Positions 1 through 64,000 of a stretch of DNA of 64,000 bases are shown in pieces (position 1 is the first letter of the stretch; every line of letters begins with the position of its first letter). The translations under genes were made by a program, and so were the position numbers. The notes below the pieces were generated by a model. That model had not been told where the DNA came from. It was given only the letters and a program-made list of their open reading frames with translations, and did not search any database. The DNA comes from Magnetococcales bacterium (lineage in GTDB: Bacteria > Pseudomonadota > Magnetococcia > Magnetococcales > UBA8363): positions 1 through 64,000 of the forward strand of contig JADGCV010000021.1 of the NCBI GenBank assembly GCA_015228815.1, written 5' to 3'.

Positions 1-94
1 AAATTAAGGAAAGTTACATGCCGATCATGCCACATTTGAAGCCCGAAAACTACGTGTCCCGTGATGGTTGCGGTTTACATACTCTGGGTATGTC
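1..94. other. Flank distal to the CRISPR array, no gene seen
   Basis: These 94 bases lie beyond the oldest (distal) repeat. I looked for a degenerate terminal repeat or another spacer-length unit and saw none, and no convincing gene is visible. The array therefore appears to end at base 95, not to continue off the window edge, although a gap or rearrangement just outside cannot be excluded. Confidence 0.6.
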
Positions 95-3000
95 GTTTCA
101 ATCCGCGCCCCCGCACGGGGGGCGACTTATACGGATTATTTGTTTTCGTCAACAAAAGTTGTTTCAATCCGCGCCCCCGCACGGGGGGCGACCATTTTCG
201 AAAAGTTACCACTTGCGGAAATTATAGTTTCAATCCGCGCCCCCGCACGGGGGGCGACCTCTTTTTTGCTCGTCACGGTGGCGGATAGGGCAGTTTCAAT
301 CCGCGCCCCCGCACGGGGGGCGACGCAACTGGCTCGTCGGAATCAGCAAAACGAGAAATGCAGTTTCAATCCGCGCCCCCGCACGGGGGGCGACTTGATT
401 ACTCTTTCTTGGTAGTCCCGTCAGGAGTTGTTTCAATCCGCGCCCCCGCACGGGGGGCGACTGCGCAGGTCGTTTCTGGACAATCGTTCGTCCTGGTTTC
501 AATCCGCGCCCCCGCACGGGGGGCGACATAGCACCAAGGCCGAGGATGTGCAGCGGCTCATGTTTCAATCCGCGCCCCCGCACGGGGGGCGACCGGTACA
601 GGACGTTTTTGTGTGCCATGGCACAATGTTTCAATCCGCGCCCCCGCACGGGGGGCGACGAGCATGATGACTACTTGCAAATCATCATGCGGGTTTCAAT
701 CCGCGCCCCCGCACGGGGGGCGACCGCCTTCTTGGCGCGACAATATGTCTTTATTTGCGTGTTTCAATCCGCGCCCCCGCACGGGGGGCGACATCATATC
801 TGAGGGAGACAATAAATGACTACAGAGTTTCAATCCGCGCCCCCGCACGGGGGGCGACCTATTCTCATAAAATCATCGACCAGAATGGGATTGTTTCAAT
901 CCGCGCCCCCGCACGGGGGGCGACGTGTCCATGATGGTGGCCCAAGCTGTGTCTGGGAGGTTTCAATCCGCGCCCCCGCACGGGGGGCGACTTTATTCAT
1001 CGACGGATGGCGAAGCATGGTACATGTTTCAATCCGCGCCCCCGCACGGGGGGCGACCAGCAATATGCTGACTTTGTCGATCAAATGGAAAGTTTCAATC
1101 CGCGCCCCCGCACGGGGGGCGACTGATCAAGGCGGATGCTCCATCTTCCGCCTTTACGTTTCAATCCGCGCCCCCGCACGGGGGGCGACCTTCGACTCAA
1201 TTTTCAACCTCAAATTGGCGTCGTTTCAATCCGCGCCCCCGCACGGGGGGCGACGAGCGATGTAATTGATGTAATGGTGTTTGGAGTGTTTCAATCCGCG
1301 CCCCCGCACGGGGGGCGACCAGGTCGGTACAAAAATGCTCCTGTACCGTGCAGTTTCAATCCGCGCCCCCGCACGGGGGGCGACCCTTGCGGCGGACAGC
1401 CTCTGATACGACATCAGACGTTTCAATCCGCGCCCCCGCACGGGGGGCGACGTCGGACGGGATTGGCTTGGACGACAAAAAATGGTTTCAATCCGCGCCC
1501 CCGCACGGGGGGCGACGAGGGATTTATGGACTGGCCCAGTACATCACTTGTTTCAATCCGCGCCCCCGCACGGGGGGCGACATTAGTCAATTCATGGAGG
1601 ATTCGACATACAACGGTTTCAATCCGCGCCCCCGCACGGGGGGCGACTCAATGGACTCCGTTATCGTATCACTGGCGGACAGTTTCAATCCGCGCCCCCG
1701 CACGGGGGGCGACTAGAATTGTTCAATTGCTCTGGCGTCCCAATAAGTTTCAATCCGCGCCCCCGCACGGGGGGCGACTCAAGCTACTCTTGATGATTTC
1801 AACGTTGAGACGTTTCAATCCGCGCCCCCGCACGGGGGGCGACCCGTCCAGCTAATACCTATCCAGCCAGACAGGCGTTTCAATCCGCGCCCCCGCACGG
1901 GGGGCGACCATGAGCCGCGGCTGGCCGTTCATATCGAAGCGGTTTCAATCCGCGCCCCCGCACGGGGGGCGACGATTGTTTCCTTCCAGTTTATTATATT
2001 TTCGCAAGTTTCAATCCGCGCCCCCGCACGGGGGGCGACTCTTCGCCATCGTTGGTCGTCCATGCCATGACGTGTTTCAATCCGCGCCCCCGCACGGGGG
2101 GCGACCCCCCTTCGAGATCACACCGTCACCAGGGAGGAGTTTCAATCCGCGCCCCCGCACGGGGGGCGACGACATCTTGCAAATTATCATGCTCACTTAC
2201 CTCGTTTCAATCCGCGCCCCCGCACGGGGGGCGACCACAAAAAAGTCATTTGCATCACCATATCCAGGTGTTTCAATCCGCGCCCCCGCACGGGGGGCGA
2301 CCGTTCAAAAACGTTACTTGGATTCGACCGAAAATGTTTCAATCCGCGCCCCCGCACGGGGGGCGACAAGCTGTTATCAACGGGAAGCGGTATGATACTG
2401 AGTTTCAATCCGCGCCCCCGCACGGGGGGCGACACACCGTTGGGTGGAAATGAGGTGGCGGGGGGGGTTTCAATCCGCGCCCCCGCACGGGGGGCGACTA
2501 ATCCCATCATTTTGCATCAAATAATCATGTAAGTTTCAATCCGCGCCCCCGCACGGGGGGCGACTTATGGTACGCAAAATGTTATATTGCGTGCAAAAGT
2601 TTCAATCCGCGCCCCCGCACGGGGGGCGACTCCAGCAAGGATGATTAATGCTCAACTTCAATTGTTTCAATCCGCGCCCCCGCACGGGGGGCGACTTTTC
2701 GCTTATGCATCCATTCTTGGATGCAAAGGCGTTTCAATCCGCGCCCCCGCACGGGGGGCGACCGCCTGGACTGCCGCCAGGGCCGCACAATTAGTGTTTC
2801 AATCCGCGCCCCCGCACGGGGGGCGACATCGGTACGCGAATCCCTTCAGTCTTAATGATCTGTTTCAATCCGCGCCCCCGCACGGGGGGCGACGATTCGG
2901 CGGCCTTCTGAGAGACAAATATATAGGTTTCAATCCGCGCCCCCGCACGGGGGGCGACGCTTCCAGGGCCATCCGTTTTTTTGCCTCCACCTGTTTCAAT

Positions 3001-5058
3001 CCGCGCCCCCGCACGGGGGGCGACCCGTAAGGTCTTGGCTGTGATCAATACCCTTGCGTTTCAATCCGCGCCCCCGCACGGGGGGCGACCAGAGATCAAG
3101 GAGCACTTCCCCCGGTCTTGTTGTTTCAATCCGCGCCCCCGCACGGGGGGCGACTAGACCTTGATACCAAATCGGCCCTCTGTTGCAAGTTTCAATCCGC
3201 GCCCCCGCACGGGGGGCGACCGTCCAACCGTAGGGAGGACGCCACCGTGGGTGGGTTTCAATCCGCGCCCCCGCACGGGGGGCGACCCGTTGCTGCTTCC
3301 ATTACCGCTTCCATGCTCTCGTTTCAATCCGCGCCCCCGCACGGGGGGCGACTTTCCCATGGGGCGAGGGGGATCTTGCCGATCACGTTTCAATCCGCGC
3401 CCCCGCACGGGGGGCGACTTTGGATCGCGCCATGTGGCGCGCTGTGCCTGGCGTTTCAATCCGCGCCCCCGCACGGGGGGCGACAAGCAGATTGCGGCAA
3501 GCGACCTGCGTGTTTACGTTTCAATCCGCGCCCCCGCACGGGGGGCGACAATCTTTGATCACATTGACGCAATGTTTTGATATGTTTCAATCCGCGCCCC
3601 CGCACGGGGGGCGACACGAGCTGGCGCATAGGTACAGCTTATCCTGGCGTTTCAATCCGCGCCCCCGCACGGGGGGCGACGACCGATCGACTGGCAAGTA
3701 CGATTGATCATCCAAGTTTCAATCCGCGCCCCCGCACGGGGGGCGACATGCCGTGGCGGGCAAATCCGGGTGCCATGGGAGTTTCAATCCGCGCCCCCGC
3801 ACGGGGGGCGACCAGTTATTTGAATACGCCAGTATCTCTTTACAGGTTTCAATCCGCGCCCCCGCACGGGGGGCGACTAGGACCGGGCAGTCCGTTCAAG
3901 GTCCGCGACGGTTTCAATCCGCGCCCCCGCACGGGGGGCGACGGCGGGATTGCCGCCAAGACCGGTCACGACATTTGTTTCAATCCGCGCCCCCGCACGG
4001 GGGGCGACAAGGGTCTCGCCAAGGCCGTCACCTACGATGGCGTTTCAATCCGCGCCCCCGCACGGGGGGCGACCTGGCCAAGCTGGCCGAAAGGAGGTTC
4101 GCTGAGGGTTTCAATCCGCGCCCCCGCACGGGGGGCGACCTTTTCCAGTCCGCCTTGCCGGTGGTGACAAACTGTTTCAATCCGCGCCCCCGCACGGGGG
4201 GCGACGATAGGAGTGACAGGTCAACGTGCCGCTGCCGTAGTTTCAATCCGCGCCCCCGCACGGGGGGCGACATCCAGGCCGACCCGGATCCAATTCGAGG
4301 TAAATGTTTCAATCCGCGCCCCCGCACGGGGGGCGACTGCCTTAAATCGTATCAATAGTCGTGAGGAAGCGGTTTCAATCCGCGCCCCCGCACGGGGGGC
4401 GACCAGGGTGAGTGTGGTCTTTTCTCACCAAGAGTGGGTTTCAATCCGCGCCCCCGCACGGGGGGCGACTCCATTACTTTATTTTCTTTTTTTGGATCTT
4501 GCGTTTCAATCCGCGCCCCCGCACGGGGGGCGACCGCCTGGGGCAGGACGTCGTCCGGGTGGACGAGGTTTCAATCCGCGCCCCCGCACGGGGGGCGACC
4601 ATTGATGTTGGCGTCGTTGCCAGGACAGACGTGTTTCAATCCGCGCCCCCGCACGGGGGGCGACCATCGAAGGAGAGGCTGAAAGGGCAAAAGCAAAGGT
4701 TTCAATCCGCGCCCCCGCACGGGGGGCGACTACATGTTGCGGTTAATGTCGGGGTAAATTCTGCGTTTCAATCCGCGCCCCCGCACGGGGGGCGACGTTC
4801 TCCGACCGCGGAGAGCCTTCCCGCAAGAGGTTTCAATCCGCGCCCCCGCACGGGGGGCGACTAGTCATTTATTGTCTCTCTCAGATATGATAGAGGTTTC
4901 AATCCGCGCCCCCGCACGGGGGGCGACTCTCCCTGCCGCGTCACGGCGGCAGGTCAATCCTGTTTCAATCCGCGCCCCCGCACGGGGGGCGACCTTCCTG
5001 GCGCGACATTTGATAAAAAAACAAAAGTTTCAATCCGCGCCCCCGCACGGGGGGCGAC
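95..5058 (-). CRISPR. Type I-C CRISPR array, 76 repeats and 75 spacers
   Basis: A 32-bp repeat occurs 76 times, the first at 95-126 and the last at 5027-5058. It is separated by 75 spacers of 33-38 bp, mostly 33-34. Read on the minus strand the repeat begins GTCGCCCCCC and ends GGATTGAAAC, the usual ending of type I-C repeats. It contains a 7-bp stem (CGCCCCC with GGGGGCG) around a 5-nt CGTGC loop. Cutting at the 3' base of that stem, as Cas5d does, would leave the 11-nt handle CGGATTGAAAC, the length known for I-C. By eye all 76 repeats are identical, including the distal one, which is often degenerate in other arrays. The leader and cas2 lie at the 5058 side, so the newest spacers are near 5000 and the oldest near 127. 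Several spacers are related to each other (see findings). Confidence 0.99.
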
Positions 5059-5233
5059 TGCTCCATTGTAACTACAATGGAATGAAAAACATTTCAAGGC
5101 TATTTGCGCGAACCCTTGATAATGAGGTGATTGTTGTAGCGAAAATTTTTCCTTATTATTTATTATCAATCAGATACGATAAACATAAAGATGATGTGCA
5201 ATATGTACGCTAATGGTTCGCGACGAGTCATGC
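5059..5233 (-). promoter_or_regulatory. CRISPR leader (transcription and integration signals)
   Basis: This AT-rich 175-bp gap lies between the cas2 stop and the leader-proximal repeat, where the I-C leader is expected. It has a perfect 8-bp inverted repeat (CCATTGTA, 5063-5070, and TACAATGG, 5073-5080) only 4 bp from the first repeat. A second 8-bp pair, CGCGAACC (5107-5114) and GGTTCGCG (5215-5222), brackets about 100 bp. Leader function is inferred from position and base composition. I did not pin down a -35/-10 pair. Confidence 0.8.
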
Positions 5234-5524
5234 TTATACGATCAGAGGACCCTCAATATTGAATGAGGGTTTTGCACCAATATGCTCAACGCGAGATTCC
5301 CAGTTATTACCAAGATTATAGAAACGGAGGCTGTCTTTTTTGGGATTGATCAATTTTGTCAGGTCATTTTTCAGTGTCACATACTGAGCTGGGTCTACTT
5401 TGCACTCAAAAACAGAGTTTTGGACACGTTGTCCGTAGTCGAGACACTTTTTTGCCACGTGTCGTAGGCGTCGTTGGCCGCCAACATCTGAAGTGGAGAC
5501 ATCGTAGGCGATAAGCAAATACAT
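5234..5524 (-). CDS. cas2: CRISPR-associated protein Cas2 (type I-C)
   Basis: A 96-residue protein of typical Cas2 length. It opens with MYLLIAYDVST, the ferredoxin-like first strand with the conserved Asp8 of the Cas2 fold, and continues with a Cas2-type RRLRHVAKKCLDYG helix. Cas2 dimerises and bridges Cas1 dimers to form the spacer integration complex. The frame stays open upstream, but the ATG at 5524 has an AGGAAA Shine-Dalgarno just before it and gives the family N-terminus. It lies 10 bp after cas1 as the last gene of the operon and directly abuts the leader, the usual I-C order. Confidence 0.95.
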   Translation of the reverse strand: MYLLIAYDVSTSDVGGQRRLRHVAKKCLDYGQRVQNSVFECKVDPAQYVTLKNDLTKLINPKKDSLRFYNLGNNWESRVEHIGAKPSFNIEGPLIV

Positions 5525-5534
5525 TTTGTGTTTC

Positions 5535-6569
5535 CTATTTCCAGAGGAAGGCGGGATAGAGGTCCAAATCACCACGGAGATGACGGGCAAGAAGCCGGGC
5601 CTGAATGTGTGGCAAGAGACCGACTTCCATTTTTTCATTGAGAAATGGATGCGTCAGTGATTCGCGCTTGCGTTCCTGCCAGGCGACCAGAACCTTTTTA
5701 CGAGCCTCATCTTTGAGCAAAACGGCTCCGTTTTCATGGTGGTCAAAATCGTTGGCGGTTATCTGTTTGCGATTGAACAGTCCGAGAACCAATCGATCTG
5801 CCAGAAAAGGGCGAAACTCTTCCATCAAATCGAGTGCCAGGGAGGGACGACCGGGTCGATCCCTATGTAGAAATCCTACGGCGGCGTCCAATCCACAAGC
5901 CTCCAGGGCAGAACGACAGTCATGGGCGAGGAGGGAGTAGGAGAATGATAGCAATGCGTTGACCGGATCACGTGGTGGACGACGGTTGCGTCCATTCAAA
6001 ACAAGGGTGGGATCCTCTGTCGTCAACATATGGGAAAAAGCCCCAAAATAAACGACAGCCGCATCTCCCTCGATTCCGATCAGTGATTCCCGATCTTCTG
6101 TACGCTCGGCACTGCCAACGGATTGTTTCAGAAGCTTGACGGCGTCCTGGATGTGATCATTCCCCAATCCATTCGGACGATCTCGCAGCGTCCGTTGCAA
6201 TGAAGATCGGGAATTTGCGATTTTGGCAAGGATGAACTGTCGCGCAATGAGCAACGAAGCGTCACTCCGATCGGCACGACGATATTGCTCTCGCCGAAGC
6301 AAGACATTTCCCGGAGTAAACCCACTGACAGCCGCCAGAAAACGACCATGGGGGGTGCAGAAAGACAAGGTTACCCCCGATTCGGCGCAGGCAGCCATAA
6401 GATGCGAAGATGCCGAAATATCCCATCCCAGGCAGAGGATTCCATCGAGATTGTGCAGGGGAGCACGCAGTAACACTTCCCCATTCAATCGAACTTCGAC
6501 GGTCTCTCCCGACTTGCCAAGCCACGATCCCTCACGAGTGACAAACAGAGTGTTCAGATAGTGTGTCAT
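5535..6569 (-). CDS. cas1: CRISPR-associated endonuclease Cas1 (type I-C)
   Basis: A 344-residue metal-dependent integrase that inserts new spacers next to the leader. The Cas1 metal site is visible: Glu167 in GIEGDAAVVYFGAF, His235 in GFLHRDRPGRPSL, and Asp247 with the following Glu residues in ALDLMEEFRP. The N-terminal beta-rich domain starts at MTHYLNTLFVTREG. Length and motif order match full-length Cas1, so nothing suggests inactivation. Its ATG overlaps the cas4 TGA by 4 nt (ATGA), which implies translational coupling. Confidence 0.97.
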   Translation of the reverse strand: MTHYLNTLFVTREGSWLGKSGETVEVRLNGEVLLRAPLHNLDGILCLGWDISASSHLMAACAESGVTLSFCTPHGRFLAAVSGFTPGNVLLRREQYRRADRSDASLLIARQFILAKIANSRSSLQRTLRDRPNGLGNDHIQDAVKLLKQSVGSAERTEDRESLIGIEGDAAVVYFGAFSHMLTTEDPTLVLNGRNRRPPRDPVNALLSFSYSLLAHDCRSALEACGLDAAVGFLHRDRPGRPSLALDLMEEFRPFLADRLVLGLFNRKQITANDFDHHENGAVLLKDEARKKVLVAWQERKRESLTHPFLNEKMEVGLLPHIQARLLARHLRGDLDLYPAFLWK

Positions 6570-7237
6570 GGGTCATGATCCAACATGTGACGCAAACCCT
6601 TCCGAAACCAAAGAGAAGCCTGTTCCTCTCGCCCCTCCCGACGGGGAAGACACAATTCCAACAGCGAACAGGCACGACAACGTTTGGCAAGATACCGCTC
6701 CGGTGGGGTCACCCCTTCGAAAAAGAGTTTTTTGACCCCATTGATGGCAACAAGGGTGGTGTTACGCAATTCGGCGGAAATGGTTACCGGAAGGCGATGC
6801 CGGGTCTCGCCATAAAAAAGCGTCCCCTCGGTGATGGAAATTCCCAGCATCTCCTCCAAACACAAAACCTGGGCGCAAAGTTGTACCGTATCGGCCTCAT
6901 GAACCTTTGGCCGCCCCCGTTTGTATTCGATGGGAATCACGGCACTCCAAGGTCCACGTCGCGACCGTCCCAATGGTATCCATTCGACGCAATCACATTG
7001 GCCACCGATTCCCAACTTTTCCGAGAACACAGGCATGCCGTGACGGAGGATGACGCCGGGACGGCGTTCCACCGTTTGTTCATGGACACGTTCGTGAAGT
7101 ACGCCACCTTCCGCCGTCCAACGATTTTCAGCCCAAAGCCGCTCCAGATGGATCAATGCACATTGGCGCGGGCAAAACAGAAAATGTTGCAGGGCTGAAA
7201 TGGGAACATTCGTTCCCATTTCATCATTGCTGCCCAT
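6566..7237 (-). CDS. cas4: CRISPR-associated exonuclease Cas4 (type I-C)
   Basis: A 223-residue Cas4 of the RecB-like PD-(D/E)XK family. Four cysteines that can hold the Fe-S cluster are present: Cys22 in FLFCPRQC, then Cys187, Cys190 and Cys196 in CRACSLLELC. Nuclease residues include His48, Asp82 and the Glu104/Lys106 pair in IPIEYKRG. In I-C systems Cas4 works with Cas1-Cas2 to trim prespacers and choose those with a correct PAM. The stop overlaps the cas1 start by 4 nt. The gene follows cas7 closely in the operon. Confidence 0.96.
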   Translation of the reverse strand: MGSNDEMGTNVPISALQHFLFCPRQCALIHLERLWAENRWTAEGGVLHERVHEQTVERRPGVILRHGMPVFSEKLGIGGQCDCVEWIPLGRSRRGPWSAVIPIEYKRGRPKVHEADTVQLCAQVLCLEEMLGISITEGTLFYGETRHRLPVTISAELRNTTLVAINGVKKLFFEGVTPPERYLAKRCRACSLLELCLPRREGREEQASLWFRKGLRHMLDHDP

Positions 7238-7241
7238 GGAT

Positions 7242-8195
7242 CTACAACCGACGCACCAAGGTCACCTTGCCATTCTCGGTGACCTGCAGACGGTCGCCGA
7301 CATGGATTTTTTCCTCCAAAGGCTTGCCATCCAGAAGAATCTGATAGTCGGAGAAGGAACGAGACGGTCTGTCGGCAGCCAAACGTTCCGGATTCGCCAC
7401 CACCGTCACACGGTCAAACAACACATGGGCAGGCGCGTTGCCCATGGGGGTCTCGTGCCGAAAGATCAGTAGTGCCCGAGGTGTCATTTCACCGCGCGCC
7501 GCCGAGCGATCATGCTCGAACATTTCTTCCAGGGATTGCCAGAGCAATTCGACGTCGGCATCGGAAAAACCTGTCTGCGCCGCCAGGGGAGCACTGACAA
7601 ATCCATGGGTCCGATACAAACCATAGGGAATGGTGAATTTTCGTCCCATGGTACGGTTGTCGCCACCTTGCTTTTCTGCCTCTTCCTTGGTGGTGACCGC
7701 CATACGGGTGATGCTGTGTTCCGCAGTGATGACCGGATCGATGCTCCGTCCGAAGGTGAATTGCACCGGACCACGTACTTGACCGCAGTTGACTCCGGTG
7801 GTCATGACCGCTCCAAAAGCGCGTACATCATAAAAGTTCCCGCACATCCATCTTTTGGCCTTTTCGACATCGTCACCACCACCCTTGCGTTTTCCCTTCT
7901 CGCCCTCCAGAGGAAACCCGCAGGCGATATAGGCCCGTTCATGTTGCTGGTTCAAAATGGCCTTTTCACGTACATAGATTTCATATCCCTGGGGATTTTC
8001 TTTCCCACCCTGACTGTGATCGATACCATGGGACAGCTGGACATAGTTGCGAATTTTGCGTTTGAGACAGACATCGGTCACCAGTCCATGACCGGTTTCG
8101 GCATCCACTCGGGGCAGATTGCCAGCGTCCGGATCACCGTTGGGATTGCCGTCGCGGACGTCGAAAAGATAGATGAAATCATATCTGTTATTCAT
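7242..8195 (-). CDS. cas7: Cascade backbone protein Cas7 (Csd2, type I-C)
   Basis: A 317-residue Csd2/Cas7 RAMP protein with the family N-terminus [20 protein letters not shown] and a [16 protein letters not shown]-like core (here [14 protein letters not shown]). Multiple copies form the filament that coats the crRNA spacer in the I-C Cascade complex. The ATG at 8195 overlaps the cas8c stop by 4 nt (ATGA). Length and motifs look complete. Confidence 0.96.
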
Positions 8196-10003
8196 TCATT
8201 GCTCCCTTGTTTCGCTTCATTGCGGGTAAAAAATGATTGACGTTGATGGTAATAGCCGATGGCAAAGGCTCCCTGTTCCTCAAGAGACAAACTTTTTGGT
8301 ATCTTGTCGATACCGTTCATGATTTCCTGGATCAATCGTTCACGATTGATTTTGGCGCCAGGATTCAATTTGGCCAGGTGGTGTTGATAGGTTCGCAACA
8401 ACCTTGGCATGACCGCTCCCGGCGTGGCGGAAGCGGCGCCAAAGAAACGGTCGCGTATGGTGGCATTGATCCCGGGAAGGGCCTCTTCCTGGGTTTTTTC
8501 CAGGGCGGCAAAGAGACGTCCCATGCGGTAAGAGGGTTCGGTACGTTCGGAATCGAGACTCACAGGTGGTTCTCCTTGGTAATGAGCGGATCGAGTCAGC
8601 CAAGCCTTCAGCATGGCCGCACGACAATAATTGATCACACGATCGGCACGAATGCGGCGGATCAGGGCGGCGGCCAGAGCGTTGGGATAGGGACCTCCTC
8701 CAAGAATGGCACGCAACAGGGCGCCGCCCAACAAGGGAGGAATATCCTTTGTATCACGCACGGTTTCCCGCAAGATTCTCCAGACGGGAATGAACTCGGG
8801 GTCAGGATGTTTGCTGTCAGGACCGTGCTGTACCGCAATTTTCAGTGCGGAATAATGGTCGCGAAGACACTCTATGAAAGAGCCAAGCGTCGAAACGTTC
8901 CAAAAACGGACAGACATGCGTCCGGCGTTGGGTGAGAGTCCCAACAGGTAGAACGGGGTCATCGGGTCGTCTCCGATGACGTTCAAATTGCCGCTGCCAT
9001 GCCGCAGGGCCATCAGAAACCCTTCCATATGACGAAGGGTCTCGACATCCTGTGCGTCATCTTGTCGGTTTCCTCCCGCGCCATCGGTAAAGAAACCGGC
9101 CAGCAGATCTTCGCTAACGGTTTTCTGTCCTGTCCACAGGGCCACCGTGTCTCCTGCCAGGGAAAAACGATGCCGTCCCTTTCGCGGTCCATCCAGAAGG
9201 GCATTGATGGCCGTGCAGTAGCGAAAGGCCGCATGTTGTGACACCGGTGCGTTGAAACTTTGTTCCTTGGCATAGGAGGTGAAGGTTTCGTCGTTGAACG
9301 AAACCAGGGGGGCCCCGGCAGACTGGGTTCCGTGGACCCCCTTGATTTTGGGTTCGTGCAGGCGCGCCATGGACTGATCGGGCAAACCGCTGATCAGACA
9401 CATCCCCCGGACATTTTCCTTGTCGCCCTCTTCAGGAACCGATCCCGGCAGATTTCGGCGCCACCATGCCTGAATGATCGGGCGGTCGTGAACATATTCC
9501 AGCGCCCCCTGGAGTCGAAAGACGCCAAAACCGGTGTTCAATTCCGCCAGATGAGGAAAGTCAACGCCACGTTCGGGACTCCAGGATTCCAGAAAGCGAC
9601 AGACGGCGGAAAATCCCGGATCGGCAATCTGTTGTTCAAGTTCCAGATGGTGTTTGCGAAACGCCGCGAAACAGGCCCGGGTCCGTTCCGGTTTGTCCTT
9701 GGTGTCATAACCCAGAAGATATGTTGCATTGTTCCAGAGAAAACCGGGATGAATGCCGCTGCCGGATGGTTTGGCCTGTCCCGGAACAATCCGCGGTTTT
9801 GCGGTCATGGCCTGTTTGCTTTTGCCATTTTTCAAGGGAATCGTGATCTCTTCACGCTCATCCTGGATGGAGTTCAGTGTTCCGTCCTCGGTCAGGATGA
9901 CGGAAAAAGTCAATTTTTGCTGGCTGAACCCCGGTTCGGCCACCCCATATTCCGGTTCGCGGGCCAGCCGGTCATAAAGATGATACAAGGATTGCAGAAT
10001 CAT
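8192..10003 (-). CDS. cas8c: Cascade large subunit Cas8c (Csd1)
   Basis: A 603-residue Csd1/Cas8c protein starting [13 protein letters not shown], the characteristic family N-terminus. This large subunit reads the PAM and stabilises the displaced strand; in I-C the small subunit Cas11c can be made by internal initiation within this gene. An open frame continues 38 codons upstream, but the ATG at 10003 overlaps the cas5 TGA by 4 nt and yields the family start. The C-terminal helical part (about residues 480-603) is where an internal Cas11c start would lie; I did not identify a clear internal ribosome site. Confidence 0.95.
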
Positions 10004-10746
10004 CGTCCGTACTCCTGGCAGGGGGTCGCCAGGCATGCGGCCAGATCGATGACACCATCCACCATGTGGGCACGGAAAAATCGTGGGACGCACCGTTCGG
10101 TGCAGCAATGCCGCCATCCCTGATCCTTCCGTGCGTCATGGACCAGGTCGTGAAGCATGAAGCCCAGATCTTTCGAACCTTTTAATTCCTCGGGCAATTC
10201 ATTGGTCCAGGCTTCGAATTCTCCCGGTTGTGCCGGACGAACGTGGGCAGAAAACTCCCGGCATCCCAGGTAGGGACGATGAAAACAGGATCCCTGTTGC
10301 AACCGTCGGCGTGCCGTATCCAGGTGTTTGGCGACCGGTTCGGCAGAAAGATCGCCGTTGCGTTCCCGTGGATCCAGCACTTCAATGTGCGCTTCGATGC
10401 CGTAACGAACATCCGTCAAGATCAACCCTGCCCGCTGCTGGCGATTGTCTTCAATAGTAATTCCCAGGTGAACCTTGCCACCCCCCATGGCCTGTTTGAT
10501 CTTGGGGATGGAAACCTTGTGTGGATCCCCCACTTCGTTGCGGCGTATGTTGGTGAAACGGATCGGACGCAAAACCCGGATGCGGTCCACAACCCAACGC
10601 ATCTGCGGCTTCCAGTAGATCGCCTCCAGAATACCCCGGGCCCCGGATGGCGTCATGACATCGTAGGAAACCCGCTCCACCTTCATTTCCGGTCGCGTCC
10701 AACAGGCATAATCGCCCCAGACAACCAGTTGCACTCCATAATTCAT
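10000..10746 (-). CDS. cas5: Pre-crRNA endonuclease Cas5d (type I-C)
   Basis: A 248-residue Cas5d RAMP protein. In I-C systems, which lack Cas6, this subunit cuts the repeat RNA at the base of its hairpin and stays on the 5' handle. Supporting stretches are VWGDYACWTRPEMKVERVSY near the N-terminus and SGARGILEAIYWKPQMRW, the conserved region that carries the tyrosine linked to catalysis in studied Cas5d enzymes. It lies 33 bp after cas3 and overlaps cas8c by 4 nt. The repeat hairpin and predicted 11-nt handle in the array match this activity. Confidence 0.96.
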   Translation of the reverse strand: MNYGVQLVVWGDYACWTRPEMKVERVSYDVMTPSGARGILEAIYWKPQMRWVVDRIRVLRPIRFTNIRRNEVGDPHKVSIPKIKQAMGGGKVHLGITIEDNRQQRAGLILTDVRYGIEAHIEVLDPRERNGDLSAEPVAKHLDTARRRLQQGSCFHRPYLGCREFSAHVRPAQPGEFEAWTNELPEELKGSKDLGFMLHDLVHDARKDQGWRHCCTERCVPRFFRAHMVDGVIDLAACLATPCQEYGR

Positions 10747-10779
10747 GGCCTGGATGCCTCCTTCTTCCAGTTGTTTTCC

Positions 10780-13089
10780 CTAACCGATCAATCGCGCCGG
10801 ATCGATGGGTCCCTTGACACTATTTTTCAAACCTGTAAATGCGTCATAGTCATGTCCCGGATGCGTCAGAATGAAAAACCGACCGTGCAACGGTTCCGGG
10901 TCGATCATCGCATGTTGAATCATCTGGGCGAACTCCCACTCGGGAACGGTGACAATATAACGTTGTAACGTGCGACTGGCCTTCGCAATGAATTCCCTGG
11001 CAGGTTTTTGAATCTTTCTCAATGTTTCCACAAGAGTTTCTGACCGATCATCCCAGGGGATGATGATCGGACGTTGTCCGTCGTCAATAAGGCGAAAACG
11101 TTCGGCAGCGGTTTTGAATTGGAAGGGAAACAGGGATTCCGGGCAACTGCCCAGTTTGAACAGTTGCATGATGTCTCCCTTGTCCCAGTCATGAGTGCCC
11201 TGAGCATTCCAATAATGGAGGCGAAAATAATGGTCGATGGCCTTCAAACCAAGAGGGTCGTTGCCATATTGGGGCAGTTCGATGATTTCACGGGTCAAAT
11301 CCGCGGTTTTCCGTTGTTCTCCTGCCGGGATGTGTTGTTTTTCATGCGGTACGAAGATGAACAGGTTGCCGGTTCTGGCACGGCCTTCGCGATTGCATCG
11401 CCCCGCGGCCTGCACCAAGGAAGGGAGGGAAGCCATGGCGCGCCAGATCACGGGAAAATCCAGATCGACCCCTGCTTCCACCAATTGGGTGGAAACCACC
11501 CGGCACTCCTGTTCTGCTTTGAGCCGCGCTCGAATTTCATTCAAGACGGTGGTTCGATGCTGGGGACACATGCGGGCACTCAGATGCAGGCAATGATCGG
11601 AAACCTTGTCCAGGACATCGAACAATTCCCGGGCATGACGGCGGGTATTGACAATGATCATCCCCTGTTTGACGCCAGCCAGTTGTCCAGCCAGATCGTG
11701 GTCCGTCACCGGTTGCGTGCAATAATGGACCTGAACCCTTTTGAGGGCGGTGAACAATGTTTCAGGGTTGGAAACAAGTTCCCGCATGTCCACCAGGCCA
11801 ATGGGAAAATCGGAACGCCGTCCCAGGGCGGGTTGGGTCGCGGTGCAGGAAACCACCGAGCACCCATAGCGGGCAGTCAATTCTTTCAGAACTTCGAGCG
11901 CGGGTCGCAACAAGGTGACGGGCAGGGACTGGGACTCGTCGAGGATGATCACCGAGCCGGCGATGCGATGCAGTTTGCGGCAACGCCCGGGACGATGGGC
12001 GAACAGCGATTCAAAAAACTGAACATTCGTGGTCACGATTACGGGTGCGTCCCAGTTTTCCGCGGATAAACGGGTATGTTGTGTCTTTGGATCGTCCACA
12101 TCCAGGTTGGCATGATGTTCCAAGACGATTTCAGGTCCCAAAGCGGCCAATGCCTCCCGAAACCGATCAGCGGTTTGTTCGATGATGCTGGTAAAGGGAA
12201 TGACATAGATGACCCGGCGCAAGTCATGGTGGGCGGCATGACGAAGGGCAAACGAAAGTGAGGAAAATGTTTTTCCGCCACCGGTGGGAACGGTCAGGGA
12301 AAAGAATCCCGTTTCGTCTTCCGCTCTGGCACGGCAGGCGCGGAGAACATCATGACGATGGCGATGTACCTGGGTTTCTGCCTCCGGAAACCTCGCCGCC
12401 AGCCATTCATCAAGAGTCTTCGACAATCGCGCCATCCCCGGTCCTTCGCTGGGACGTTGCGCTGCCTTGTCGGGAGACATGAAGCGTTCCGTGGCCAGGA
12501 AATCGGCATCGGTAAGACAGGAAAAAAGCATGCGAATGAACAATGCCGCAGCAAATCCATCCCGTGGCAGGGGAAAAGATTTTGCGGAAAATTGCATGAT
12601 CTTAAGAACTTCGCCAGGGGCACATGATCGCCATTCCTGATCGATGGTTTTGCGCAACCTGTATTTGAGGGCCGATTCCGAAGATTGAGAATCCCAATCC
12701 GCAAGACCCGCATGATGACCGGCGACAACATAGGCCAGAATCAGTCCCAGAGGTCCAAGCATCTCCACCGCATAGTGTGCCCCGGCAGTGGAATGATCGA
12801 CTCGTCCCAGGTCCGAGGCATGACAGTCCGGATCGGTTGCCCTGTGCAGGTAGGTTTGAAAGGCCTGAGTGAATTTGCCCAGGTCATGCCATCGTCCGGC
12901 AATACCGCCAATTTTACGGGCAAAAGTTCGCAGTTCGGTCCTGTGTTCCGGAAACATCCGTTCCGCAAACACTGCCGTCATGGCTTCGACCTGGTTGGCG
13001 TGTCCATGGGGATGTTCCCACAAGGGGTCGTCTATATATCTTTTATCTTCAGATTCTGCCGTCCGTCGATGTGCAATATGAATTATCAT
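10780..13089 (-). CDS. cas3: CRISPR helicase-nuclease Cas3 (HD plus DExH)
   Basis: A 769-residue single-chain Cas3. The N-terminal HD nuclease has His68-Asp69 in GRWHDLGKF, then DHSTAGAHY and AGHHAG. The superfamily 2 helicase has the Walker A loop at 269-274 (TGGGKT), motif II DESQ at 384-387, the SCTATQP motif III and a late QAAGRCNREGR motif VI. Cascade recruits Cas3 to unwind and degrade target DNA. The ATG at 13089 is the first in-frame start and has no strong Shine-Dalgarno. As the first cas gene, it is preceded by an AT-rich region with palindromes. Confidence 0.96.
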   Translation of the reverse strand: MIIHIAHRRTAESEDKRYIDDPLWEHPHGHANQVEAMTAVFAERMFPEHRTELRTFARKIGGIAGRWHDLGKFTQAFQTYLHRATDPDCHASDLGRVDHSTAGAHYAVEMLGPLGLILAYVVAGHHAGLADWDSQSSESALKYRLRKTIDQEWRSCAPGEVLKIMQFSAKSFPLPRDGFAAALFIRMLFSCLTDADFLATERFMSPDKAAQRPSEGPGMARLSKTLDEWLAARFPEAETQVHRHRHDVLRACRARAEDETGFFSLTVPTGGGKTFSSLSFALRHAAHHDLRRVIYVIPFTSIIEQTADRFREALAALGPEIVLEHHANLDVDDPKTQHTRLSAENWDAPVIVTTNVQFFESLFAHRPGRCRKLHRIAGSVIILDESQSLPVTLLRPALEVLKELTARYGCSVVSCTATQPALGRRSDFPIGLVDMRELVSNPETLFTALKRVQVHYCTQPVTDHDLAGQLAGVKQGMIIVNTRRHARELFDVLDKVSDHCLHLSARMCPQHRTTVLNEIRARLKAEQECRVVSTQLVEAGVDLDFPVIWRAMASLPSLVQAAGRCNREGRARTGNLFIFVPHEKQHIPAGEQRKTADLTREIIELPQYGNDPLGLKAIDHYFRLHYWNAQGTHDWDKGDIMQLFKLGSCPESLFPFQFKTAAERFRLIDDGQRPIIIPWDDRSETLVETLRKIQKPAREFIAKASRTLQRYIVTVPEWEFAQMIQHAMIDPEPLHGRFFILTHPGHDYDAFTGLKNSVKGPIDPARLIG

Positions 13090-13238
13090 TGATTTTAATA
13101 ATCATTTTCTGTTGATGTTGCGTAATGCTATCAAGAATGATAGTATCAATCAAGGATCATTTGGAAAATGAATCGTTTCATAGTGCATGAAATAGGCGCG
13201 ATGAAAATCAATGATCAGAACTGGAACGCGACGAATGA
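13090..13238 (-). promoter_or_regulatory. cas operon upstream region with nested palindromes
   Basis: This AT-rich 149-bp gap precedes cas3. It contains CTATCA-agaa-TGATAG at 13128-13143, which overlaps a second palindrome, TGATA-g-TATCA, at 13138-13148. On the minus strand a TTGATA hexamer lies here, but I could not pair it with a good -10 box. The palindromes are candidate operators for a regulator of the cas operon; no regulator gene lies in the cluster. Confidence 0.45.
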
Positions 13239-13934
13239 TCAACTGTTATGATGATTTTTTTTCGAGACCGGTTTGTCCGGGCCATCATCATCCTGGGAAA
13301 ACCACTGGGAGAATAGATCGAGAAGGGGAATATCGCTGCTTTCTTCGAGGATTGCGCCAAAATGCAATGCCAGCCAGTTTTCTTCCAGGGAAAGGGGAAG
13401 ATGAAAGAATCCTTCACCGATGATCCGATCCCTGAGTGTGGCCATCAAACCTGAATCGCCAAGGTTGCGGGTGATTGTCAGGGCGTCTTCGGAAATCTCG
13501 ACCCCCTCCATGTTCCCGATTCTTTTTCGCGCCGTTCCGAACAGGTGATCCATCATGCGAATGGAAAAGGAGATCGGCGCGGAATCATGCTGAAATTCCA
13601 TTCCCGACTTTTGTCCGCCAAACAATTTCAGACGCAATTTGAATGTATCGCCATCAATCCGCATCCATTCCGGAATCATGCGGATCAAGACACGGGTATT
13701 TTTGGGTCCAGACAGCAGGAAACCATAATGATCGTCATGAAAAGTCATCTCGACCAGGGACGCATCCTTCATGGAGCGTGCCGCCCGGCGCGCTGCCCGT
13801 TCGACAAGTTGTGGCGACATCATGACAACGCCACCCGCTTTCCGGAACCGGATCGGCAGAAACGGTCCCGCCTTCTCCAGTGCCTTCCGGGCGCCAAACA
13901 GCAGAATCGACTTGAACAGATTGGTTCCAATCAT
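13239..13934 (-). CDS. Hypothetical protein, last gene of the PBP-channel cluster
   Basis: A protein of about 231 residues that I do not recognise. It starts MIGTNLFKSILLFGARKALE and has no obvious signal peptide or metal motif. The middle has a beta-rich look (VLIRMIPEWMRIDGDTFKLRLKLFGG) and the tail is charged and low in complexity (SQDDDGPDKPVSKKNHHNS). The frame is open to a TTG at 14006, 1 nt after the stop of the chemoreceptor-like gene. I prefer the ATG at 13934 because a GGAG lies 7 nt upstream, but the longer form (255 residues) is possible. Its tight position behind the receptor-like gene implies co-transcription and perhaps a partner role in the same pathway. Confidence 0.6.
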   Translation of the reverse strand: MIGTNLFKSILLFGARKALEKAGPFLPIRFRKAGGVVMMSPQLVERAARRAARSMKDASLVEMTFHDDHYGFLLSGPKNTRVLIRMIPEWMRIDGDTFKLRLKLFGGQKSGMEFQHDSAPISFSIRMMDHLFGTARKRIGNMEGVEISEDALTITRNLGDSGLMATLRDRIIGEGFFHLPLSLEENWLALHFGAILEESSDIPLLDLFSQWFSQDDDGPDKPVSKKNHHNS

Positions 13935-14007
13935 TTCCACGCTCCATGGCTTCGGCCCCATGGTATCCCAAAGTGTATCTCCATTCGAACGTATCTGCCG
14001 CCACAAC

Positions 14008-15597
14008 TCATTGAGTCGCCGGGACCGGGGCCGCGGCGCCGGAAGTTGATCCCGACCATGGATCGGTCGCCTTCAGCAATGATTCCATGGATCCCGTCCA
14101 ATGACTCGTTGAACGCAGACATTCCTCCAGAATACCTTTTTCCTCCACGATTTTTTTGTCGAATACGTCCAGCGATGAATGCAATTCCTCCACCCGTGGC
14201 AATTGCTGTTCGTTGGGTTGTCTGAGTTCGACGATCGTTTGCCCACCACGAAGCCCAAGATCGATCAGCTCATCAATTCTTCCGCGAATCTCCTTCACGG
14301 TTTCAGTATCGTTGCCAACCTTTCCCTGGTGATGCTCCAAAAGTTCCGCCACAAGTTCCGCTTCTTCCGCGCTCTTTTGGGCATGCTCCCTGATGTCATC
14401 GGTAAAGACGGAAAATCCCCGGGTTGCCTCGTTGCGAAACGCCTCGGCGGAGGCGTGGGTCGTCAACATGTTGATTTGCATCAACCGGTTCTTGAGCGAA
14501 CGAATCACCTTGACCGTCTCCCGACTGGCGATCAAGGCTTCCCGCGCTTCACGGTCGAGAACGGTGATCTTCTTTTCCGCCTGCCGCAGCAGACCCTCCC
14601 GATGATTCAGTTGTTCCTGGAAGCCACGAGCCGTGGCAATGTTGTCCTCGATCATCCTTTGAATGGCGTTCAGATGTTTCCCCATCCCGACGATCCATCC
14701 GGATTGTTGCCGCTTCTGGTCGTGAACCACCTGGACCATCTGTTCCATGCGCCGAATCGTCGGCAGAACCCCGCGGATCGTTTCTTCAACCTGTCCCGAC
14801 AGGGTTCGATACTCCGTCTCCCGGGCCAACGCCCGTCTTTCGTGAATCCGTTCAATGAGAATGCCAAGAAAAAACAAGACCGCAAGCAGAGAAAAAATAA
14901 TTGAAACCAATATCTTGTAAAAAGAAATCCTGGCAGAGGCGGTATCGGCGACCAGGGTTTGCGACAATCCCTCGATCTGTTCAATCCCATCCTTGATCTT
15001 GTTTTCCAGGCGGTTGGTCTCGTCTTCCATGGCCGAAAGGCTCTTGGCAAGCGAAGCCACCTGTCGCGCTTCCTCCTCCTCGATGGCCACATGGTCCCCA
15101 TTCTTCATCAATTCCGGTTTCATCAGGAATTCATACTGATAGATGCCACGAATCAGGGTGGCGGCAAGATGTTCGAAATCACCATGGAGTTTCTCGATTT
15201 CCTTGAGGGTGGTCTTGATGGCATCCACGGCCCGCATCCGCTCGGGATCTCCTTCCCGCTCCAGCCTTCGCTGCGTTATGTTGCGTCCCTCCAACAGGGT
15301 ATCGCCAATTCTTTTTCCATATTGAATGAATGAATCATTGGCCAGCTCGAATTTTTCCCGATTCCCGATCCTGGCGTTCAAGAGCACTTTGTTGAATTCG
15401 ATGCCCTGACCCAAATGCTCGCGGGCAGCCACGCCGATGATCCGCGACAAAGGAAGATCCAGTCCTCCCAACCGGTTCAGGGTGTCGGTCCATTCCTCCG
15501 CCGCCATCAGGGCAATGGTCAACACCGCCAGCACCGGAAGCGCCACGGCAAAGAATAGAATTTGCAGATGATGGGTAAATCTTAATTTTTCGAGCAT
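14008..15597 (-). CDS. Membrane sensor with a degenerate chemoreceptor signalling tip
   Basis: A 529-residue protein with two membrane helices (about 12-32 and 229-247) around a helical periplasmic domain of about 195 residues, then a long cytoplasmic coiled coil: the plan of a methyl-accepting chemotaxis protein. The tip at 374-402 (QINMLTTHASAEAFRNEATRG and GFSVFTDDIREHA) aligns with the canonical receptor tip ([29 protein letters not shown]) but many consensus residues have changed. It may have lost or altered its CheA/CheW contacts. No HAMP domain is evident. It starts 20 bp after the PBP-channel gene, so the two are probably co-expressed. Ordinary chemotaxis genes are absent nearby. Confidence 0.8.
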   Translation of the reverse strand: MLEKLRFTHHLQILFFAVALPVLAVLTIALMAAEEWTDTLNRLGGLDLPLSRIIGVAAREHLGQGIEFNKVLLNARIGNREKFELANDSFIQYGKRIGDTLLEGRNITQRRLEREGDPERMRAVDAIKTTLKEIEKLHGDFEHLAATLIRGIYQYEFLMKPELMKNGDHVAIEEEEARQVASLAKSLSAMEDETNRLENKIKDGIEQIEGLSQTLVADTASARISFYKILVSIIFSLLAVLFFLGILIERIHERRALARETEYRTLSGQVEETIRGVLPTIRRMEQMVQVVHDQKRQQSGWIVGMGKHLNAIQRMIEDNIATARGFQEQLNHREGLLRQAEKKITVLDREAREALIASRETVKVIRSLKNRLMQINMLTTHASAEAFRNEATRGFSVFTDDIREHAQKSAEEAELVAELLEHHQGKVGNDTETVKEIRGRIDELIDLGLRGGQTIVELRQPNEQQLPRVEELHSSLDVFDKKIVEEKGILEECLRSTSHWTGSMESLLKATDPWSGSTSGAAAPVPATQ

Positions 15598-15617
15598 GGA
15601 TGCCAGAAATCCCAGGG

Positions 15618-17738
15618 TTACCGGAACAAATGGATGATCGCTCCGAGCATGAGCACCGGATAGAGCACGATGGAGGCAATATCGATCCTGTTGGCCATGA
15701 TCTTGTTGCCATGGATGAAAAAAGAACTGGTAACAACAGTTTCAATAATTGTCAGAAAAATAAGATAGTAGGTCATCATGAAAAAAATATCCGCACGAAC
15801 CAGATAACCAACATCAATCTTGTTGACATTGTGAAAGGACATGGCCGTCAGCAATGCCAATATGCCTAATGAAAACCGGGAGCCAACATATTCATAGTTG
15901 ACGAAAAACTGACTGTAGGCCATCAATACCATGACCAGCAGCGGAAGTAATTTGACAGTGTATTGTTCCCAGTTTCTCCGCAACAATATGTGATAATCAA
16001 ATTGCGAGTGTTCCATCTCGAACAGTTTTTTCTTGTATTTTGGATTCCGATAGCTCCAGATGGTATCCTTCTCTCCGGTGAACTGAAAATGTTTGACGTC
16101 GGTCCATGATTTCAGACTTAGATCGTTGCGCAAAAATGAATCATCGGCAATATCGGTCACCAGGATCAGGTCTTCCTTGACCTGCACCTTGGGTTTGATG
16201 CGGATTTGCAGTTCCTGTTCGTCGAAGGGATACTCTTGAAGCGGAAAGATTCCTTCCATCTGGGCAGAGACATCATAGGAAATAAAATTAAAATTATTCT
16301 CCGGATCAAAATATTTTTCCCGAATCTGCGCTGAAAGAACCTTGCCATAGGTCATTTCAAAATTCAGCTTGGCATTCCAGGTGGGATCCCATCGAAACCA
16401 GAGCAGAAAGTCGGCGGTGAATGAACCGCCAATGGGGTCGAAATCTTTGATTTCCTTGACATGGAGTCCGGTGAAGACAACCGTCGTTCTCTTGACGAAC
16501 CGGCCATTCATCATGAAGGCGTTACTCTTGGCGCCACGCGCCTTGACAAGTTCGGGATACCTGGCATTGCTGAATTGAAAGCGGGCAGGGGCATGGCGAC
16601 CCTCCTTGACCTGGCCGATCGCGATCCGTTTTCGCGAGGCCCCCTCCTCATTGAAATAAATGGGGCCGGTAATGCTTTCGACCGCATCTTCCTCATCGAG
16701 AATCTTGGACAGAACCGTTCGTATCGCCACCCGGTCGGCCCCACCTTTTCTGATCGCATGGGCGAACAGCATGACCGCTTCATAGGCGTGCGTGGCCACC
16801 CAGTCGGGATTGGTCTGAAAGGTTTGCACAAAATCATCCTGGTAGCGCTTCGCTTTTTCCCCAAGAAGATTGGGAAGAAATGGGGTGACGGCATAGACAT
16901 CCTCGGAGTAGATCCCCGCCAGCCTGATAAAATGAGGACCACCAAGGCTTTCCCCGCCAATAAACTCGCATTTCAACCCCTTGTTCTTGATATATTTGAT
17001 GACGTGTGCCGCGTTGGTATAGTTCATCGCCAGAAAAACGGCGCTCGCCTGTCCGAGCGCGCCCAAACCCCTTTCGAGCGGATCGGGATCAAATTTTTCC
17101 GGATTGATGGCAATATCGGCAACCGGTTCCACGGCGTTTATTTTCAATTCTTTTATAAAATAGTCACGCAGTGACTCTCCATACAAATTGCTGGTATTTA
17201 TTATTGCTATTTTGTTTTGGTCAAGACCATGCAATACATAGTTTGCCAGAAATACCGCCTGATAAAAGTCATCGGGGATCAGACTGAAATTTCCAGGATA
17301 CAGGGCGGTTACCTTGGGATTGGTCGCCGACGGGGTGATCAACGGTATTTTCAGTGCATCGTAGATCGGACTGGCTTCGAGTGTCGCGTTGCTGAAATAA
17401 TGGCCAACGACGCCGAGAAGATTTGCATTTCGGGCAAGATGTTCCGCCGCCTTGTGAACGCCTTGATTGTCGGCAAGGTTGCTCTGGTCATCTTCGATGC
17501 GGGCTTCAAGGGTGATGGGTCCCAGTTCACCACTCTGGTTGACATGGGTGATCGCCAGTTCCACCCCCCGACGCATCGATATTCCGACCTCCGAGAAGGG
17601 TCCCGACATCGGTCCCGCCAGACCAATGAGGAAAATCTGCTTTCTCCCACCGTGGAACAGCGTGCCATAAATCAGGCTTCCCGTCAGAACCACGACCAAC
17701 AGCAGCAGCAGATAGACCCTCCGTCGGGACCCCTTCAT
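15618..17738 (-). CDS. Periplasmic-binding-protein / pentameric ligand-gated ion channel fusion
   Basis: A protein of 706 residues from the ATG at 17738, chosen for the strong GAGGAGG 8 nt upstream; the frame is open to 17783. Residues about 8-26 form a signal or anchor helix. Residues about 33-395 are a type 1 (LivJ-like) amino-acid-binding fold: IGLAGPMSGPFSEVG, ARIEDDQ, PSATNP and THAYEAVML. Residues about 420-588 read as a Cys-loop receptor extracellular domain, with FTADFLLWFRW and a Pro-loop YPFDEQ at 503-508. Four membrane helices follow: M1 with KLLPLLVMV, M2 with RFSLGILALLTAMSF, M3 with VRADIFFMMTYYL, and M4 at the C-terminus. This predicts a ligand-gated channel in the inner membrane with two sensor layers in the periplasm. 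Ligand and ion selectivity cannot be read from the sequence. Confidence 0.88.
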   Translation of the reverse strand: MKGSRRRVYLLLLLVVVLTGSLIYGTLFHGGRKQIFLIGLAGPMSGPFSEVGISMRRGVELAITHVNQSGELGPITLEARIEDDQSNLADNQGVHKAAEHLARNANLLGVVGHYFSNATLEASPIYDALKIPLITPSATNPKVTALYPGNFSLIPDDFYQAVFLANYVLHGLDQNKIAIINTSNLYGESLRDYFIKELKINAVEPVADIAINPEKFDPDPLERGLGALGQASAVFLAMNYTNAAHVIKYIKNKGLKCEFIGGESLGGPHFIRLAGIYSEDVYAVTPFLPNLLGEKAKRYQDDFVQTFQTNPDWVATHAYEAVMLFAHAIRKGGADRVAIRTVLSKILDEEDAVESITGPIYFNEEGASRKRIAIGQVKEGRHAPARFQFSNARYPELVKARGAKSNAFMMNGRFVKRTTVVFTGLHVKEIKDFDPIGGSFTADFLLWFRWDPTWNAKLNFEMTYGKVLSAQIREKYFDPENNFNFISYDVSAQMEGIFPLQEYPFDEQELQIRIKPKVQVKEDLILVTDIADDSFLRNDLSLKSWTDVKHFQFTGEKDTIWSYRNPKYKKKLFEMEHSQFDYHILLRRNWEQYTVKLLPLLVMVLMAYSQFFVNYEYVGSRFSLGILALLTAMSFHNVNKIDVGYLVRADIFFMMTYYLIFLTIIETVVTSSFFIHGNKIMANRIDIASIVLYPVLMLGAIIHLFR

Positions 17739-17751
17739 GCGCTTCGCCTCC

Positions 17752-18123
17752 TCAATGAATGGGGGCGGGGATGTTGAAATCATGCGGCGACGGTGTCACG
17801 ACCGGGGGGCGGTCAAGGATGCCGCCTCCGTCCTCCGGGTCGAATTCATGGACGGGACCACCTCCCTCCAGGGTGAAACCGTTCACCGATGGCATTGGAA
17901 CATCATCCGGTTCCACCTCACGGGAAAAATCGCCGCCGCTGCCAATATCCCCAGGGGATCTTTTCGTTCCAAATGGTTCAAGTTCGCCACCTCGCGGTTC
18001 GGTCGCCAATACGGACGCCCCCTGGGCATGGGATTCCAGGCCAACGATCAAAACCAACCAGGCCATCACGGTAGCCAGTGACACTGCAATCCGATGAACC
18101 GTTTTTTTTTCCATGGAAACCAT
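17752..18123 (-). CDS. Small secreted hypothetical protein
   Basis: A protein of about 123 residues with a clear signal peptide (KKTVHRIAVSLATVMAWLVLI, then LESHAQGA). The mature part is short, acidic and rich in Gly and Pro (GGELEPFGTK, DIGSGGDF, PVVTPSPHDF) and probably disordered. I recognise no family. Starts at 18126 (GTG), 18123 and 18114 (ATG) are all possible; none has a good Shine-Dalgarno. Its stop lies 13 bp before the PBP-channel start, so it heads the same operon and may be an exported accessory of the channel. That link is inference from position only. Confidence 0.55.
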   Translation of the reverse strand: MVSMEKKTVHRIAVSLATVMAWLVLIVGLESHAQGASVLATEPRGGELEPFGTKRSPGDIGSGGDFSREVEPDDVPMPSVNGFTLEGGGPVHEFDPEDGGGILDRPPVVTPSPHDFNIPAPIH

Positions 18124-18509
18124 CACCAGACCGCCCGTGTATCCGGATGGATGCGGTTACCCATCCCATGAAGTTGGTTTCGGATGTTTGCCATCAAACT
18201 TGAGCCAAAGCTGAAAGGACACATGGGGAAGGAAGCGAGGAGGGGCCGTTCCCAATCCGGGAAAAAAAAGAAAATGCGCGAATTGCGGTTGACCGGCGGA
18301 ATTCATTCCCGGAAAATGACCGTGGCGAAGGCGATGCCGTTCAAGGTCCTCTCCCGTGTGGCAGCATCAGAAAGGCATCGCTCCTCGCCATTGACGAAAG
18401 TCTGGCTTGATCCATATCCGTTTTTTCCATTGCGGCTTGAAGTGAACCAGGACGAACAAGGTCCGGAAAGGGCTCCTTGACGATGCGCCAGGAGCAGTGA
18501 ATCGATCTC
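18124..18509. other. Divergent intergenic region, promoters expected
   Basis: These 386 bases separate the minus-strand sensor cluster from ccmE. Promoters for both directions must lie here. I see no convincing gene: the longest plus-strand frame (18184-18480) encodes a Lys/Arg-rich string with no recognisable fold and no ribosome site. No RNA gene or clear repeat is visible. Confidence 0.5.
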
Positions 18510-18986
18510 ATGAACCGATCAGGAAACCAGGACGCCATGCGGGCCAAACGACGTCTTTTTCTTTCCTTGACCCTTCTGGTCGTCTGCGGCGCCCTGGGGG
18601 CATTGATCTGGACCTCCTTTTCGGGTTCGCTGGTCTATTTCCACACCCCCACGGAAATCCGTGAAACCGGCGCCGCCAAGGCGGGACAGAAGGTACGGAT
18701 CGGCGGCATGGTCCAGGAGGGTTCGCTCGTCAAGGAACCGGGAACGCTCAAGATTCGCTTTCTTGTCACCGATGGACAGAATACGGTACCCGTCCTTTAT
18801 GACGGCATGACGCCCGACCTGTTTCGCGAAGGGCAGGGGGTTGTCGTCGAAGGTCCGTGGCGACCGGGCGAGGCATTGATCGCCTCCAGCATCCTGGCCA
18901 AACACTCCGAGGATTACATCCCGGTCGAAATGACCCCCGAAGGGATCGCCAAATCCAAGGAATCGCTGCTGCGCTCACTTCAATGA
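18510..18986 (+). CDS. ccmE: Cytochrome c maturation heme chaperone CcmE
   Basis: A 158-residue membrane-anchored OB-fold protein. One N-terminal helix (about 16-36) is followed by the CcmE core (GGMVQEGSLVKEPGTLKIRFLVTDG, LYDGMTPDLFREGQGVVVEG). The heme-binding histidine lies in ILAKHSEDYIP, matching the canonical LAKHDENYTP. CcmE carries heme covalently on this His in the periplasm and hands it to CcmF/CcmH. The start at 18510 has AGGAG about 12 nt upstream; the in-frame ATG at 18537 is an alternative. First gene of the ccmEFGH block. Confidence 0.95.
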   Translation: MNRSGNQDAMRAKRRLFLSLTLLVVCGALGALIWTSFSGSLVYFHTPTEIRETGAAKAGQKVRIGGMVQEGSLVKEPGTLKIRFLVTDGQNTVPVLYDGMTPDLFREGQGVVVEGPWRPGEALIASSILAKHSEDYIPVEMTPEGIAKSKESLLRSLQ

Positions 18987-19064
18987 CCGTACCGTCCATC
19001 CGTTTGACCACGTTGCGGACGTCACCGTCATCTTGTCGTCCCTCCCAGGCAGCCAGGAAAGACC

Positions 19065-21023
19065 ATGTGGATTGAAATCGCCCATTTTGCCACGATCATC
19101 GCCCTCCTGCTGCTGCTTGTGCAAACGATCGCTCCCATCGTCGGCGTCGGTCTGGGACGTCCCGTCTGGATTCGGGTGGCTCGCCAGGCATCCTTCACCA
19201 CGGCTTTTCTTCTGACTCTGGCCATCGTTGGTGTCGTCGTTTCCTTCCTGAATCATGACTTCTCCGTCAAGTACGTCGCAGAGCATGCCTCGCGCAGCTT
19301 GCCGCTTTTTTATCTGACGACCGCGCTTTGGGGCGGGCATGAAGGTTCATTGCTGTTTTGGGCCTGGTTGATGGCGCTCTTTTCGGCCCTGGCTGTCGCC
19401 TGGCACTGGTCCACCCACCCCCGCTCGATCCCCTGGGTATTGTCGATCCTCGGGGCGTTGGGTTTTGGTTTTCTGGTACTGGTGCTCTTTCTTTCCAGCC
19501 CCTTCGAAAGGCTTGCCGAACCCCCGTTCGATGGCCGCGATCTCAACCCGCTGCTCCAGGATCCGGGCATGGTGTTCCACCCACCTTTTCTCTATATGGG
19601 TTACGTCGGTTTCGCCATTCCGTTCGCCTTTGCCATCGCCGCCCTGATCAATGGCCGGATCACCGATGAATGGATCCTGGCCACCCGGCGCTGGACCCTT
19701 TTTTCATGGGCCATGCTGACTACCGGTATCGTTTTTGGCGCCTATTGGGCCTACTACGAACTGGGCTGGGGGGGCTATTGGGCCTGGGATCCGGTGGAAA
19801 ACGCCTCCTTCATGCCGTGGCTCGTTGGCACGGCGCTGATCCATTCGGTCATGGTTCAGGAACGGCGCCGCATGTTCAAAACCTGGAATCTGTTCCTGAT
19901 CATCACCACCTTCGCACTGTCGCTCCTCGGGACCTTCCTGGTCCGATCCGGGGTGCTTTCATCGGTTCATGCCTTCGCCTCCGATCCTGGTCGGGGCGTC
20001 ACGATTCTCATCTTCATGGCCGTGGTGCTGCTTTTTTCCTTCGGACTTCTTGTTCTGCGCGCCGACCGCCTCCGTGGCGAAGTCCATCTCGAAAGCCCCT
20101 TCTCCATGGAAGCCGCCTTTCTCTTCAACAACCTGTTCCTGGTCATCGCCGGATTGACCGTCCTTCTGGGTACCCTGTACCCCCTCGCGGTCGAAACCCT
20201 GGGAAACGCCAAGGTCACGGTCGGGGCTCCTTATTATAACAAGGTCTTCATCCCCATCATGTTGGGTATCCTGATTCTCATGGGTTTGGGACCACTGCTC
20301 GTCTGGCGCGGCGACAAGGGATCCCGGCTGCTGCGAACTCTGATGCTTCCGGTCGTCAGCGGCATCGCGGGAATGGGCCTGGCCTTTCTGGTCTTCGCCA
20401 TCGATCATCCCTATGGCGTGGCGACTGTCGGTCTGGCTTTTTTCGTCATTCACGCCCATGGGCTTGATTTCATCCAGGGAATCAGAAAAAGAATGGTCAA
20501 CGCCAAGGAGGGACCGATCCAGGCGGGAATGACCCTCATTGGCCGCAACAAACGGCGCTACGGCGGCTTCCTCGTCCACTTCGGGGTGTTGATGATGGCG
20601 GCAGGCTTCGTCGGTTCCGGATTGTTCCAGGAAGAAAAAAATCTGGTCATGGCCCAGGGGGATTTCGTGGTCATCGGCCCATGGCGGCTTGAGTTCGAAA
20701 AACTTGTCGAAATCGAGGGCAACAACTGGAAAGCACAGGAAGCCATCATCCAGGTGAATGGTCCTGCGGGGAAATTAACCCTGCATCCACAAAAGAGGGT
20801 CTACCGCGATCACCAGATGCCGACCACCGAGGCGGCCATCTTTTCGGGCCTTCGGGAAGACCTTTATATCGTCCTCGGCGACCCTGTCACCGATACCACC
20901 TGGGCGTTCCGGGTCTACCGCAACCCACTGGTTTCGTGGATCTGGAACGGATCGGGTCTCATGGCCCTGGGCATCCTGTGGGCCTTGATGCAGGGGCGTC
21001 GTCCGGTGAAAACCAGGGAATAA
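19065..21023 (+). CDS. ccmF: Heme lyase subunit CcmF
   Basis: A 652-residue polytopic inner-membrane protein that joins heme to apocytochrome c with CcmH. It shows the family start HFATIIALLLLLVQ, the WGGHEGSLLFW segment and the tryptophan-rich WWD-type motif ELGWGGYWAWDPVENASFMPWL, which binds heme at the outer face. A good AGGAAAG lies just before the ATG. Full length for the family. Confidence 0.97.
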   Translation: MWIEIAHFATIIALLLLLVQTIAPIVGVGLGRPVWIRVARQASFTTAFLLTLAIVGVVVSFLNHDFSVKYVAEHASRSLPLFYLTTALWGGHEGSLLFWAWLMALFSALAVAWHWSTHPRSIPWVLSILGALGFGFLVLVLFLSSPFERLAEPPFDGRDLNPLLQDPGMVFHPPFLYMGYVGFAIPFAFAIAALINGRITDEWILATRRWTLFSWAMLTTGIVFGAYWAYYELGWGGYWAWDPVENASFMPWLVGTALIHSVMVQERRRMFKTWNLFLIITTFALSLLGTFLVRSGVLSSVHAFASDPGRGVTILIFMAVVLLFSFGLLVLRADRLRGEVHLESPFSMEAAFLFNNLFLVIAGLTVLLGTLYPLAVETLGNAKVTVGAPYYNKVFIPIMLGILILMGLGPLLVWRGDKGSRLLRTLMLPVVSGIAGMGLAFLVFAIDHPYGVATVGLAFFVIHAHGLDFIQGIRKRMVNAKEGPIQAGMTLIGRNKRRYGGFLVHFGVLMMAAGFVGSGLFQEEKNLVMAQGDFVVIGPWRLEFEKLVEIEGNNWKAQEAIIQVNGPAGKLTLHPQKRVYRDHQMPTTEAAIFSGLREDLYIVLGDPVTDTTWAFRVYRNPLVSWIWNGSGLMALGILWALMQGRRPVKTRE

Positions 21024-21036
21024 GTGGAAAAGATCA

Positions 21037-21573
21037 ATGGCCAACCTGTGGAAAACCATTCTGTTGGCGGGGGTGGCAATCATTCTGGGGTTGTTTGCCC
21101 TGGGATTGGGCAACGATCCCCGCAACATTCCCTCACCCCTCGTCGGGCGGTCAGCGCCAAACCTGGACGGACCAGCCCTCGATGAAGGGCCGCCAATCGC
21201 CATGGAAGCGTTCAAGGGGCGATGGCTTTTGGTGAACTTCTGGGGCTCCTGGTGTGGTTCCTGTGTCCGTGAACATGGGTATCTGGTGGCATTGGCCCGG
21301 AAAACCGCGTCGCGCCCCGACTTTGCCATGGTCGGCGTCGATTTCAAGGATACCCGGGATGGGGGACGCAGGTTTCTCGCCGAACTGGGCGATCCCGGTT
21401 ATCGCCATCTTTTCGACCCGGATCAAAAAATCGCCATCGATTGGGGGGTCTATGGCGCCCCGGAGACCTATCTCGTCGATCCTTCAGGGATCGTTCGCCA
21501 TAAACATGTAGGGCCGCTGTTCGACGGATGGTTCGAAAAAATCGCCCTGCCCATCATGGAAACAAAACCATGA
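21037..21573 (+). CDS. ccmG: Thiol-disulfide reductase CcmG (DsbE)
   Basis: A 178-residue membrane-tethered thioredoxin-like protein with one N-terminal helix (about 5-24). The active site WCGSC sits in VNFWGSWCGSCVREHG and a cis-Pro lies in GAPETYLVDPSG. CcmG reduces CcmH or the apocytochrome CXXCH thiols in the periplasm. The CGSC dipeptide differs from the more usual CPTC/CVPC of CcmG. It follows ccmF by 13 bp and its stop overlaps the ccmH start by 4 nt. Confidence 0.94.
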   Translation: MANLWKTILLAGVAIILGLFALGLGNDPRNIPSPLVGRSAPNLDGPALDEGPPIAMEAFKGRWLLVNFWGSWCGSCVREHGYLVALARKTASRPDFAMVGVDFKDTRDGGRRFLAELGDPGYRHLFDPDQKIAIDWGVYGAPETYLVDPSGIVRHKHVGPLFDGWFEKIALPIMETKP

Positions 21574-22043
21574 GCCGCGCCAAAATGTTCTTGATGGTAC
21601 TGTCGCTGATCATCGCCGGCATGGGGGTGGAACTTGGCGCGGCCACGGAAAAAAAAGAGGATCCCACCGAGGCGAGCGTTCGCGAAATTGCCAAATCATT
21701 GCGCTGTGCCGTATGTCAGAACCAGTCGATCTACGAATCCAATTCCGACCTGGCCAAGGACATGTTGGCGGTGATTCGCGCCAAGGTGACTGCCGGGGAA
21801 TCGGAACCGGCCATTCGCGACTATTTTTTTCAGCGTTATGGTGATTATATCTATCTGGAGCCTACCATTCAGGGCGGTAACCGGATTTTGTGGCTTGGTC
21901 CGTTCATCGCCCTGGCGCTCGGGGCTTTGGCTTTGTTCTTTGCCCTGAAACGGTGGTCTGCCTCTTCCCCGAGGACGCCGCCGTCGCCGGACGAATCTTT
22001 TCGTCATCGCCTGAAAGAGGAGATGGAAAAGGTTGATCTTTAG
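21570..22043 (+). CDS. ccmH: Cytochrome c maturation protein CcmH
   Basis: A 157-residue protein with a signal peptide, a short periplasmic three-helix domain carrying the redox motif LRCAVCQNQSI, and a C-terminal membrane helix (about WLGPFIALALGALALFFAL). This is the short CcmH/CycL form. The start at 21570 overlaps the ccmG TGA (ATGA) and is preferred over the longer frame from 21528. No ccmI follows, and ccmABCD are not in the window, so the rest of the pathway must be encoded elsewhere. Confidence 0.95.
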   Translation: MSRAKMFLMVLSLIIAGMGVELGAATEKKEDPTEASVREIAKSLRCAVCQNQSIYESNSDLAKDMLAVIRAKVTAGESEPAIRDYFFQRYGDYIYLEPTIQGGNRILWLGPFIALALGALALFFALKRWSASSPRTPPSPDESFRHRLKEEMEKVDL

Positions 22044-22147
22044 GGGCGTTCACCTTTTAATGGATCGCCCGGAGCGGGAAATGTCACCCTTGAGATCGCG
22101 CTCAAGCGGACTCAACCATCAAACAGGAGCGGAAAGGGGCTGTCTCG

Positions 22148-22795
22148 ATGCGCTCGATTTCCATGTTCGCAGTCTTTACCCAGGTCATTCTTCTTGTTGC
22201 CTATATTGATCCGGAAGCAATTGTTCCCTTTGACTTTATTGAACTTGTTCAGCAGAATCGCGAACAATTCCCCTGGGCCGTCCTTGCCATCTCCCTGTTG
22301 CTTTTGCCTGCCATTTTCGTGATCAGAATTCAGTCCGGACCGAAAAAAATAAAACCTCGGGCCGAGGCGGTACGTCCCGAGGCGGAATTGCCGGGGAGCC
22401 AACGTTGCGAGGCGGAGATCGTTGCCTTTCTCGGGGTGTTGCAGGAGAAGGGGCGGTTGATTGATTTTCTGATGGAGGAGATTGTTTCCTATGAAGATGC
22501 GCAGGTCGGGGCTGCCGCCCGCGTGATTCACGAAGGATGCCGCAGTGCCTTGAAGGAACATTTCGACATCATCCCCGTCCGTGACGAGGCCGAAGGTTCC
22601 AAGGTCATTGTTCCGGCGGGGTTTTCTCCCGATTCCTTTCAATTGTTGGGAAAAATTACCGGGGAAGCGCCGTTTACCGGTACTTTGGTCCATAAAGGCT
22701 GGAGAACCCAAAAGGTCAAGCTGCCCCGGACCCTCAAGGATTCGGGGGGGGGACGACTTCCCGCCATTGCTCCGGCCCAGGTCGAGTTGAAATGA
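22148..22795 (+). CDS. DUF2760 family protein, Hsp70-cluster partner
   Basis: A 215-residue protein. An N-terminal hydrophobic stretch (FAVFTQVILLVAYI) and a membrane helix (WAVLAISLLLLPAIFVI) precede a conserved DUF2760 domain with LQEKGRLIDFLMEEI, SYEDAQVGAAARVIHEGCR and the C-terminal APFTGTLVHKGWRTQKVKLP. To my knowledge its function is unknown. In other bacteria DUF2760 genes sit next to unusual Hsp70 genes, as here. An AAGGGG ribosome site precedes the ATG. Confidence 0.85.
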   Translation: MRSISMFAVFTQVILLVAYIDPEAIVPFDFIELVQQNREQFPWAVLAISLLLLPAIFVIRIQSGPKKIKPRAEAVRPEAELPGSQRCEAEIVAFLGVLQEKGRLIDFLMEEIVSYEDAQVGAAARVIHEGCRSALKEHFDIIPVRDEAEGSKVIVPAGFSPDSFQLLGKITGEAPFTGTLVHKGWRTQKVKLPRTLKDSGGGRLPAIAPAQVELK

Positions 22796-22850
22796 CCGGA
22801 TCTGTTTTGTTTCATGGTGTTTGACTGCCCGATTTTAGCCCAACTTTTGA

Positions 22851-23282
<432 letters not shown>

Positions 23283-23306
23283 AATCCGGGGGGAGAAGCC
23301 ATTGCC

Positions 23307-25148
23307 ATGACCCGTCGATTTGTTTTGGGAATAGACCTTGGAACCAGCAACAGCGTCCTTGCCGTCAACGATCCGGAAACCGGGACCACGGAAATCGCCA
23401 CGGTGACCCAGATTCTGGGCGCCAACAAAATAGGTGAAAAGGAGACCCTCCCTTCCGCCCTCTATCTTCCCCATGAGGATGAATTTCCCACTGGCGCGGT
23501 ACAACTTCCGTGGGATGCGGAAACTGCGCAACGATCGGCGATCATCGGACATTTTGCCCGTGATCACGGCGCCCTGGTCCCCGACCGCCTGGTCGTTTCC
23601 GCCAAATCATGGCTTTCCCATCCCGAGATCGATCCGAAAAAAAACATTCTACCGTGGCAATCGGAACGCTTCGACATCCGCATCTCCCCGTTTGAATGTT
23701 CCCGACGAATCCTGAAGGGAATCACCGAGGGATTTATCCACGCCCAATCATTATCGGGAACGAACCGTTCCCTGGACGAAAGTCAGGTCGTGCTGACCGT
23801 TCCCGCCTCCTTCGACGAGGTTGCAAGAAACCTGACCGCCCAGGCGGCCCAGGAAGCGGGTCTGGGTCAGGTGGTCCTTCTGGAGGAACCCCAGGCCGCT
23901 TTTTATGCCTGGATGGACCAGGCAGGGAAAAAGTGGCGCGAACAGGTGACTCCGGGAGATTGCATCCTGGTGATCGATGTCGGAGGCGGAACCGCCGACT
24001 TCAGCATGATTGCCGTGGCCCAGCAACAGGGGGAACTGCAACTGGAACGGATCAGCGTTGGCGAACATCTGCTGTTGGGCGGCGACAACATGGATCTGGC
24101 GTTGGCCCATACCCTGATGGCCCGGCTCGAAGAGAGCGGCAAGACCCTCGATGACTGGCAGTTTCTCGCTTTGGTGCATGCAGCGGGCCGGGCCAAGGTG
24201 CGCCTGTTCGAGGACCCGTCCCTGGAAGAAATTTCCCTGGCGATTCCCTCTCGTGGCGCCAGCCTGTTCGCCAAGACCGTCACCATCAAACTCGACCGTA
24301 AAACCTTGACCCAGGTGATCGTCGAAGGATTTTTTCCCATGGTGGCGGTGACCGACCTGCCGCAGGAAGGACGGGCCTCCGGACTGAGGGAGTTTGGCCT
24401 TTCCTACGCCGCCGACCCGGTCATCAGTAAACAACTGGCCCGTTTCCTGACCCGAAGCCTGGCCAATGTTCGATCCAATCCAGCCTTGGGATCCATGGTT
24501 CCCGACACATCGATCGCGGAAACCTTTCTGGCCCCGACCGCAGTCCTGTTCAACGGCGGTGTTTTCAAGGCTGAACCATTGCGGATGCGGGTTCTGGAAC
24601 TTCTTTCCTCCTGGCGTGGCGCCCCGGTGCGACTACTGGAGGGATTTCAACCCGACCTTGCCGTGGCCAAGGGCGCGGCCATTTACGGATCCTACCGCCT
24701 GACCGGAAAAGGGATGCGGATCAAGGCGGGAACCGCACGATCCTATTATGTCGGTCTGGAATCGACCCGTCCGGCGGTCCCTGGATTCATCCCCCCGATC
24801 AAAGCCCTTTGCGTCGTGCCCCAGGGGATGGAGGAGGGGAGCGAACGGCTGGTGTTGGAGAAGGAATTCGGTCTCATGACAGGAAGCAAGGTCCATTTTC
24901 GCTTTTTTTCTTCCGATGTGCGCGGCGGCGATGAGGCGGGGGTCATTCTTCCCAATGCACAGCGGGAACTTGACGAAACCCACTCCCTTGAAATCGACCT
25001 TCAGCAACTGGAAGCGCTTCCTCCGGGTCAGATCGTCCCGGTACAAATTCAGGCCGTGGTTACCGAATTGGGGATTTTGGAACTGTGGATGAAACATACC
25101 CGCTCGGAACAAAAATGGAAGATTGAATTCCAGGTCCGAACCGAATAG
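23307..25148 (+). CDS. Divergent Hsp70 family protein, short form
   Basis: A 613-residue Hsp70-like ATPase. Actin-fold motifs are clear: phosphate-1 VLGIDLGTSNSVLAV at the start, VLTVPASFDEVAR, phosphate-2 LVIDVGGGTADFSMIAV and a late adenosine-type LFNGGVFKAEPLR. The C-terminus (about 490-613) is a short beta-rich domain ending RSEQKWKIEFQVRTE, lacking the usual lid and EEVD tail. It is therefore not DnaK. It is paired with a longer Hsp70 37 bp downstream. Confidence 0.92.
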   Translation: MTRRFVLGIDLGTSNSVLAVNDPETGTTEIATVTQILGANKIGEKETLPSALYLPHEDEFPTGAVQLPWDAETAQRSAIIGHFARDHGALVPDRLVVSAKSWLSHPEIDPKKNILPWQSERFDIRISPFECSRRILKGITEGFIHAQSLSGTNRSLDESQVVLTVPASFDEVARNLTAQAAQEAGLGQVVLLEEPQAAFYAWMDQAGKKWREQVTPGDCILVIDVGGGTADFSMIAVAQQQGELQLERISVGEHLLLGGDNMDLALAHTLMARLEESGKTLDDWQFLALVHAAGRAKVRLFEDPSLEEISLAIPSRGASLFAKTVTIKLDRKTLTQVIVEGFFPMVAVTDLPQEGRASGLREFGLSYAADPVISKQLARFLTRSLANVRSNPALGSMVPDTSIAETFLAPTAVLFNGGVFKAEPLRMRVLELLSSWRGAPVRLLEGFQPDLAVAKGAAIYGSYRLTGKGMRIKAGTARSYYVGLESTRPAVPGFIPPIKALCVVPQGMEEGSERLVLEKEFGLMTGSKVHFRFFSSDVRGGDEAGVILPNAQRELDETHSLEIDLQQLEALPPGQIVPVQIQAVVTELGILELWMKHTRSEQKWKIEFQVRTE

Positions 25149-25185
25149 CCTGTGACACTCCTGTCTCTTTATACCCTGAACCCTC

Positions 25186-28026
25186 ATGTCCAAAGCCCGT
25201 TTCAGCATCGGCATTGATCTTGGCACCACCAGCAGCGTCATGGCCTTCCAACCTCTTCAGGGGGGAAGCGGGACCGAGGTGTTTTCCGTCGTCCAATGGC
25301 TGTCGCGCGCCAACGTCGGCGAGGCCGCCACCCTTCCTTCCTTTCTGTATCTGCCTGAGGCGGCGTTGTTGTCACAATATGCCGGCAAGGGAGGGGGTAA
25401 GGATTCCTGGATCATCGGCCATCTGGCCCGGGCCGAGGCCTCCCGGTCTCCAGGACGGGTCGTCCATTCGGCCAAATCCTGGCTCTGTCATCACGCCTCG
25501 GACCGGACTGCCTCGTTTCTCCCCTTTGGTTCCGAAGAGATTGCCCACGATGAGAAAATATCGCCCCTGAGGGCCCTTGCCCTGATCCTCAATTATTTCA
25601 GTGGCGTGTGGAACGACCGCTTTGCCGCTTCGGGTGATGATTTTTCCTTCGAAAAGCAGAGCATCACCATCACGGTTCCCGCCTCCTTCGATGCCGTGGC
25701 GCAACGCCTGACCCTGATGGCGGCCCGCGATGCTGGCTACCCCGATTCCGTCCGGCTCATCGAAGAGCCCCAGGCCGCCTTCTATCGCTGGTTGGAACGC
25801 CATCCGGGCCAGGCCCCCTTGTGGAGCCGCCTGCCCGCGGATCGGCAACAGGGATGCCATGTCGTGGTGATCGACATCGGTGGCGGCACTTCCGATTTTT
25901 CGTTGTTTTCCCTCGAACGGCTTGCCGGGACAACACAACCTTCGATCCGCCGGGTCGCGGTCAGCGAACACATTCTTTTGGGCGGGGACAACATCGATCT
26001 GGCCATTGCCCACCGGATGCAATCGCAAATGGTCGGGGAGGGGGGGCATCTGACCGGACAACAATGGGACAATCTGGTCGCCCGATCACGAGACCTCAAG
26101 GAAAAAGCGCTCGCCGACGATGGGCCCGCCGATGAATACTTCAGCCTTTCCATTTCAGGGCGGGGATCGTCTCTGGTCGCAAGCGCCTTGTCCGCCCGCA
26201 TCACCCGCGGAGAAATCCACCAAATACTTTTTGACGGATTTTTTCCCGAATGCTCAAGACTGGCCGTTCCCGAGGTGGCCCGCGGTGCCTTCAAGGAATG
26301 GGGCCTTCCCTATGCCGCCGACAGCGCCATCACCCGCCACCTGGCGGCCTTTCTTCAGGGACAACCACGGGTGGATGCCGTTCTGTTCAATGGCGGTACC
26401 CTGTTCCCTGCCTTTATCCGTTCCCGTTTGACGCAACGGATCCAATCCTGGCAGGAGGGGGTTTGCCCCCTGGAACTGGACAATCCGGAACCCCATCTTG
26501 CGGTTGCCCTTGGCGCGGCCCGTTACGGGCGCATTCTTCATGCCAGGGAACACCGGATCGAGGCGGGGGCGCCACGGGCCATATTCCTGGAGGTGCATCG
26601 CAAGAGTGACGGAAAAAAACAGGGAGGAGGGGCGCCGCCATCGTTGGTGTGCATCCTCCCCCGAGGGGCCAGGAGCGGCGAACGGTTTGACATGACCGAT
26701 CTCGCCCTCTCCGTACACATCAACCGTCCGGTCCGTTTCCAGAGCCATTATTCATTGCGTGGTGGCAAGGTGACCGCGGGAACCCTGGTGGATTGGAATG
26801 ACAAGGAATTCCACCCCCTGGTCTCTCTGGAAACGATCGTTCAACTGGATGAGGATCAGGCCCGGCAATGGGGCAAGGCCATTCCGGTCGCCCTGAGCGC
26901 CGAACAGAATGAACTGGGATTGCTACAGGTCTTGTTGCACAGCCAGAACCCGGAATTGACACAAGTCTGGCCGCTGGAATTCAACCTTCGCCCTCATGAG
27001 TCGTCCGCCGCGGTCCCGGCCATTTCCCGACAGGCCGAGACCACCATCACCGCCCAACCCAACGTCTCCCCCGAGGCCATGGACCGGGGGGTGGAACGGA
27101 TCGAAGAGCTGTTTTCACGAAAATTCAATCAACGAGACAAACTGACCGCCACTCGCCTGAACAAAAGTCTGGAAGAACTCTTCGGTCGTCCCAGGGGTGA
27201 ATGGAACTGGGTGCTGGTGCGGGGGTTATGGGAAACCTTGCACAAATGTTCGCCGTTCCGAGGCCATTCCATTGACCATGAGGAGACCTGGTTGATCATG
27301 GCCGGCTATTTTCTCCGTCCCGGTTTTGGCGCGGTCATGGATGAGCAACGGATCGATGTCCTGTGGCGGATCCTGGAAGGAGGTCCGGCGCATTCGGGAA
27401 AAAGAATCCGCTTGCAGGAACATATTCTCTGGCGCCGTGTCGCGGGGGGACTCGACCGCCAACGGCAGGAACGGCTGTTTTCTCCCGATTTGAACACCTT
27501 GCGCAGTGCAAAAAATCCCTCCCCGGAATTAATCCGTCTTTCCGGTTCGCTGGAGCGGTTGGGGCATGACATCAAGGGAGAATTGATCGACCTCTATATT
27601 CATCGGGCCGTGGAACTCCTCAAAAGCAAACAGTATGCCGATCCCTACATAAATGCCCTGGGCTTGCTGCTCAATCGCGCCCCGCTTCATGCCGGTCCCG
27701 AGGCGGTGGTCTCTCCCGAAAAGGTGGAACAGGCGTTTTCCGCTTTTTCCTCCCTGGATTGGTCCGGGTCTCAGGGAATGGAAATGCAGACCTTGTTTTT
27801 GCAGGGGGCTCGGGTCGTGGACAACCGGAGCCTTGACCTTCCAGCGGGCGTGCGCAAAAAAGTTGCCGCCAAGTTGGAAAAATCTGGGGTTACACCGTTG
27901 AAAGCCTCGCGCCTGTTGGAATTTTATCCCCTGGTTCGGGCCGATCGGGTCAGCCTCTATGGCGAATCGCTCCCTCCAGGGTTGTTCATCGGCGGGAGCG
28001 ATGGCGCGGAGGGTGGGGAAGGGTAA
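25186..28026 (+). CDS. Divergent Hsp70 family protein with C-terminal DUF3731-like region
   Basis: A 946-residue Hsp70 relative. The ATPase shows SIGIDLGTTSSVMAF, ITVPASFDAVAQR, VVVIDIGGGTSDFSLFSL and VLFNGGTLFPAFIR. After a substrate-domain-like beta region, about 320 extra C-terminal residues are mostly helical (ERIEELFSRKFNQRDK, GEWNWVLVRGLWETLH, AGYFLRPGFGAVMDEQRI), which fits DUF3731. The pair of one short and one long Hsp70 next to DUF2760 recurs in other bacteria. Client proteins are unknown. The Shine-Dalgarno is weak, so translation may depend on the upstream gene. Confidence 0.9.
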   Translation: MSKARFSIGIDLGTTSSVMAFQPLQGGSGTEVFSVVQWLSRANVGEAATLPSFLYLPEAALLSQYAGKGGGKDSWIIGHLARAEASRSPGRVVHSAKSWLCHHASDRTASFLPFGSEEIAHDEKISPLRALALILNYFSGVWNDRFAASGDDFSFEKQSITITVPASFDAVAQRLTLMAARDAGYPDSVRLIEEPQAAFYRWLERHPGQAPLWSRLPADRQQGCHVVVIDIGGGTSDFSLFSLERLAGTTQPSIRRVAVSEHILLGGDNIDLAIAHRMQSQMVGEGGHLTGQQWDNLVARSRDLKEKALADDGPADEYFSLSISGRGSSLVASALSARITRGEIHQILFDGFFPECSRLAVPEVARGAFKEWGLPYAADSAITRHLAAFLQGQPRVDAVLFNGGTLFPAFIRSRLTQRIQSWQEGVCPLELDNPEPHLAVALGAARYGRILHAREHRIEAGAPRAIFLEVHRKSDGKKQGGGAPPSLVCILPRGARSGERFDMTDLALSVHINRPVRFQSHYSLRGGKVTAGTLVDWNDKEFHPLVSLETIVQLDEDQARQWGKAIPVALSAEQNELGLLQVLLHSQNPELTQVWPLEFNLRPHESSAAVPAISRQAETTITAQPNVSPEAMDRGVERIEELFSRKFNQRDKLTATRLNKSLEELFGRPRGEWNWVLVRGLWETLHKCSPFRGHSIDHEETWLIMAGYFLRPGFGAVMDEQRIDVLWRILEGGPAHSGKRIRLQEHILWRRVAGGLDRQRQERLFSPDLNTLRSAKNPSPELIRLSGSLERLGHDIKGELIDLYIHRAVELLKSKQYADPYINALGLLLNRAPLHAGPEAVVSPEKVEQAFSAFSSLDWSGSQGMEMQTLFLQGARVVDNRSLDLPAGVRKKVAAKLEKSGVTPLKASRLLEFYPLVRADRVSLYGESLPPGLFIGGSDGAEGGEG

Positions 28027-28060
28027 CGAAGTGTGATCGAATGTCGAGGAGAACCAACAC

Positions 28061-29005
28061 GTGAAACAGAGGCGATTGATCAGCTTCGACTGGGCCTTGA
28101 AACGCCTGCTACGCAGCAAGGCCAATTTTGAAATCCTGGAAGGGTTCCTCTCCGAACTTCTTCGCGAGGATGTGCGCATTGTTGAAATCCTGGAGAGCGA
28201 AAGCAATCGGGAAGCCCGCAACGACAAATTCAACCGTGTCGATCTCAAGATCAAAAACACCCGGAATGAGATTGTCATCGTTGAATTGCAATATGAACGT
28301 GAGTGGGACTATTTGCAGAGGTTACTCTTCGGTACCGCCAAGGCCATCACCGAACATATGACGGAAAGCAAACCTTATGCCAGTGTCATCAAGGTTATCA
28401 CCATCAGCATTCTCTATTTTGATCTGGGGCGTGGCAGCGATTACATCTATGTAGGCAGCACCTCTTTCAGGGGGATGCATACCCAGGAAGAATTGGCTTT
28501 GGACGAAGGACAGAAAGCCTTGTTTCAACGCCCGTCGGTTGCTGCTCTTTTCCCAGAGCACTACTTGATCAAGGTGGAGAATTTTGATGATGTCGCCCGC
28601 GACACCCTGGATGAGTGGGTCTACTTTTTGAAGAATTCCGATATCCGTGATGACTTTACAGCTCGTGGACTGAAAAAGGCCAAAGAGAGGCTTGATGTCC
28701 TGCAATTGCCGGAGATGGAACGCAAGGCCTATGAATGCTATCAGGACGAACTGCATGACCATGCGAGTTTTGTGCTTTCCACCTATGGTGCAGGTAAATG
28801 GGAAGGACGGCAGGAAGGACGGCAGGAAGGACGGCAGGAAGGAGAAGCCGCACTCCTCACTCGCCAATTACAGCGCCGCTTTGGTACTGTGCCCGAATGG
28901 GCCAGCGAAAAAATCGCCAAAGCCGAGCCATCTTCACTGGAGGAATGGAGCCTTCGATTTGTGGATGCCCAGTCACTGAACGATGTTTTCTCGGACCAGG
29001 TGTAA
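28061..29005 (+). CDS. Rpn/PD-(D/E)XK nuclease family protein with DUF4351-type tail
   Basis: A 314-residue protein of the Rpn / PD-(D/E)XK nuclease family transposase group. Nuclease residues lie in NRVDLKIKNTRNEIVIVELQYE (Asp...Glu-x-Gln pattern). Then comes YASVIKVITISILYFDLG. A tandem EGRQEGRQEGRQEGE segment leads into a C-terminal module LLTRQLQRRFGTVPEWASEKI. The GTG start at 28061 has GAGGAG 9 nt upstream. Rpn proteins promote RecA-independent recombination in E. coli; a similar role is inference. The same C-terminal module ends the protein at 32365-33333. Confidence 0.85.
   Translation: MKQRRLISFDWALKRLLRSKANFEILEGFLSELLREDVRIVEILESESNREARNDKFNRVDLKIKNTRNEIVIVELQYEREWDYLQRLLFGTAKAITEHMTESKPYASVIKVITISILYFDLGRGSDYIYVGSTSFRGMHTQEELALDEGQKALFQRPSVAALFPEHYLIKVENFDDVARDTLDEWVYFLKNSDIRDDFTARGLKKAKERLDVLQLPEMERKAYECYQDELHDHASFVLSTYGAGKWEGRQEGRQEGRQEGEAALLTRQLQRRFGTVPEWASEKIAKAEPSSLEEWSLRFVDAQSLNDVFSDQV
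28801..28836 (+). repeat. Three perfect 12-bp tandem repeats inside an Rpn-like gene
   Basis: The unit GGAAGGACGGCA occurs three times in a row and is followed by a partial copy. It encodes repeated Glu-Gly-Arg-Gln and keeps the frame, so slippage would change length in steps of 4 residues. Confidence 0.9.
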
Positions 29006-29172
29006 CGTCATTGCGATTGCCTGATTCCATGGACCGTTCCGATTCCATGCAACCTCTGGTACGATGAATGGTGCCTGTCTTTTTTCCAGCTCCGGCCATC
29101 GCGTTGTCAATCCTTGGTCGTTTTTTTCGGGCCTGGACTTTGCCACCATTTCTTCCAGGATGACGTGAATCC

Positions 29173-29736
29173 ATGATCGCTTTAAAATCACCGAGAACCT
29201 GGAGTGATGTCTGGTGTGATCGTGGTCGGGATGTGTTGCTGCGGGCCACTGCGGGCTTGACCGGGATAAGCCAAACCTGGGGGCAAAAAATTGCCGTCGC
29301 TCTTTCATGGGAAAGCCTGTCCCGTCATCGTACCCTCTGGGTATCCAGGTTCAATAAAATAATAAAGTTTGATACCGATACCTCCTCCGACACGCTCCGG
29401 CAGGTGTCGCGTGTGGCAGTGGCGACGTATTCTTCCACAGGGGAAATCCGGGCATCGGATTTCAAGCAAAGTCCGGGAAGATTTGCTCAGGCTGGCGAAC
29501 CCGGGTTCCAATCCCGATGGCCACGCGAACCCTATCATCTGAATCTGTCCGAAACAGCCCGACTTGCCAATGGTATCGCCATCCATGCGACCGGACCGGA
29601 AGGAACAAAAGAAAAATTTATCCACCATGTTCAGGAAGTTCGGCGCAACGGTGGATACGATCATCCTGTGTTTCAGGAGGCCCGTGCGCTCCTGAATCGA
29701 TTTCATCCCTCACCCGACATCCAACCGGACGGTTGA
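29173..29736 (+). CDS. Possible hypothetical protein
   Basis: A 187-residue frame that I do not recognise. The C-terminal half (YHLNLSETARLANGIAIHAT, KEKFIHHVQEVRRNGGYDHP) looks like real protein; the N-terminal part is less convincing. No signal peptide or domain is evident. A shorter minus-strand frame overlaps it (29305-29706) and looks worse. If it is not coding, 29006-29743 is a gene-poor stretch in which I see nothing else. Confidence 0.4.
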   Translation: MIALKSPRTWSDVWCDRGRDVLLRATAGLTGISQTWGQKIAVALSWESLSRHRTLWVSRFNKIIKFDTDTSSDTLRQVSRVAVATYSSTGEIRASDFKQSPGRFAQAGEPGFQSRWPREPYHLNLSETARLANGIAIHATGPEGTKEKFIHHVQEVRRNGGYDHPVFQEARALLNRFHPSPDIQPDG

Positions 29737-29743
29737 TTCAGCC

Positions 29744-30490
29744 ATGATAAACGTTTGCATGACACAAGATTCGTCCCGAATGAAAACAGACGGTACGGGT
29801 AAAAAACGGTGGTCGATCCTCTGGTCGATTATTTTTTTCGGTTTTCCATTGTTTCTGTCCTTTCCTGGTCATGGTGGTGCCGAGAATCCAAAAGAGGTCA
29901 CTCCCGAAGAGGGACGGCAGGCATTTTCCCGATTGCAATCCTTTCTCGCCACCATGCATACCATGGAGGCCGATTTCATCCAGAGGGTCGTCAATCCGGC
30001 CCAGGGAACCCCTGGGGAAAGCAAGGGAACATTCCAGGCTTCCCGTCCGGGAAAATTTCGATGGGATTATCAGTATCCGTTCATTCAGCACATCATTTCC
30101 GACGGCAAGGAGATTTTTTTCTATGAACCCGACCTGAAACAGGTCTCCGTGGCCGACTGGTCGCGTTTGAACAATTCTCCCGCCTCGTTTTTTGTCAGCG
30201 ATGAACCCCTGGAGGTGGTATTTGATTGGACGGTCCATACCGATCCCCTGTTCAACCTTCCCTCGATCCGCCTGAAACCGAAAAAACAGGGCGATGTTCA
30301 ATACATCGATGTTCTGCTCAATCCCGAGAAGAGTGTGTTGATCAAGCTGTCCATCCTTGATGCCATGGGAAATCTGTCTCATTTTCATTTTTACAAATCG
30401 CGCATGAACGCCGCGATTGTGCCGGATCGTTTCCAGTTCAAGGTTCCGCCAGGAGTCGATGTTGTCAAAACCGAAGCGGTCAAACAATAA
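29744..30490 (+). CDS. lolA: Outer-membrane lipoprotein carrier protein LolA
   Basis: A protein of about 248 residues with an N-terminal signal region (KKRWSILWSIIFFGFPLFLSF) and the LolA core: LQSFLATMHTMEADFIQRV, GTFQASRPGKFRWDYQYPF, DGKEIFFYEPDLKQVSVADW and the SFFVSDEPL segment. LolA ferries lipoproteins across the periplasm from LolCDE to LolB. The start could be 29744, 29759 or 29780; none has a strong ribosome site. It begins a run with yajQ, rimO, an Rpn-like gene and rarA. Confidence 0.93.
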   Translation: MINVCMTQDSSRMKTDGTGKKRWSILWSIIFFGFPLFLSFPGHGGAENPKEVTPEEGRQAFSRLQSFLATMHTMEADFIQRVVNPAQGTPGESKGTFQASRPGKFRWDYQYPFIQHIISDGKEIFFYEPDLKQVSVADWSRLNNSPASFFVSDEPLEVVFDWTVHTDPLFNLPSIRLKPKKQGDVQYIDVLLNPEKSVLIKLSILDAMGNLSHFHFYKSRMNAAIVPDRFQFKVPPGVDVVKTEAVKQ

Positions 30491-30523
30491 TCCATGCGTC
30501 ATGTCTGAAATCCGGAGCTGCCC

Positions 30524-31009
30524 ATGCCTTCCTTCGACATTGTATCGGAAGTCAACCTTCAGGAAGTGGACAACGCCGTCAACCAAACGGCCAAGGAAAT
30601 CGGCACCCGGTACGATTTCAAGGGGTCCAAATGCAGCATCGAACATGAAGGGACGACCATTACCATCATCGCCGACGATGAATACAAGCGGGAACAGGTG
30701 GTCCTGGTGTTGAAGGAAAAAATGGTCCGGCGCAAGGTCGATACCGGAGTCCTTGATTTTGCCAAGCCGGAACAGGCATCGGGCAACCTTCTGCGGCAGG
30801 TGGTCACGGTCAAACAGGGAATCGACGCCGATCTGGCAAAAACGATCTGCAAGATGATCAAGGGGTCCAAACTCAAGGTGCAGGCTTCCATCCAGGGCGA
30901 TACCGTGCGTGTTACGGGCAAGAAACGTGACGACCTCCAGGAAGCGATCGCCCGGGTCAAGGAGGAGAAATACGAACTTCCCCTCCAGTTCATCAATTTT
31001 CGCGATTGA
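30524..31009 (+). CDS. yajQ: YajQ family (DUF520) nucleotide-binding protein
   Basis: A 161-residue protein starting MPSFDIVSEVNLQEVDNAVNQ, the near-invariant YajQ N-terminus, with the second half VKQGIDADLAKTICKMIKGSKLKVQASIQGD and the ending EKYELPLQFINFRD. Family members bind nucleotides, including cyclic di-GMP in Xanthomonas. The window also holds an HD-GYP gene, so a c-di-GMP role is plausible but not shown. GGAG precedes the ATG. Confidence 0.96.
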   Translation: MPSFDIVSEVNLQEVDNAVNQTAKEIGTRYDFKGSKCSIEHEGTTITIIADDEYKREQVVLVLKEKMVRRKVDTGVLDFAKPEQASGNLLRQVVTVKQGIDADLAKTICKMIKGSKLKVQASIQGDTVRVTGKKRDDLQEAIARVKEEKYELPLQFINFRD

Positions 31010-31017
31010 CCACCGTC

Positions 31018-32361
31018 ATGCCAAAGGGGACAAAAGGGGGAAAAATCGGTGTCATTTCCCTGGGGTGTCCGAAGAACCTGGTGGATACCGAAAAAATGCT
31101 GGGTCGGTTCTTCGAAGCGGGTCATACCCTGACCCCCAATCCCGAAGAGGCGGATCTTCTTGTGGTCAATACCTGTGGTTTCATCGCCCAGGCGGAAGAG
31201 GAATCCCGTCAGGCCATCCGGGAGATGGCGGCCATCAAATCGCGACGTCCAGGAGTGCGGCTGGCTGTTACGGGATGCCTGGCCCAACGCCATGGTTTGA
31301 CACTCAAGGAACAGATTCCCGAAATCGATCTGCTGTTGGGCACCTACGACACCCCCGAACAGCCTCGATCCCTGGCCGTTCCACCCAGACGCCGCGCCTT
31401 GGCCATACTTGATCCCCTCCAGCGTCCCCTGGACGGGGCCGCCCGTGTTTTGACGACTCCGGCGCATACCGCCTATCTCAAAATTGCCGAGGGCTGCAAC
31501 AATCCCTGTTCCTTCTGCATCATTCCCCAACTGCGTGGTCCATTCCGTTCGCGTCCGGAGGTGGAACTGTTTGGTGAGGCCCGGGCCCTCGCCAAAGGGG
31601 GAGTACGGGAATTAAACCTTGTCTCCCAGGACACAAGCCTTTATGGCCGTGACCTGGTTCCTCGTTCAAACCTGGTGACACTGCTCCATGGACTGGAAGA
31701 GATCGATAAAATTCAGTGGATTCGCCTGCTTTATCTCTATCCCACACTGGTCCACGATGACCTGCTCGATCGGGTGGCCGCCTCCGAAAAGATCGTCCCC
31801 TATTTTGACATTCCCTTGCAACACACCCATTCCGCCGTCTTGACGCGAATGAAACGGGCGGAGCGGGGAGGGGACATTCGCCGTTTGATCGAACGGATTC
31901 GAACCCGGATTCCCCATGCGTCCATCAGGACCACCTTCATCGTCGGCTTTCCGGGCGAAACAGAAGAAGAATTCCTGGATCTGGAGTGTTTTGTCCAGGA
32001 CTATCGCCTTGATCATGTCGGTGTCTTCGCTTATTCCGATGAACCGGGGAGCGCTTCGTTTGCAATGCCCGACAAGATTCCCACAGCCATCGCCGAGAAA
32101 CGGCGGCAACGGATCTATGAATTGCAACAGCAAATCAGCCGGGAAAAATTATCGGAGATGATCGACCGCACCGTTTCGGTTCTGGTCGAAGGTCCCCTCC
32201 AGGAAGAACCATGGACCCACCAGGGCCGCACCGCCGGTCAGGCCCCCGACGTCGATGGCCATGTCAAACTCGTTGGGAAAGGAAAGGTCTCTTCCGGAAC
32301 CATGGTGACTGCCAGAATCACCAGCAATACCGCTTATGACCTTATGGCCGAGATGATGTGA
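31018..32361 (+). CDS. rimO: Ribosomal protein uS12 methylthiotransferase RimO
   Basis: A protein of about 447 residues. The N-terminal MTTase domain has ISLGCPKNLVDTEKMLGRF and VVNTCGFI; the radical SAM domain has CNNPCSFCIIPQLRGPFRSR with the CxxxCxxC cluster; a TRAM domain ends the protein. It adds a methylthio group to an aspartate of ribosomal protein S12 using two Fe-S clusters. The ATG at 31018 is preferred over a TTG at 31006 overlapping the yajQ stop. Confidence 0.96.
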   Translation: MPKGTKGGKIGVISLGCPKNLVDTEKMLGRFFEAGHTLTPNPEEADLLVVNTCGFIAQAEEESRQAIREMAAIKSRRPGVRLAVTGCLAQRHGLTLKEQIPEIDLLLGTYDTPEQPRSLAVPPRRRALAILDPLQRPLDGAARVLTTPAHTAYLKIAEGCNNPCSFCIIPQLRGPFRSRPEVELFGEARALAKGGVRELNLVSQDTSLYGRDLVPRSNLVTLLHGLEEIDKIQWIRLLYLYPTLVHDDLLDRVAASEKIVPYFDIPLQHTHSAVLTRMKRAERGGDIRRLIERIRTRIPHASIRTTFIVGFPGETEEEFLDLECFVQDYRLDHVGVFAYSDEPGSASFAMPDKIPTAIAEKRRQRIYELQQQISREKLSEMIDRTVSVLVEGPLQEEPWTHQGRTAGQAPDVDGHVKLVGKGKVSSGTMVTARITSNTAYDLMAEMM

Positions 32362-32364
32362 CCC

Positions 32365-33333
32365 TTGGACGCTGCCCCCGACAAGACCTGCTGGCACTGC
32401 CTGGCCGGAGAACTGCTCAAGGAGTTGTTGACCCCGGTAGGCATCGAAGTGGCTCTGGAAGTGCCGGTCATGGCCAATCCTCCGAAGGCCGATCTGATCC
32501 TGCTTCGAAAGCACGATCTTTACTGGAACAGAAAACAAACGGCTTTACTGGCCGATGGATTGCGGGACCTTGAATCGGAGCATATCCTGATCGAACTCAA
32601 GGTGACTGAAAACCTGAGTGAGGAGGCATTATCGCAGATTTCGGTCTACGACACCCTCTATCTGAAGTCCAAAAGATTGAAACGTTCACAACTTCACAGT
32701 GTTCTCGTCGCCTCGCAAACACCTCGCCCCGAATTTCTCACCCGCTTCTCTTTTGAATCTTTGCCAGTCAAAGGTGTCTATGAAAGCAAACCGACATGGG
32801 GTGGAAGGATACGTTTAATTTTATTGAACGAACTGGCGAATACATCGCATAATGCTTTCTTGAAATGTTTCGCGAGTCGAAAACCGGAAAGAATAGCGGC
32901 GTTTGAAACCATCAATCAATCTGGATTATTGCATCGATCCGATGTCCTGGATCGGATCTTGCTCGGTCTATGGAGAAGATTAATGAAAGGTTCCCTGAAT
33001 ACCCCCGAAACGGATCATGTGGCTATGGGTGAACTGGCCCGGCTTGGTCAGGAGCTGCTTGACAGCGCGATTGATTCGATGTCCGAGGAGAAACTTTTTT
33101 CTCTTCCCCGGGTTGGACAGCGAGTACACGAAAAAATAAGGGAAGGACATCGGGAAGGACATCGGGAAGGTGAAGCGGAGATGTTGAAACGGCTGTTGCG
33201 CCGTCGTTTTGGTGATCTTCCTTCCTGGGCCGTCGAAAAAATTGCCACGGCAGACGAACCTCTTCTGGAAGCATGGGTATTTCGGGTACTGGATGCCCGT
33301 ACCCTGGAAGAGGTGTTCTCCGAGGAAATATAA
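32365..33333 (+). CDS. Rpn-like protein with DUF4351-type tail
   Basis: A 322-residue protein from a TTG that lies 3 nt after the rimO stop. The N-terminal half (KADLILLRKHDLYWN, LESEHILIELKVTENLSEEAL) fits the PD-(D/E)XK-like restriction-endonuclease-like core of the family. After EGHREGHREGE comes MLKRLLRRRFGDLPSWAVEKI, closely matching the end of the protein at 28061-29005. The Shine-Dalgarno is poor, so translation is probably coupled to rimO. Function is unknown. An ATG further in would cut conserved sequence. Confidence 0.75.
   Translation: MDAAPDKTCWHCLAGELLKELLTPVGIEVALEVPVMANPPKADLILLRKHDLYWNRKQTALLADGLRDLESEHILIELKVTENLSEEALSQISVYDTLYLKSKRLKRSQLHSVLVASQTPRPEFLTRFSFESLPVKGVYESKPTWGGRIRLILLNELANTSHNAFLKCFASRKPERIAAFETINQSGLLHRSDVLDRILLGLWRRLMKGSLNTPETDHVAMGELARLGQELLDSAIDSMSEEKLFSLPRVGQRVHEKIREGHREGHREGEAEMLKRLLRRRFGDLPSWAVEKIATADEPLLEAWVFRVLDARTLEEVFSEEI
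33141..33170 (+). repeat. 12-bp tandem repeat in the second Rpn-like gene
   Basis: Two perfect copies of GGAAGGACATCG and a half copy. They encode Glu-Gly-His-Arg repeats at the same place as the EGRQ repeats of the related gene at 28061-29005, just before the shared C-terminal module. Confidence 0.85.
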
Positions 33334-33394
33334 TTTTTCGCATTCCACCCACAGTCTGTATACACTCAACCTAAGGGAGGAGAAAACAATAACC

Positions 33395-34696
33395 ATGGCG
33401 GGACGTCTTCCTCCCCTCGCCGACCGCATGCGACCGCAAACGCTGTCGCAGGTACGAGGACAGGAACATTTGACCGGACCGGGGCGTCTTCTTGATCGGG
33501 CCTTGGCGGCGGATCGCCTGCCCTCGTTGATTTTCTGGGGACCTCCAGGCAGTGGCAAGACCACGCTGGCCCGCATCATCGCCGGGCATACCCGGCATCC
33601 GTTTCAGTCGATGTCGGCGGTGATGGTGGGGGTGCGAGAAGTGCGTCAGGTTGTCGAACAGGCCCGGGTCGAGAGACAACACACGGATCATCCCACCATT
33701 TTGTTCATGGATGAAATTCATCGCTTCAACAAGGGACAGCAGGACGCATTCCTGCCATTCATCGAGGATGGAACCATCATTCTTCTGGGAGCAACGACGG
33801 AAAATCCTTCATTCGAACTGAATGGAGCCTTGTTGTCCCGCACCCAGGTGGTTCAGGTGTACCCGTTGAATGTCGAGATCCTGATGGAAATCATCCGGGA
33901 AGCGGCCATGGATCCGGACCGGGGTTTGGGAAATGGCAACCTATCGCTGTCGGAGGATGTGGTAGCGGCCATCGCCGAAACGTCGGACGGGGATGCCCGT
34001 TTTTCCTTGAATCTTCTGGAAACCCTGGCAAACCTGAATCCATCCCGCGACGGTCAGGCGGTACAAATAGGCATGAAGGAACTGGAGGCTGCGGTCCGGA
34101 ATGTGACCTTGCGGCATGACAAATCGGGCGAGGCGCATTACAACCTGATTTCGGCTCTGCACAAATCCTTGCGTGGTTCCGATGTGGATGCTTCATTGTA
34201 CTGGTTGGCGCGGATGTTGGTCGCGGGAGAGGATGGACTGTACGTGGCGCGGCGCATGATCCGTTTTGCCAGCGAAGACATTGGCAATGCCGATCCACAA
34301 GCCCTGGTGATTGCCCTGGGGGCGAGGGATGCCTATCATTTCATGGGGAGACCGGAGGGGGAACTGGCCCTGGCGCAGGCGGTGATCTATCTGGCGACGG
34401 CCCCCAAGAGCAACAGCGCCTACGTTGCCTATGAGGCGGCCAAGAAAGCGGCGGTGAAGTGGGGATCGCTGCCACCGCCGCTCCATTTGCGTAATGCACC
34501 AACCCGTCTGATGAAGGAAATGGGGTATGGACAGGGTTACCAGTATGCCCACGATTATGAACATGCTCTGGTCCATCAGGAACATCTGCCCGATCCCCTG
34601 ATCGGACAGACGTTCTATGTCCCGGTCCAACGGGGGTATGAACGGGAAATCGCGAAACGACTGGCCTATTGGAAAAAATTGAAGATGGACAAATAA
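33395..34696 (+). CDS. rarA: Replication-associated recombination ATPase RarA (MgsA)
   Basis: A 433-residue clamp-loader-like AAA+ protein. It starts MAGRLPPLADRMRPQTLSQVRGQEHL and has Walker A GPPGSGKTTLARI, Walker B ILFMDEIHRFNKGQQDAFLP and sensor 1 GATTENPSFELN, then the RarA C-terminal tetramerisation region (YWLARMLVAGEDGLYVARR, AYEAAKKAA). RarA acts at stalled replication forks. The ATG at 33395 follows GGGAGGAG. The 62-codon upstream extension of the frame is not needed. Confidence 0.96.
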   Translation: MAGRLPPLADRMRPQTLSQVRGQEHLTGPGRLLDRALAADRLPSLIFWGPPGSGKTTLARIIAGHTRHPFQSMSAVMVGVREVRQVVEQARVERQHTDHPTILFMDEIHRFNKGQQDAFLPFIEDGTIILLGATTENPSFELNGALLSRTQVVQVYPLNVEILMEIIREAAMDPDRGLGNGNLSLSEDVVAAIAETSDGDARFSLNLLETLANLNPSRDGQAVQIGMKELEAAVRNVTLRHDKSGEAHYNLISALHKSLRGSDVDASLYWLARMLVAGEDGLYVARRMIRFASEDIGNADPQALVIALGARDAYHFMGRPEGELALAQAVIYLATAPKSNSAYVAYEAAKKAAVKWGSLPPPLHLRNAPTRLMKEMGYGQGYQYAHDYEHALVHQEHLPDPLIGQTFYVPVQRGYEREIAKRLAYWKKLKMDK

Positions 34697-34763
34697 CTTA
34701 AATATTCACAAATCCTTGGATTCATCGGAACACCGTCAACCTGGAGCGCTGGTCCAGAAAATG

Positions 34764-35075
34764 TCAGGCCGACGGAACTTCCCGGGATTTAAGTTCTTCC
34801 ATCCGCGCCCGCCATTTTTCTGGAGGCATGTTTTCTTTCATTTGGTTGCACGATTGACAGGCGGGGACGCAATTACTTTTCGATGTCTTGCCACCACGGA
34901 TCAATGGAACCTTGTGGTCCATGGTCAAATCCTTTGGGGCAAAACGTTGCTGGCAATAGCTGCATTTCCCGGTACCGATCCGATTCTTCCACCATGCCGA
35001 CTGGCGCAGAAGTTTTGCTTTTTTTCTTTCGATGTCCAGAAATTCGGGATCCGCTGGAAAAAAATCATGGTCCAT
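34764..35075 (-). CDS. HNH endonuclease
   Basis: A protein of about 103 residues with a complete HNH zinc fold: CSYCQQRF, LTMDHKVPLIRGGKTSKSN and VPACQSCNQMK. The four cysteines form the zinc site, and His in MDHKVP is the catalytic start. The frame opens at a GTG (35093), but the ATG at 35075 has AAAGGA 9 nt upstream. It follows glnE by 33 bp on the same strand. Without a partner domain it could be a stand-alone nicking or restriction-type enzyme. Confidence 0.88.
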   Translation of the reverse strand: MDHDFFPADPEFLDIERKKAKLLRQSAWWKNRIGTGKCSYCQQRFAPKDLTMDHKVPLIRGGKTSKSNCVPACQSCNQMKENMPPEKWRARMEELKSREVPSA

Positions 35076-35108
35076 GATGGCGTGTCCTTTCACTTTTTCG
35101 ATCCGCGC

Positions 35109-38100
35109 TCAAATCGCGCCTGCTCCGGGAAGATACCGCCGAATGATCGTGAACACCCGGTCCATCCGATCGCGTAACTGTTCCATAAGTTCGTTTTTTC
35201 CAGAAAGGGAACAAAGCCTTGCCAGACGATCACGCATGATCGGATCATTGGAAATCCGGTTTTCCGAACGATTGTGCAACAGGCGCAACCGGTTTTCGAC
35301 GAGACGGAAAAATTGATAAGCCTCCTGGAGCAGCGCTCCTTCCTCCGGATCCAACACCCCGGCCCGACCCAGGGCATGAAGGGCCCGGGTACAATTTCCC
35401 TGGAGTATGCCTGGAAATCTGGAGCCATGGGCAAGAATCAGCGCCTGGACCAGGAATTCGATATCCACGATGCCCCCCCGGCTTTGTTTGATGTCCACCT
35501 GATTGTTCGACGGCTTTTTTTCATGAAAGATGCGGTCCCGCATCGCACCGACCTCGGCCCGCACCGTGGATTCGTCCCTGGGTTGCAAAACGATGTCGCG
35601 AATCACCCCCTGGATTCGCGCTCCCAATGCGGCATCTCCCGCCACAAACCGCGCCCGAATCAACGCCTGATGTTCCCACAACCATGATTCGTGGTCATGA
35701 TAACGACGAAAGGCGGAAAACGAGGTGACCAGTGGACCCGACTGACCCGATGGACGCAGACGCATGTCCAGCTCGTAAAGAAGGCCATGCCGGGTCAGGG
35801 TGGTAATATGGGAAATGATCCTCTGACCCAGGCGCGAAAAGAACATTTCATTGGAGACCGGATGCGGTCCCGAGGTAAAAGGTTGTTCCCCCTGGCCCCC
35901 ATGAATGAAGATCAGATCCAGATCGGACGAATAATTCAGTTCCCTCCCGCCCAGCTTGCCCATGGCCATGATGGCGAATGGCACACGCTCTTCTTCGGTC
36001 CCAACTTTGTATCGGGGTTCGCCGTGACGATGCATCAATTCGTCCAGGGCATCCCGGAGCACCTGTTCGAGGATCACCTCGGCCAGGATTGAAATGCGAA
36101 CCATCACCTCGTCATTCTCGGCCAAACCGGACAGATCACGCACGCCGATGCGCAACATTTCGTTGTTCTTGAACATGCGCATCGCATCGAAGCGTTCCTC
36201 GACATGTTCCACCCGTTCCAGGCGTTCGGCCAGCGCCAGTCCCAAGGCATTTCTGTCCTCCTGGCTGGTCAGGAATCCGGGGGCGATCATTTGATCCAGC
36301 AGGTGGGGGTTGCGGATCAGAACATGCGACAGCAGCCCCGAAGTGCCAAACAGACGGAGGATCAGATGGAGCAACGCCGTGTTTTCGTAGAGCATCGCCA
36401 GATAGCTGACGCGGTGCCCCAGGGCCTTGAGAAAATCACCAAGATGATGCAGGGCCAGGTTGGGATCGGGGGCGTCCAGAACCCCCCGAAGCAGGATGCG
36501 CGATACTCGCCCATACCACATACGGTCATGTTCCCTCAGGGAAATCCCTCGTGGACCATCGCGAATCACCCGAATGCAACCGGCTGCCGATTCGGGGGGG
36601 GTCAGCCCTGCGTTTTCCATCACCGTTGCCGTTTCCGGCGCGTTCAGGTCGTGTTGCAGCAATTGCCCGACAACCCCGTCCTCGTCACCCTTTCTGTCGG
36701 GTTTGCCCTCGAAAAACAGGTTTTCGTAGATGGCATGGACCCGTTCGGTCGTGCGTGTCATCCGTTCGCGCAATTCCTCGCTTTGGGAAAACCCCATGCG
36801 CCTGGCCACCTTGCGGTAGGATTCGGGATCGTCCGGCAGGGAATGGGTCTGCCGTTCGAGTTCGATCTGCAACCGGTGCTCCACGGTGCGCAGAAACAGA
36901 TAGGCATCGGTCAGATCATGGACCGTTTCCCGAGTCAAAAGTCCGTGCCGTTCCAGGGCCACCAAGGTGGTCAGGGTTTCGCAATGACGCAGTCCCGGAT
37001 TTTTTCCGCCATGAATCAACTGTTGACTCTGGACAAAAAACTCGATTTCTCGGATACCGCCAAATCCAAGTTTGACATTCCGGGTATAATCCGCCACCCG
37101 ATGAATCTTTTGATCGATTTTCAGTTTCATTTCACGAATGGCGTCCAGCGCCGTGAAATCCAGATAGCGGCGGAAAATGAACGGTTCGATGTTCTTGAGA
37201 AATTCCCAGCCAAGCTCCATGTCGCCCGCGACCGGACGGGCCTTGATCATGGCGGAACGTTCCCAGGTCTGGCCCCATGATTCGTAATAGATTTCCGCCG
37301 AACGGCGTGACAACGTCAGATCACCCGTTTCCCCTTCGGGACGCAAGCGCAGGTCCAGACGAAAGACCATCCCATCCGCCGTCGTCTGACTCAACAGGCG
37401 AATCAGATCCTGGCCCAGACGGTTGTAGTATCCTTTTATGGAAAGACGTTTGGGACCAGATGTTTGACCACGATCATCCTCATACAGATAGATCAGATCG
37501 ATGTCGGACGAAAAATTGAGTTCCCGCGCCCCGAGTTTACCCATTCCCAGGATGACGAATCGGGACGGTTGTGCTCCCAGGCCAATGTCGATCATCGGGG
37601 TTCCATGATTCCGGGAAAGCGATCGATCCAACCACCGATACCCCGCCTCCAGACAGGCCTGAGCCAGATCGGAAAGATCATGGACGGTTTCCTCGAAGGA
37701 GGCCATTCCCGATAAATCCCTGAACCCAATGAAAAGATAAGCCCTCTGTTTGCATTTTCTAAGAAAAGTCGCCGCTTGTTCCCAGGAATCGGCCTCCATG
37801 ATGTCACGAGCAAGGTCCGCAGGGGAGGGGATCCGATATCCCAGGGGACCGGGATCTTCATCCAGGAATTCAGGCCACTTTTTGGCCAGATGAGAGAGAA
37901 ATGGGCTGTTTCCTACCACGGTCAACAGCCCCTTGTCCCGGTTTCCGGGACGTAACCAGGTGGAAAGGCGAGAATGATGGCGATGATCCGACATGGATTG
38001 TCGCAGGAAATCTTCCAGCCAATCCACCACCCGCGACGGTTCGGCGGTCGCGTCCGCCTCCCGTTTCAGGGATTCGAGCATTTCCGTTGAAAGTTCGAGA

Positions 38101-38129
38101 TGTTGCGCCAGTTGTTGCCAGACATCCAT
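35109..38129 (-). CDS. glnE: Glutamine synthetase adenylyltransferase/deadenylase GlnE
   Basis: A 1006-residue bifunctional enzyme that adds or removes AMP on glutamine synthetase in response to PII. The N-terminal (deadenylylase) nucleotidyltransferase core is GMGKLGARELNFSSDIDLIYLY, and the C-terminal (adenylyltransferase) core is AMGKLGGRELNYSSDLDLIFIH. Both keep their Asp pairs, and a long helical linker joins them. Length fits GlnE. It is transcribed away from the AsmA-like gene. No glnA or glnB lies in the window. Confidence 0.97.
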   Translation of the reverse strand: MDVWQQLAQHLELSTEMLESLKREADATAEPSRVVDWLEDFLRQSMSDHRHHSRLSTWLRPGNRDKGLLTVVGNSPFLSHLAKKWPEFLDEDPGPLGYRIPSPADLARDIMEADSWEQAATFLRKCKQRAYLFIGFRDLSGMASFEETVHDLSDLAQACLEAGYRWLDRSLSRNHGTPMIDIGLGAQPSRFVILGMGKLGARELNFSSDIDLIYLYEDDRGQTSGPKRLSIKGYYNRLGQDLIRLLSQTTADGMVFRLDLRLRPEGETGDLTLSRRSAEIYYESWGQTWERSAMIKARPVAGDMELGWEFLKNIEPFIFRRYLDFTALDAIREMKLKIDQKIHRVADYTRNVKLGFGGIREIEFFVQSQQLIHGGKNPGLRHCETLTTLVALERHGLLTRETVHDLTDAYLFLRTVEHRLQIELERQTHSLPDDPESYRKVARRMGFSQSEELRERMTRTTERVHAIYENLFFEGKPDRKGDEDGVVGQLLQHDLNAPETATVMENAGLTPPESAAGCIRVIRDGPRGISLREHDRMWYGRVSRILLRGVLDAPDPNLALHHLGDFLKALGHRVSYLAMLYENTALLHLILRLFGTSGLLSHVLIRNPHLLDQMIAPGFLTSQEDRNALGLALAERLERVEHVEERFDAMRMFKNNEMLRIGVRDLSGLAENDEVMVRISILAEVILEQVLRDALDELMHRHGEPRYKVGTEEERVPFAIMAMGKLGGRELNYSSDLDLIFIHGGQGEQPFTSGPHPVSNEMFFSRLGQRIISHITTLTRHGLLYELDMRLRPSGQSGPLVTSFSAFRRYHDHESWLWEHQALIRARFVAGDAALGARIQGVIRDIVLQPRDESTVRAEVGAMRDRIFHEKKPSNNQVDIKQSRGGIVDIEFLVQALILAHGSRFPGILQGNCTRALHALGRAGVLDPEEGALLQEAYQFFRLVENRLRLLHNRSENRISNDPIMRDRLARLCSLSGKNELMEQLRDRMDRVFTIIRRYLPGAGAI

Positions 38130-38272
38130 GGATTCGGTTCTTTCCTTCTTTATTTTTGTCCGGTATTGTCATCTTCCGGTCAATCGGTAGAATGTATTTT
38201 TTTCTTCTTCTCATGGGCATTCCCATCCATGGAAACAACCGTGCTCCAATCCATCCACACCGTGACCGGGAA

Positions 38273-41200
38273 ATGTTGGCCTTGTTGATGCGACGTTTTC
38301 CTCAACGTCGGTTCATGGGTTGGATGGGGCGTATCCTGGCGGTACTTTTTTTCGTTCCGATGATCGGACTGTGTTGCCTTTGGCTGTGGCTCGTCCTTTC
38401 TCCTCCCGATCTTGCCCCGTTGATTCCTTCGCTCGTTCGGACCATCGAGGAACGAAGCGGATGGCGGCTCCGGCTCGAAGGTCTCGACCTTCATCCTGGT
38501 TTATCATTGATGCTGGAAGGAAGAAAGGTCCGGTTTTCAAGTCCCCAAAGGGAGGGGACCATTCTGGAGGCGGACACGGTGTGGTTGCGTTTTTCCCCAC
38601 TGCAATGGCTTCAGGGTTGGCCCGCATTAAGTCTGATCGTCGATGCCCCGGAACTGAACTTTCGCCGCGATCGGGAAGGAAACATCTTCCTTGGCGATCA
38701 ATCTTTAAACCATCGGGTCGATCAAACCCAGGGACAAAAAAACGAATCGGACCGGATGCTTCTTCCCGTTGGCCACGTCGTCCTCGTCGGTGCAAAAATC
38801 TCCTGGCTCGATGAAAACGCAAAAGCGCGGAATCAGCCACCATCGCCAATACAGTTGCGGCGATCCGATCTGGGATTGTTTCTCGAACCCGATGGCGTCG
38901 TCCGCGTCACTCTGGAGGCCAGGATGATTCATGGGGACATGTCCGGTCCGGTACGGTTTTCGGGTATCCGAAACGCCAACGGTGATTGGAATGGCAACCT
39001 GACCATCGATCCCCTTCGCCTGCCTGAACGGGGACTCCCTTCGGAAGCGGCACCCCCAGGTCCCATGTTTTCCGGTTCGATCCATGTTTCCTTGAACTAC
39101 CTCTGGCTTGCCACTGCCGATCGGTTCCAATGTGACTGGAAGGTGACGACGCTTGCGACCCATCTGCATCTTCCCCGGCTGTTTCGCTGGCCGATTCCCG
39201 TGAACCGGGGAGAAGCCTGGGGGACATTCGCAAGGGATAGAACCCATTGGGACCTGGAGGTGGAACGATTTGCCGTGGCCAACACCGACGGATCCGCCGA
39301 GGGAAGTCTGAAATTGATGGATATGGAGGGAACACAACCATTGATCGACCTGGTGGCGACCGCCAGGGGGATTCCAACCGATCGGGCGAAAATATACTAC
39401 CCGGCCCACATCATGCATTCTGGCCTGGTCCGTTGGCTTGAACAATCCCTGCATGGCGGCGAAGTCCGACAGGTCCAGGTTCATATCAAAGGTCCGCTCA
39501 AAGAGATTCCGTTCGCCACCCCTGCGGAACAGGGGAATCCGGAAACCGTTTTTTCCATTCAGGGAGAGGTCGAACATCTGGATCTGACTTTTTTTCCAGG
39601 CGTGCCGGACCTCAAGGACAGTGTTGCCAAGGTGAGCGTCGATCGTCTGGAAATGGTCATTCGTGTTCCCAAGGCCCGATTTGGCAACACCCCAACCCTT
39701 TCCGGAAAGGTACGCATCGCCGACATGGTGCATCAGCCCATGGTCGAGATCGAAGCCCTTCTCCCGGAAGTCGATCTGGAATCGACCTGGAAAACAGTGG
39801 TTGCCAATTCAAAACTTCATTGGGATCAAGCGGCTGGCCTTCAAGGGATGAAGATTTCCGGTTCTGGGAAGGCTGATCTTTCCCTGTTGTTGCCGCTGGC
39901 CAACCTGAAGGATGCCTGGTTTGGCGGAACTCTGACCTTTGATCGAACCCGCATCGCCCCGCCATTTCTCGATGCCCCCCTGGAACAGGCCAAGGGACGC
40001 CTTTCCCTGGATCCGTACCGGTTGAATCTTGAGTTGAACCAGGCAACCTTCCAGCAGAAGCCCATCTCCCTGGTCGCCGAGGCAACCTCCTATCGCGTGC
40101 CGGGCAAAGCCCTTGTGACGGGCAGGATCGACACCAGGTTCCAGAAGGAGGAGATCGAACGCCTGTTTTCGGCACTCCTGGGCAGTGACGGCTCGGTGGA
40201 AGGAGAGGCGCCGATGGTCGTGAATTTTAAACGTCCTCCCGGATCGGCCCAATGGGACCTGTTCATCGATGTGCGGGCCAATCGGTTGGGCATTCGTGGC
40301 GGCCTCGACTGGTTCAAGTCAATGGATTCGGTCGGGGCCGTCATCATCAACGGGCGTTCCGATCTTCAAGGAGCGATCAAGATCGATTCCTTGCAGGTCG
40401 ATCTGGGAAATCTTTCGTTGATGGGCGCGGGCTCGTGGCATTTGCGTACCAGCGATGGCGCATTGAACATCTCCCGATTTCGCCTTCAGGGTCACCAGGG
40501 CGCCTTGAAGATTCTTCATACCTCTGAAAAAAACGATTCCGGACCGGAATCCTGGATCATCGAGGCACGCATGAACAGGCTTGATTTTGCCCCCATGCTC
40601 GAACAAACGGAACATACCGAGGCCGATCATGTTCCAACCGATCAGCCCTCGATAAGAAAACCGGTCACCTGGCCCAGGATCGAAATCACGGTACATGCCG
40701 CACACTTTTCCTTGGCCAACGATGTCCGGGGAAGGGAGATGGATGCCCGGATGTCCATCGACAACCATCGGATGGCGCTGCACCATCTGCTTGGAAAAAT
40801 CGGCGACTCCCGGCATCGGGCGCATGGGGAACTGCGGTGGCCGGCGCGGTTGGGTCGCGGTCCCTACGTCGGATCTGTTCACCTTGACAGTGGCGACATC
40901 GGACGGTTGTTCCAGGGATGGAACATTCAGGAGGCCTTTCTGCAGGGAGGTCAGGCCAAGGCACACCTGACCCTGGATGGATTTCTGCCACCAGGCGACA
41001 AACTGAAAAACCATGTGAGCGGAAAGGTCGATTTTTCCGTGACTCAGGGGACCATCGCCCGTCTTGGTTTCTTGTCTCAGGTTTTGGGCCTGTTTTCACT
41101 TGAGGAATTGCCCAATCTGGTGTTCCTGGACCGGCCCGATCTGACCGCCGATGGGTTTCATTATGACCGGATCCAGGGAACGTGGAACCTCGAAAGGAGC

Positions 41201-41557
41201 GTCGCGACCCTCGATGAACTCGACCTCGATGGCCCCTCCATGAAAATGGTCGTATCGGGATCGATCCATTTTCCGCAAAAAAAACTGAATCTGTTGCTTG
41301 GGATCCGTCCGATTCAAACCCTGGATCGAATCATCAGCAGCGTTCCGCTCCTGGGAAAACTTGTCGCCGGCCAACGGGAGTCGGTCGTCGAAACCTTGTT
41401 CGACATCGAGGGCACCATGGACGAACCCAGAGTCAGTATTCGTCCAGTGGCAAGTATCATTCCCGGCATTGTGCGTGATATTCTGACCCAGCCTGATGAT
41501 CCCAATGAGAAACCAGGGGCGCAATCCGACAGAGGAAAAGGGGAGGCGGTACCATGA
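38273..41557 (+). CDS. AsmA/YhdP-like envelope protein
   Basis: A protein of about 1094 residues. One N-terminal membrane helix (GRILAVLFFVPMIGLCCLWLWL) is followed by a very long, beta-rich periplasmic region with a YhdP/DUF3971-like middle and an AsmA-like C-terminal end (GKVDFSVTQGTIARLGFLSQ, LPLLGKLVAG-like VPLLGKLVAGQ). Such proteins form rod-like bridges that help move phospholipid to the outer membrane. The frame is open from 37901 across the divergent glnE start; I choose the ATG at 38273, and 38288 or 38315 are possible. The stop overlaps pdxJ by 4 nt. Confidence 0.88.
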   Translation: MLALLMRRFPQRRFMGWMGRILAVLFFVPMIGLCCLWLWLVLSPPDLAPLIPSLVRTIEERSGWRLRLEGLDLHPGLSLMLEGRKVRFSSPQREGTILEADTVWLRFSPLQWLQGWPALSLIVDAPELNFRRDREGNIFLGDQSLNHRVDQTQGQKNESDRMLLPVGHVVLVGAKISWLDENAKARNQPPSPIQLRRSDLGLFLEPDGVVRVTLEARMIHGDMSGPVRFSGIRNANGDWNGNLTIDPLRLPERGLPSEAAPPGPMFSGSIHVSLNYLWLATADRFQCDWKVTTLATHLHLPRLFRWPIPVNRGEAWGTFARDRTHWDLEVERFAVANTDGSAEGSLKLMDMEGTQPLIDLVATARGIPTDRAKIYYPAHIMHSGLVRWLEQSLHGGEVRQVQVHIKGPLKEIPFATPAEQGNPETVFSIQGEVEHLDLTFFPGVPDLKDSVAKVSVDRLEMVIRVPKARFGNTPTLSGKVRIADMVHQPMVEIEALLPEVDLESTWKTVVANSKLHWDQAAGLQGMKISGSGKADLSLLLPLANLKDAWFGGTLTFDRTRIAPPFLDAPLEQAKGRLSLDPYRLNLELNQATFQQKPISLVAEATSYRVPGKALVTGRIDTRFQKEEIERLFSALLGSDGSVEGEAPMVVNFKRPPGSAQWDLFIDVRANRLGIRGGLDWFKSMDSVGAVIINGRSDLQGAIKIDSLQVDLGNLSLMGAGSWHLRTSDGALNISRFRLQGHQGALKILHTSEKNDSGPESWIIEARMNRLDFAPMLEQTEHTEADHVPTDQPSIRKPVTWPRIEITVHAAHFSLANDVRGREMDARMSIDNHRMALHHLLGKIGDSRHRAHGELRWPARLGRGPYVGSVHLDSGDIGRLFQGWNIQEAFLQGGQAKAHLTLDGFLPPGDKLKNHVSGKVDFSVTQGTIARLGFLSQVLGLFSLEELPNLVFLDRPDLTADGFHYDRIQGTWNLERSVATLDELDLDGPSMKMVVSGSIHFPQKKLNLLLGIRPIQTLDRIISSVPLLGKLVAGQRESVVETLFDIEGTMDEPRVSIRPVASIIPGIVRDILTQPDDPNEKPGAQSDRGKGEAVP

Positions 41558-42291
41558 TCAAACTTGGAGTCAACGTGGACCATGTCGCGACGCTCAGGGA
41601 GGCCCGGGGGGAACGATACCCCGATCCCGTCTCCTGGGCCCTGGATGCGGAACGCGCCGGTGCTGATTTCATCACGCTGCATTTGCGCGAGGATCGAAGA
41701 CACATCCAGGAACAGGATGTCCACTCCCTGTTGTCGATGACGCAAACCCACATCAATCTGGAAATGGCGGCAACCGAGGCCATGATCGCCTTCGCGCTCG
41801 CCCATCCCCCCACCGAGTGCTGCCTGGTTCCGGAAAAACGGGAAGAATTGACGACGGAAGGGGGGCTTGATGTCCTCCACCATGGCCATCGATTGCGGGA
41901 GGTCGTGCAAACCCTGACCCAAGCCAATATCGAGGTATCCCTGTTCATCGATCCCCTGGAACGGCAGCTCCAGGCGGCCCGCGAGTGCGGCGCCCCGGTG
42001 GTCGAACTCCACACGGGCCGATATGCCGAGGCCAGGGACAGGGAGGCGCGTCTCCAGACCCTGGATCAACTGCGCCGCGCCGCCCGCCTTGCCGAAGAAT
42101 TGGGCCTCAGGGTCCATGCCGGACACGGCCTTCACTACCATAACGTCGCGGACGTGGCCGGGATCATGCCGATCGTCGCGCTCAACATCGGTCACGCCAT
42201 CGTTTCCCGTGCGGTCTTCACCGGTTTGAGCGAAGCGGTTTCCACCATGAAACAACAGATTCGTCTGGCTTCCTGGAAACACGGCTCATGA
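41554..42291 (+). CDS. pdxJ: Pyridoxine 5'-phosphate synthase PdxJ
   Basis: A 245-residue TIM-barrel enzyme that condenses 1-deoxyxylulose 5-phosphate with 3-amino-2-oxopropyl phosphate to form pyridoxine phosphate. Family motifs: KLGVNVDHVATLREARG, HLREDRRHIQ, VVELHTGRYAEA and VHAGHGLHYHNV. It starts at an ATGA overlap with the upstream gene and ends in another with acpS, the pdxJ-acpS order common in proteobacteria. Confidence 0.97.
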   Translation: MIKLGVNVDHVATLREARGERYPDPVSWALDAERAGADFITLHLREDRRHIQEQDVHSLLSMTQTHINLEMAATEAMIAFALAHPPTECCLVPEKREELTTEGGLDVLHHGHRLREVVQTLTQANIEVSLFIDPLERQLQAARECGAPVVELHTGRYAEARDREARLQTLDQLRRAARLAEELGLRVHAGHGLHYHNVADVAGIMPIVALNIGHAIVSRAVFTGLSEAVSTMKQQIRLASWKHGS

Positions 42292-42671
42292 TTCTCGGCA
42301 TCGGAACCGATATTGTCAAGGTGGTCCGTCTGGAACGGAGCGTGGCCCGCTTTGGACAAAGATTCATCCAGAAAATTCTCAACCAGAGGGAAATCGAACA
42401 CTGCAATCCGGGACCGGGTTTTAGCGCCTGTCTTGCCCGGCGCTTCGCGGCCAAGGAGGCCCTTGCCAAGGCCCTGGGAACGGGAATGTCCCAGGGGGTT
42501 TGGTTCACCGACATCGAAATCATCCATACCACCGCCGGGAAGCCGGGATTTCTTTTTTCCGGCGAAACCCAAAAAAAACTGGCCGCGCTGGCGCCTCTGA
42601 ACGTGCATCTTTCCATCAGTGATGAACGCGAATTTGCCGTAGCCTTTGTCATTCTCGAAACCGATCCGTGA
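42288..42671 (+). CDS. acpS: Holo-[acyl-carrier-protein] synthase AcpS
   Basis: A 127-residue phosphopantetheinyl transferase that charges AcpP with its 4'-phosphopantetheine arm. It has ILGIGTDIVKVVRLE with the metal-binding Asp, and ARRFAAKEALAKALGTG with the catalytic Glu-Ala region, ending LSISDEREFAVAFVILE. Its substrate gene acpP is at 58607-58843. 4-nt overlaps join it to pdxJ and to the GspE-like gene downstream. Confidence 0.97.
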   Translation: MILGIGTDIVKVVRLERSVARFGQRFIQKILNQREIEHCNPGPGFSACLARRFAAKEALAKALGTGMSQGVWFTDIEIIHTTAGKPGFLFSGETQKKLAALAPLNVHLSISDEREFAVAFVILETDP

Positions 42672-44968
42672 AAGAGCCTTCGATGAACATGGCCGGACCC
42701 GATCCGATCGTCGCTGAATTGTTGCAATCCCTTTCCAGTAACCGCAGGGAACTGCTCAACATCATTACCAAGGCCCTGGGCGTCGCCTCGACCTTTGCCG
42801 ATGTTCTGCCCGAACTCGAAGGGCACATGCTCAAATTTCTCGAAGCGCAACGGTTGACCGTCTATCAAAATGCCCGGGATGGTCAGGAAATCATCGCCAA
42901 ATACAAGACCGGACAGGAATTGTTCGAGATTCGCCTCCCCCTTACCGCCAACTCGATCGCCGGATACGTCGCCGTCAGCGGCAACCCCATCCGCATCGAT
43001 GATGTCTACGACGGCGAGGCCCTGCGCAAGATTCACAAGACACTGAATTTCAATTCCATGTTCGATAAACGCTCCGGCTTCCGTTCCCGGGCGATGATGG
43101 TCGTTCCCATCAAAAACAGCGCTCCCCTTCTCGGGGTCCTTCAGGTGATCAACAAGGTTGGACAGAACGCTTTTTCCGATTTCGACATGAAACTGGCCAT
43201 TCATCTGGCCGGCCTGTTGGCAAAAAAGTTTCATCAGGAGTTCGAGGCGACCGACAGCCCTTATGATTTTCTCATCAAAAGGGGACTGATCACCGCTGAA
43301 AAACTTGAAGCATTCCAGAAACGGACCAAAAAAGAAGCGGTCACCATGACCTATCTTCTGGTTCAGGAACAGAAGATTCCCCAGGAACTGGTGGCCGCCT
43401 CCCTGGCGAGTTACCACCAGGTCCCCTTCATGCGTTACGATCCCAACATCACTCCGCCAAAGCATTTGTTGAAGAAACTCAACATGTCCTACCTGCGGCG
43501 TCAGTTATGGGTGCCTCTGGCGGGTGATCCCGAGGAAGAACTGTTGATTCTGATCGACGATCCCTCCGATTTTGCACGGCAAATGGAAATCCAGAGGGCC
43601 TTGCCGGCGAAAAAATATATTTTCCGTGTCGGCTTTCCCGAGGACATTCTGCAATATCTGGGAGGTGGCGCGGTCTCTTCGTTTCTTCATGGCTTGGCCG
43701 GGAAGATGGAAGAGGAGGATGTCGAGGATTCCGACCGGCTGGAGGAGGGGGTCGAGGCGGGGGAAATCAACGAAAATGAAAGTACCGTCATTCAACTGGT
43801 CAATCGCCTGATCATCGACGCCCATCGCGCAGGCGCCTCCGACATTCACGTGGAACCGGGAAAGGGAAAGGCGCCGTCCGTGGTACGGTTGCGCATCGAT
43901 GGCATCTGTCGCCAGGCGTTGGAAGTTCCCTCGACGCATATCCGGGCCGTTCTGTCGCGCATCAAGATCATGGCCCGCATGGACATCGCCGAACGACGCA
44001 AGCCCCAGGATGGAAAAATCATGGTGAAGGTCAAGGGGCAACCTCTGGAATTGCGGGTGGCGACCATTCCCACGGTCATGGGCGAAAGCGCCGTCATGCG
44101 GGTCCTGGCCTCGGGCAGTGGTGTTTCGTTCGACAAACTCAATCTGTCGGAGCGCAACTACAAGGAGTTGGAGCGACTGATGCAGACTCCTCAGGGAATT
44201 CTGCTGGTCGTGGGGCCAACCGGATCGGGAAAAACCACGACCCTTCATTCAGTCATCGGCAGGATCAATACCCCGGAACGAAAAATATGGACTGCGGAGG
44301 ACCCGGTGGAAATCACTCAACCGGGATTGCAACAGGTGCAGATCGATCACAAGATCGGCTTCAATTTTGCGGCGGCGTTGCGTTCCTTTCTTCGTGCCGA
44401 CCCCGATGTCATCCTGATCGGTGAGATGCGCGACCAGGAAACGGCCCACAGCGGCATCGAGGCCTCTCTGACGGGACATCTGGTTTTTTCGACGTTGCAT
44501 ACCAATTCCGCACCCGAAACGGTCATCCGGTTGTTGGATCTGGGTTTGGATCCGCTCAACTTTGCCGACGCCCTGTTGGGCATTCTGGCGCAGCGTCTGG
44601 TACGGACGCTGTGCGAAGCATGCAAGCAGGCCTATAAACCCCAGGAGGAAGAATGGGATCGGCTGCGTCGTCTGTATGGCGAGCGCTACTGGGATGAACT
44701 GGGGCGCAAACGCGAGGAAACGGTGCTGTATGCACCCAACGGATGCGGCAAATGCAGCAAGACAGGATACAAGGGGCGTACAGGAATCCATGAACTGCTG
44801 GTCAACTCCAAGAAAGTCACCGAAAAAATCGCCCATCGCGCCTCCGCCGAAGAGTTGCGAACCATCGGAATCGAGGAGGGAATGCGGACTCTGATTCAGG
44901 ATGGCGTGATGAAGGTATTGAAGGGGCAGATTGATCTTTCACAACTTTTCCGGGTTGCCGTGGAATGA
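42668..44968 (+). CDS. GAF domain fused to a GspE/PilB-type secretion ATPase
   Basis: A 766-residue protein. Residues about 30-195 are a GAF domain (RAMMVVPIKNSAPLLGVLQV, INKVGQNAFSDFD). Residues about 200-330 resemble the MshEN-type N-terminal domain of secretion ATPases. The motor core has Walker A GPTGSGKTTT at 516-525, Walker B VILIGEMRD at 581-589, the HLVFSTLHTN box and a zinc site at Cys649, Cys652, Cys693 and Cys696. Such ATPases drive type IV pilus or type II secretion assembly. The GTG start overlaps the acpS stop (GTGA). No pilin, GspF or secretin gene lies nearby. Confidence 0.9.
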   Translation: MKEPSMNMAGPDPIVAELLQSLSSNRRELLNIITKALGVASTFADVLPELEGHMLKFLEAQRLTVYQNARDGQEIIAKYKTGQELFEIRLPLTANSIAGYVAVSGNPIRIDDVYDGEALRKIHKTLNFNSMFDKRSGFRSRAMMVVPIKNSAPLLGVLQVINKVGQNAFSDFDMKLAIHLAGLLAKKFHQEFEATDSPYDFLIKRGLITAEKLEAFQKRTKKEAVTMTYLLVQEQKIPQELVAASLASYHQVPFMRYDPNITPPKHLLKKLNMSYLRRQLWVPLAGDPEEELLILIDDPSDFARQMEIQRALPAKKYIFRVGFPEDILQYLGGGAVSSFLHGLAGKMEEEDVEDSDRLEEGVEAGEINENESTVIQLVNRLIIDAHRAGASDIHVEPGKGKAPSVVRLRIDGICRQALEVPSTHIRAVLSRIKIMARMDIAERRKPQDGKIMVKVKGQPLELRVATIPTVMGESAVMRVLASGSGVSFDKLNLSERNYKELERLMQTPQGILLVVGPTGSGKTTTLHSVIGRINTPERKIWTAEDPVEITQPGLQQVQIDHKIGFNFAAALRSFLRADPDVILIGEMRDQETAHSGIEASLTGHLVFSTLHTNSAPETVIRLLDLGLDPLNFADALLGILAQRLVRTLCEACKQAYKPQEEEWDRLRRLYGERYWDELGRKREETVLYAPNGCGKCSKTGYKGRTGIHELLVNSKKVTEKIAHRASAEELRTIGIEEGMRTLIQDGVMKVLKGQIDLSQLFRVAVE

Positions 44969-44987
44969 TTCGGGACGTTTCATGGAA

Positions 44988-47219
44988 TCATCGCGGGGGG
45001 CGGCAGGTTCCGTCCCAATCCACGGGAGGAGGGGTTTTTCTGAATTTCCTGATGCGCGCCAGATAGAGTTCACAAATCCGATCCTCCGGATCCTGCCGCA
45101 GCAACTTGCGAAACCCCTGTTCCGCCAGATCCCATTCCATCATGCGAAACTGGGCCATGGCTTTGTGGCAGGCCTCGATCGTGGCCATCCTGTCCGGGGC
45201 GACCTGATCCCTGAAACCGATCGGCTCATGAATGGAAACCGGCTTGTCCGCATCCTCGGGCACGATCCGGTCCAATTCGCGAAAAACCATTTCGGATACC
45301 AGGGATTTTGTCTCCTCGGCCACCAGAATCGGGGTGTCATATCCTTCCACGAGCCGGACCAGTGACTGGACCATGAGGAATGGTTGACCAAACGCGGTAT
45401 AATCATTGCGAAATCGCGATCCAATGCTCCCGGTGGTCACAAGGCCCGACTGGATGGCAAAATGGCAGTGAACCACGGGAAGACCGCGCATTTGAAATTC
45501 GTCTTCGAGCTTTTCCAACCGTGTACTCATCGCCATGACCGCAGCCAGGGCATTGCGTCCGTGTTTGGGATCATCCAATGGCGCTCCCCAGAAGGCAATG
45601 ATCGACGCGCCATGATAATGGTCCAGGGTGCCGCGATATTCATGGATGATTTCCGTCATGGGCGTCAGAAAACCATGCGTCCATTGTTCCATCTGCATAG
45701 GGCTCAGCGTGTCCGCCTTCCTGTAGAAATCCTGTACCACGGCCATGACGACGGTCACCTCCCGTTGTTCGCCCTTGATGGAAGTGGGGTATCCGGACCG
45801 GGCCAGTTCATCGATCACCGTGGCCGGGAGGTGTTTTCCGAAACTTGTTTCGAGCCTGTGCCGCTTCAACGACACCGCAAAAATCTCGAAGGCGACATCG
45901 ATCGCAAACAAGAACAGCATGAGAATCATGGGCGCCGCCAAAGGGACATGAAGGTCCCAACGCGACCAGACGTAGACGTTGCCGACGATCAACACCACGG
46001 AAATGACCAGTACCACCAGAAAACGCCAGGACAGAGGAATCCGCGGAAAGAACAGGGAAACAACCAAACCGATCACCGCCAGCAACACCATGTCCGACCA
46101 TGGAAACAGGTGTGGTCTGCTTTTGAATGTTCCGTCCAGCATGCCGCTGATGATATTGGCATGCAGTTCGACTCCGGGGATGGCATGGGCGAAGGGCGTG
46201 ACGAATGGAGGTCGCAATCCCGTACCGATGGAAGACCCGACCAGAACGATGGCGGCGTCCAGGAGTTGTCTCTCGGGAACCCGTTCAAGAATATCGATGG
46301 CCGAAACGTAGGGAAAACTTCCCTTGCCGCCGCGGTAGGGAATGAGAATGCCCCCTTTGGCATCGACGGCGATTCGGTGTCGTCCCAGGGCAATCCATTC
46401 GAAGCCTGCATTTTTTGCCCCCTGATGCCTGCTGTTTTCCTGAAATTCCAGGGTCAGAGGTGGGTCGCCAAGAATGGCGCGAATGATTCCCAGTGACAGG
46501 GATTGATAGAGGGCGCCGTTGAAAACCTGTAGCAAAGGGGTATTGCGGGCGACGCCATCGGGGCCGGTCAGCGGATGATCCAGGAAACCGGCTCCGGCGG
46601 CGGCATCCTGGAGTTCGCCAATGTTGGCCGCATAGCCGAACGCCTTGACCGAATTCAGATCATCGTGGCCAAGCTCATGCAGGGTAACGACGGGGGAGGG
46701 GAGTTTACCCGAATCGGCCAGGCCCGAAAACGAGGTTTGCAGAAAATTGAATCCCAAAATGACCGGACGATCGCGCAGGCTTTGCGCAAAGATCCGGTCC
46801 CGGTCCAAAGTCGGCTTGAGTTTATGAAACTGGTTGAGAAAAATGGAATTCTGACTCAGAGGTCCCTTGGCAAGAGATTCCAGAAGGGAAAGTCCCGAAG
46901 AAGTGTCGGCCTCGGAAAACACCAGGTCGAACCCAAGCACCCCAATTCGATAATGGTCGAACAGGGTATCCACCAGGGTCGCCATTCGATCACGCGGCCA
47001 TGGCCACGACCCCAGACCCGCAAGGCTTTTCTCGTCGATATCGACGATGACGATGCGGGAATCTTTCGTGCCTGGGGCGGTGTTCCGAACCTTGACATCA
47101 TAGATGACCGATTCCATACGCTCCAGAAACGGCACAACGATGCCACCGGCCCCGTGAACCAGAAAAATGATGGTAATCCCGATCAATAATAAATAGCGAC
47201 CGGTCTGCCAATGGGCCAC
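44988..47219 (-). CDS. CHASE2 sensor with a degenerate (pseudo) nucleotide cyclase domain
   Basis: A 743-residue membrane protein. A membrane helix (about 9-28) and a CHASE2 sensor (from DSRIVIVDIDEKSLAGLG to VGSSIGTGLRPPFVTPFAHA) are followed by three membrane helices (about 375-445) and a class III cyclase-like domain (about 485-680). The catalytic residues are missing: the FSDIRGF metal Asp is Val494 (in VMAVVQDF), the GDA metal Asp is Ala538 (in HYHGASIIAFWG), and the Asn and Arg of the NLAAR motif are Leu615 and Ser619. It probably cannot make cAMP and may instead signal by binding a partner or a nucleotide. It converges with the GspE-like gene. Confidence 0.9.
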   Translation of the reverse strand: MAHWQTGRYLLLIGITIIFLVHGAGGIVVPFLERMESVIYDVKVRNTAPGTKDSRIVIVDIDEKSLAGLGSWPWPRDRMATLVDTLFDHYRIGVLGFDLVFSEADTSSGLSLLESLAKGPLSQNSIFLNQFHKLKPTLDRDRIFAQSLRDRPVILGFNFLQTSFSGLADSGKLPSPVVTLHELGHDDLNSVKAFGYAANIGELQDAAAGAGFLDHPLTGPDGVARNTPLLQVFNGALYQSLSLGIIRAILGDPPLTLEFQENSRHQGAKNAGFEWIALGRHRIAVDAKGGILIPYRGGKGSFPYVSAIDILERVPERQLLDAAIVLVGSSIGTGLRPPFVTPFAHAIPGVELHANIISGMLDGTFKSRPHLFPWSDMVLLAVIGLVVSLFFPRIPLSWRFLVVLVISVVLIVGNVYVWSRWDLHVPLAAPMILMLFLFAIDVAFEIFAVSLKRHRLETSFGKHLPATVIDELARSGYPTSIKGEQREVTVVMAVVQDFYRKADTLSPMQMEQWTHGFLTPMTEIIHEYRGTLDHYHGASIIAFWGAPLDDPKHGRNALAAVMAMSTRLEKLEDEFQMRGLPVVHCHFAIQSGLVTTGSIGSRFRNDYTAFGQPFLMVQSLVRLVEGYDTPILVAEETKSLVSEMVFRELDRIVPEDADKPVSIHEPIGFRDQVAPDRMATIEACHKAMAQFRMMEWDLAEQGFRKLLRQDPEDRICELYLARIRKFRKTPPPVDWDGTCRPPR

Positions 47220-47316
47220 AAAGTCCCCCTTACCGCGAAAACGGGACGGCGACCCTGGATCCTATTGGAACCATGTCGGTCGAAAGGGACACCATAAAGC
47301 ATCCATGGTCGTTCAT

Positions 47317-49020
47317 TCAAGGGTCATAGCCGGGAATCTTGTTGATGGCAATCGTGTCGATCTGTTTTGGATCCAGATATTTTGCCGCATATTCCATGAA
47401 GACCCTTTCATCGATGAACACCTTGAACAGATCGGGATCGACGTGTTGGTCTTTTTTCATGAATCCCAGGATCTTGAGCGATTCGGAGAGGGTCTTGGCC
47501 GGTTTATAGGGACGATCGTTGGCCGTCAGTGCTTCGAAGACATCGGCGATGGCCATGATGCGGGCGCCGATGGACATCTGATCGCGGGTCAATCCGGCGG
47601 GATACCCCTTGCCGTTCATCGTTTCATGATGGGACCCCGCCATTTCGGGAACACGGCTGAGTTGTTTGGGAAAGGGGAGCTTTTCCAGCATGTTTTTCGT
47701 GGCGACCACATGGTGGTTGATGATCTTGCGTTCCGCCGGGGTCAGTGTCCCCTTGGCAATGTTGAGGTTTTCGATTTCGTTGTCGGTGAGAAAGGGGTGT
47801 CGCTTCCCGTCGCTGTCGATCCATTCCTTTCGCCCGATCTCCCGGACCCGATTCTGGCGATCGGCGGACATGAATTCTCCGCCAAGATTGGATTCGCGAA
47901 TGAACGCCTGATCCTGGCCGAGTCGTTCAAGGTTTTGTTTCAGTTCCTCTTCCAGGGGGGCAATGCGGGCAGGATCCCCGGCTTGCAATGCCTCGACCTT
48001 TTTCCGGAGAAATTCGATCTCGGCGTCTCGTCTCAGAACCTCGAAACGGGCATCCACGGTATGAATGCGATCATGGATGGTTTCAAGCTTGGTCGCCTTG
48101 TCAACGACATATTCCGGGGTCACGACCTTGCCGCAATCGTGCAACCATGCCGCAATTCTCAGTTCGTAGAGATCTTCCTCGGTGGGGGAATAATCCTTGA
48201 GGACGCCGACCTCGCTTTTGGCCGCGGCCCGGGCCAAAAGGTCCGCCAGCACCGGAACACGTTCGCAATGACCACCGGTATAGGGCGATTTTTCGTCGAT
48301 GGCGTTGGCGATCGTTTGAATGAACGCCTCGAACAGATTTTTCAGGTTTTCGATCAACCTCTGGTTGGTCATCGAAATGGCCGCCTGCGAGGCCAACGAC
48401 TCGGCCAATTGTTGATCGGCCAGGGTAAAGGGTTTGATGGCCCCGGTGTGGCTGTCCTTGGCATTGATCAGCTGCAAAACACCGATGATTTCATTTTCAT
48501 GATTTTTCAGGGGAACCGTCAGAAACGACCGCGACCGGTAACCGGTCATCTGGTCGAATTTTTTCGTTCCCGAAAAATCGAACCCTTCCGCTTCGTAGGC
48601 GTCGGGAATATTGATGGTGCAATCCCCAAGCGCCGCCGCCGCGGCGATCATTTGCAGATTGGGCTGGCCGTCCTTGTAGAGGGGGAGGGCAGGGAAGGGG
48701 ATCTCGACCCCCGTCGTTCCACCCATGGCAATCTTCAGGGAGTCGGTGCGTATGATCTCGAATTTCAGGGTGTTGTCAGCAGTCTTGGTATACATCGTGC
48801 CGGCATCGGCATTGGTCAGATCCTTGGCTCCGAGGAGAATGTTCTCCAGCAGCCTTTTGGTATCCCGTTCCGATGAAAGGGCAATCCCCAATTGATTGAG
48901 CTTGTCAACCCGAGCCAACAAATGGGTGACATCACTCATGTCAAGATCGGCGGTGGCATCGCCGCCGGGAGATTCCTCGTCATCGTCGGAATCGCGCGGT
49001 TGTGTATCCTTGTCATCCAT
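47317..49020 (-). CDS. GAF domain plus HD-GYP phosphodiesterase
   Basis: A 567-residue protein predicted to degrade cyclic di-GMP. The acidic N-terminus is followed by GAF (about 40-220, RSRSFLTVPLKNHENEIIGVL) and HD-GYP (TGGHCERVPVLADLLA, AAWLHDCGKVVTPEYVVDKAT, HHETMNGKGYPAGLTRDQM). Between the HD helix and the HH/GYP part sits a long insertion (about 110 residues, partly coiled coil: IEFLRKKVEALQAGDPARIAP). All metal ligands seem present. The ATG at 49020 has AGGA upstream; the frame extends to 49062. Same strand as the CHASE2 gene 97 bp downstream. Confidence 0.92.
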   Translation of the reverse strand: MDDKDTQPRDSDDDEESPGGDATADLDMSDVTHLLARVDKLNQLGIALSSERDTKRLLENILLGAKDLTNADAGTMYTKTADNTLKFEIIRTDSLKIAMGGTTGVEIPFPALPLYKDGQPNLQMIAAAAALGDCTINIPDAYEAEGFDFSGTKKFDQMTGYRSRSFLTVPLKNHENEIIGVLQLINAKDSHTGAIKPFTLADQQLAESLASQAAISMTNQRLIENLKNLFEAFIQTIANAIDEKSPYTGGHCERVPVLADLLARAAAKSEVGVLKDYSPTEEDLYELRIAAWLHDCGKVVTPEYVVDKATKLETIHDRIHTVDARFEVLRRDAEIEFLRKKVEALQAGDPARIAPLEEELKQNLERLGQDQAFIRESNLGGEFMSADRQNRVREIGRKEWIDSDGKRHPFLTDNEIENLNIAKGTLTPAERKIINHHVVATKNMLEKLPFPKQLSRVPEMAGSHHETMNGKGYPAGLTRDQMSIGARIMAIADVFEALTANDRPYKPAKTLSESLKILGFMKKDQHVDPDLFKVFIDERVFMEYAAKYLDPKQIDTIAINKIPGYDP

Positions 49021-49269
49021 GAAAATGTTCCTGCCCTTGTGAATCCAGCAAGTCGGCCCCAAACCACGGATCCCAGTATAAACAATTCAGATCGCTTTTC
49101 CATCTTATTCGGCCAGGACCGTTCAAGGATTCATACATTATTTGACAATTCATCCTTTTGTTTCGATGGCTGTCCGTGATGGCAAAGCGTGTCAAACAAA
49201 GTTCTTTCAAATCCTGATTGGGTTGTGATATGCTGCTGTTGGTCTTAATGTTCACTCGGAAAGCCGCGC

Positions 49270-49449
49270 ATGACCGCCGTCACTTTTTCCACCAGGCGTG
49301 ATCTCAAGGATCTTGAAATCCGCATGGAGACGCGATTGAAAGAACTTGAACTCCGCATCGCCGCCGAACTGGCCCCGATCAAATGGGGCATGGCCATTGC
49401 CATCGGTGGTATCCTTACGCTCATCCTCAAATCCTTCTTCCCGCATTGA
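49270..49449 (+). CDS. Small membrane protein with a coiled-coil head (59 aa)
   Basis: A 59-residue frame: a charged helix (RRDLKDLEIRMETRLKELEL), then a membrane helix (KWGMAIAIGGILTLILKSFF). This matches the C-terminal half of small DUF1640-like coiled-coil membrane proteins that often accompany toxin-antitoxin or mobile loci; such proteins are usually longer at the N-terminus. No partner gene is present. The AT-rich upstream region could hold a promoter. Confidence is moderate because of size. Confidence 0.55.
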   Translation: MTAVTFSTRRDLKDLEIRMETRLKELELRIAAELAPIKWGMAIAIGGILTLILKSFFPH

Positions 49450-49469
49450 CCTGCGCATCACCGCACCCG

Positions 49470-49575
49470 ATTTAACATAATACATCTTATGCGACCAGCA
49501 GCACGGTTATTGAAGGCCATTGGCGTTCCGAAGGATTTCCGGCACCCACGTCGCATAAGGCGCGTTATGTTAAAT
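49470..49575. repeat. 106-bp attC-like inverted repeat
   Basis: Left arm 49470-49495 and right arm 49550-49575 are inverted copies: ATTTAACATAA, then 6 unmatched bases, then TTATGCGAC. The 11-bp and 9-bp blocks pair perfectly, with a 54-bp centre (49496-49549). The ends ATTTAAC and GTTAAAT fit the RYYYAAC and GTTRRRY core sites of integron attC sites, and the R box - unpaired spacer - L box - variable tip plan is the same. An extrahelical base, usual in attC, is not seen, and no integrase is nearby. A small MITE-like element is the alternative. Confidence 0.6.
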
Positions 49576-49667
49576 TCATGGGACGCTCATTCTCCCTTGG
49601 CAAAACAACCCGTCCTGGTAGATCATCATCCGCGAATATCCGCAAACCCCATGCAAGGTTGTTCCTC

Positions 49668-51719
49668 ATGCGCCCCATTTTGGTTACAAGCGCCCTTCCC
49701 TATGCCAACGGTTCGATTCATCTTGGTCATCTGGTCGAATACGTTCAGACCGACATCTGGGTTCGGTTTCAAAAGACCCGAGGCAGGAATTGTCTGTATT
49801 TCTGCGCCGACGACACCCATGGAACGCCGATCATGATCCGGGCGCGCAATGAAGGAATCACCCCCGAAGCGCTGGTTGCACGGATCCATGACGAGCATGT
49901 CCGCGATTTTTCCGATTTTTTGATCGGCTTTGACCACTATCATTCCACCAACTCGGAAGAAAACCGCCTCTTGAGCGAGGAAATCTACCGTGCCAACCGC
50001 AAGGCGGGCCACATTCATACCGCCCTGGTCATGCAGGCCTATTGCGTCAAGGATGGCATTTTTCTTCCGGACCGGTTCATTCGCGGTCGCTGTCCCTCGT
50101 GCGGGGCCATGGATCAATATGGTGATTCCTGTGAATCCTGTTCCGCGACCTATTCACCGCTTGACCTTGATGAGCCGTGCTGTGCCTTGTGTGGCACGCC
50201 TCCCGAAGAACGGGAGTCGGAACATTATTTTTTCCAATTGGGCGATTTCGAACCGTTTCTCCGGGAGTGGACCCGTTCCGGGGCGTTGCAGGTGCAGATG
50301 GCCAACAAACTTGACGAATGGTTCGAGGCGGGACTCAAGGCCTGGGACATCTCCCGGGACGGCCCCTACTTCGGTTTTGAAATTCCCGACGCTCCGGGAA
50401 AATATTTTTATGTATGGCTTGATGCCCCCGTTGGTTACATGGCCTCTTCCCTGAGCCATTTCAGGCGCCACGGCATTGATTTTGACCGTTACTGGCGTCA
50501 GGACGATCAGGTGGAAATCTATCATTTCATCGGCAAGGACATCCTTTATTTCCATACCCTCTTCTGGCCTGCCATGCTCAAGGGGGCCGGCTTCAGGACG
50601 CCGACCGGGGTTTTCGCCCATGGTTTTCTGACGGTCAATGGACAAAAAATGTCCAAATCTCGTGGAACCTTCATCACGGCCCGAAGCTATCTTGAAGAAC
50701 TCGATCCCGAATATCTGCGCTATTATTATGCCGCCAAACTGGGCAAGGGGGTGGATGACATCGATTTGAATCTGGAAGATTTTGTCCAGAGGGTCAATGC
50801 CGACCTTGTGGGCAAGGTGGTCAATCTGGCTTCGCGTACTTCGGGTTTCATTCACAAGCATTTCGCGGGGCAATTGTCTGCCCATTATCCGGAGGATCAG
50901 GGATTGTTTTATTCATTTACCTCGGAAATGGAATCCATCGCCAATCTGTACCAGGAGCGTGAATTTGCCCGGGCCATGCGGGCGATCATGGCCCTGGCCG
51001 ACCGGGCCAACCGTTTCGTCGAAGAGAAGGCGCCATGGAATCTTGCGAAGGAACAACGGTTTACTGAGTTGCAGGAGACCTGTACCATTGCCCTGAATCT
51101 TTTTCGCCTTTTGATGATTCAGTTGCATCCGGTATTGCCCGTCATGGCGGAGAAAACGCGATTGTTTCTCAATCTCAAGGAGATGAACTGGAGTTCCTCG
51201 ATCCAGCCATTGTTCGGAACCCGCATTGAGCCTTTTCGTCCCTTGATGCAGCGCGTCGATCCAAAAAAAGTCGAGGCCATGGTCGTGTCCTCCCGGGCGG
51301 GCGATGGGGTCCCCTCCCCTACTCCCGTGGTGGTCGCTGCGACTGTCGAGGAAAAAGTGGTTGCGGTAGTGCCACCGCAAGAAGCGAGTGCCACCATCGA
51401 CCTGGAGGCCTTCATGGCGGTCGATTTGCGGGTTGCCCGGGTTCGCCACGCCGAGACCGTGGCCGGGGCGGACAAACTATTGAGACTGGTCCTTGATGTC
51501 GGACCCTTGGGGGAGCGAACGGTCCTGGCGGGTATCCGGTCGGCCTACGTGCCCGAAGGTCTGGTGGGACAGTTGGTGGTATTGGTGGCCAACCTGCAAC
51601 CGCGAAAGATGAAATTCGGGATTTCCGAAGGCATGGTTCTGGCGGCGGGCGATGGTGCGGGAAAATTATTTCTTGTCGCTCCCGGTCCAGGGGCAGAACC
51701 GGGTATGCGGATCAAGTAA
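49668..51719 (+). CDS. metG: Methionyl-tRNA synthetase MetG
   Basis: A 683-residue class I aminoacyl-tRNA synthetase. The HIGH-type motif is in [15 protein letters not shown], the KMSKS motif in [12 protein letters not shown], and zinc knuckles in CPSCG...CESC and [10 protein letters not shown]-terminal tRNA-binding OB domain (about 575-683, [23 protein letters not shown]) is attached by a Val/Pro-rich linker. The frame extends to 49578, but the ATG at 49668 gives the family start [15 protein letters not shown]. Confidence 0.97.
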
Positions 51720-51734
51720 TGATTTGATCCGCAT
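51705..51734. terminator. Perfect 11-bp hairpin between convergent genes
   Basis: ATGCGGATCAA (51705-51715) and TTGATCCGCAT (51724-51734) form a perfect stem with an 8-nt loop. It overlaps the metG stop and lies just before the stop of the convergent TatD gene. There is no run of T on either side, so it may stabilise mRNA ends or work with Rho rather than terminate alone. Confidence 0.5.
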
Positions 51735-51736
51735 CG

Positions 51737-53116
51737 CTATCCGACCTGGTTCAACAATCGTTTCCTGAAGGATACCCCCAATTCTTCCCGGGCGATTTGC
51801 CGACACGCTTCAATATCCACTCCCGCCAACCCTTCGACCGCCGTCACAACCACCTCGGGGACATGTCGTTTTACCGCATGGCAAAACTCCTTCACCGCGC
51901 CATACGATCCAGGCATGGACGGATGGCACAAGCTGTCATAAACCGTTTCGTTCTGCGCATTCAGGGAAATGGAAACGGCATCGATGATTCCGGAAAAAGA
52001 AGGGGTGACATCGCGGCCATGGACCCGGTTGGCCAACCCGTCGGTATTGATCCGTATCCTGGGACATCCCCGCCCCCTGGCCCAGTGGGCCACAGCCAAC
52101 AAAACCGGCAGTCGCAACGTCGGTTCACCAAAACCACAAAAAACCAATTCATCATACGAAGATACATCACCAAGCGCTGCAATGATCTCCTCGGCCTTCG
52201 GATTGCGCCGCAACGTCAAATCATACTGGTGAACCACTGGACGTTCCCACTTGGGACAAAAAGAGCATCTCAAGGTGCAGCCATGGGTCAGGTTGACATA
52301 GATTCCCCGGCCAATCACATATACCAGTGTTTCCCCCTGTGCCACCAAGGTTTCCAGACGAAACAGATTCCGATAGTTGGATGTCGTCTCATGTGCCAGT
52401 TCCTCAAGGGAAATTCCTTTGACATCGGCCAGTACCCGAGCCACCTCGACGACTCGGGCAGGTTCGTTTCTTTTGCCGCGAAAGGGAATCGGCGCCAGAT
52501 AGGGCGCGTCCGTTTCGATCAGTAACCGATTCAAGGGAACCGCCGTCGCGATTTGCCGCAACGACTCCGACCCGCGAAAAGTCAGGATTCCTGAGAAACT
52601 GATGTGAAATCCAGCCGCCAGCGCCCACTGGGCCAACGCCATGGAACCACTGAAACAGTGAATGACGCCACCAACACTCTGCCCCCCCTCCTCCTCCAGG
52701 ATCCGGATGGTATCCTCTTCTGCCTCCCGTGTATGGACGATCAATGGCAATTGGCGGGCTGTCGCCACCCGGATGTGTTCCCGAAAAACCCTCTTTTGAG
52801 AGTTACGCGGCGAATGGTCGTAGTGGAAATCAAGCCCGGTCTCGCCTACCGCAACCATTCGCGGGTGTTCCAGGGCATGGAACAACTCCGTCATGAACCG
52901 GGGCGAGGCCTCGTCGGCATGATGCGGATGAATGCCGGCGCTGATGGTCACGTTGTCATGCGCTTCGGCCATCCGGATCAGTCCCTCGGTTTCGGTCAGT
53001 CGGGTGGCAACCGTGGTGACGAAGACCACTCCGGCCTGATGCGCCCTTTGCAGGACCTGATCCAAATCCTTGTCAAACCGGGAATCGTTCAGATGGCAAT
53101 GACTGTCGGCAAACAT
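51737..53116 (-). CDS. TatD-family metal hydrolase fused to a TatD-linked radical SAM protein
   Basis: A 459-residue fusion. Residues 1-260 are TatD: HxH at His6/His8 (DSHCHLND), Glu92 (VGETGLDFHYD), His128 (LIVHTREA), His153 (VIHCFSG) and Asp203 (LIETDAPYLAP), all metal ligands present. Residues about 265-459 are a radical SAM domain with Cys280, Cys284 and Cys287 in THGCTLRCSFCPKW, then CGFGEPTLR and INTDGLAN. A radical SAM family known to be encoded beside TatD (TIGR04038) fits; here the two form one chain. It closes the fab-mltG-tmk-holB-ricT operon, where E. coli also has tatD (ycfH). Confidence 0.92.
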   Translation of the reverse strand: MFADSHCHLNDSRFDKDLDQVLQRAHQAGVVFVTTVATRLTETEGLIRMAEAHDNVTISAGIHPHHADEASPRFMTELFHALEHPRMVAVGETGLDFHYDHSPRNSQKRVFREHIRVATARQLPLIVHTREAEEDTIRILEEEGGQSVGGVIHCFSGSMALAQWALAAGFHISFSGILTFRGSESLRQIATAVPLNRLLIETDAPYLAPIPFRGKRNEPARVVEVARVLADVKGISLEELAHETTSNYRNLFRLETLVAQGETLVYVIGRGIYVNLTHGCTLRCSFCPKWERPVVHQYDLTLRRNPKAEEIIAALGDVSSYDELVFCGFGEPTLRLPVLLAVAHWARGRGCPRIRINTDGLANRVHGRDVTPSFSGIIDAVSISLNAQNETVYDSLCHPSMPGSYGAVKEFCHAVKRHVPEVVVTAVEGLAGVDIEACRQIAREELGVSFRKRLLNQVG

Positions 53117-53169
53117 GTCGTGTCCAACTTTTCTTTCAATAATTTGAGTCCAGATGGTCAGCTGAATCG

Positions 53170-54645
53170 TTATCCAAGGGATCCCGGTTGGCCCGCCACC
53201 TTTCTTCGTTTGCGCCGCCGCCGTCTCGAAGAGATTTCCGGCGGCAATCCCGGACGCCCCTCGGCCATTTCCCTGGTCGAGGAATCCGGGACGGGTCCTT
53301 TCTCGATGGACGTTCCGGCAGTCGCTTGGATTTCTTCTCCAACCGCTTCATTGTTTTGGGCCGGGGAAGACTTTTTTCGGTTTCTTTTCTTTCGTGAGCG
53401 CCGCTTTTGTCCGACCGATTCCATCCCCTCCTCCGGCACCGGGACCTCTTCCCGAGTTTCGCAACGGATGGCCTCCTCGGTCCGTTCCCCGGAAATGGCT
53501 TCCTGTTGCTCCACGACGCGACCCTGGGTTGGCGCCACCGACGAGACCATCGGTTTTTCGGATGACAATTCTACCGCTGGACGGATTTCCCGGGTTCCAT
53601 CGGCAAATTGACAGGTGACGCTCCCACGCAAAGGCTGGACGCTCCGTACCAGAACTTCACGACCATCTCCGATCCAATAGACGCCCTTGGGGGATGGTAA
53701 GGAGTTTCTCAGATGGGAATAGGTATCATTTTCGTAGGCCAGACAACACATCAGACGACCACAAACCCCCGAGATGCCGTCAGGGTTCAAGGAAAGGTCC
53801 TGGTTTTTGGCCATCCGCACCGAAACGGGATGAAACTGCTGCAAATACTGGGAGCAGCAATAATCCTTGCCGCAATGTCCCACGCCTCCGAGCAGCCGGG
53901 TTTCATCGCGAACGCCGACATGCCGCATTTCTACCCGGATCGCCAACTGCTCCGACAGATTCTTGACCAGATCGCGAAAATCGACCCGAGCATCGGAAGT
54001 GAAGAAAAAAATGGCCTTCGTTCCTCCTGGTTGATAGGTCACCCGGGACAACTTCATCGGCAGCCCCGACTTTCGAATCAACTCCCGGCCCAGAATCTTG
54101 GCCTTGAGTTCTTTTTCCCGTCGTTCCCGGGCCTGATCTTCTTCTTGATCCCCCAACTTGCGAACGATGCGAATGATCCGGCCAGGATAAGGTTTTCTCG
54201 GATCATTTTTCCCAGAGAAAACTGCATGGGAAACAAAAACGACCCGACCTTCCATTTCTCCGTCCCTCGTCTGGACAAGCAGGCGATCCCCAGCCACAAG
54301 ATCGGGAACTCCAGCCACCAGGCGATAAACCATGCTCGATCCCGACAATCGAATCCCAAACAACCGACGCTCCCCCCGACCCGAACGGGTCAATGGGTTC
54401 AAACCACCCTGCCCCGAAGCCAAAGACGAGTCCCCTTGGCCCAACGAATCGTCACCGGCAGACGCTTCTTCTCCGGATGGGAGATCATCCGTCACGGGTA
54501 CATGATGATGTATGGATAATCCACCTTCAATCCCGGTTTCTTCCCCGGTCTGCATGCCGCCATCCGATTCCTGGCGTTCCAGGTCGTTTTCCGCGCAAAA
54601 GGAATCGGCAACAGAGTGCAACAAAGGTTCAGTTCCATGGCTCAA
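53170..54645 (-). CDS. PSP1/RicT-family protein with long extensions
   Basis: A 491-residue protein. The central PSP1 domain (about 90-350) carries FGIRLSGSSMVYRL, PMKLSRVTYQPGGTKAIFFFTSDARVDFR, RLLGGVGHCGKDYCCS and GRLMCCLAYE, including the Cys residues that bind Fe-S clusters in Bacillus RicT (YaaT). A low-complexity acidic N-terminus (about 90 residues) and a basic, Arg/Lys-rich C-terminal tail (KRRSRKKRNRKKSS, SSRRRRRKRRK) are extra. The TTG start overlaps the holB stop (TTGA). In Bacillus this gene also lies next to holB and tmk. A role in RNA processing is inferred from RicT. Confidence 0.85.
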   Translation of the reverse strand: MSHGTEPLLHSVADSFCAENDLERQESDGGMQTGEETGIEGGLSIHHHVPVTDDLPSGEEASAGDDSLGQGDSSLASGQGGLNPLTRSGRGERRLFGIRLSGSSMVYRLVAGVPDLVAGDRLLVQTRDGEMEGRVVFVSHAVFSGKNDPRKPYPGRIIRIVRKLGDQEEDQARERREKELKAKILGRELIRKSGLPMKLSRVTYQPGGTKAIFFFTSDARVDFRDLVKNLSEQLAIRVEMRHVGVRDETRLLGGVGHCGKDYCCSQYLQQFHPVSVRMAKNQDLSLNPDGISGVCGRLMCCLAYENDTYSHLRNSLPSPKGVYWIGDGREVLVRSVQPLRGSVTCQFADGTREIRPAVELSSEKPMVSSVAPTQGRVVEQQEAISGERTEEAIRCETREEVPVPEEGMESVGQKRRSRKKRNRKKSSPAQNNEAVGEEIQATAGTSIEKGPVPDSSTREMAEGRPGLPPEISSRRRRRKRRKVAGQPGSLG

Positions 54646-55616
54646 GGGACGGCTCCAGAAATCCGCAGAATCCTGATGAAGATCCCCTCAAGGAGGAGAC
54701 GTTTGTTGACGTTGATCGCCTCTGCCAGCGCAAATGCCTTTTCGGCGCTGGTCGCAACCACCAACCACCCACGAACCCGTTCGGGAGCGGGTGTCGTGAC
54801 AAGACAGTCACGCACCCGATCCGCGAGCCATTGACGGATGACAAACCGTGCCAGGAAAAACCGACTGGCGTCGGACCATTCTTCGGCGACGTCGCATGCC
54901 CCCGACAGACGTCCCTGACGCATCATCATGTCCAGGTCCCGCGAAAGCCGTTCACACCCCTCCAACCGCCCCTCTTCGATAAACTGCATGGCGATGCCCA
55001 GATTCCCCTCGGAATAGTTCATCACCGATTGCAACGCGGCATCGGTCAGCGTCACCTTGCCTTTCAGGATCGACGAAAACTCTTCCCTGGACAAGGATTG
55101 AAAACCATGGACAACACATCGCGACCGAATGGTCGGCAACAACATTCCCGGTCGGCAGGTCACGAGAATCAGGATTGAATTGGCCGGTGGTTCCTCAAGA
55201 GTTTTCAACAGCGCGTTGGCGGCGGCGGCATTCATTTCGGCGGCATCATCGACCACCGCCACCTTCCATTCCGATTCCATCGGCGTCAACGAGAGAAATC
55301 GCGATAATTCCCGGATCCGATCGATCGAAATACGGGTCTTATCCTCTTCCTTTTCAACCCATTGGACATCGGAATGACAACGAACGGAAATCTTGTGGCA
55401 CACGTCGCACTGGCCACATCCGCCCAGGGAATCATTCGATACGTCATGAGTACACATCAAGGATCGAATGAATGCCGCGGCAACGGTGGCCTTTCCGATT
55501 CCGGAGGGGCCGGAAAAAATGGAGGCATGCGGGATGCTTTTTTTATTCAACCGTGCCCGCAACCCCCGAATCACCTCCCGATGACCGACAAGTGTACCCA
55601 AAGTATCGTGGGCCAT
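54642..55616 (-). CDS. holB: DNA polymerase III delta' subunit HolB
   Basis: A 324-residue clamp-loader subunit with the Walker-like SGPSGIGKATVAAAFIRS, a zinc knuckle (CGQCDVCHKISV), VAVVDDAAEMNAAAANALLKTLEEPP and the sensor region LVTCRPGMLLPTIRSRC. It works in the DnaX complex to load the sliding clamp. The ATG at 55616 has GAAGGA 5 nt upstream, preferred over the longer frame to 55667. It lies 8 bp after tmk. Confidence 0.95.
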   Translation of the reverse strand: MAHDTLGTLVGHREVIRGLRARLNKKSIPHASIFSGPSGIGKATVAAAFIRSLMCTHDVSNDSLGGCGQCDVCHKISVRCHSDVQWVEKEEDKTRISIDRIRELSRFLSLTPMESEWKVAVVDDAAEMNAAAANALLKTLEEPPANSILILVTCRPGMLLPTIRSRCVVHGFQSLSREEFSSILKGKVTLTDAALQSVMNYSEGNLGIAMQFIEEGRLEGCERLSRDLDMMMRQGRLSGACDVAEEWSDASRFFLARFVIRQWLADRVRDCLVTTPAPERVRGWLVVATSAEKAFALAEAINVNKRLLLEGIFIRILRISGAVP

Positions 55617-55624
55617 GGTGTCCT

Positions 55625-56314
55625 TCAAGAAAGAAGTCGTGAAAATGTTTCCCACACGTTGATCCATATTTTTTCGCCAATGTTTTCCCTGGAGTCGAAA
55701 CCGTCGATGACGAAAAAACGCGCATCATTCTCCTTGGCCAGGGTCATGAAGCCCGCATGGACCCGATCCTGAAACGATTCCCCTTCCTGTTCGAATCGGG
55801 TTTCCGGAAAAGATTGGCTTGAATCAAGTTTTCCCTGAAGGCGTCGGCGGCGTTCCGCGGCATCCAAAGTCAACAGAATGGTCAAATGAGGGGTCAATGA
55901 TCCCATGGCCCATCGATGAATGGCCTCGATCATGGAACGGTCGATTCCCCGGCCATATCCCTGATAGGCCATGGTGCTGTCGAAAAAACGATCACAGACA
56001 ACCCACTGCCCCCGTTCCAACGATGGACCGATCACCTGGCGGACATGCTCGATGCGGGCGGCGATCATAAGGAGAAGTTCTGTCTTTTCATGAATCGAAT
56101 CAGGTTGACCCGAAACCAGCAGTTGCCGCAGACGTTCCGAAAACGGACATCCTCCGGGCTCCCGGGTCAACACGACCGGAACCCCCAGATGGGTCAGCCG
56201 TTGCGCCAACAGATACGCCTGGGTTGATTTTCCCGAGCCATCGGCCCCCTCGATGGTGATCAATTTTCCCTTTCCAAGGAATGGCGTGGCGATTTCATCA
56301 ATGCGGTCGTCCAT
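55625..56314 (-). CDS. tmk: Thymidylate kinase Tmk
   Basis: A 229-residue kinase that phosphorylates dTMP. P-loop IEGADGSGKSTQAYLL, DR(E/Y) motif LTREPGGCPFSERLRQLL and the DRFFDSTMAYQGYGRG segment are clear. The ATG at 56314 overlaps mltG by 17 bp. The frame upstream to 56554 is a shadow of mltG. Confidence 0.95.
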   Translation of the reverse strand: MDDRIDEIATPFLGKGKLITIEGADGSGKSTQAYLLAQRLTHLGVPVVLTREPGGCPFSERLRQLLVSGQPDSIHEKTELLLMIAARIEHVRQVIGPSLERGQWVVCDRFFDSTMAYQGYGRGIDRSMIEAIHRWAMGSLTPHLTILLTLDAAERRRRLQGKLDSSQSFPETRFEQEGESFQDRVHAGFMTLAKENDARFFVIDGFDSRENIGEKIWINVWETFSRLLS

Positions 56315-57305
56315 GGCGTTGATACCGGTCCACGTTGCGTTCATGCTCTTCCAACGTCGCTGAAAAGACATGGGCCCCGCTTCCATTGGCCACAAAGTAG
56401 AGCGCCTTGGTCGATTCAGGATGAAAGACGGCATGAATGGAGGCCTGTCCGGGACTGCAAATGGGGGTCGGCGGCAATCCCTTTCTGGCATAGGTGTTGT
56501 AGGGCGTCGGCGTGTTGAGATGTTTTCGGGTGATGTTACCGTCAAAATCGGCAATCCCGTAGATGACCGTCGGGTCGCTCTGCAACATCATGTCCCGCCC
56601 GAGGCGGTTGTGAAACACACCCGCGATCAGTGGTCGCTCCGACCCTACCCCGGTTTCCTTTTCGATGATCGAGGCCAGAATCAACGCCTGGTAAGGTGTG
56701 AGGGAAAAATCCTTGGGACGCCCTTCCCATTCCTGTCGCAGCACTTTCCGTCCCCGTTCGATCATCCGGCGAATCAGATCGGAAGCTGAATCGCCATTGC
56801 GATAGAAATACGTGTCGGGAAACAGCCACCCCTCCAGACTTCCGCTCCCCTCCAGGCGCATCGATTCACCCAATGCGGGATCCAACAAAAGGCGAGGCGC
56901 CTCCTGCCACCCCAGTTTTACCATCGACGCGGCAATTTCCCGCAGGGAAAATCCCTCGGGAACGACAAGGCGGTATTCCTGAATGCCCTGTCCGGAATGC
57001 AACTGTTCGAGGATGTCCCATGGGGAGCGCCCGCGTTCGAATCGATATTCTCCCGCCCGAATGATGAATCCCTGATCGGAAATCCGCGCCAGAGCCAGAA
57101 ACCAGAAGGCGGAAGAGATGATTCCTTCCGCCTCCAAGGTTCGCGCCGTCTTGTGCAGATTGGACCCCCTGGGAATGACGACCATTCGGGTTTCCGGGGC
57201 GGGACGGTTCAGAAATGAAAAAAAATGAACCACACTACCCATCAGAAACACCAGGAGAACCACCGATGCAAGCAGCATCCCCTTCTGGACCAACCGATTT
57301 TTCAA
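56298..57305 (-). CDS. mltG: Endolytic murein transglycosylase MltG (YceG)
   Basis: A 335-residue inner-membrane protein with one N-terminal helix (MLLASVVLLVFLMGSVVHFF), a LysM-like region (MVVIPRGSNLHKTARTL, RLVVPEGFSLREIAASM) and the YceG catalytic domain with Glu in LASIIEKETGVGSERPLIAGVFHNRL. It cuts nascent glycan strands and so sets their length. The TTG start at 57305 overlaps the fabF TGA (TTGA); an ATG at 57278 is possible. Confidence 0.95.
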   Translation of the reverse strand: MKNRLVQKGMLLASVVLLVFLMGSVVHFFSFLNRPAPETRMVVIPRGSNLHKTARTLEAEGIISSAFWFLALARISDQGFIIRAGEYRFERGRSPWDILEQLHSGQGIQEYRLVVPEGFSLREIAASMVKLGWQEAPRLLLDPALGESMRLEGSGSLEGWLFPDTYFYRNGDSASDLIRRMIERGRKVLRQEWEGRPKDFSLTPYQALILASIIEKETGVGSERPLIAGVFHNRLGRDMMLQSDPTVIYGIADFDGNITRKHLNTPTPYNTYARKGLPPTPICSPGQASIHAVFHPESTKALYFVANGSGAHVFSATLEEHERNVDRYQRHGRPH

Positions 57306-58543
57306 CGAACGCGCTTCAACAACAAACTGGAATTGGTACCACCGAAACCAAACGAGTTGGTCAAGGCGAATTCAAGATCGACGTCACGCGCCGTATGGGG
57401 CACATAGTCCAGGTCGCATTCGGGATCGGGATTGTCCAGATTGATCGTCGGCGGGACCTGTTTGTGATGCAACGCCAAAGCGGTAAAGATTGCCTCGACG
57501 CCGCCCGCCGCCCCCAGGAGATGACCGGTCATCGATTTGGTCGAGGAGATCATCAGTTTTTTTGCCCGTTCCGGTCCAAAGACCATCTTCATTGCCGTGG
57601 TTTCCACGACATCGCCCAGCGGGGTCGAAGTCCCGTGGGCATTGATGTATCCAACCAGATCCAGATCCGCCTTGCCATCTTCGAGGGCGTTGCGCATGCA
57701 ACTGGCAGCGCCCGAACCATCCGGCGACGGCGCGGTGATGTGATAGGCATCTCCCGACATGCCGTACCCAGCCACCTCGGCATAGATGACTGCCCCTCTT
57801 TTCCGGGCCATTTCCATTTCTTCCAATACCACGACCCCCGCCCCTTCGGCGATGACGAAACCATCGCGATCCTTGTCCCACGGACGCGAGGCCCGGGTTG
57901 GTTCATCGTTTCGGGTTGACAGGGCCTTGGCGGCGGCAAACCCACCCACGCCAAGTTCACAGATCGCCGCCTCCGCCCCGCCGGCGATCATGACATCGGC
58001 ATCACCGCGACGAATCATCATCATCGCATCACCGATGGCATGATTTCCCGTGGCACAGGCGGTCACCGGCGCATGATTGGGCCCCTTGAGGCCATACTGG
58101 ATCGCCACATGACCGGAAATCAAATTGATCAGGGACATGGGAATGAAAAACGGAGAAATCCGCCGCGGTCCCTTCTCCTTCAGAACCATGGCCTGGTTCT
58201 GAATGGCGGTCAAACCTCCGATACCCGAACCGATGGTCACCCCGATCCGGCGCGCATTTTCTTCGGTCACGACGATGCCCGAATCCTTCCAGGCCATCTG
58301 TGTTGCCGCCATGCCAAAGTGCATGAAGAGGTCCATCTTGCGGAGTTCCTTCTTGTCGAGCCAATCCTCCGCCTTGAACTCCCGACATTCACCAGCAATC
58401 CGGCTGGCATACTCGGTGGCGTCAAAACGGGTGATCGTTGCGATACCCGAACGCCCCGCAACCAGACCGGACCATGTTTCCTGGACACCCACACCAAGAG
58501 GGGTAACCAATCCAACACCTGTAATGACCACACGACGGTTCAC
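57302..58543 (-). CDS. fabF: Beta-ketoacyl-ACP synthase II FabF
   Basis: A 413-residue thiolase-fold condensing enzyme of fatty acid elongation. The active-site Cys lies in PVTACATGNHAIGDAM, the two His in INAHGTSTPLGDVVE and SMTGHLLGAAGGVEAI, and Lys precedes the second His (ISSTKSMTGH). Full length. It lies 63 bp after acpP and shares a 4-nt overlap with mltG. Confidence 0.97.
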   Translation of the reverse strand: MNRRVVITGVGLVTPLGVGVQETWSGLVAGRSGIATITRFDATEYASRIAGECREFKAEDWLDKKELRKMDLFMHFGMAATQMAWKDSGIVVTEENARRIGVTIGSGIGGLTAIQNQAMVLKEKGPRRISPFFIPMSLINLISGHVAIQYGLKGPNHAPVTACATGNHAIGDAMMMIRRGDADVMIAGGAEAAICELGVGGFAAAKALSTRNDEPTRASRPWDKDRDGFVIAEGAGVVVLEEMEMARKRGAVIYAEVAGYGMSGDAYHITAPSPDGSGAASCMRNALEDGKADLDLVGYINAHGTSTPLGDVVETTAMKMVFGPERAKKLMISSTKSMTGHLLGAAGGVEAIFTALALHHKQVPPTINLDNPDPECDLDYVPHTARDVDLEFALTNSFGFGGTNSSLLLKRVR

Positions 58544-58606
58544 GTTTCTGGTTCTCCCTGTTCGTTACCATCCACACCCCGCTGGCGCCGTTTCGCCATG
58601 CACCAA

Positions 58607-58843
58607 TCAGGAGGAATGTTTTATGATGTATTCGATGGCCTGACGCACGGTCTGGATTTCTCCTGCCGCATCGTCGGGAATTTCCATGCCAAATTCTTCT
58701 TCCAGCGCCATGACCAGTTCCACGGTATCCAAAGAGTCGGCCCCAAGATCATCGACGAAATTGGCGTCATCGGTCACCTGATCCGGTTCGACCTGAAGCT
58801 GTTCGACAACGATCTTTTTGACTCTTTCGGCAATAGTGCTCAT
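58607..58843 (-). CDS. acpP: Acyl carrier protein AcpP
   Basis: A 78-residue acidic protein with the phosphopantetheine-binding serine in [20 protein letters not shown]. The arm is added by AcpS (42288-42671) and carries acyl chains between the Fab enzymes. It sits between fabG and fabF in the conserved order. Confidence 0.97.
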
Positions 58844-58913
58844 TATTTTCCCCTGTCATAAGGATGATGGTCCAACATGTCGTTCGACCTGGATCGGTAT
58901 GAAAAACTCCAGG

Positions 58914-59651
58914 TCAACCCATATACATTCCCCCATTTACATGCAAGGTTTCACCGGTAATATAACGGGCTGAATCTGAAGCCAGGAAACAAACGGCATT
59001 GGCCACATCCTCGGGCGTCCCCATTTCCCCCATCGGAACCCTTGAGAGAATGGCTTCGCGTGCCTTGGGATTCAACTTGTCCGTCATGGCGGTCCGGATA
59101 AAGCCCGGAGCGACGCAATTGGCGGTGATCTGGCGCGATGCGACTTCGGCGGCAAGCGTTTTGGTAAAGCCGATGAGACCCGCCTTCGAAGCGGCATAAT
59201 TGGCCTGACCAGGATTTCCCGTCAATCCGACGACCGAGGCGATATTGACGATCCGACCATGACGGGCCTTCATCATGTGTTTGATCACCAGCCGGGTCAG
59301 GCGGAAGATGCTCGTCAGGTTGACGGCAAGAACCGCGTCCCATTCCTCGTCCTTCATGCGCATCAAAAGATTGTCCCGGGTGATTCCGGCATTGTTGACC
59401 AGAATATCCACCCTGCCGAATACCGACATGGCCTGATCCACCACCCGGATCAAGTCCTCGGGACGGGTCACGTCGGCGGCAGTGGCGATGGACTCGGGTG
59501 CATCGACACGGACCTCCGCCAATGCATCCTGGATGGCCTCGGGCTCATTGCTGACCAGCATCAGCCGGGCTTTTCTCGCCGCCATTTCCCTGGCGATCAC
59601 CCGACCGATGCCGCTGCTGGAACCGGTAACGATGGCAACACGCCCTTCCAT
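58914..59651 (-). CDS. fabG: 3-oxoacyl-ACP reductase FabG
   Basis: A 245-residue short-chain dehydrogenase with the NADPH loop TGSSSGIGRVIA, DILVNNAGITRDNLLMRM, the catalytic YAASKAG (Tyr and Lys) and the IRTAMTDKL loop. It reduces 3-oxoacyl-ACP. The start overlaps the fabD stop by 1 nt (TAATG), which suggests coupling. Confidence 0.97.
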   Translation of the reverse strand: MEGRVAIVTGSSSGIGRVIAREMAARKARLMLVSNEPEAIQDALAEVRVDAPESIATAADVTRPEDLIRVVDQAMSVFGRVDILVNNAGITRDNLLMRMKDEEWDAVLAVNLTSIFRLTRLVIKHMMKARHGRIVNIASVVGLTGNPGQANYAASKAGLIGFTKTLAAEVASRQITANCVAPGFIRTAMTDKLNPKAREAILSRVPMGEMGTPEDVANAVCFLASDSARYITGETLHVNGGMYMG

Positions 59652-60628
59652 TACGCCTGGGCCCTTTTTGCCACGGTTCTTCCCATCAATACATCATCGT
59701 TGAGGATCGCCTGGGCATCGGCGGGAACGTTGACCCCGACGATCGTCGCGTCACTGGCGATACGCTTGAGCATGCCTGAAAGCACCCGCCCCGTCCCCAG
59801 CTCGACAAAGGTATCCACCCCCAGTTCCAGCAGGCGTTCCATCGACTCCTGCCAACGGACCGGCGCCGTCACCTGTTCGACCAGCAGTGCCCGAACCTCG
59901 GCAGCGCTCCGGACTTCCTTCCCGGTCACATTGGCAATGAGCGGAACCTCAAGATCATGCATCGAGGTTTCCATCAACGCCTTTTCCATGACCCGGGCCG
60001 CGGGTTCCATCAGGGGGCAGTGGAACGGCGCCGCCACCGCCAGGGCGACACAACGACGCGCCCCGCGGGCCTTGGCCAGATCCAGCGCCCGATCGACTGC
60101 CTCCTTGTGACCGGAGATCACGATCTGGGCCGAAGTGTTGTAATTCGCCGGAACACAGACCTTCCCCGTTTCCCGTGCCGCTTCGCCGCACACTTCCTCG
60201 ACCGATCCGACATCCATGTTCATCATGGCCGCCATCGATCCCTTGCCCGGCGGAACCGCTTCCCGCATCGATTGACCACGCAACCGCACCAGGCGAATGG
60301 CATCGGCCATGGAAAAACCACCCGCCGCGGCTATGGCGGCATATTCCCCCAGCGAGTGCCCCGCCACATAGTCGGGCCGCATTCCCGTCGTTTCGGCCAG
60401 ATGCGTCCAGGCTGCCAGAGCGGTCGTCACCAGAGCCGGCTGGGCATTTTCGGTCCAGGTCAACTTTTCCTTCGGCCCTTCGAACATCAGCCGCGTCAGG
60501 GGAAAGTCAACAATCCGGTCGGCCAACGTGAAAATGTCTCCGACAGCCCCGCCAAGCTGGGCCAGCTCATGACCCATTCCGACATCCTGAGCCCCCTGGC
60601 CAGGAAACAAAAAAGCAATTTTCCCCAT
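59651..60628 (-). CDS. fabD: Malonyl-CoA:ACP transacylase FabD
   Basis: A 325-residue acyltransferase that loads malonate onto ACP. It begins MGKIAFLFPGQGAQDVGMG, has the nucleophilic Ser in VAGHSLGEYAAIA and the catalytic His in VAAPFHCPLM. The upstream extension of the frame to 60748 is not conserved. First gene of the fab operon on this strand. Confidence 0.97.
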   Translation of the reverse strand: MGKIAFLFPGQGAQDVGMGHELAQLGGAVGDIFTLADRIVDFPLTRLMFEGPKEKLTWTENAQPALVTTALAAWTHLAETTGMRPDYVAGHSLGEYAAIAAAGGFSMADAIRLVRLRGQSMREAVPPGKGSMAAMMNMDVGSVEEVCGEAARETGKVCVPANYNTSAQIVISGHKEAVDRALDLAKARGARRCVALAVAAPFHCPLMEPAARVMEKALMETSMHDLEVPLIANVTGKEVRSAAEVRALLVEQVTAPVRWQESMERLLELGVDTFVELGTGRVLSGMLKRIASDATIVGVNVPADAQAILNDDVLMGRTVAKRAQA

Positions 60629-60874
60629 CACTCTATTTCCTTGGGTTATGTGTGGCAGACAAAACAATAACCTGATAATCCCTGGACAAACCCCTTCGTC
60701 ATCCCTGATGCCTGAACCAAACAACATGTCTTGCCGGGACGATACCACCCTGGCGGGCCAATCTTTCGTATCGTACCTGATTCCAACCTGACATTCCTTA
60801 ACGTCATGGTCAATGGCACAAGCAAAATATGGACCATCTTAAACATCCGCCAACCCACCAATACCGAAACATCA
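60629..60874. other. Intergenic gap before fabD, promoter expected
   Basis: These 246 bases lie between the NYN gene and fabD, both on the minus strand. A promoter for the fab operon should be here, but I did not find a convincing -35/-10 pair, gene or structured element. Confidence 0.4.
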
Positions 60875-61423
60875 TCAGGAATGGTGGTGACCATGACTCC
60901 CGCGGAGCAGTTCATCCTTGATGTCGTTGAGTTCCACGAAATCATCCGCCTGACGACGCAGTTCATCGGCAATCATGGGCGGCTGCGTCAAAAGAGAACT
61001 GATGACCGTCACATGTTTGCCCTGGTCCTGTACCGCTTCCACCACGCTGCGAAAATCGCCATCCCCCGAAAACAAGACCGCATGGTCATAATAGGGGGCC
61101 ATCCGCAACATGCCCACGGCGATTTCAATATCCATGTTGCCCTTGGTCCGTTTGTGACCCGTCACGGGATCGACGTATTCCTTGATGGGCTTGGTGATCA
61201 CGGCAAATCCGTTGTAGGCCAGCCAGTCCACCAGCGGACGAATGGGCGAATATTCCTGATCATCGCCCAGGGCAGTGTAATAGTAGGCCCGGACCAGACG
61301 GCAGCGCTTTTGAAAATAAATTAACAGCTTTTTATAGTCAAAATCAAATCCCAGCGAACGAATGGCCGCGTAAAGATTGGACCCGTCGATGAAAATGGCT
61401 GCCCGCTCATCGGTATGAAACAT
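60875..61423 (-). CDS. NYN domain (LabA/DUF88-like) nuclease
   Basis: A 182-residue PIN-like NYN protein. It has AAIFIDGSNLYAAIRSLGF with the first Asp, RAYYYTALGD, KGNMDIEIAVGMLRM and HAVLFSGDGDFRSVVEAV with the later acidic residues, so the metal site looks intact. Such proteins are RNases or regulators. The frame runs upstream to 61840 through tRNA-Gly, but the ATG at 61423 with AAGG gives the domain start. Confidence 0.93.
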   Translation of the reverse strand: MFHTDERAAIFIDGSNLYAAIRSLGFDFDYKKLLIYFQKRCRLVRAYYYTALGDDQEYSPIRPLVDWLAYNGFAVITKPIKEYVDPVTGHKRTKGNMDIEIAVGMLRMAPYYDHAVLFSGDGDFRSVVEAVQDQGKHVTVISSLLTQPPMIADELRRQADDFVELNDIKDELLRGSHGHHHS

Positions 61424-61795
61424 GATTTTCTGCCTTTCGACTCTTGGGGTTTCCCTGGATTGGACTTTGCCGGAGAATCCAGATCCGATCTCGGACATGG
61501 CGTTCAGGCCAGATTTCTGGCTCCCATCATTGGTGCGTTTCATTCTGGACTCACAGGCCCGCCAAAGAGCGGTACGTTTTCCGGCCCCCACCCATTTCCT
61601 CGATCCACCACGACCAGCCGCCGCACGGTGCAATCGACGTGATTCGTCCCGTGGGTTTGCCTGCGTGAGGAGCACATGTTCAACACACAATCCTGCTTCC
61701 GGGTCGCGAACCTGCCGATCCATTCCAGAAGCGCCGCACTGTGTTTTTTGGATTTTCCGATTGAAGAAGGCATCTTTAGTGAAAATGATGAATAT
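61424..61795. other. Gap between the NYN gene and the tRNA cluster
   Basis: These 372 bases follow the last tRNA in the direction of transcription. Open frames on both strands lack family features. I see no RNA fold or repeat that I could name. The NYN promoter and the tRNA cluster terminator probably lie here. Confidence 0.4.
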
Positions 61796-61870
<75 letters not shown>

Positions 61871-61938
61871 ACAAATACAAGTTATCAAATAAATTGCCAC
61901 CCTCATCGGAGGATCAATCCAGACACTACGTATGGTAA

Positions 61939-62015
61939 TGGAGGCCGGGGTGGGATTTGAACCCACGAATGAAGGTTTTGCAGACCTCTGCGTTGGACCA
62001 CTTCGCCACCCGGCC
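61939..62015 (-). tRNA. tRNA-Cys (GCA)
   Basis: A 77-nt cloverleaf including CCA. The acceptor stem starts GGCCGGG, the anticodon loop is TCTGCAAAA with GCA, and the T arm has GGTTCAAATCC. It sits between the two glycine tRNAs, as in the E. coli glyW-cysT-leuZ order behind pgsA. Confidence 0.95.
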
Positions 62016-62023
62016 ATGAAGTT

Positions 62024-62098
<75 letters not shown>

Positions 62099-62180
62099 AA
62101 ACCACTCTTCCCGATCGGCATTTTGCCAAGTCCCGAAAAACTGCCGCCGACCGATTTGCTTCACTGCGCTTGGAGCAGAC

Positions 62181-62209
62181 AATCTAATAAATTTCACGTT
62201 GCGCGTCAA
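62181..62209 (-). promoter_or_regulatory. Sigma-70-type promoter of the tRNA cluster
   Basis: On the minus strand TTGACG (62204-62209) and TAGATT (62181-62186) are spaced by exactly 17 bp, close to the TTGACA/TATAAT consensus. The upstream region is AT-rich and the downstream discriminator is GC-rich, as is common for tRNA promoters. Confidence 0.7.
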
Positions 62210-62228
62210 GAATATTTATTCTCTTGTT

Positions 62229-62777
62229 TTAGTTGCTCTTTTGAATCGAAGGCCATGCTTCCACAAAATAACGGAAACCAGACCAGATGGAAAGGGTCGT
62301 TGATAAATATAAGAAAAAAAGACCCGTATGTTGCAGTGGGACGTCCAGAAGCCCGTCCTGCACAAGCAGCATGAGGATGGCGGTCATTTGGAAGCCTGTT
62401 TTCCACTTGGCCCCGCGGGAGACGAACACGGGCCGGCCCAGCCCCGCCATCCGCTCCCGTAATGCCATGACCATGACCTCTCTGGCAAGTGTTACCATCA
62501 CCAGAAGCAACGGTGCCCGTTGCATGCCGACCAGAAGGACGAGGGCGGAAATGACCAGCAGTTTGTCGGCGATGGGATCGAAAAAGCGGCCAAAGCTTGT
62601 GGCCAGGCCATGTTGTCTGGCGAAATAGCCGTCGGCCCAATCGGTGAGGGCGGCCAGGCCGAAGAAGGCGGTCGATAGAATCAGACCCGTGCGACCCGGA
62701 ACATAGGCACAGCCGACAAAGAACGGAATCAAGGCGATCCGTAGTGCCGTCAGGGAGTTGGGTAGATTCCAGACCAT
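62229..62777 (-). CDS. pgsA: CDP-diacylglycerol-glycerol-3-phosphate phosphatidyltransferase PgsA
   Basis: A 182-residue inner-membrane enzyme of phosphatidylglycerol synthesis. It starts with the PNSLTALRI box and carries the CDP-alcohol phosphotransferase motif DWADGYFARQHG followed by GRFFDPIADK, with the four Asp residues. Several membrane helices follow. It lies 29 bp after uvrC, the uvrC-pgsA order of many proteobacteria. Confidence 0.96.
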   Translation of the reverse strand: MVWNLPNSLTALRIALIPFFVGCAYVPGRTGLILSTAFFGLAALTDWADGYFARQHGLATSFGRFFDPIADKLLVISALVLLVGMQRAPLLLVMVTLAREVMVMALRERMAGLGRPVFVSRGAKWKTGFQMTAILMLLVQDGLLDVPLQHTGLFFLYLSTTLSIWSGFRYFVEAWPSIQKSN

Positions 62778-62806
62778 GATTCATCCGCTGTGCCATATGG
62801 AGCAGT

Positions 62807-64000
62807 TTATTTTTTCAAGTGTGCTTCGATGCGCCGGGCCAGTTCCGGGGATATGCCCTCGACGGTGGTCAGGGCCTCGGGTCCTGCCTCGCCAATGGCC
62901 CGGACCGAACCGAAGTGACGCAAAAGCGCTTTCTTTTTTTTCGGGCCGATTCCGGGGATGTCGTCGAGAAGGCTCTGGCGTTGTTCCTTCTTGCGGCGGA
63001 CGCGGTGAAACCCAATGGCGAACCGGTGGGCTTCATCGCGGATTTTTTGCAGCAGCATCAGAACCGGCGCGTCGTGCGGCAGTATAATCGGCGCATCCCG
63101 TTGCGGCAAGAAAAGTCGCTCGCGACCCGCGTTTCTCTGGGGTCCCTTGGCGATGGCGCAAAACTGGATGCCATCCACCTGGAGTTCCTCGGCGATGGCC
63201 AACACTGCGTTGAGTTGCCCCATTCCGCCGTCCAGAAGAATCAGGTCGGGCCAGGGGAGCGGATTTTCCTTCGCATCGGTCCCTTCCTGGTCCTTGAGGG
63301 CGCGAAGACGGCGTGACAGCACCTCGGCCATGCGCGCGGTATCATCGGGCAGGGATTCATCCTGAATGGCATAACGCCGGTATTCCTGTTTCTGGAATCC
63401 CGCTGCGGTACACACCACCTGGGAACCCGATGGGTGGGCATCCTGGAAGTGGGAAATGTCGAAGGCTTCGATTCGCTCGGGCACCTGGTCCATTTCCAGG
63501 ATCCGGGCCAGTTGCACCAGTTCCCGACCTCGGGCATTTTGGGAGGTGATTCGCCGCAGAAGCAATTCCTGGGCATTTTTCTCGGCAAGTTCCAGGAGGA
63601 CTTTTTTTTCACCGCGGAGCGGTCGTGACAACCGGACCTGGGTGCCGCGCAATCGTGTCAGCACCGCCGTCAACCATTCCGGGTCGGGCAGCGCGACATT
63701 GACGAGGATCTCCTCGGGGGGCCAGGTGGTTTGCCGTCCCCCCGTCCCCTGGCCGAAGCGGTTTTCGGGGTTGGCGTAGTATTGGGCCAGAAACGAGCCC
63801 ATGGCCTCGCCGATGGGAACGTCTGCCGTGTTTTCCGGGAAAAATCCACGGCTTCCGAGCAATAAACCATGGCGGATGAACAAAAAAAGCGCCACCACCA
63901 CCCCATCCTGTCCGAGGACGACGACCACGTCCAGATCCAATTCGCGTGACAGATTGAGACGCCGCCGATCCTGGACCTGCTCCAGGCACCGCAGACGGTC
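62807..64000 (-). CDS. uvrC: Excinuclease ABC subunit C, C-terminal part (cut by window edge)
   Basis: The last 397 residues of UvrC; the frame is open to base 64000, so the GIY-YIG nuclease and the UVR domain lie outside. Visible parts are the RNase H-like endonuclease domain (RIEAFDISHFQDAHPSGSQV, PDLILLDGGMGQLNAVL, IAKGP, LLQKIRDEAHRFAI) and the C-terminal helix-hairpin-helix pair (LDDIPGIGPKKKKALLRHFG, LTTVEGISPELARRIEAHL). It makes the 5' incision of nucleotide excision repair. Confidence 0.97.
   Translation of the reverse strand, partial: DRLRCLEQVQDRRRLNLSRELDLDVVVVLGQDGVVVALFLFIRHGLLLGSRGFFPENTADVPIGEAMGSFLAQYYANPENRFGQGTGGRQTTWPPEEILVNVALPDPEWLTAVLTRLRGTQVRLSRPLRGEKKVLLELAEKNAQELLLRRITSQNARGRELVQLARILEMDQVPERIEAFDISHFQDAHPSGSQVVCTAAGFQKQEYRRYAIQDESLPDDTARMAEVLSRRLRALKDQEGTDAKENPLPWPDLILLDGGMGQLNAVLAIAEELQVDGIQFCAIAKGPQRNAGRERLFLPQRDAPIILPHDAPVLMLLQKIRDEAHRFAIGFHRVRRKKEQRQSLLDDIPGIGPKKKKALLRHFGSVRAIGEAGPEALTTVEGISPELARRIEAHLKK

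Follow-up and report, generated by a model that had tools for sequence, protein, structure and literature searches.

Overlapping spacers in type I-C CRISPR arrays are already known from Legionella. In Legionella pneumophila Toronto-2005, overlapping spacer pairs of the I-C array against the mobile element LME-1 are read as recurrent challenge; in two such pairs the newer spacer is a perfect match, whereas the older one is mismatched in the PAM or seed (PMC5071653). The same report describes laboratory I-C priming, in which one protospacer was re-acquired independently and 20 of 22 unique spacers had a GAA/TTC PAM (PMC5071653). The pair described here comprises spacers 11 and 73 of an array in a 64,000-nt stretch of DNA (the window) from an uncultured Magnetococcales-like host. 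It shares with the Legionella pairs the subtype, the single array, and the presence of an older and a newer spacer on one site. It differs in that the Legionella target is a known mobile element and the older spacer is mismatched in the PAM or seed, whereas the site of spacers 11 and 73 is known from the spacers alone and its visible difference falls outside the seed. Two independently acquired spacers on the same protospacer also characterize the laboratory case, but that was a laboratory plasmid under passage, and ours is a natural record. One mark of recurrent challenge is that two spacers of one array, acquired at different times, overlap on one site; the pair bears this mark and is a further case of a known phenomenon. 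A literature search on Magnetococcales and CRISPR spacers found nothing, and a search on overlapping or redundant spacers found nothing on point among titles and abstracts. The pair adds an independent natural case of one foreign site captured repeatedly, although taken alone it is no more than the usual sign of recurring infection.

The earlier note on this DNA had assigned the system to type I-C, and the cas genes bear this out. Beyond the array, the minus strand carries cas2, cas1, cas4, cas7, cas8c, cas5, and cas3, all seven of which were found by Pfam (Table 1). The set is complete and has a Csd1-type large subunit; therefore, the system is type I-C. The identical repeats end in ATTGAAAC, a form that we take to be typical of type I-C, and the orientation of the array agrees with the side on which the PAM lies. 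Among named genomes, the closest Cas1, with 71% identity, is that of a Magnetococcales metagenome-assembled genome. The array is predicted to read on the minus strand, starting at a putative leader that adjoins cas2, with transcription away from cas2.

Table 1. Coordinates of the CRISPR-Cas features and of individual spacers in the window
Feature	Position	Strand	Evidence or remark
End of multi-copy insertion sequence IS_B, interrupts array; contig start	1..77		Identical contig ends in same genome
17-nt remnant of spacer cut by IS_B	78..94	-	Rebuilds 33-nt spacer with C75 tail and 4-bp duplication
Type I-C CRISPR array	95..5058	-	76 identical 32-nt repeats, 75 spacers
Spacer 7	528..561	-	TTC-PAM targets: 32/34 in G020; 28/34 in G004, ParB/DNA methyltransferase gene
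Spacer 11	793..826	-	65th from leader; 30-nt overlap with spacer 73, opposite strand
Spacer 34	2302..2335	-	33/34 identical, same register, to C86 spacer 14; another resampled site
Spacer 43	2894..2926	-	TTC-PAM target, 28/33, in G003 beside phage-type primase and helicase genes
Spacer 68	4535..4567	-	30/33 match, CTC not TTC, own genome's phage tape-measure gene
Spacer 73	4862..4895	-	Third from leader; other strand of same 38-bp site, one G/A difference
Leader region between array and cas2	5059..5233	-	Inferred from position
cas2	5234..5638	-	PF09827 5.8e-27
cas1	5535..6569	-	PF01867 1.6e-100
cas4	6566..7237	-	PF01930 7.9e-22
cas7	7242..8195	-	PF05107 3.9e-105
cas8c (Csd1)	8192..10117	-	PF09709 8.3e-166
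cas5 (Cas5d, crRNA processing in I-C)	10000..10746	-	PF09704 2.3e-42
cas3	10780..13089	-	HD and helicase domains

The array extends beyond the window. At up to three mismatches, the genome holds 297 copies of the repeat: 76 on the window contig (C21), 133 on C75, 86 on C86, and two lone copies on C50. The insertion sequence in which the window begins shares 74 to 77 identical nucleotides with the ends of contigs C2, C12, C30, C52, and C87. The C75 tail ends in a partial spacer that joins the remnant at the start of the window over a 4-bp duplication, and the tail of C86 joins the head of C75 over a 3-bp duplication to give a 34-nt spacer. Because these target-site duplications connect the contig ends, the window array is probably the leader-proximal part of a single array of at least 294 spacers that was broken by two insertion sequences. 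Variant repeats are present on C75 and C86 and absent from the window array, which fits the expectation for older parts of an array. The array may continue still farther, since C86 itself opens with another insertion-sequence end plus a partial spacer. Spacer 11, which had been placed at the old end, is therefore not there: the window starts within an interrupting insertion sequence, and approximately 217 more spacers lie on the two other contigs. The interruptions are of two kinds, each within a spacer and with duplications of 3 bp and 4 bp. Near one copy of the insertion sequences there is a transposase-type helix-turn-helix slightly below the Pfam cutoff.

The earlier note had also described spacers 11 and 73 as overlapping from opposite strands over 30 bp, with one mismatch and an offset of 4. 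Both spacers are 34 nt long; 29 of 30 bases are common to spacer 11 and the reverse complement of spacer 73, the single difference is G/A, and joining the two rebuilds a site of 38 bp, the length previously given. The local score of the pair (+1/-2) was 27, whereas shuffling all 75 window spacers 20 times gave 12 at most. No other window pair scored at least 15, and pairs 9/32 (score 14) and 10/75 (score 12) were at noise level. Each of the two spacers has four end bases that are absent from its partner, so neither is a copy of the other and there were two acquisitions. On their sequences, spacers 11 and 73 are acquisitions from variants of one outside site of at least 38 bp, one G/A apart. 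Self-cleavage of the array by their crRNAs is not expected, since on each other's array spacer the first four bases face repeat sequence and the place of the PAM is occupied by GGG.

We consider it highly probable that one site was captured on two separate occasions, once from each strand, from a recurring related element. A phage or plasmid lineage would have entered the host lineage and yielded spacer 11 from one strand, next to a TTC. When 61 further acquisitions had been made, a related element would have returned, as a variant if the G/A difference is a guide, and the same spot would have yielded spacer 73 from the other strand. The 38-bp site would then carry TTC on each outer side, and re-acquisition may have been primed after escape. 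Of the recurring virus or plasmid that had been proposed, repeated exposure to related DNA stands, given one site sampled twice, on both strands, and at different times; the expected match to a mobile element did not appear. The pair is real, but it is what repeated attack by related invaders ordinarily leaves behind.

The motif that had been suggested as the PAM, TTC, adjoins the targets of most other spacers for which targets were found, so the suggestion holds for this system. We compared 291 spacers with 44 fetched loci outside the array at 80% identity or more; the loci had been picked for spacer matches and not for PAM. In crRNA orientation, TTC lay immediately 5' of one or more targets for seven of the 10 spacers with targets (C21-7, C21-43, C75-10, C75-11, C86-27, C86-33, and C86-53, with C86-27 and C86-33 representing one site). 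The remaining three had CAT (C21-62), CTC (C21-68), and TCC (C86-59), and one exact 35/35 match of C86-53 carries CAG. Tape-measure genes and a ParB/DNA methyltransferase gene contained targets, and other targets neighbored phage-type primase and helicase genes. A 99-nt piece of C86, a "spacer" with a missed degenerate repeat, was left out of the spacer sets used here and for the relative-array, pair, and gene-start analyses.

Resampling was not restricted to spacers 11 and 73. Among 293 spacers of the whole array (294 minus the 99-nt piece), there were 18 overlapping pairs with a score of at least 15, while 20 shuffled sets of 291 spacers yielded one overlapping pair in total. Twelve pairs shared the same PAM register (11 exactly and one off by one), two were shifted, and four were on opposite strands. 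This 12:2:4 distribution roughly fits an expected ratio of about 1:0.5:0.55 for same-site, shifted, and opposite-strand pairs, which is our own rough count and assumes that any TTC is chosen with equal chance. At least one substitution was present in the overlap of 14 pairs, and none in that of the other four. Some of the identical same-register pairs could be array duplications; the pair 11/73 cannot. Paired spacers were not significantly close in time (median gap of 74 versus a null mean of 93, P = 0.23, 18 pairs).

Long I-C arrays of the same order likewise hold overlapping spacers. After identical spacers were collapsed per relative and lengths outside 28 to 42 nt were left out, we counted six pairs among 161 spacers in G005, two among 62 in G015, 10 among 135 in G018 (partly covered), and 23 among 159 in G020. 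The small related sets contained one pair among 18 spacers (L051) and none among nine (G008), so that overlapping pairs occurred in five of six related sets, the sixth being the one with only nine spacers. No spacer of these relatives, including those of the four long arrays, overlapped with a spacer of this array at a score of at least 15, and none overlapped with the 38-bp site at a score of 12. A broader reading treats the array as a long record through time of a few virus lineages that were resampled at hot spots defined by the PAM, with opposite-strand pairs like 11/73 marking sites of 34 to 38 bp that have TTC on both outer sides; we offer it tentatively and lean against it. If it is true, virus evolution at fixed sites could be read from a single bacterial genome. 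With the 18 pairs, variants and PAM register can be inferred without looking beyond the array; the pairs also name sequences to seek in viromes of the same habitat.

As a refinement of the main reading, spacer 11 may have weakly recognized an escape variant and thereby driven the capture of spacer 73. Such priming would agree with the overlapping I-C pairs of Legionella, with their perfect newer and mismatched older spacers (PMC5071653). The pair 11/73 also has one difference. Counted from the PAM of spacer 11, however, that difference occupies position 22, which is outside the seed, so it would amount to weak escape at most and gives no direct sign of escape. The PAM and positions 1 to 4 of spacer 11 lie beyond the reach of spacer 73, which means that an escape mutation in that PAM or in those first four seed bases would not be visible. 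With the four pairs whose overlaps lack a substitution, and hence show no escape, also weighing against it, we regard priming as falling a little short of probable.

If spacers 11 and 73 derive from a recurring element, that element is not among the sequences that we searched. The 30-base core of the site had no match in IMG/VR or GTDB contigs, and at up to three mismatches it was found only in the array itself among 61 genomes of the order and phylum (48 and 13, respectively, the former including the host's own). Searches of IMG/VR with each half of the site retrieved nothing, and phage and plasmid collections returned only short chance matches to the 38-mer (45 to 63% coverage, E of 0.5 or worse). 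The match to a mobile element that had been anticipated, and whose absence had been named beforehand as refuting, was therefore not obtained from any of these sources, but these collections contain few viruses of this host. A 21-base core did match eight IMG/VR contigs, and we rejected this as a chance match of one lineage because all eight represent the start of the same gene, with 25 of 38 bases and no TTC/GAA flanks. By eye, we take this gene to be RecA-like. None of the 75 window spacers matched the phage collection at E 1, so that collection seems to lack the viruses that infect this host. A codon-degenerate search of IMG/VR with another resampled pair (C75 13/74) likewise found nothing.

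The same searches bear on whether the site is part of a host gene, or of a host-resident element in a sister strain, and was taken up by self-acquisition. Spacer 10 of C75 matches the host's own genome perfectly and with TTC, which indicates that resident elements or relatives have been sampled. But at up to three mismatches, the 38-bp site is absent from the 47 other genomes of the order and is present in the own genome in spacers 11 and 73 alone, so the outcome named beforehand as refuting, a match to the host genome only, did not occur. We judge self-acquisition of this site to be unlikely. It is far less probable still that spacer 73 was made from spacer 11 by copying or inversion within the array. 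Although both are in one array, the repeats are not inverted and one base differs. With both spacers written in the direction of spacer 11, the CTCT of spacer 73 falls where spacer 11 gives way to repeat sequence, and the CAGA of spacer 11 falls at the corresponding border of spacer 73; these private ends refute the idea. Finally, the shuffles refute a chance overlap, whose probability is practically nil at the observed score.

The 38-bp site had further been read as the start of a gene. It contains GGAG, 7 nt, and ATG, with an overlapping stop. Shine-Dalgarno-plus-ATG patterns occurred in 15 of 291 spacers compared to a mean of 11.6 (range, 6 to 22) in 50 shuffles, and two of the six frames are open through the whole site. 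Because the pattern is no commoner in spacers than in shuffles and two frames are open, it is uninformative.

Several spacers had targets of independent interest. The perfect self-match of C75 spacer 10 (33/33, with TTC) is at L020:2081-2113 on contig C10, in a phage tape-measure gene of the own genome that spacer 68 also matches. That a resident prophage is fully targetable points to an anti-CRISPR, to inactivity of the system, or to an assembly in which strains are mixed. Spacer 11 of C75 matches short multi-copy sequences with TTC in G002, G004, and G007 (L093, L095, L101, L118, and L122), two copies of which are 106 bp apart in G002; the target is perhaps a small mobile repeat that was sampled as an invader. 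The site sampled twice by C86 spacers 27 and 33 has matches of 29-30/34-35 in G003 and G007 (L108, L109, L119, and L120). Because TTC is present in all four loci, tracing can be taken further for at least one of the resampled elements. In G020, which belongs to another family, C21-7 (32/34, with TTC) and C86-53 (35/35, without TTC) match within 0.7 kb of each other (L117, G020:C88, approximately 9964-10641), in a shared mobile element that may show PAM escape.

Solitary repeats in phages are reported to serve as RNA anti-CRISPRs (PMC10651486). The two lone repeats on C50 are perfect copies situated 5 kb apart in a chromosomal region that is not an obvious prophage (L029:14275-14306 on the minus strand and L029:19248-19279 on the plus strand). 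The orthologous places in the relative G002 are without them, and in this genome each lies upstream of a gene in the sense direction.

Follow-up and report, generated by a model that had tools for sequence, protein, structure and literature searches.

The in-cell roles of the prokaryotic relatives of nerve receptors are little known. One gene in the 64,000 nt stretch of DNA analysed here (the window), from a magnetotactic-type bacterium of the Magnetococcales, raises the question of whether such a relative is a channel gated by its own built-in amino acid-binding protein and, if so, what the cell uses it for. The gene and its parts, numbered along the window, are as follows.

15618..17783, minus strand: predicted PBP-fused pentameric ligand-gated ion channel (pLGIC), 721 aa (uninterrupted ORF, domain and PDB matches, 18 aligned relatives)
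17655..17717, minus strand: N-terminal hydrophobic segment, residues 23-43, predicted uncleaved signal anchor (sequence comparison with relatives)
16602..17627, minus strand: type I periplasmic binding (PBP) domain, residues 53-394 (Pfam PF13458, E 3.6e-39; PDB alignments; column counts)
15969..16517, minus strand: Pro-loop receptor ectodomain, approximately residues 423-605, with the Pro-loop FPLxxYPFDxQ at 513-523 (PDB, profile and NCBIfam matches; column counts)
15621..15968, minus strand: four-helix channel domain M1-M4, approximately residues 606-721, with M2 from R636 (0') (PDB matches; column counts)

Translation from the first ATG (15618-17783) gives the 721 aa protein and translation from Met16 (15618-17738), the start taken in the first-pass annotation, gives 706 aa; either start is possible. 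The first-pass annotation had read the ORF as one chain joining a LivJ-like PBP to a Cys-loop-receptor-like domain and four membrane helices, with a Pro-loop YPFDEQ. The PF13458, PDB and NCBIfam matches agree with this, and the Pro-loop is present at residues 518-523, with Y, P, F, D and Q invariant in 18 relatives. On these alignments, both the architecture of three parts and the homology assigned to the protein are almost certainly correct. HMM searches of each part, which had also been proposed, recovered the PBP (PF13458) and, via NCBIfam and the PDB, the channel, but the Pfam channel models remained below their cut-off.

The window protein scores 15-16 bits (E ~0.02) with the Pfam neurotransmitter-channel models PF02931 and PF02932, which is under the cut-off. 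NCBIfam LGIC_1 matches residues 506-710 with an E value of 3.3e-12 (46 bits, where the cut-off is 500), and TIGR00860 matches with an E value of 8e-8. These Pfam and NCBIfam cut-offs pick close members and are not a definition of the Pro-loop channel superfamily. Among solved structures, the single channel sequence matched a GLIC-GABAA chimera (E 3e-9), and a 14-sequence profile matched a GLIC-GlyR chimera (E 2e-16), GABAA (E 1e-12) and GluCl (E 1e-11). The second half is assigned as a receptor channel because of these structure matches, as Pfam alone gave weak hints. The four C-terminal helices are backed by hydropathy and PDB alignments. An AlphaFold model of the full chain, built from a two-sequence alignment (the window protein and L005), had a pLDDT of 34, speaks neither for nor against the channel fold, and was discarded. 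A search of the window's own genome with the Pfam LBD model gave no match, but the control was equally empty and the search is uninformative.

Residues were counted over 18 aligned full-length relatives of the channel. F513, L515, Y518-P519-F520-D521, Q523, the pre-M1 R603, the M1 P614 and the M2 R636 (0') are invariant, and L at M2 9' is kept in 17 of the 18. At the pore mouth, position -1' is S or T, -2' is A, S, G or P and 0' is R in 18/18, and there is no acidic ring. The acidic residue that GLIC carries at -2' is absent from the window clade. In alignments to solved structures, the pre-M2 segment is the same length as that of animal anion channels; the window protein has G at -2' and L at 6', unlike classical anion channels. 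Under a pore-mouth rule for ion selectivity discussed in PMC549065, such a mouth is classed as of the anion type. With its homology, Pro-loop and M1/M2 features, the predicted protein is a member of the Pro-loop channel superfamily. It probably conducts, and anion selectivity, predicted from an S/T-R filter without an acidic ring, is somewhat favoured.

The binding domain matches Leu/Ile/Val-binding proteins in the PDB with E values of ~5e-18 to 1e-17. In the PDB alignments, S131, A153, T154, Y201 and E278 fall on ligand-contact positions of LivJ/Atu2422-type proteins, and we take these positions to be those that hold the alpha-carboxylate and alpha-amino groups in LIVBP-type structures. All are invariant in the 18 relatives except A153, which is found in 17. 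As aligned, the predicted domain is of the LivJ-type (type I) fold with conserved alpha-carboxylate and alpha-amino contacts. Because the pocket residues are conserved, the ligand is likely to be an amino acid, and the earlier proposal of a built-in amino acid-binding domain is well supported by these invariant positions.

The N-terminus is hydrophobic over a long stretch in all 18 clade members, with 16-23 uncharged residues where this segment can be delimited. A linker of 7-16 residues then leads to the first PBP strand, and no signal-peptidase site is evident. In the window protein, the PBP starts ~9 residues past the segment and a signal-peptidase motif is absent. In three distant PBP-channels (L064, L066 and L069), the signal ends in AMA and is of the cleavable type. 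The N-terminus of the window channel looks like an uncleaved membrane anchor and, if it is, each subunit would therefore have five transmembrane helices and a binding domain tethered near the membrane. The binding domain may lie beside the ectodomain, rather than stacked above it. The first-pass annotation had likened the layout to animal glutamate receptors. The analogy is weak. What is shared is a convergent use of the binding-protein fold; a simple glutamate-receptor-like stack is disfavoured because the anchor would tie the PBP close to the membrane.

The channel part was found as 20 copies in 18 of 48 Magnetococcia genomes, including that of the window, and the other copies are 52-89 % identical to it. 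Among named records, the nearest is that of Magnetococcales bacterium DCbin4 (82 % identity). Outside the class, the best relative among 399 evenly sampled genomes of the phylum is only 27 % identical (G164), and no relatives were found in the viral contigs searched. As far as sampled, the channel clade appears confined to Magnetococcia.

The genes around the channel gene, all on the same strand, are listed below.

14008..15597, minus strand: MCP-like partner, 529 aa, with TM helices at residues 7-36 and 220-253, a ~190 aa periplasmic domain and a degenerate MCP signalling hairpin, with no HAMP match (Pfam, NCBIfam, adjacency)
13239..14006, minus strand: the gene that follows, encoding 255 aa without a Pfam match; adjoins the pair in the window genome and DCbin4 alone
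17752..18126, minus strand: putative secreted protein of only 124 aa that overlaps the start of the channel gene; likewise adjoins the pair in these two genomes alone

The 255 aa and 124 aa neighbours were rejected as conserved parts of the system, as they are present only in the closest relative. The window also includes a Type I-C CRISPR-Cas locus (95-5070 and 5234-13089; Cas1c, Cas4, Cas7/Csd2, Csd1, Cas5c and Cas3), with an array of ~76 copies of a 32 nt repeat.

The partner matches Pfam MCPsignal with an E value of 2.5e-8 and 34.4 bits, just under the cut-off of 34.6, while the DCbin4 partner is above it at 42.4 bits. NCBIfam MCP models match the window partner with E values of 5e-8 to 3e-5. 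No HAMP domain was matched by Pfam after TM2 at E values up to 1, and the predicted protein is named MCP-like rather than MCP. At the hairpin positions that we take to correspond to Tsr N381, E385 and R388, the window partner has H at the first, and the presumed E385 and R388 are retained in most partners. The periplasmic part is conserved at least as well as the hairpin.

The partner lies directly after the channel gene, on its strand, in 19/19 checkable cases, with a gap of 4-96 bp or, in L044, an overlap of 24 bp as measured from the listed ORF starts. In the twentieth pair (G005), both genes are at contig ends. Across the 48 Magnetococcia genomes, there are 20 full-length relatives of the partner, in exactly the 18 genomes that carry the channel, and two genomes with two channel copies each (G023 and G024) have two partners each. 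The remaining matches to the partner in these genomes mostly cover the shared signalling hairpin alone, and a small number of weak matches (E 1e-4 to 1e-6) extend over more of generic MCP-like proteins. The co-occurrence gives a Fisher value of 1.4e-13, which is descriptive only, as related genomes are counted as independent, and pairwise divergences of channel and partner correlate (rho 0.88), as expected of any co-inherited neighbours. A functional link between channel and partner is highly likely, but the case that the link is chemotaxis is evenly balanced. The host genome has 15 CheW-family matches. Two partner genes are interrupted, one split between frames (G033, L046:9387-10614) and one with a single in-frame stop near its end (G024, C130), reflecting either sequencing error or decay.

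A general pLGIC-MCP rule was considered and dropped, as different genes flank those distant PBP-pLGICs that were examined. One adjoins a gene for an Ion_trans-type (voltage-gated-like) channel, followed by GNAT, response regulator and histidine kinase genes (L064:4436-10720), possibly an electrical signalling cassette. Another overlaps a same-strand gene downstream of it that encodes a simple pLGIC (L066:6418-9925), and the two might form a heteropentamer. A third overlaps a gene for an SBP_bac_5 oligopeptide-binding protein (L082:3259-7211), comparable with the PBP-II neighbours recorded in 2004 in the available part of PMC549065.

The search with the channel part also matched proteins of ~1000 aa, over only their first 50-130 residues. 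These have an N-terminal hydrophobic segment, a binding domain of the same type and an ectodomain-like domain, followed by an MscS pore (Pfam MS_channel_2nd, E 1e-12 to 1e-21, or 9e-5 for one truncated by a contig end). They occur in ~20 Magnetococcia genomes and in one other Pseudomonadota genome (L084:4374-7211, G385). Examples of the loci, each beside ABC-exporter/outer-membrane-efflux genes, are:

L059:2327-5431
L062:3246-6353
L058:2866-5964
L075:3012-6086
L060:55-3111

A profile of ten ectodomains from the MscS fusions aligned with the PBP-channel alignment at residues 419-549, the Pro-loop included (hhalign 98.1 %, E 7e-14). The second half of the ectodomain gave no significant alignment between this profile and the PBP-channels, and the profile had no significant match in the PDB. 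Run on the 399 genomes, it recovered the MscS fusions, PBP-channels (E ~1e-7 to 1e-13) and some simple pLGICs (E ~1e-4 to 1e-5). The link of the MscS heads to pLGICs rests on this profile-profile comparison, the genome searches and a bridging protein, L082, in which an MscS-head-like WFRYRGKFD...NATDPI occurs together with YPFDHQ and a pLGIC pore. A tree built from 44 heads places the MscS type (99/98) and the window clade (100/100) in separate groups.

The MscS-type genes adjoin genes for an ABC exporter and an outer-membrane efflux protein (OEP), not MCP-like genes, and an MCP partner for them was rejected on this basis. Because these neighbours differ from the MCP-like pairing, each pore type retains its own gene context. 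The first-pass annotation included neither the MCP-like partner gene nor the occurrence of the head on MscS pores. These sequence comparisons give good support to the existence of PBP-ectodomain-MscS fusions and to homology between the heads. The PBP and Pro-loop-ectodomain head could be a ligand-gating module that is portable between unrelated pores, driving both the pentameric receptor pore and MscS, a reading to which we give equal weight for and against. If true, ligand-gated MscS channels would form a family, in which every version keeps conserved gene neighbours of its own. The MscS pore is heptameric in known members, and one head serving two unrelated pore types would offer a natural experiment in how a ligand signal travels from a receptor ectodomain into a pore, possibly across a change of symmetry. 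Two of the MscS fusions (L111:2106-5534 and L113:2859-6269) have an extra C-terminal cyclic-nucleotide-binding domain, possibly placing them under both external and internal ligand control.

The reading that we favour by a small margin is that an amino acid-gated, probably anion-selective channel acts with its MCP-like partner in chemosensing, and anion selectivity may fail without the rest. An alpha-amino acid or close analogue, the ligand class being that suggested by the invariant pocket, would close the periplasmic binding domain. Its movement would be passed through the Pro-loop ectodomain and open the M2 pore, as in the family generally, and the pore would pass anions, probably, given the S/T-R filter. 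Ion current, direct contact or both would then alter the state of the two-helix MCP-like protein, which would report to the chemotaxis machinery, as suggested by the obligate co-occurrence and the retained hairpin residues. The degenerate hairpin and the HAMP domain not found count against this chemosensing model.

These same features of the partner would suit a channel for ion, osmotic or nutrient homeostasis with the MCP-like protein as an accessory or scaffold subunit, as would the conservation of the partner's periplasmic part, at least equal to that of the hairpin, and the position of the MscS-type relatives in transport operons. However, most partners retain the presumed Tsr E385 and R388, and CheW-type proteins abound in the genome; we consider homeostasis unlikely. 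We place at the same level the proposal that the channel fold is kept mainly as a receptor, which signals ligand binding by direct contact with the partner, with little or no ion flux. Chemotaxis receptors often receive PBP signals by contact, and the pairing is strict with a protein bearing a large periplasmic domain; but R636, 9' L, R603, P614 and the Pro-loop show little or no variation, although a non-conducting scaffold could do without them, and the same head occurs on a second pore type, MscS. That the protein is not a channel at all, with a chance similarity following a periplasmic binding protein, would fit the Pfam channel models falling under their cut-off, but is very improbable in view of the PDB profile match (E 2e-16), the LGIC_1 match (E 3e-12) and superfamily motifs invariant in 18 sequences. 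For the favoured chemosensing reading, the gene pairing suggests that the channel helps the cell to sense food.

PBP-I-channel fusions have been known since Tasneem et al. 2004 (PMC549065), who proposed a chemoreceptor role for prokaryotic members, and the first-pass statement that such channels had been seen in genome surveys holds on the available part of that paper. The PBP-I-fused ART-LGICs of Magnetospirillum magnetotacticum and Bradyrhizobium japonicum described there have the same order of PBP-I, Pro-loop ectodomain and 4-TM domain. The neighbours given in that part are stand-alone PBP-II, Cache and symporter genes, and an MCP-like gene beside a PBP-I fusion is not mentioned in it. PBP fusions are likewise not mentioned in the available part of the 2016 pLGIC inventory (Jaiteh, PMC4795631), as judged by a term search. 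In the open-access papers searched, we found no obligate MCP-like partner or membrane anchor of PBP-channels, and no report of the MscS version of the head.

GLIC, ELIC and the simple prokaryotic pLGICs match the window channel in sequence and likewise have a Pro-loop ectodomain, four helices and a short M3-M4 loop, but no PBP. DeCLIC (PMC12664993, PMC9897478), also a prokaryotic pLGIC, bears an additional periplasmic domain at its N-terminus and is a weak sequence match here; that domain consists of two calcium-sensitive lobes, whereas the window channel has a PBP. According to the 2025 paper (PMC12664993), DeCLIC is the only pLGIC with a partly characterized N-terminal domain. The Leu/Ile/Val-binding proteins and Atu2422 (PDB 4n0q, 2lbp and 3ip5) share the PBP fold and ligand-contact residues, but are soluble ABC-transporter subunits with no pore fused. 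In animal ionotropic glutamate receptors, a PBP-type domain also regulates a channel, but the pore is an unrelated tetrameric P-loop and a separate invention. Compared with MscS-superfamily channels, including the cyclic-nucleotide-binding ones, the window channel has a different pore, though the MscS pore of its relatives bears the same head, twice with a C-terminal cNMP domain. The PBP-channel fusion itself was already known; what is new here is the pairing with an MCP-like gene, the invariance of the amino acid contacts together with the anion-type S/T-R pore mouth, the likely anchor and the MscS version of the head. To a role proposed in outline in 2004, the strict pairing of channel and MCP-like genes adds a concrete and testable form, electrically or contact-coupled chemosensing.
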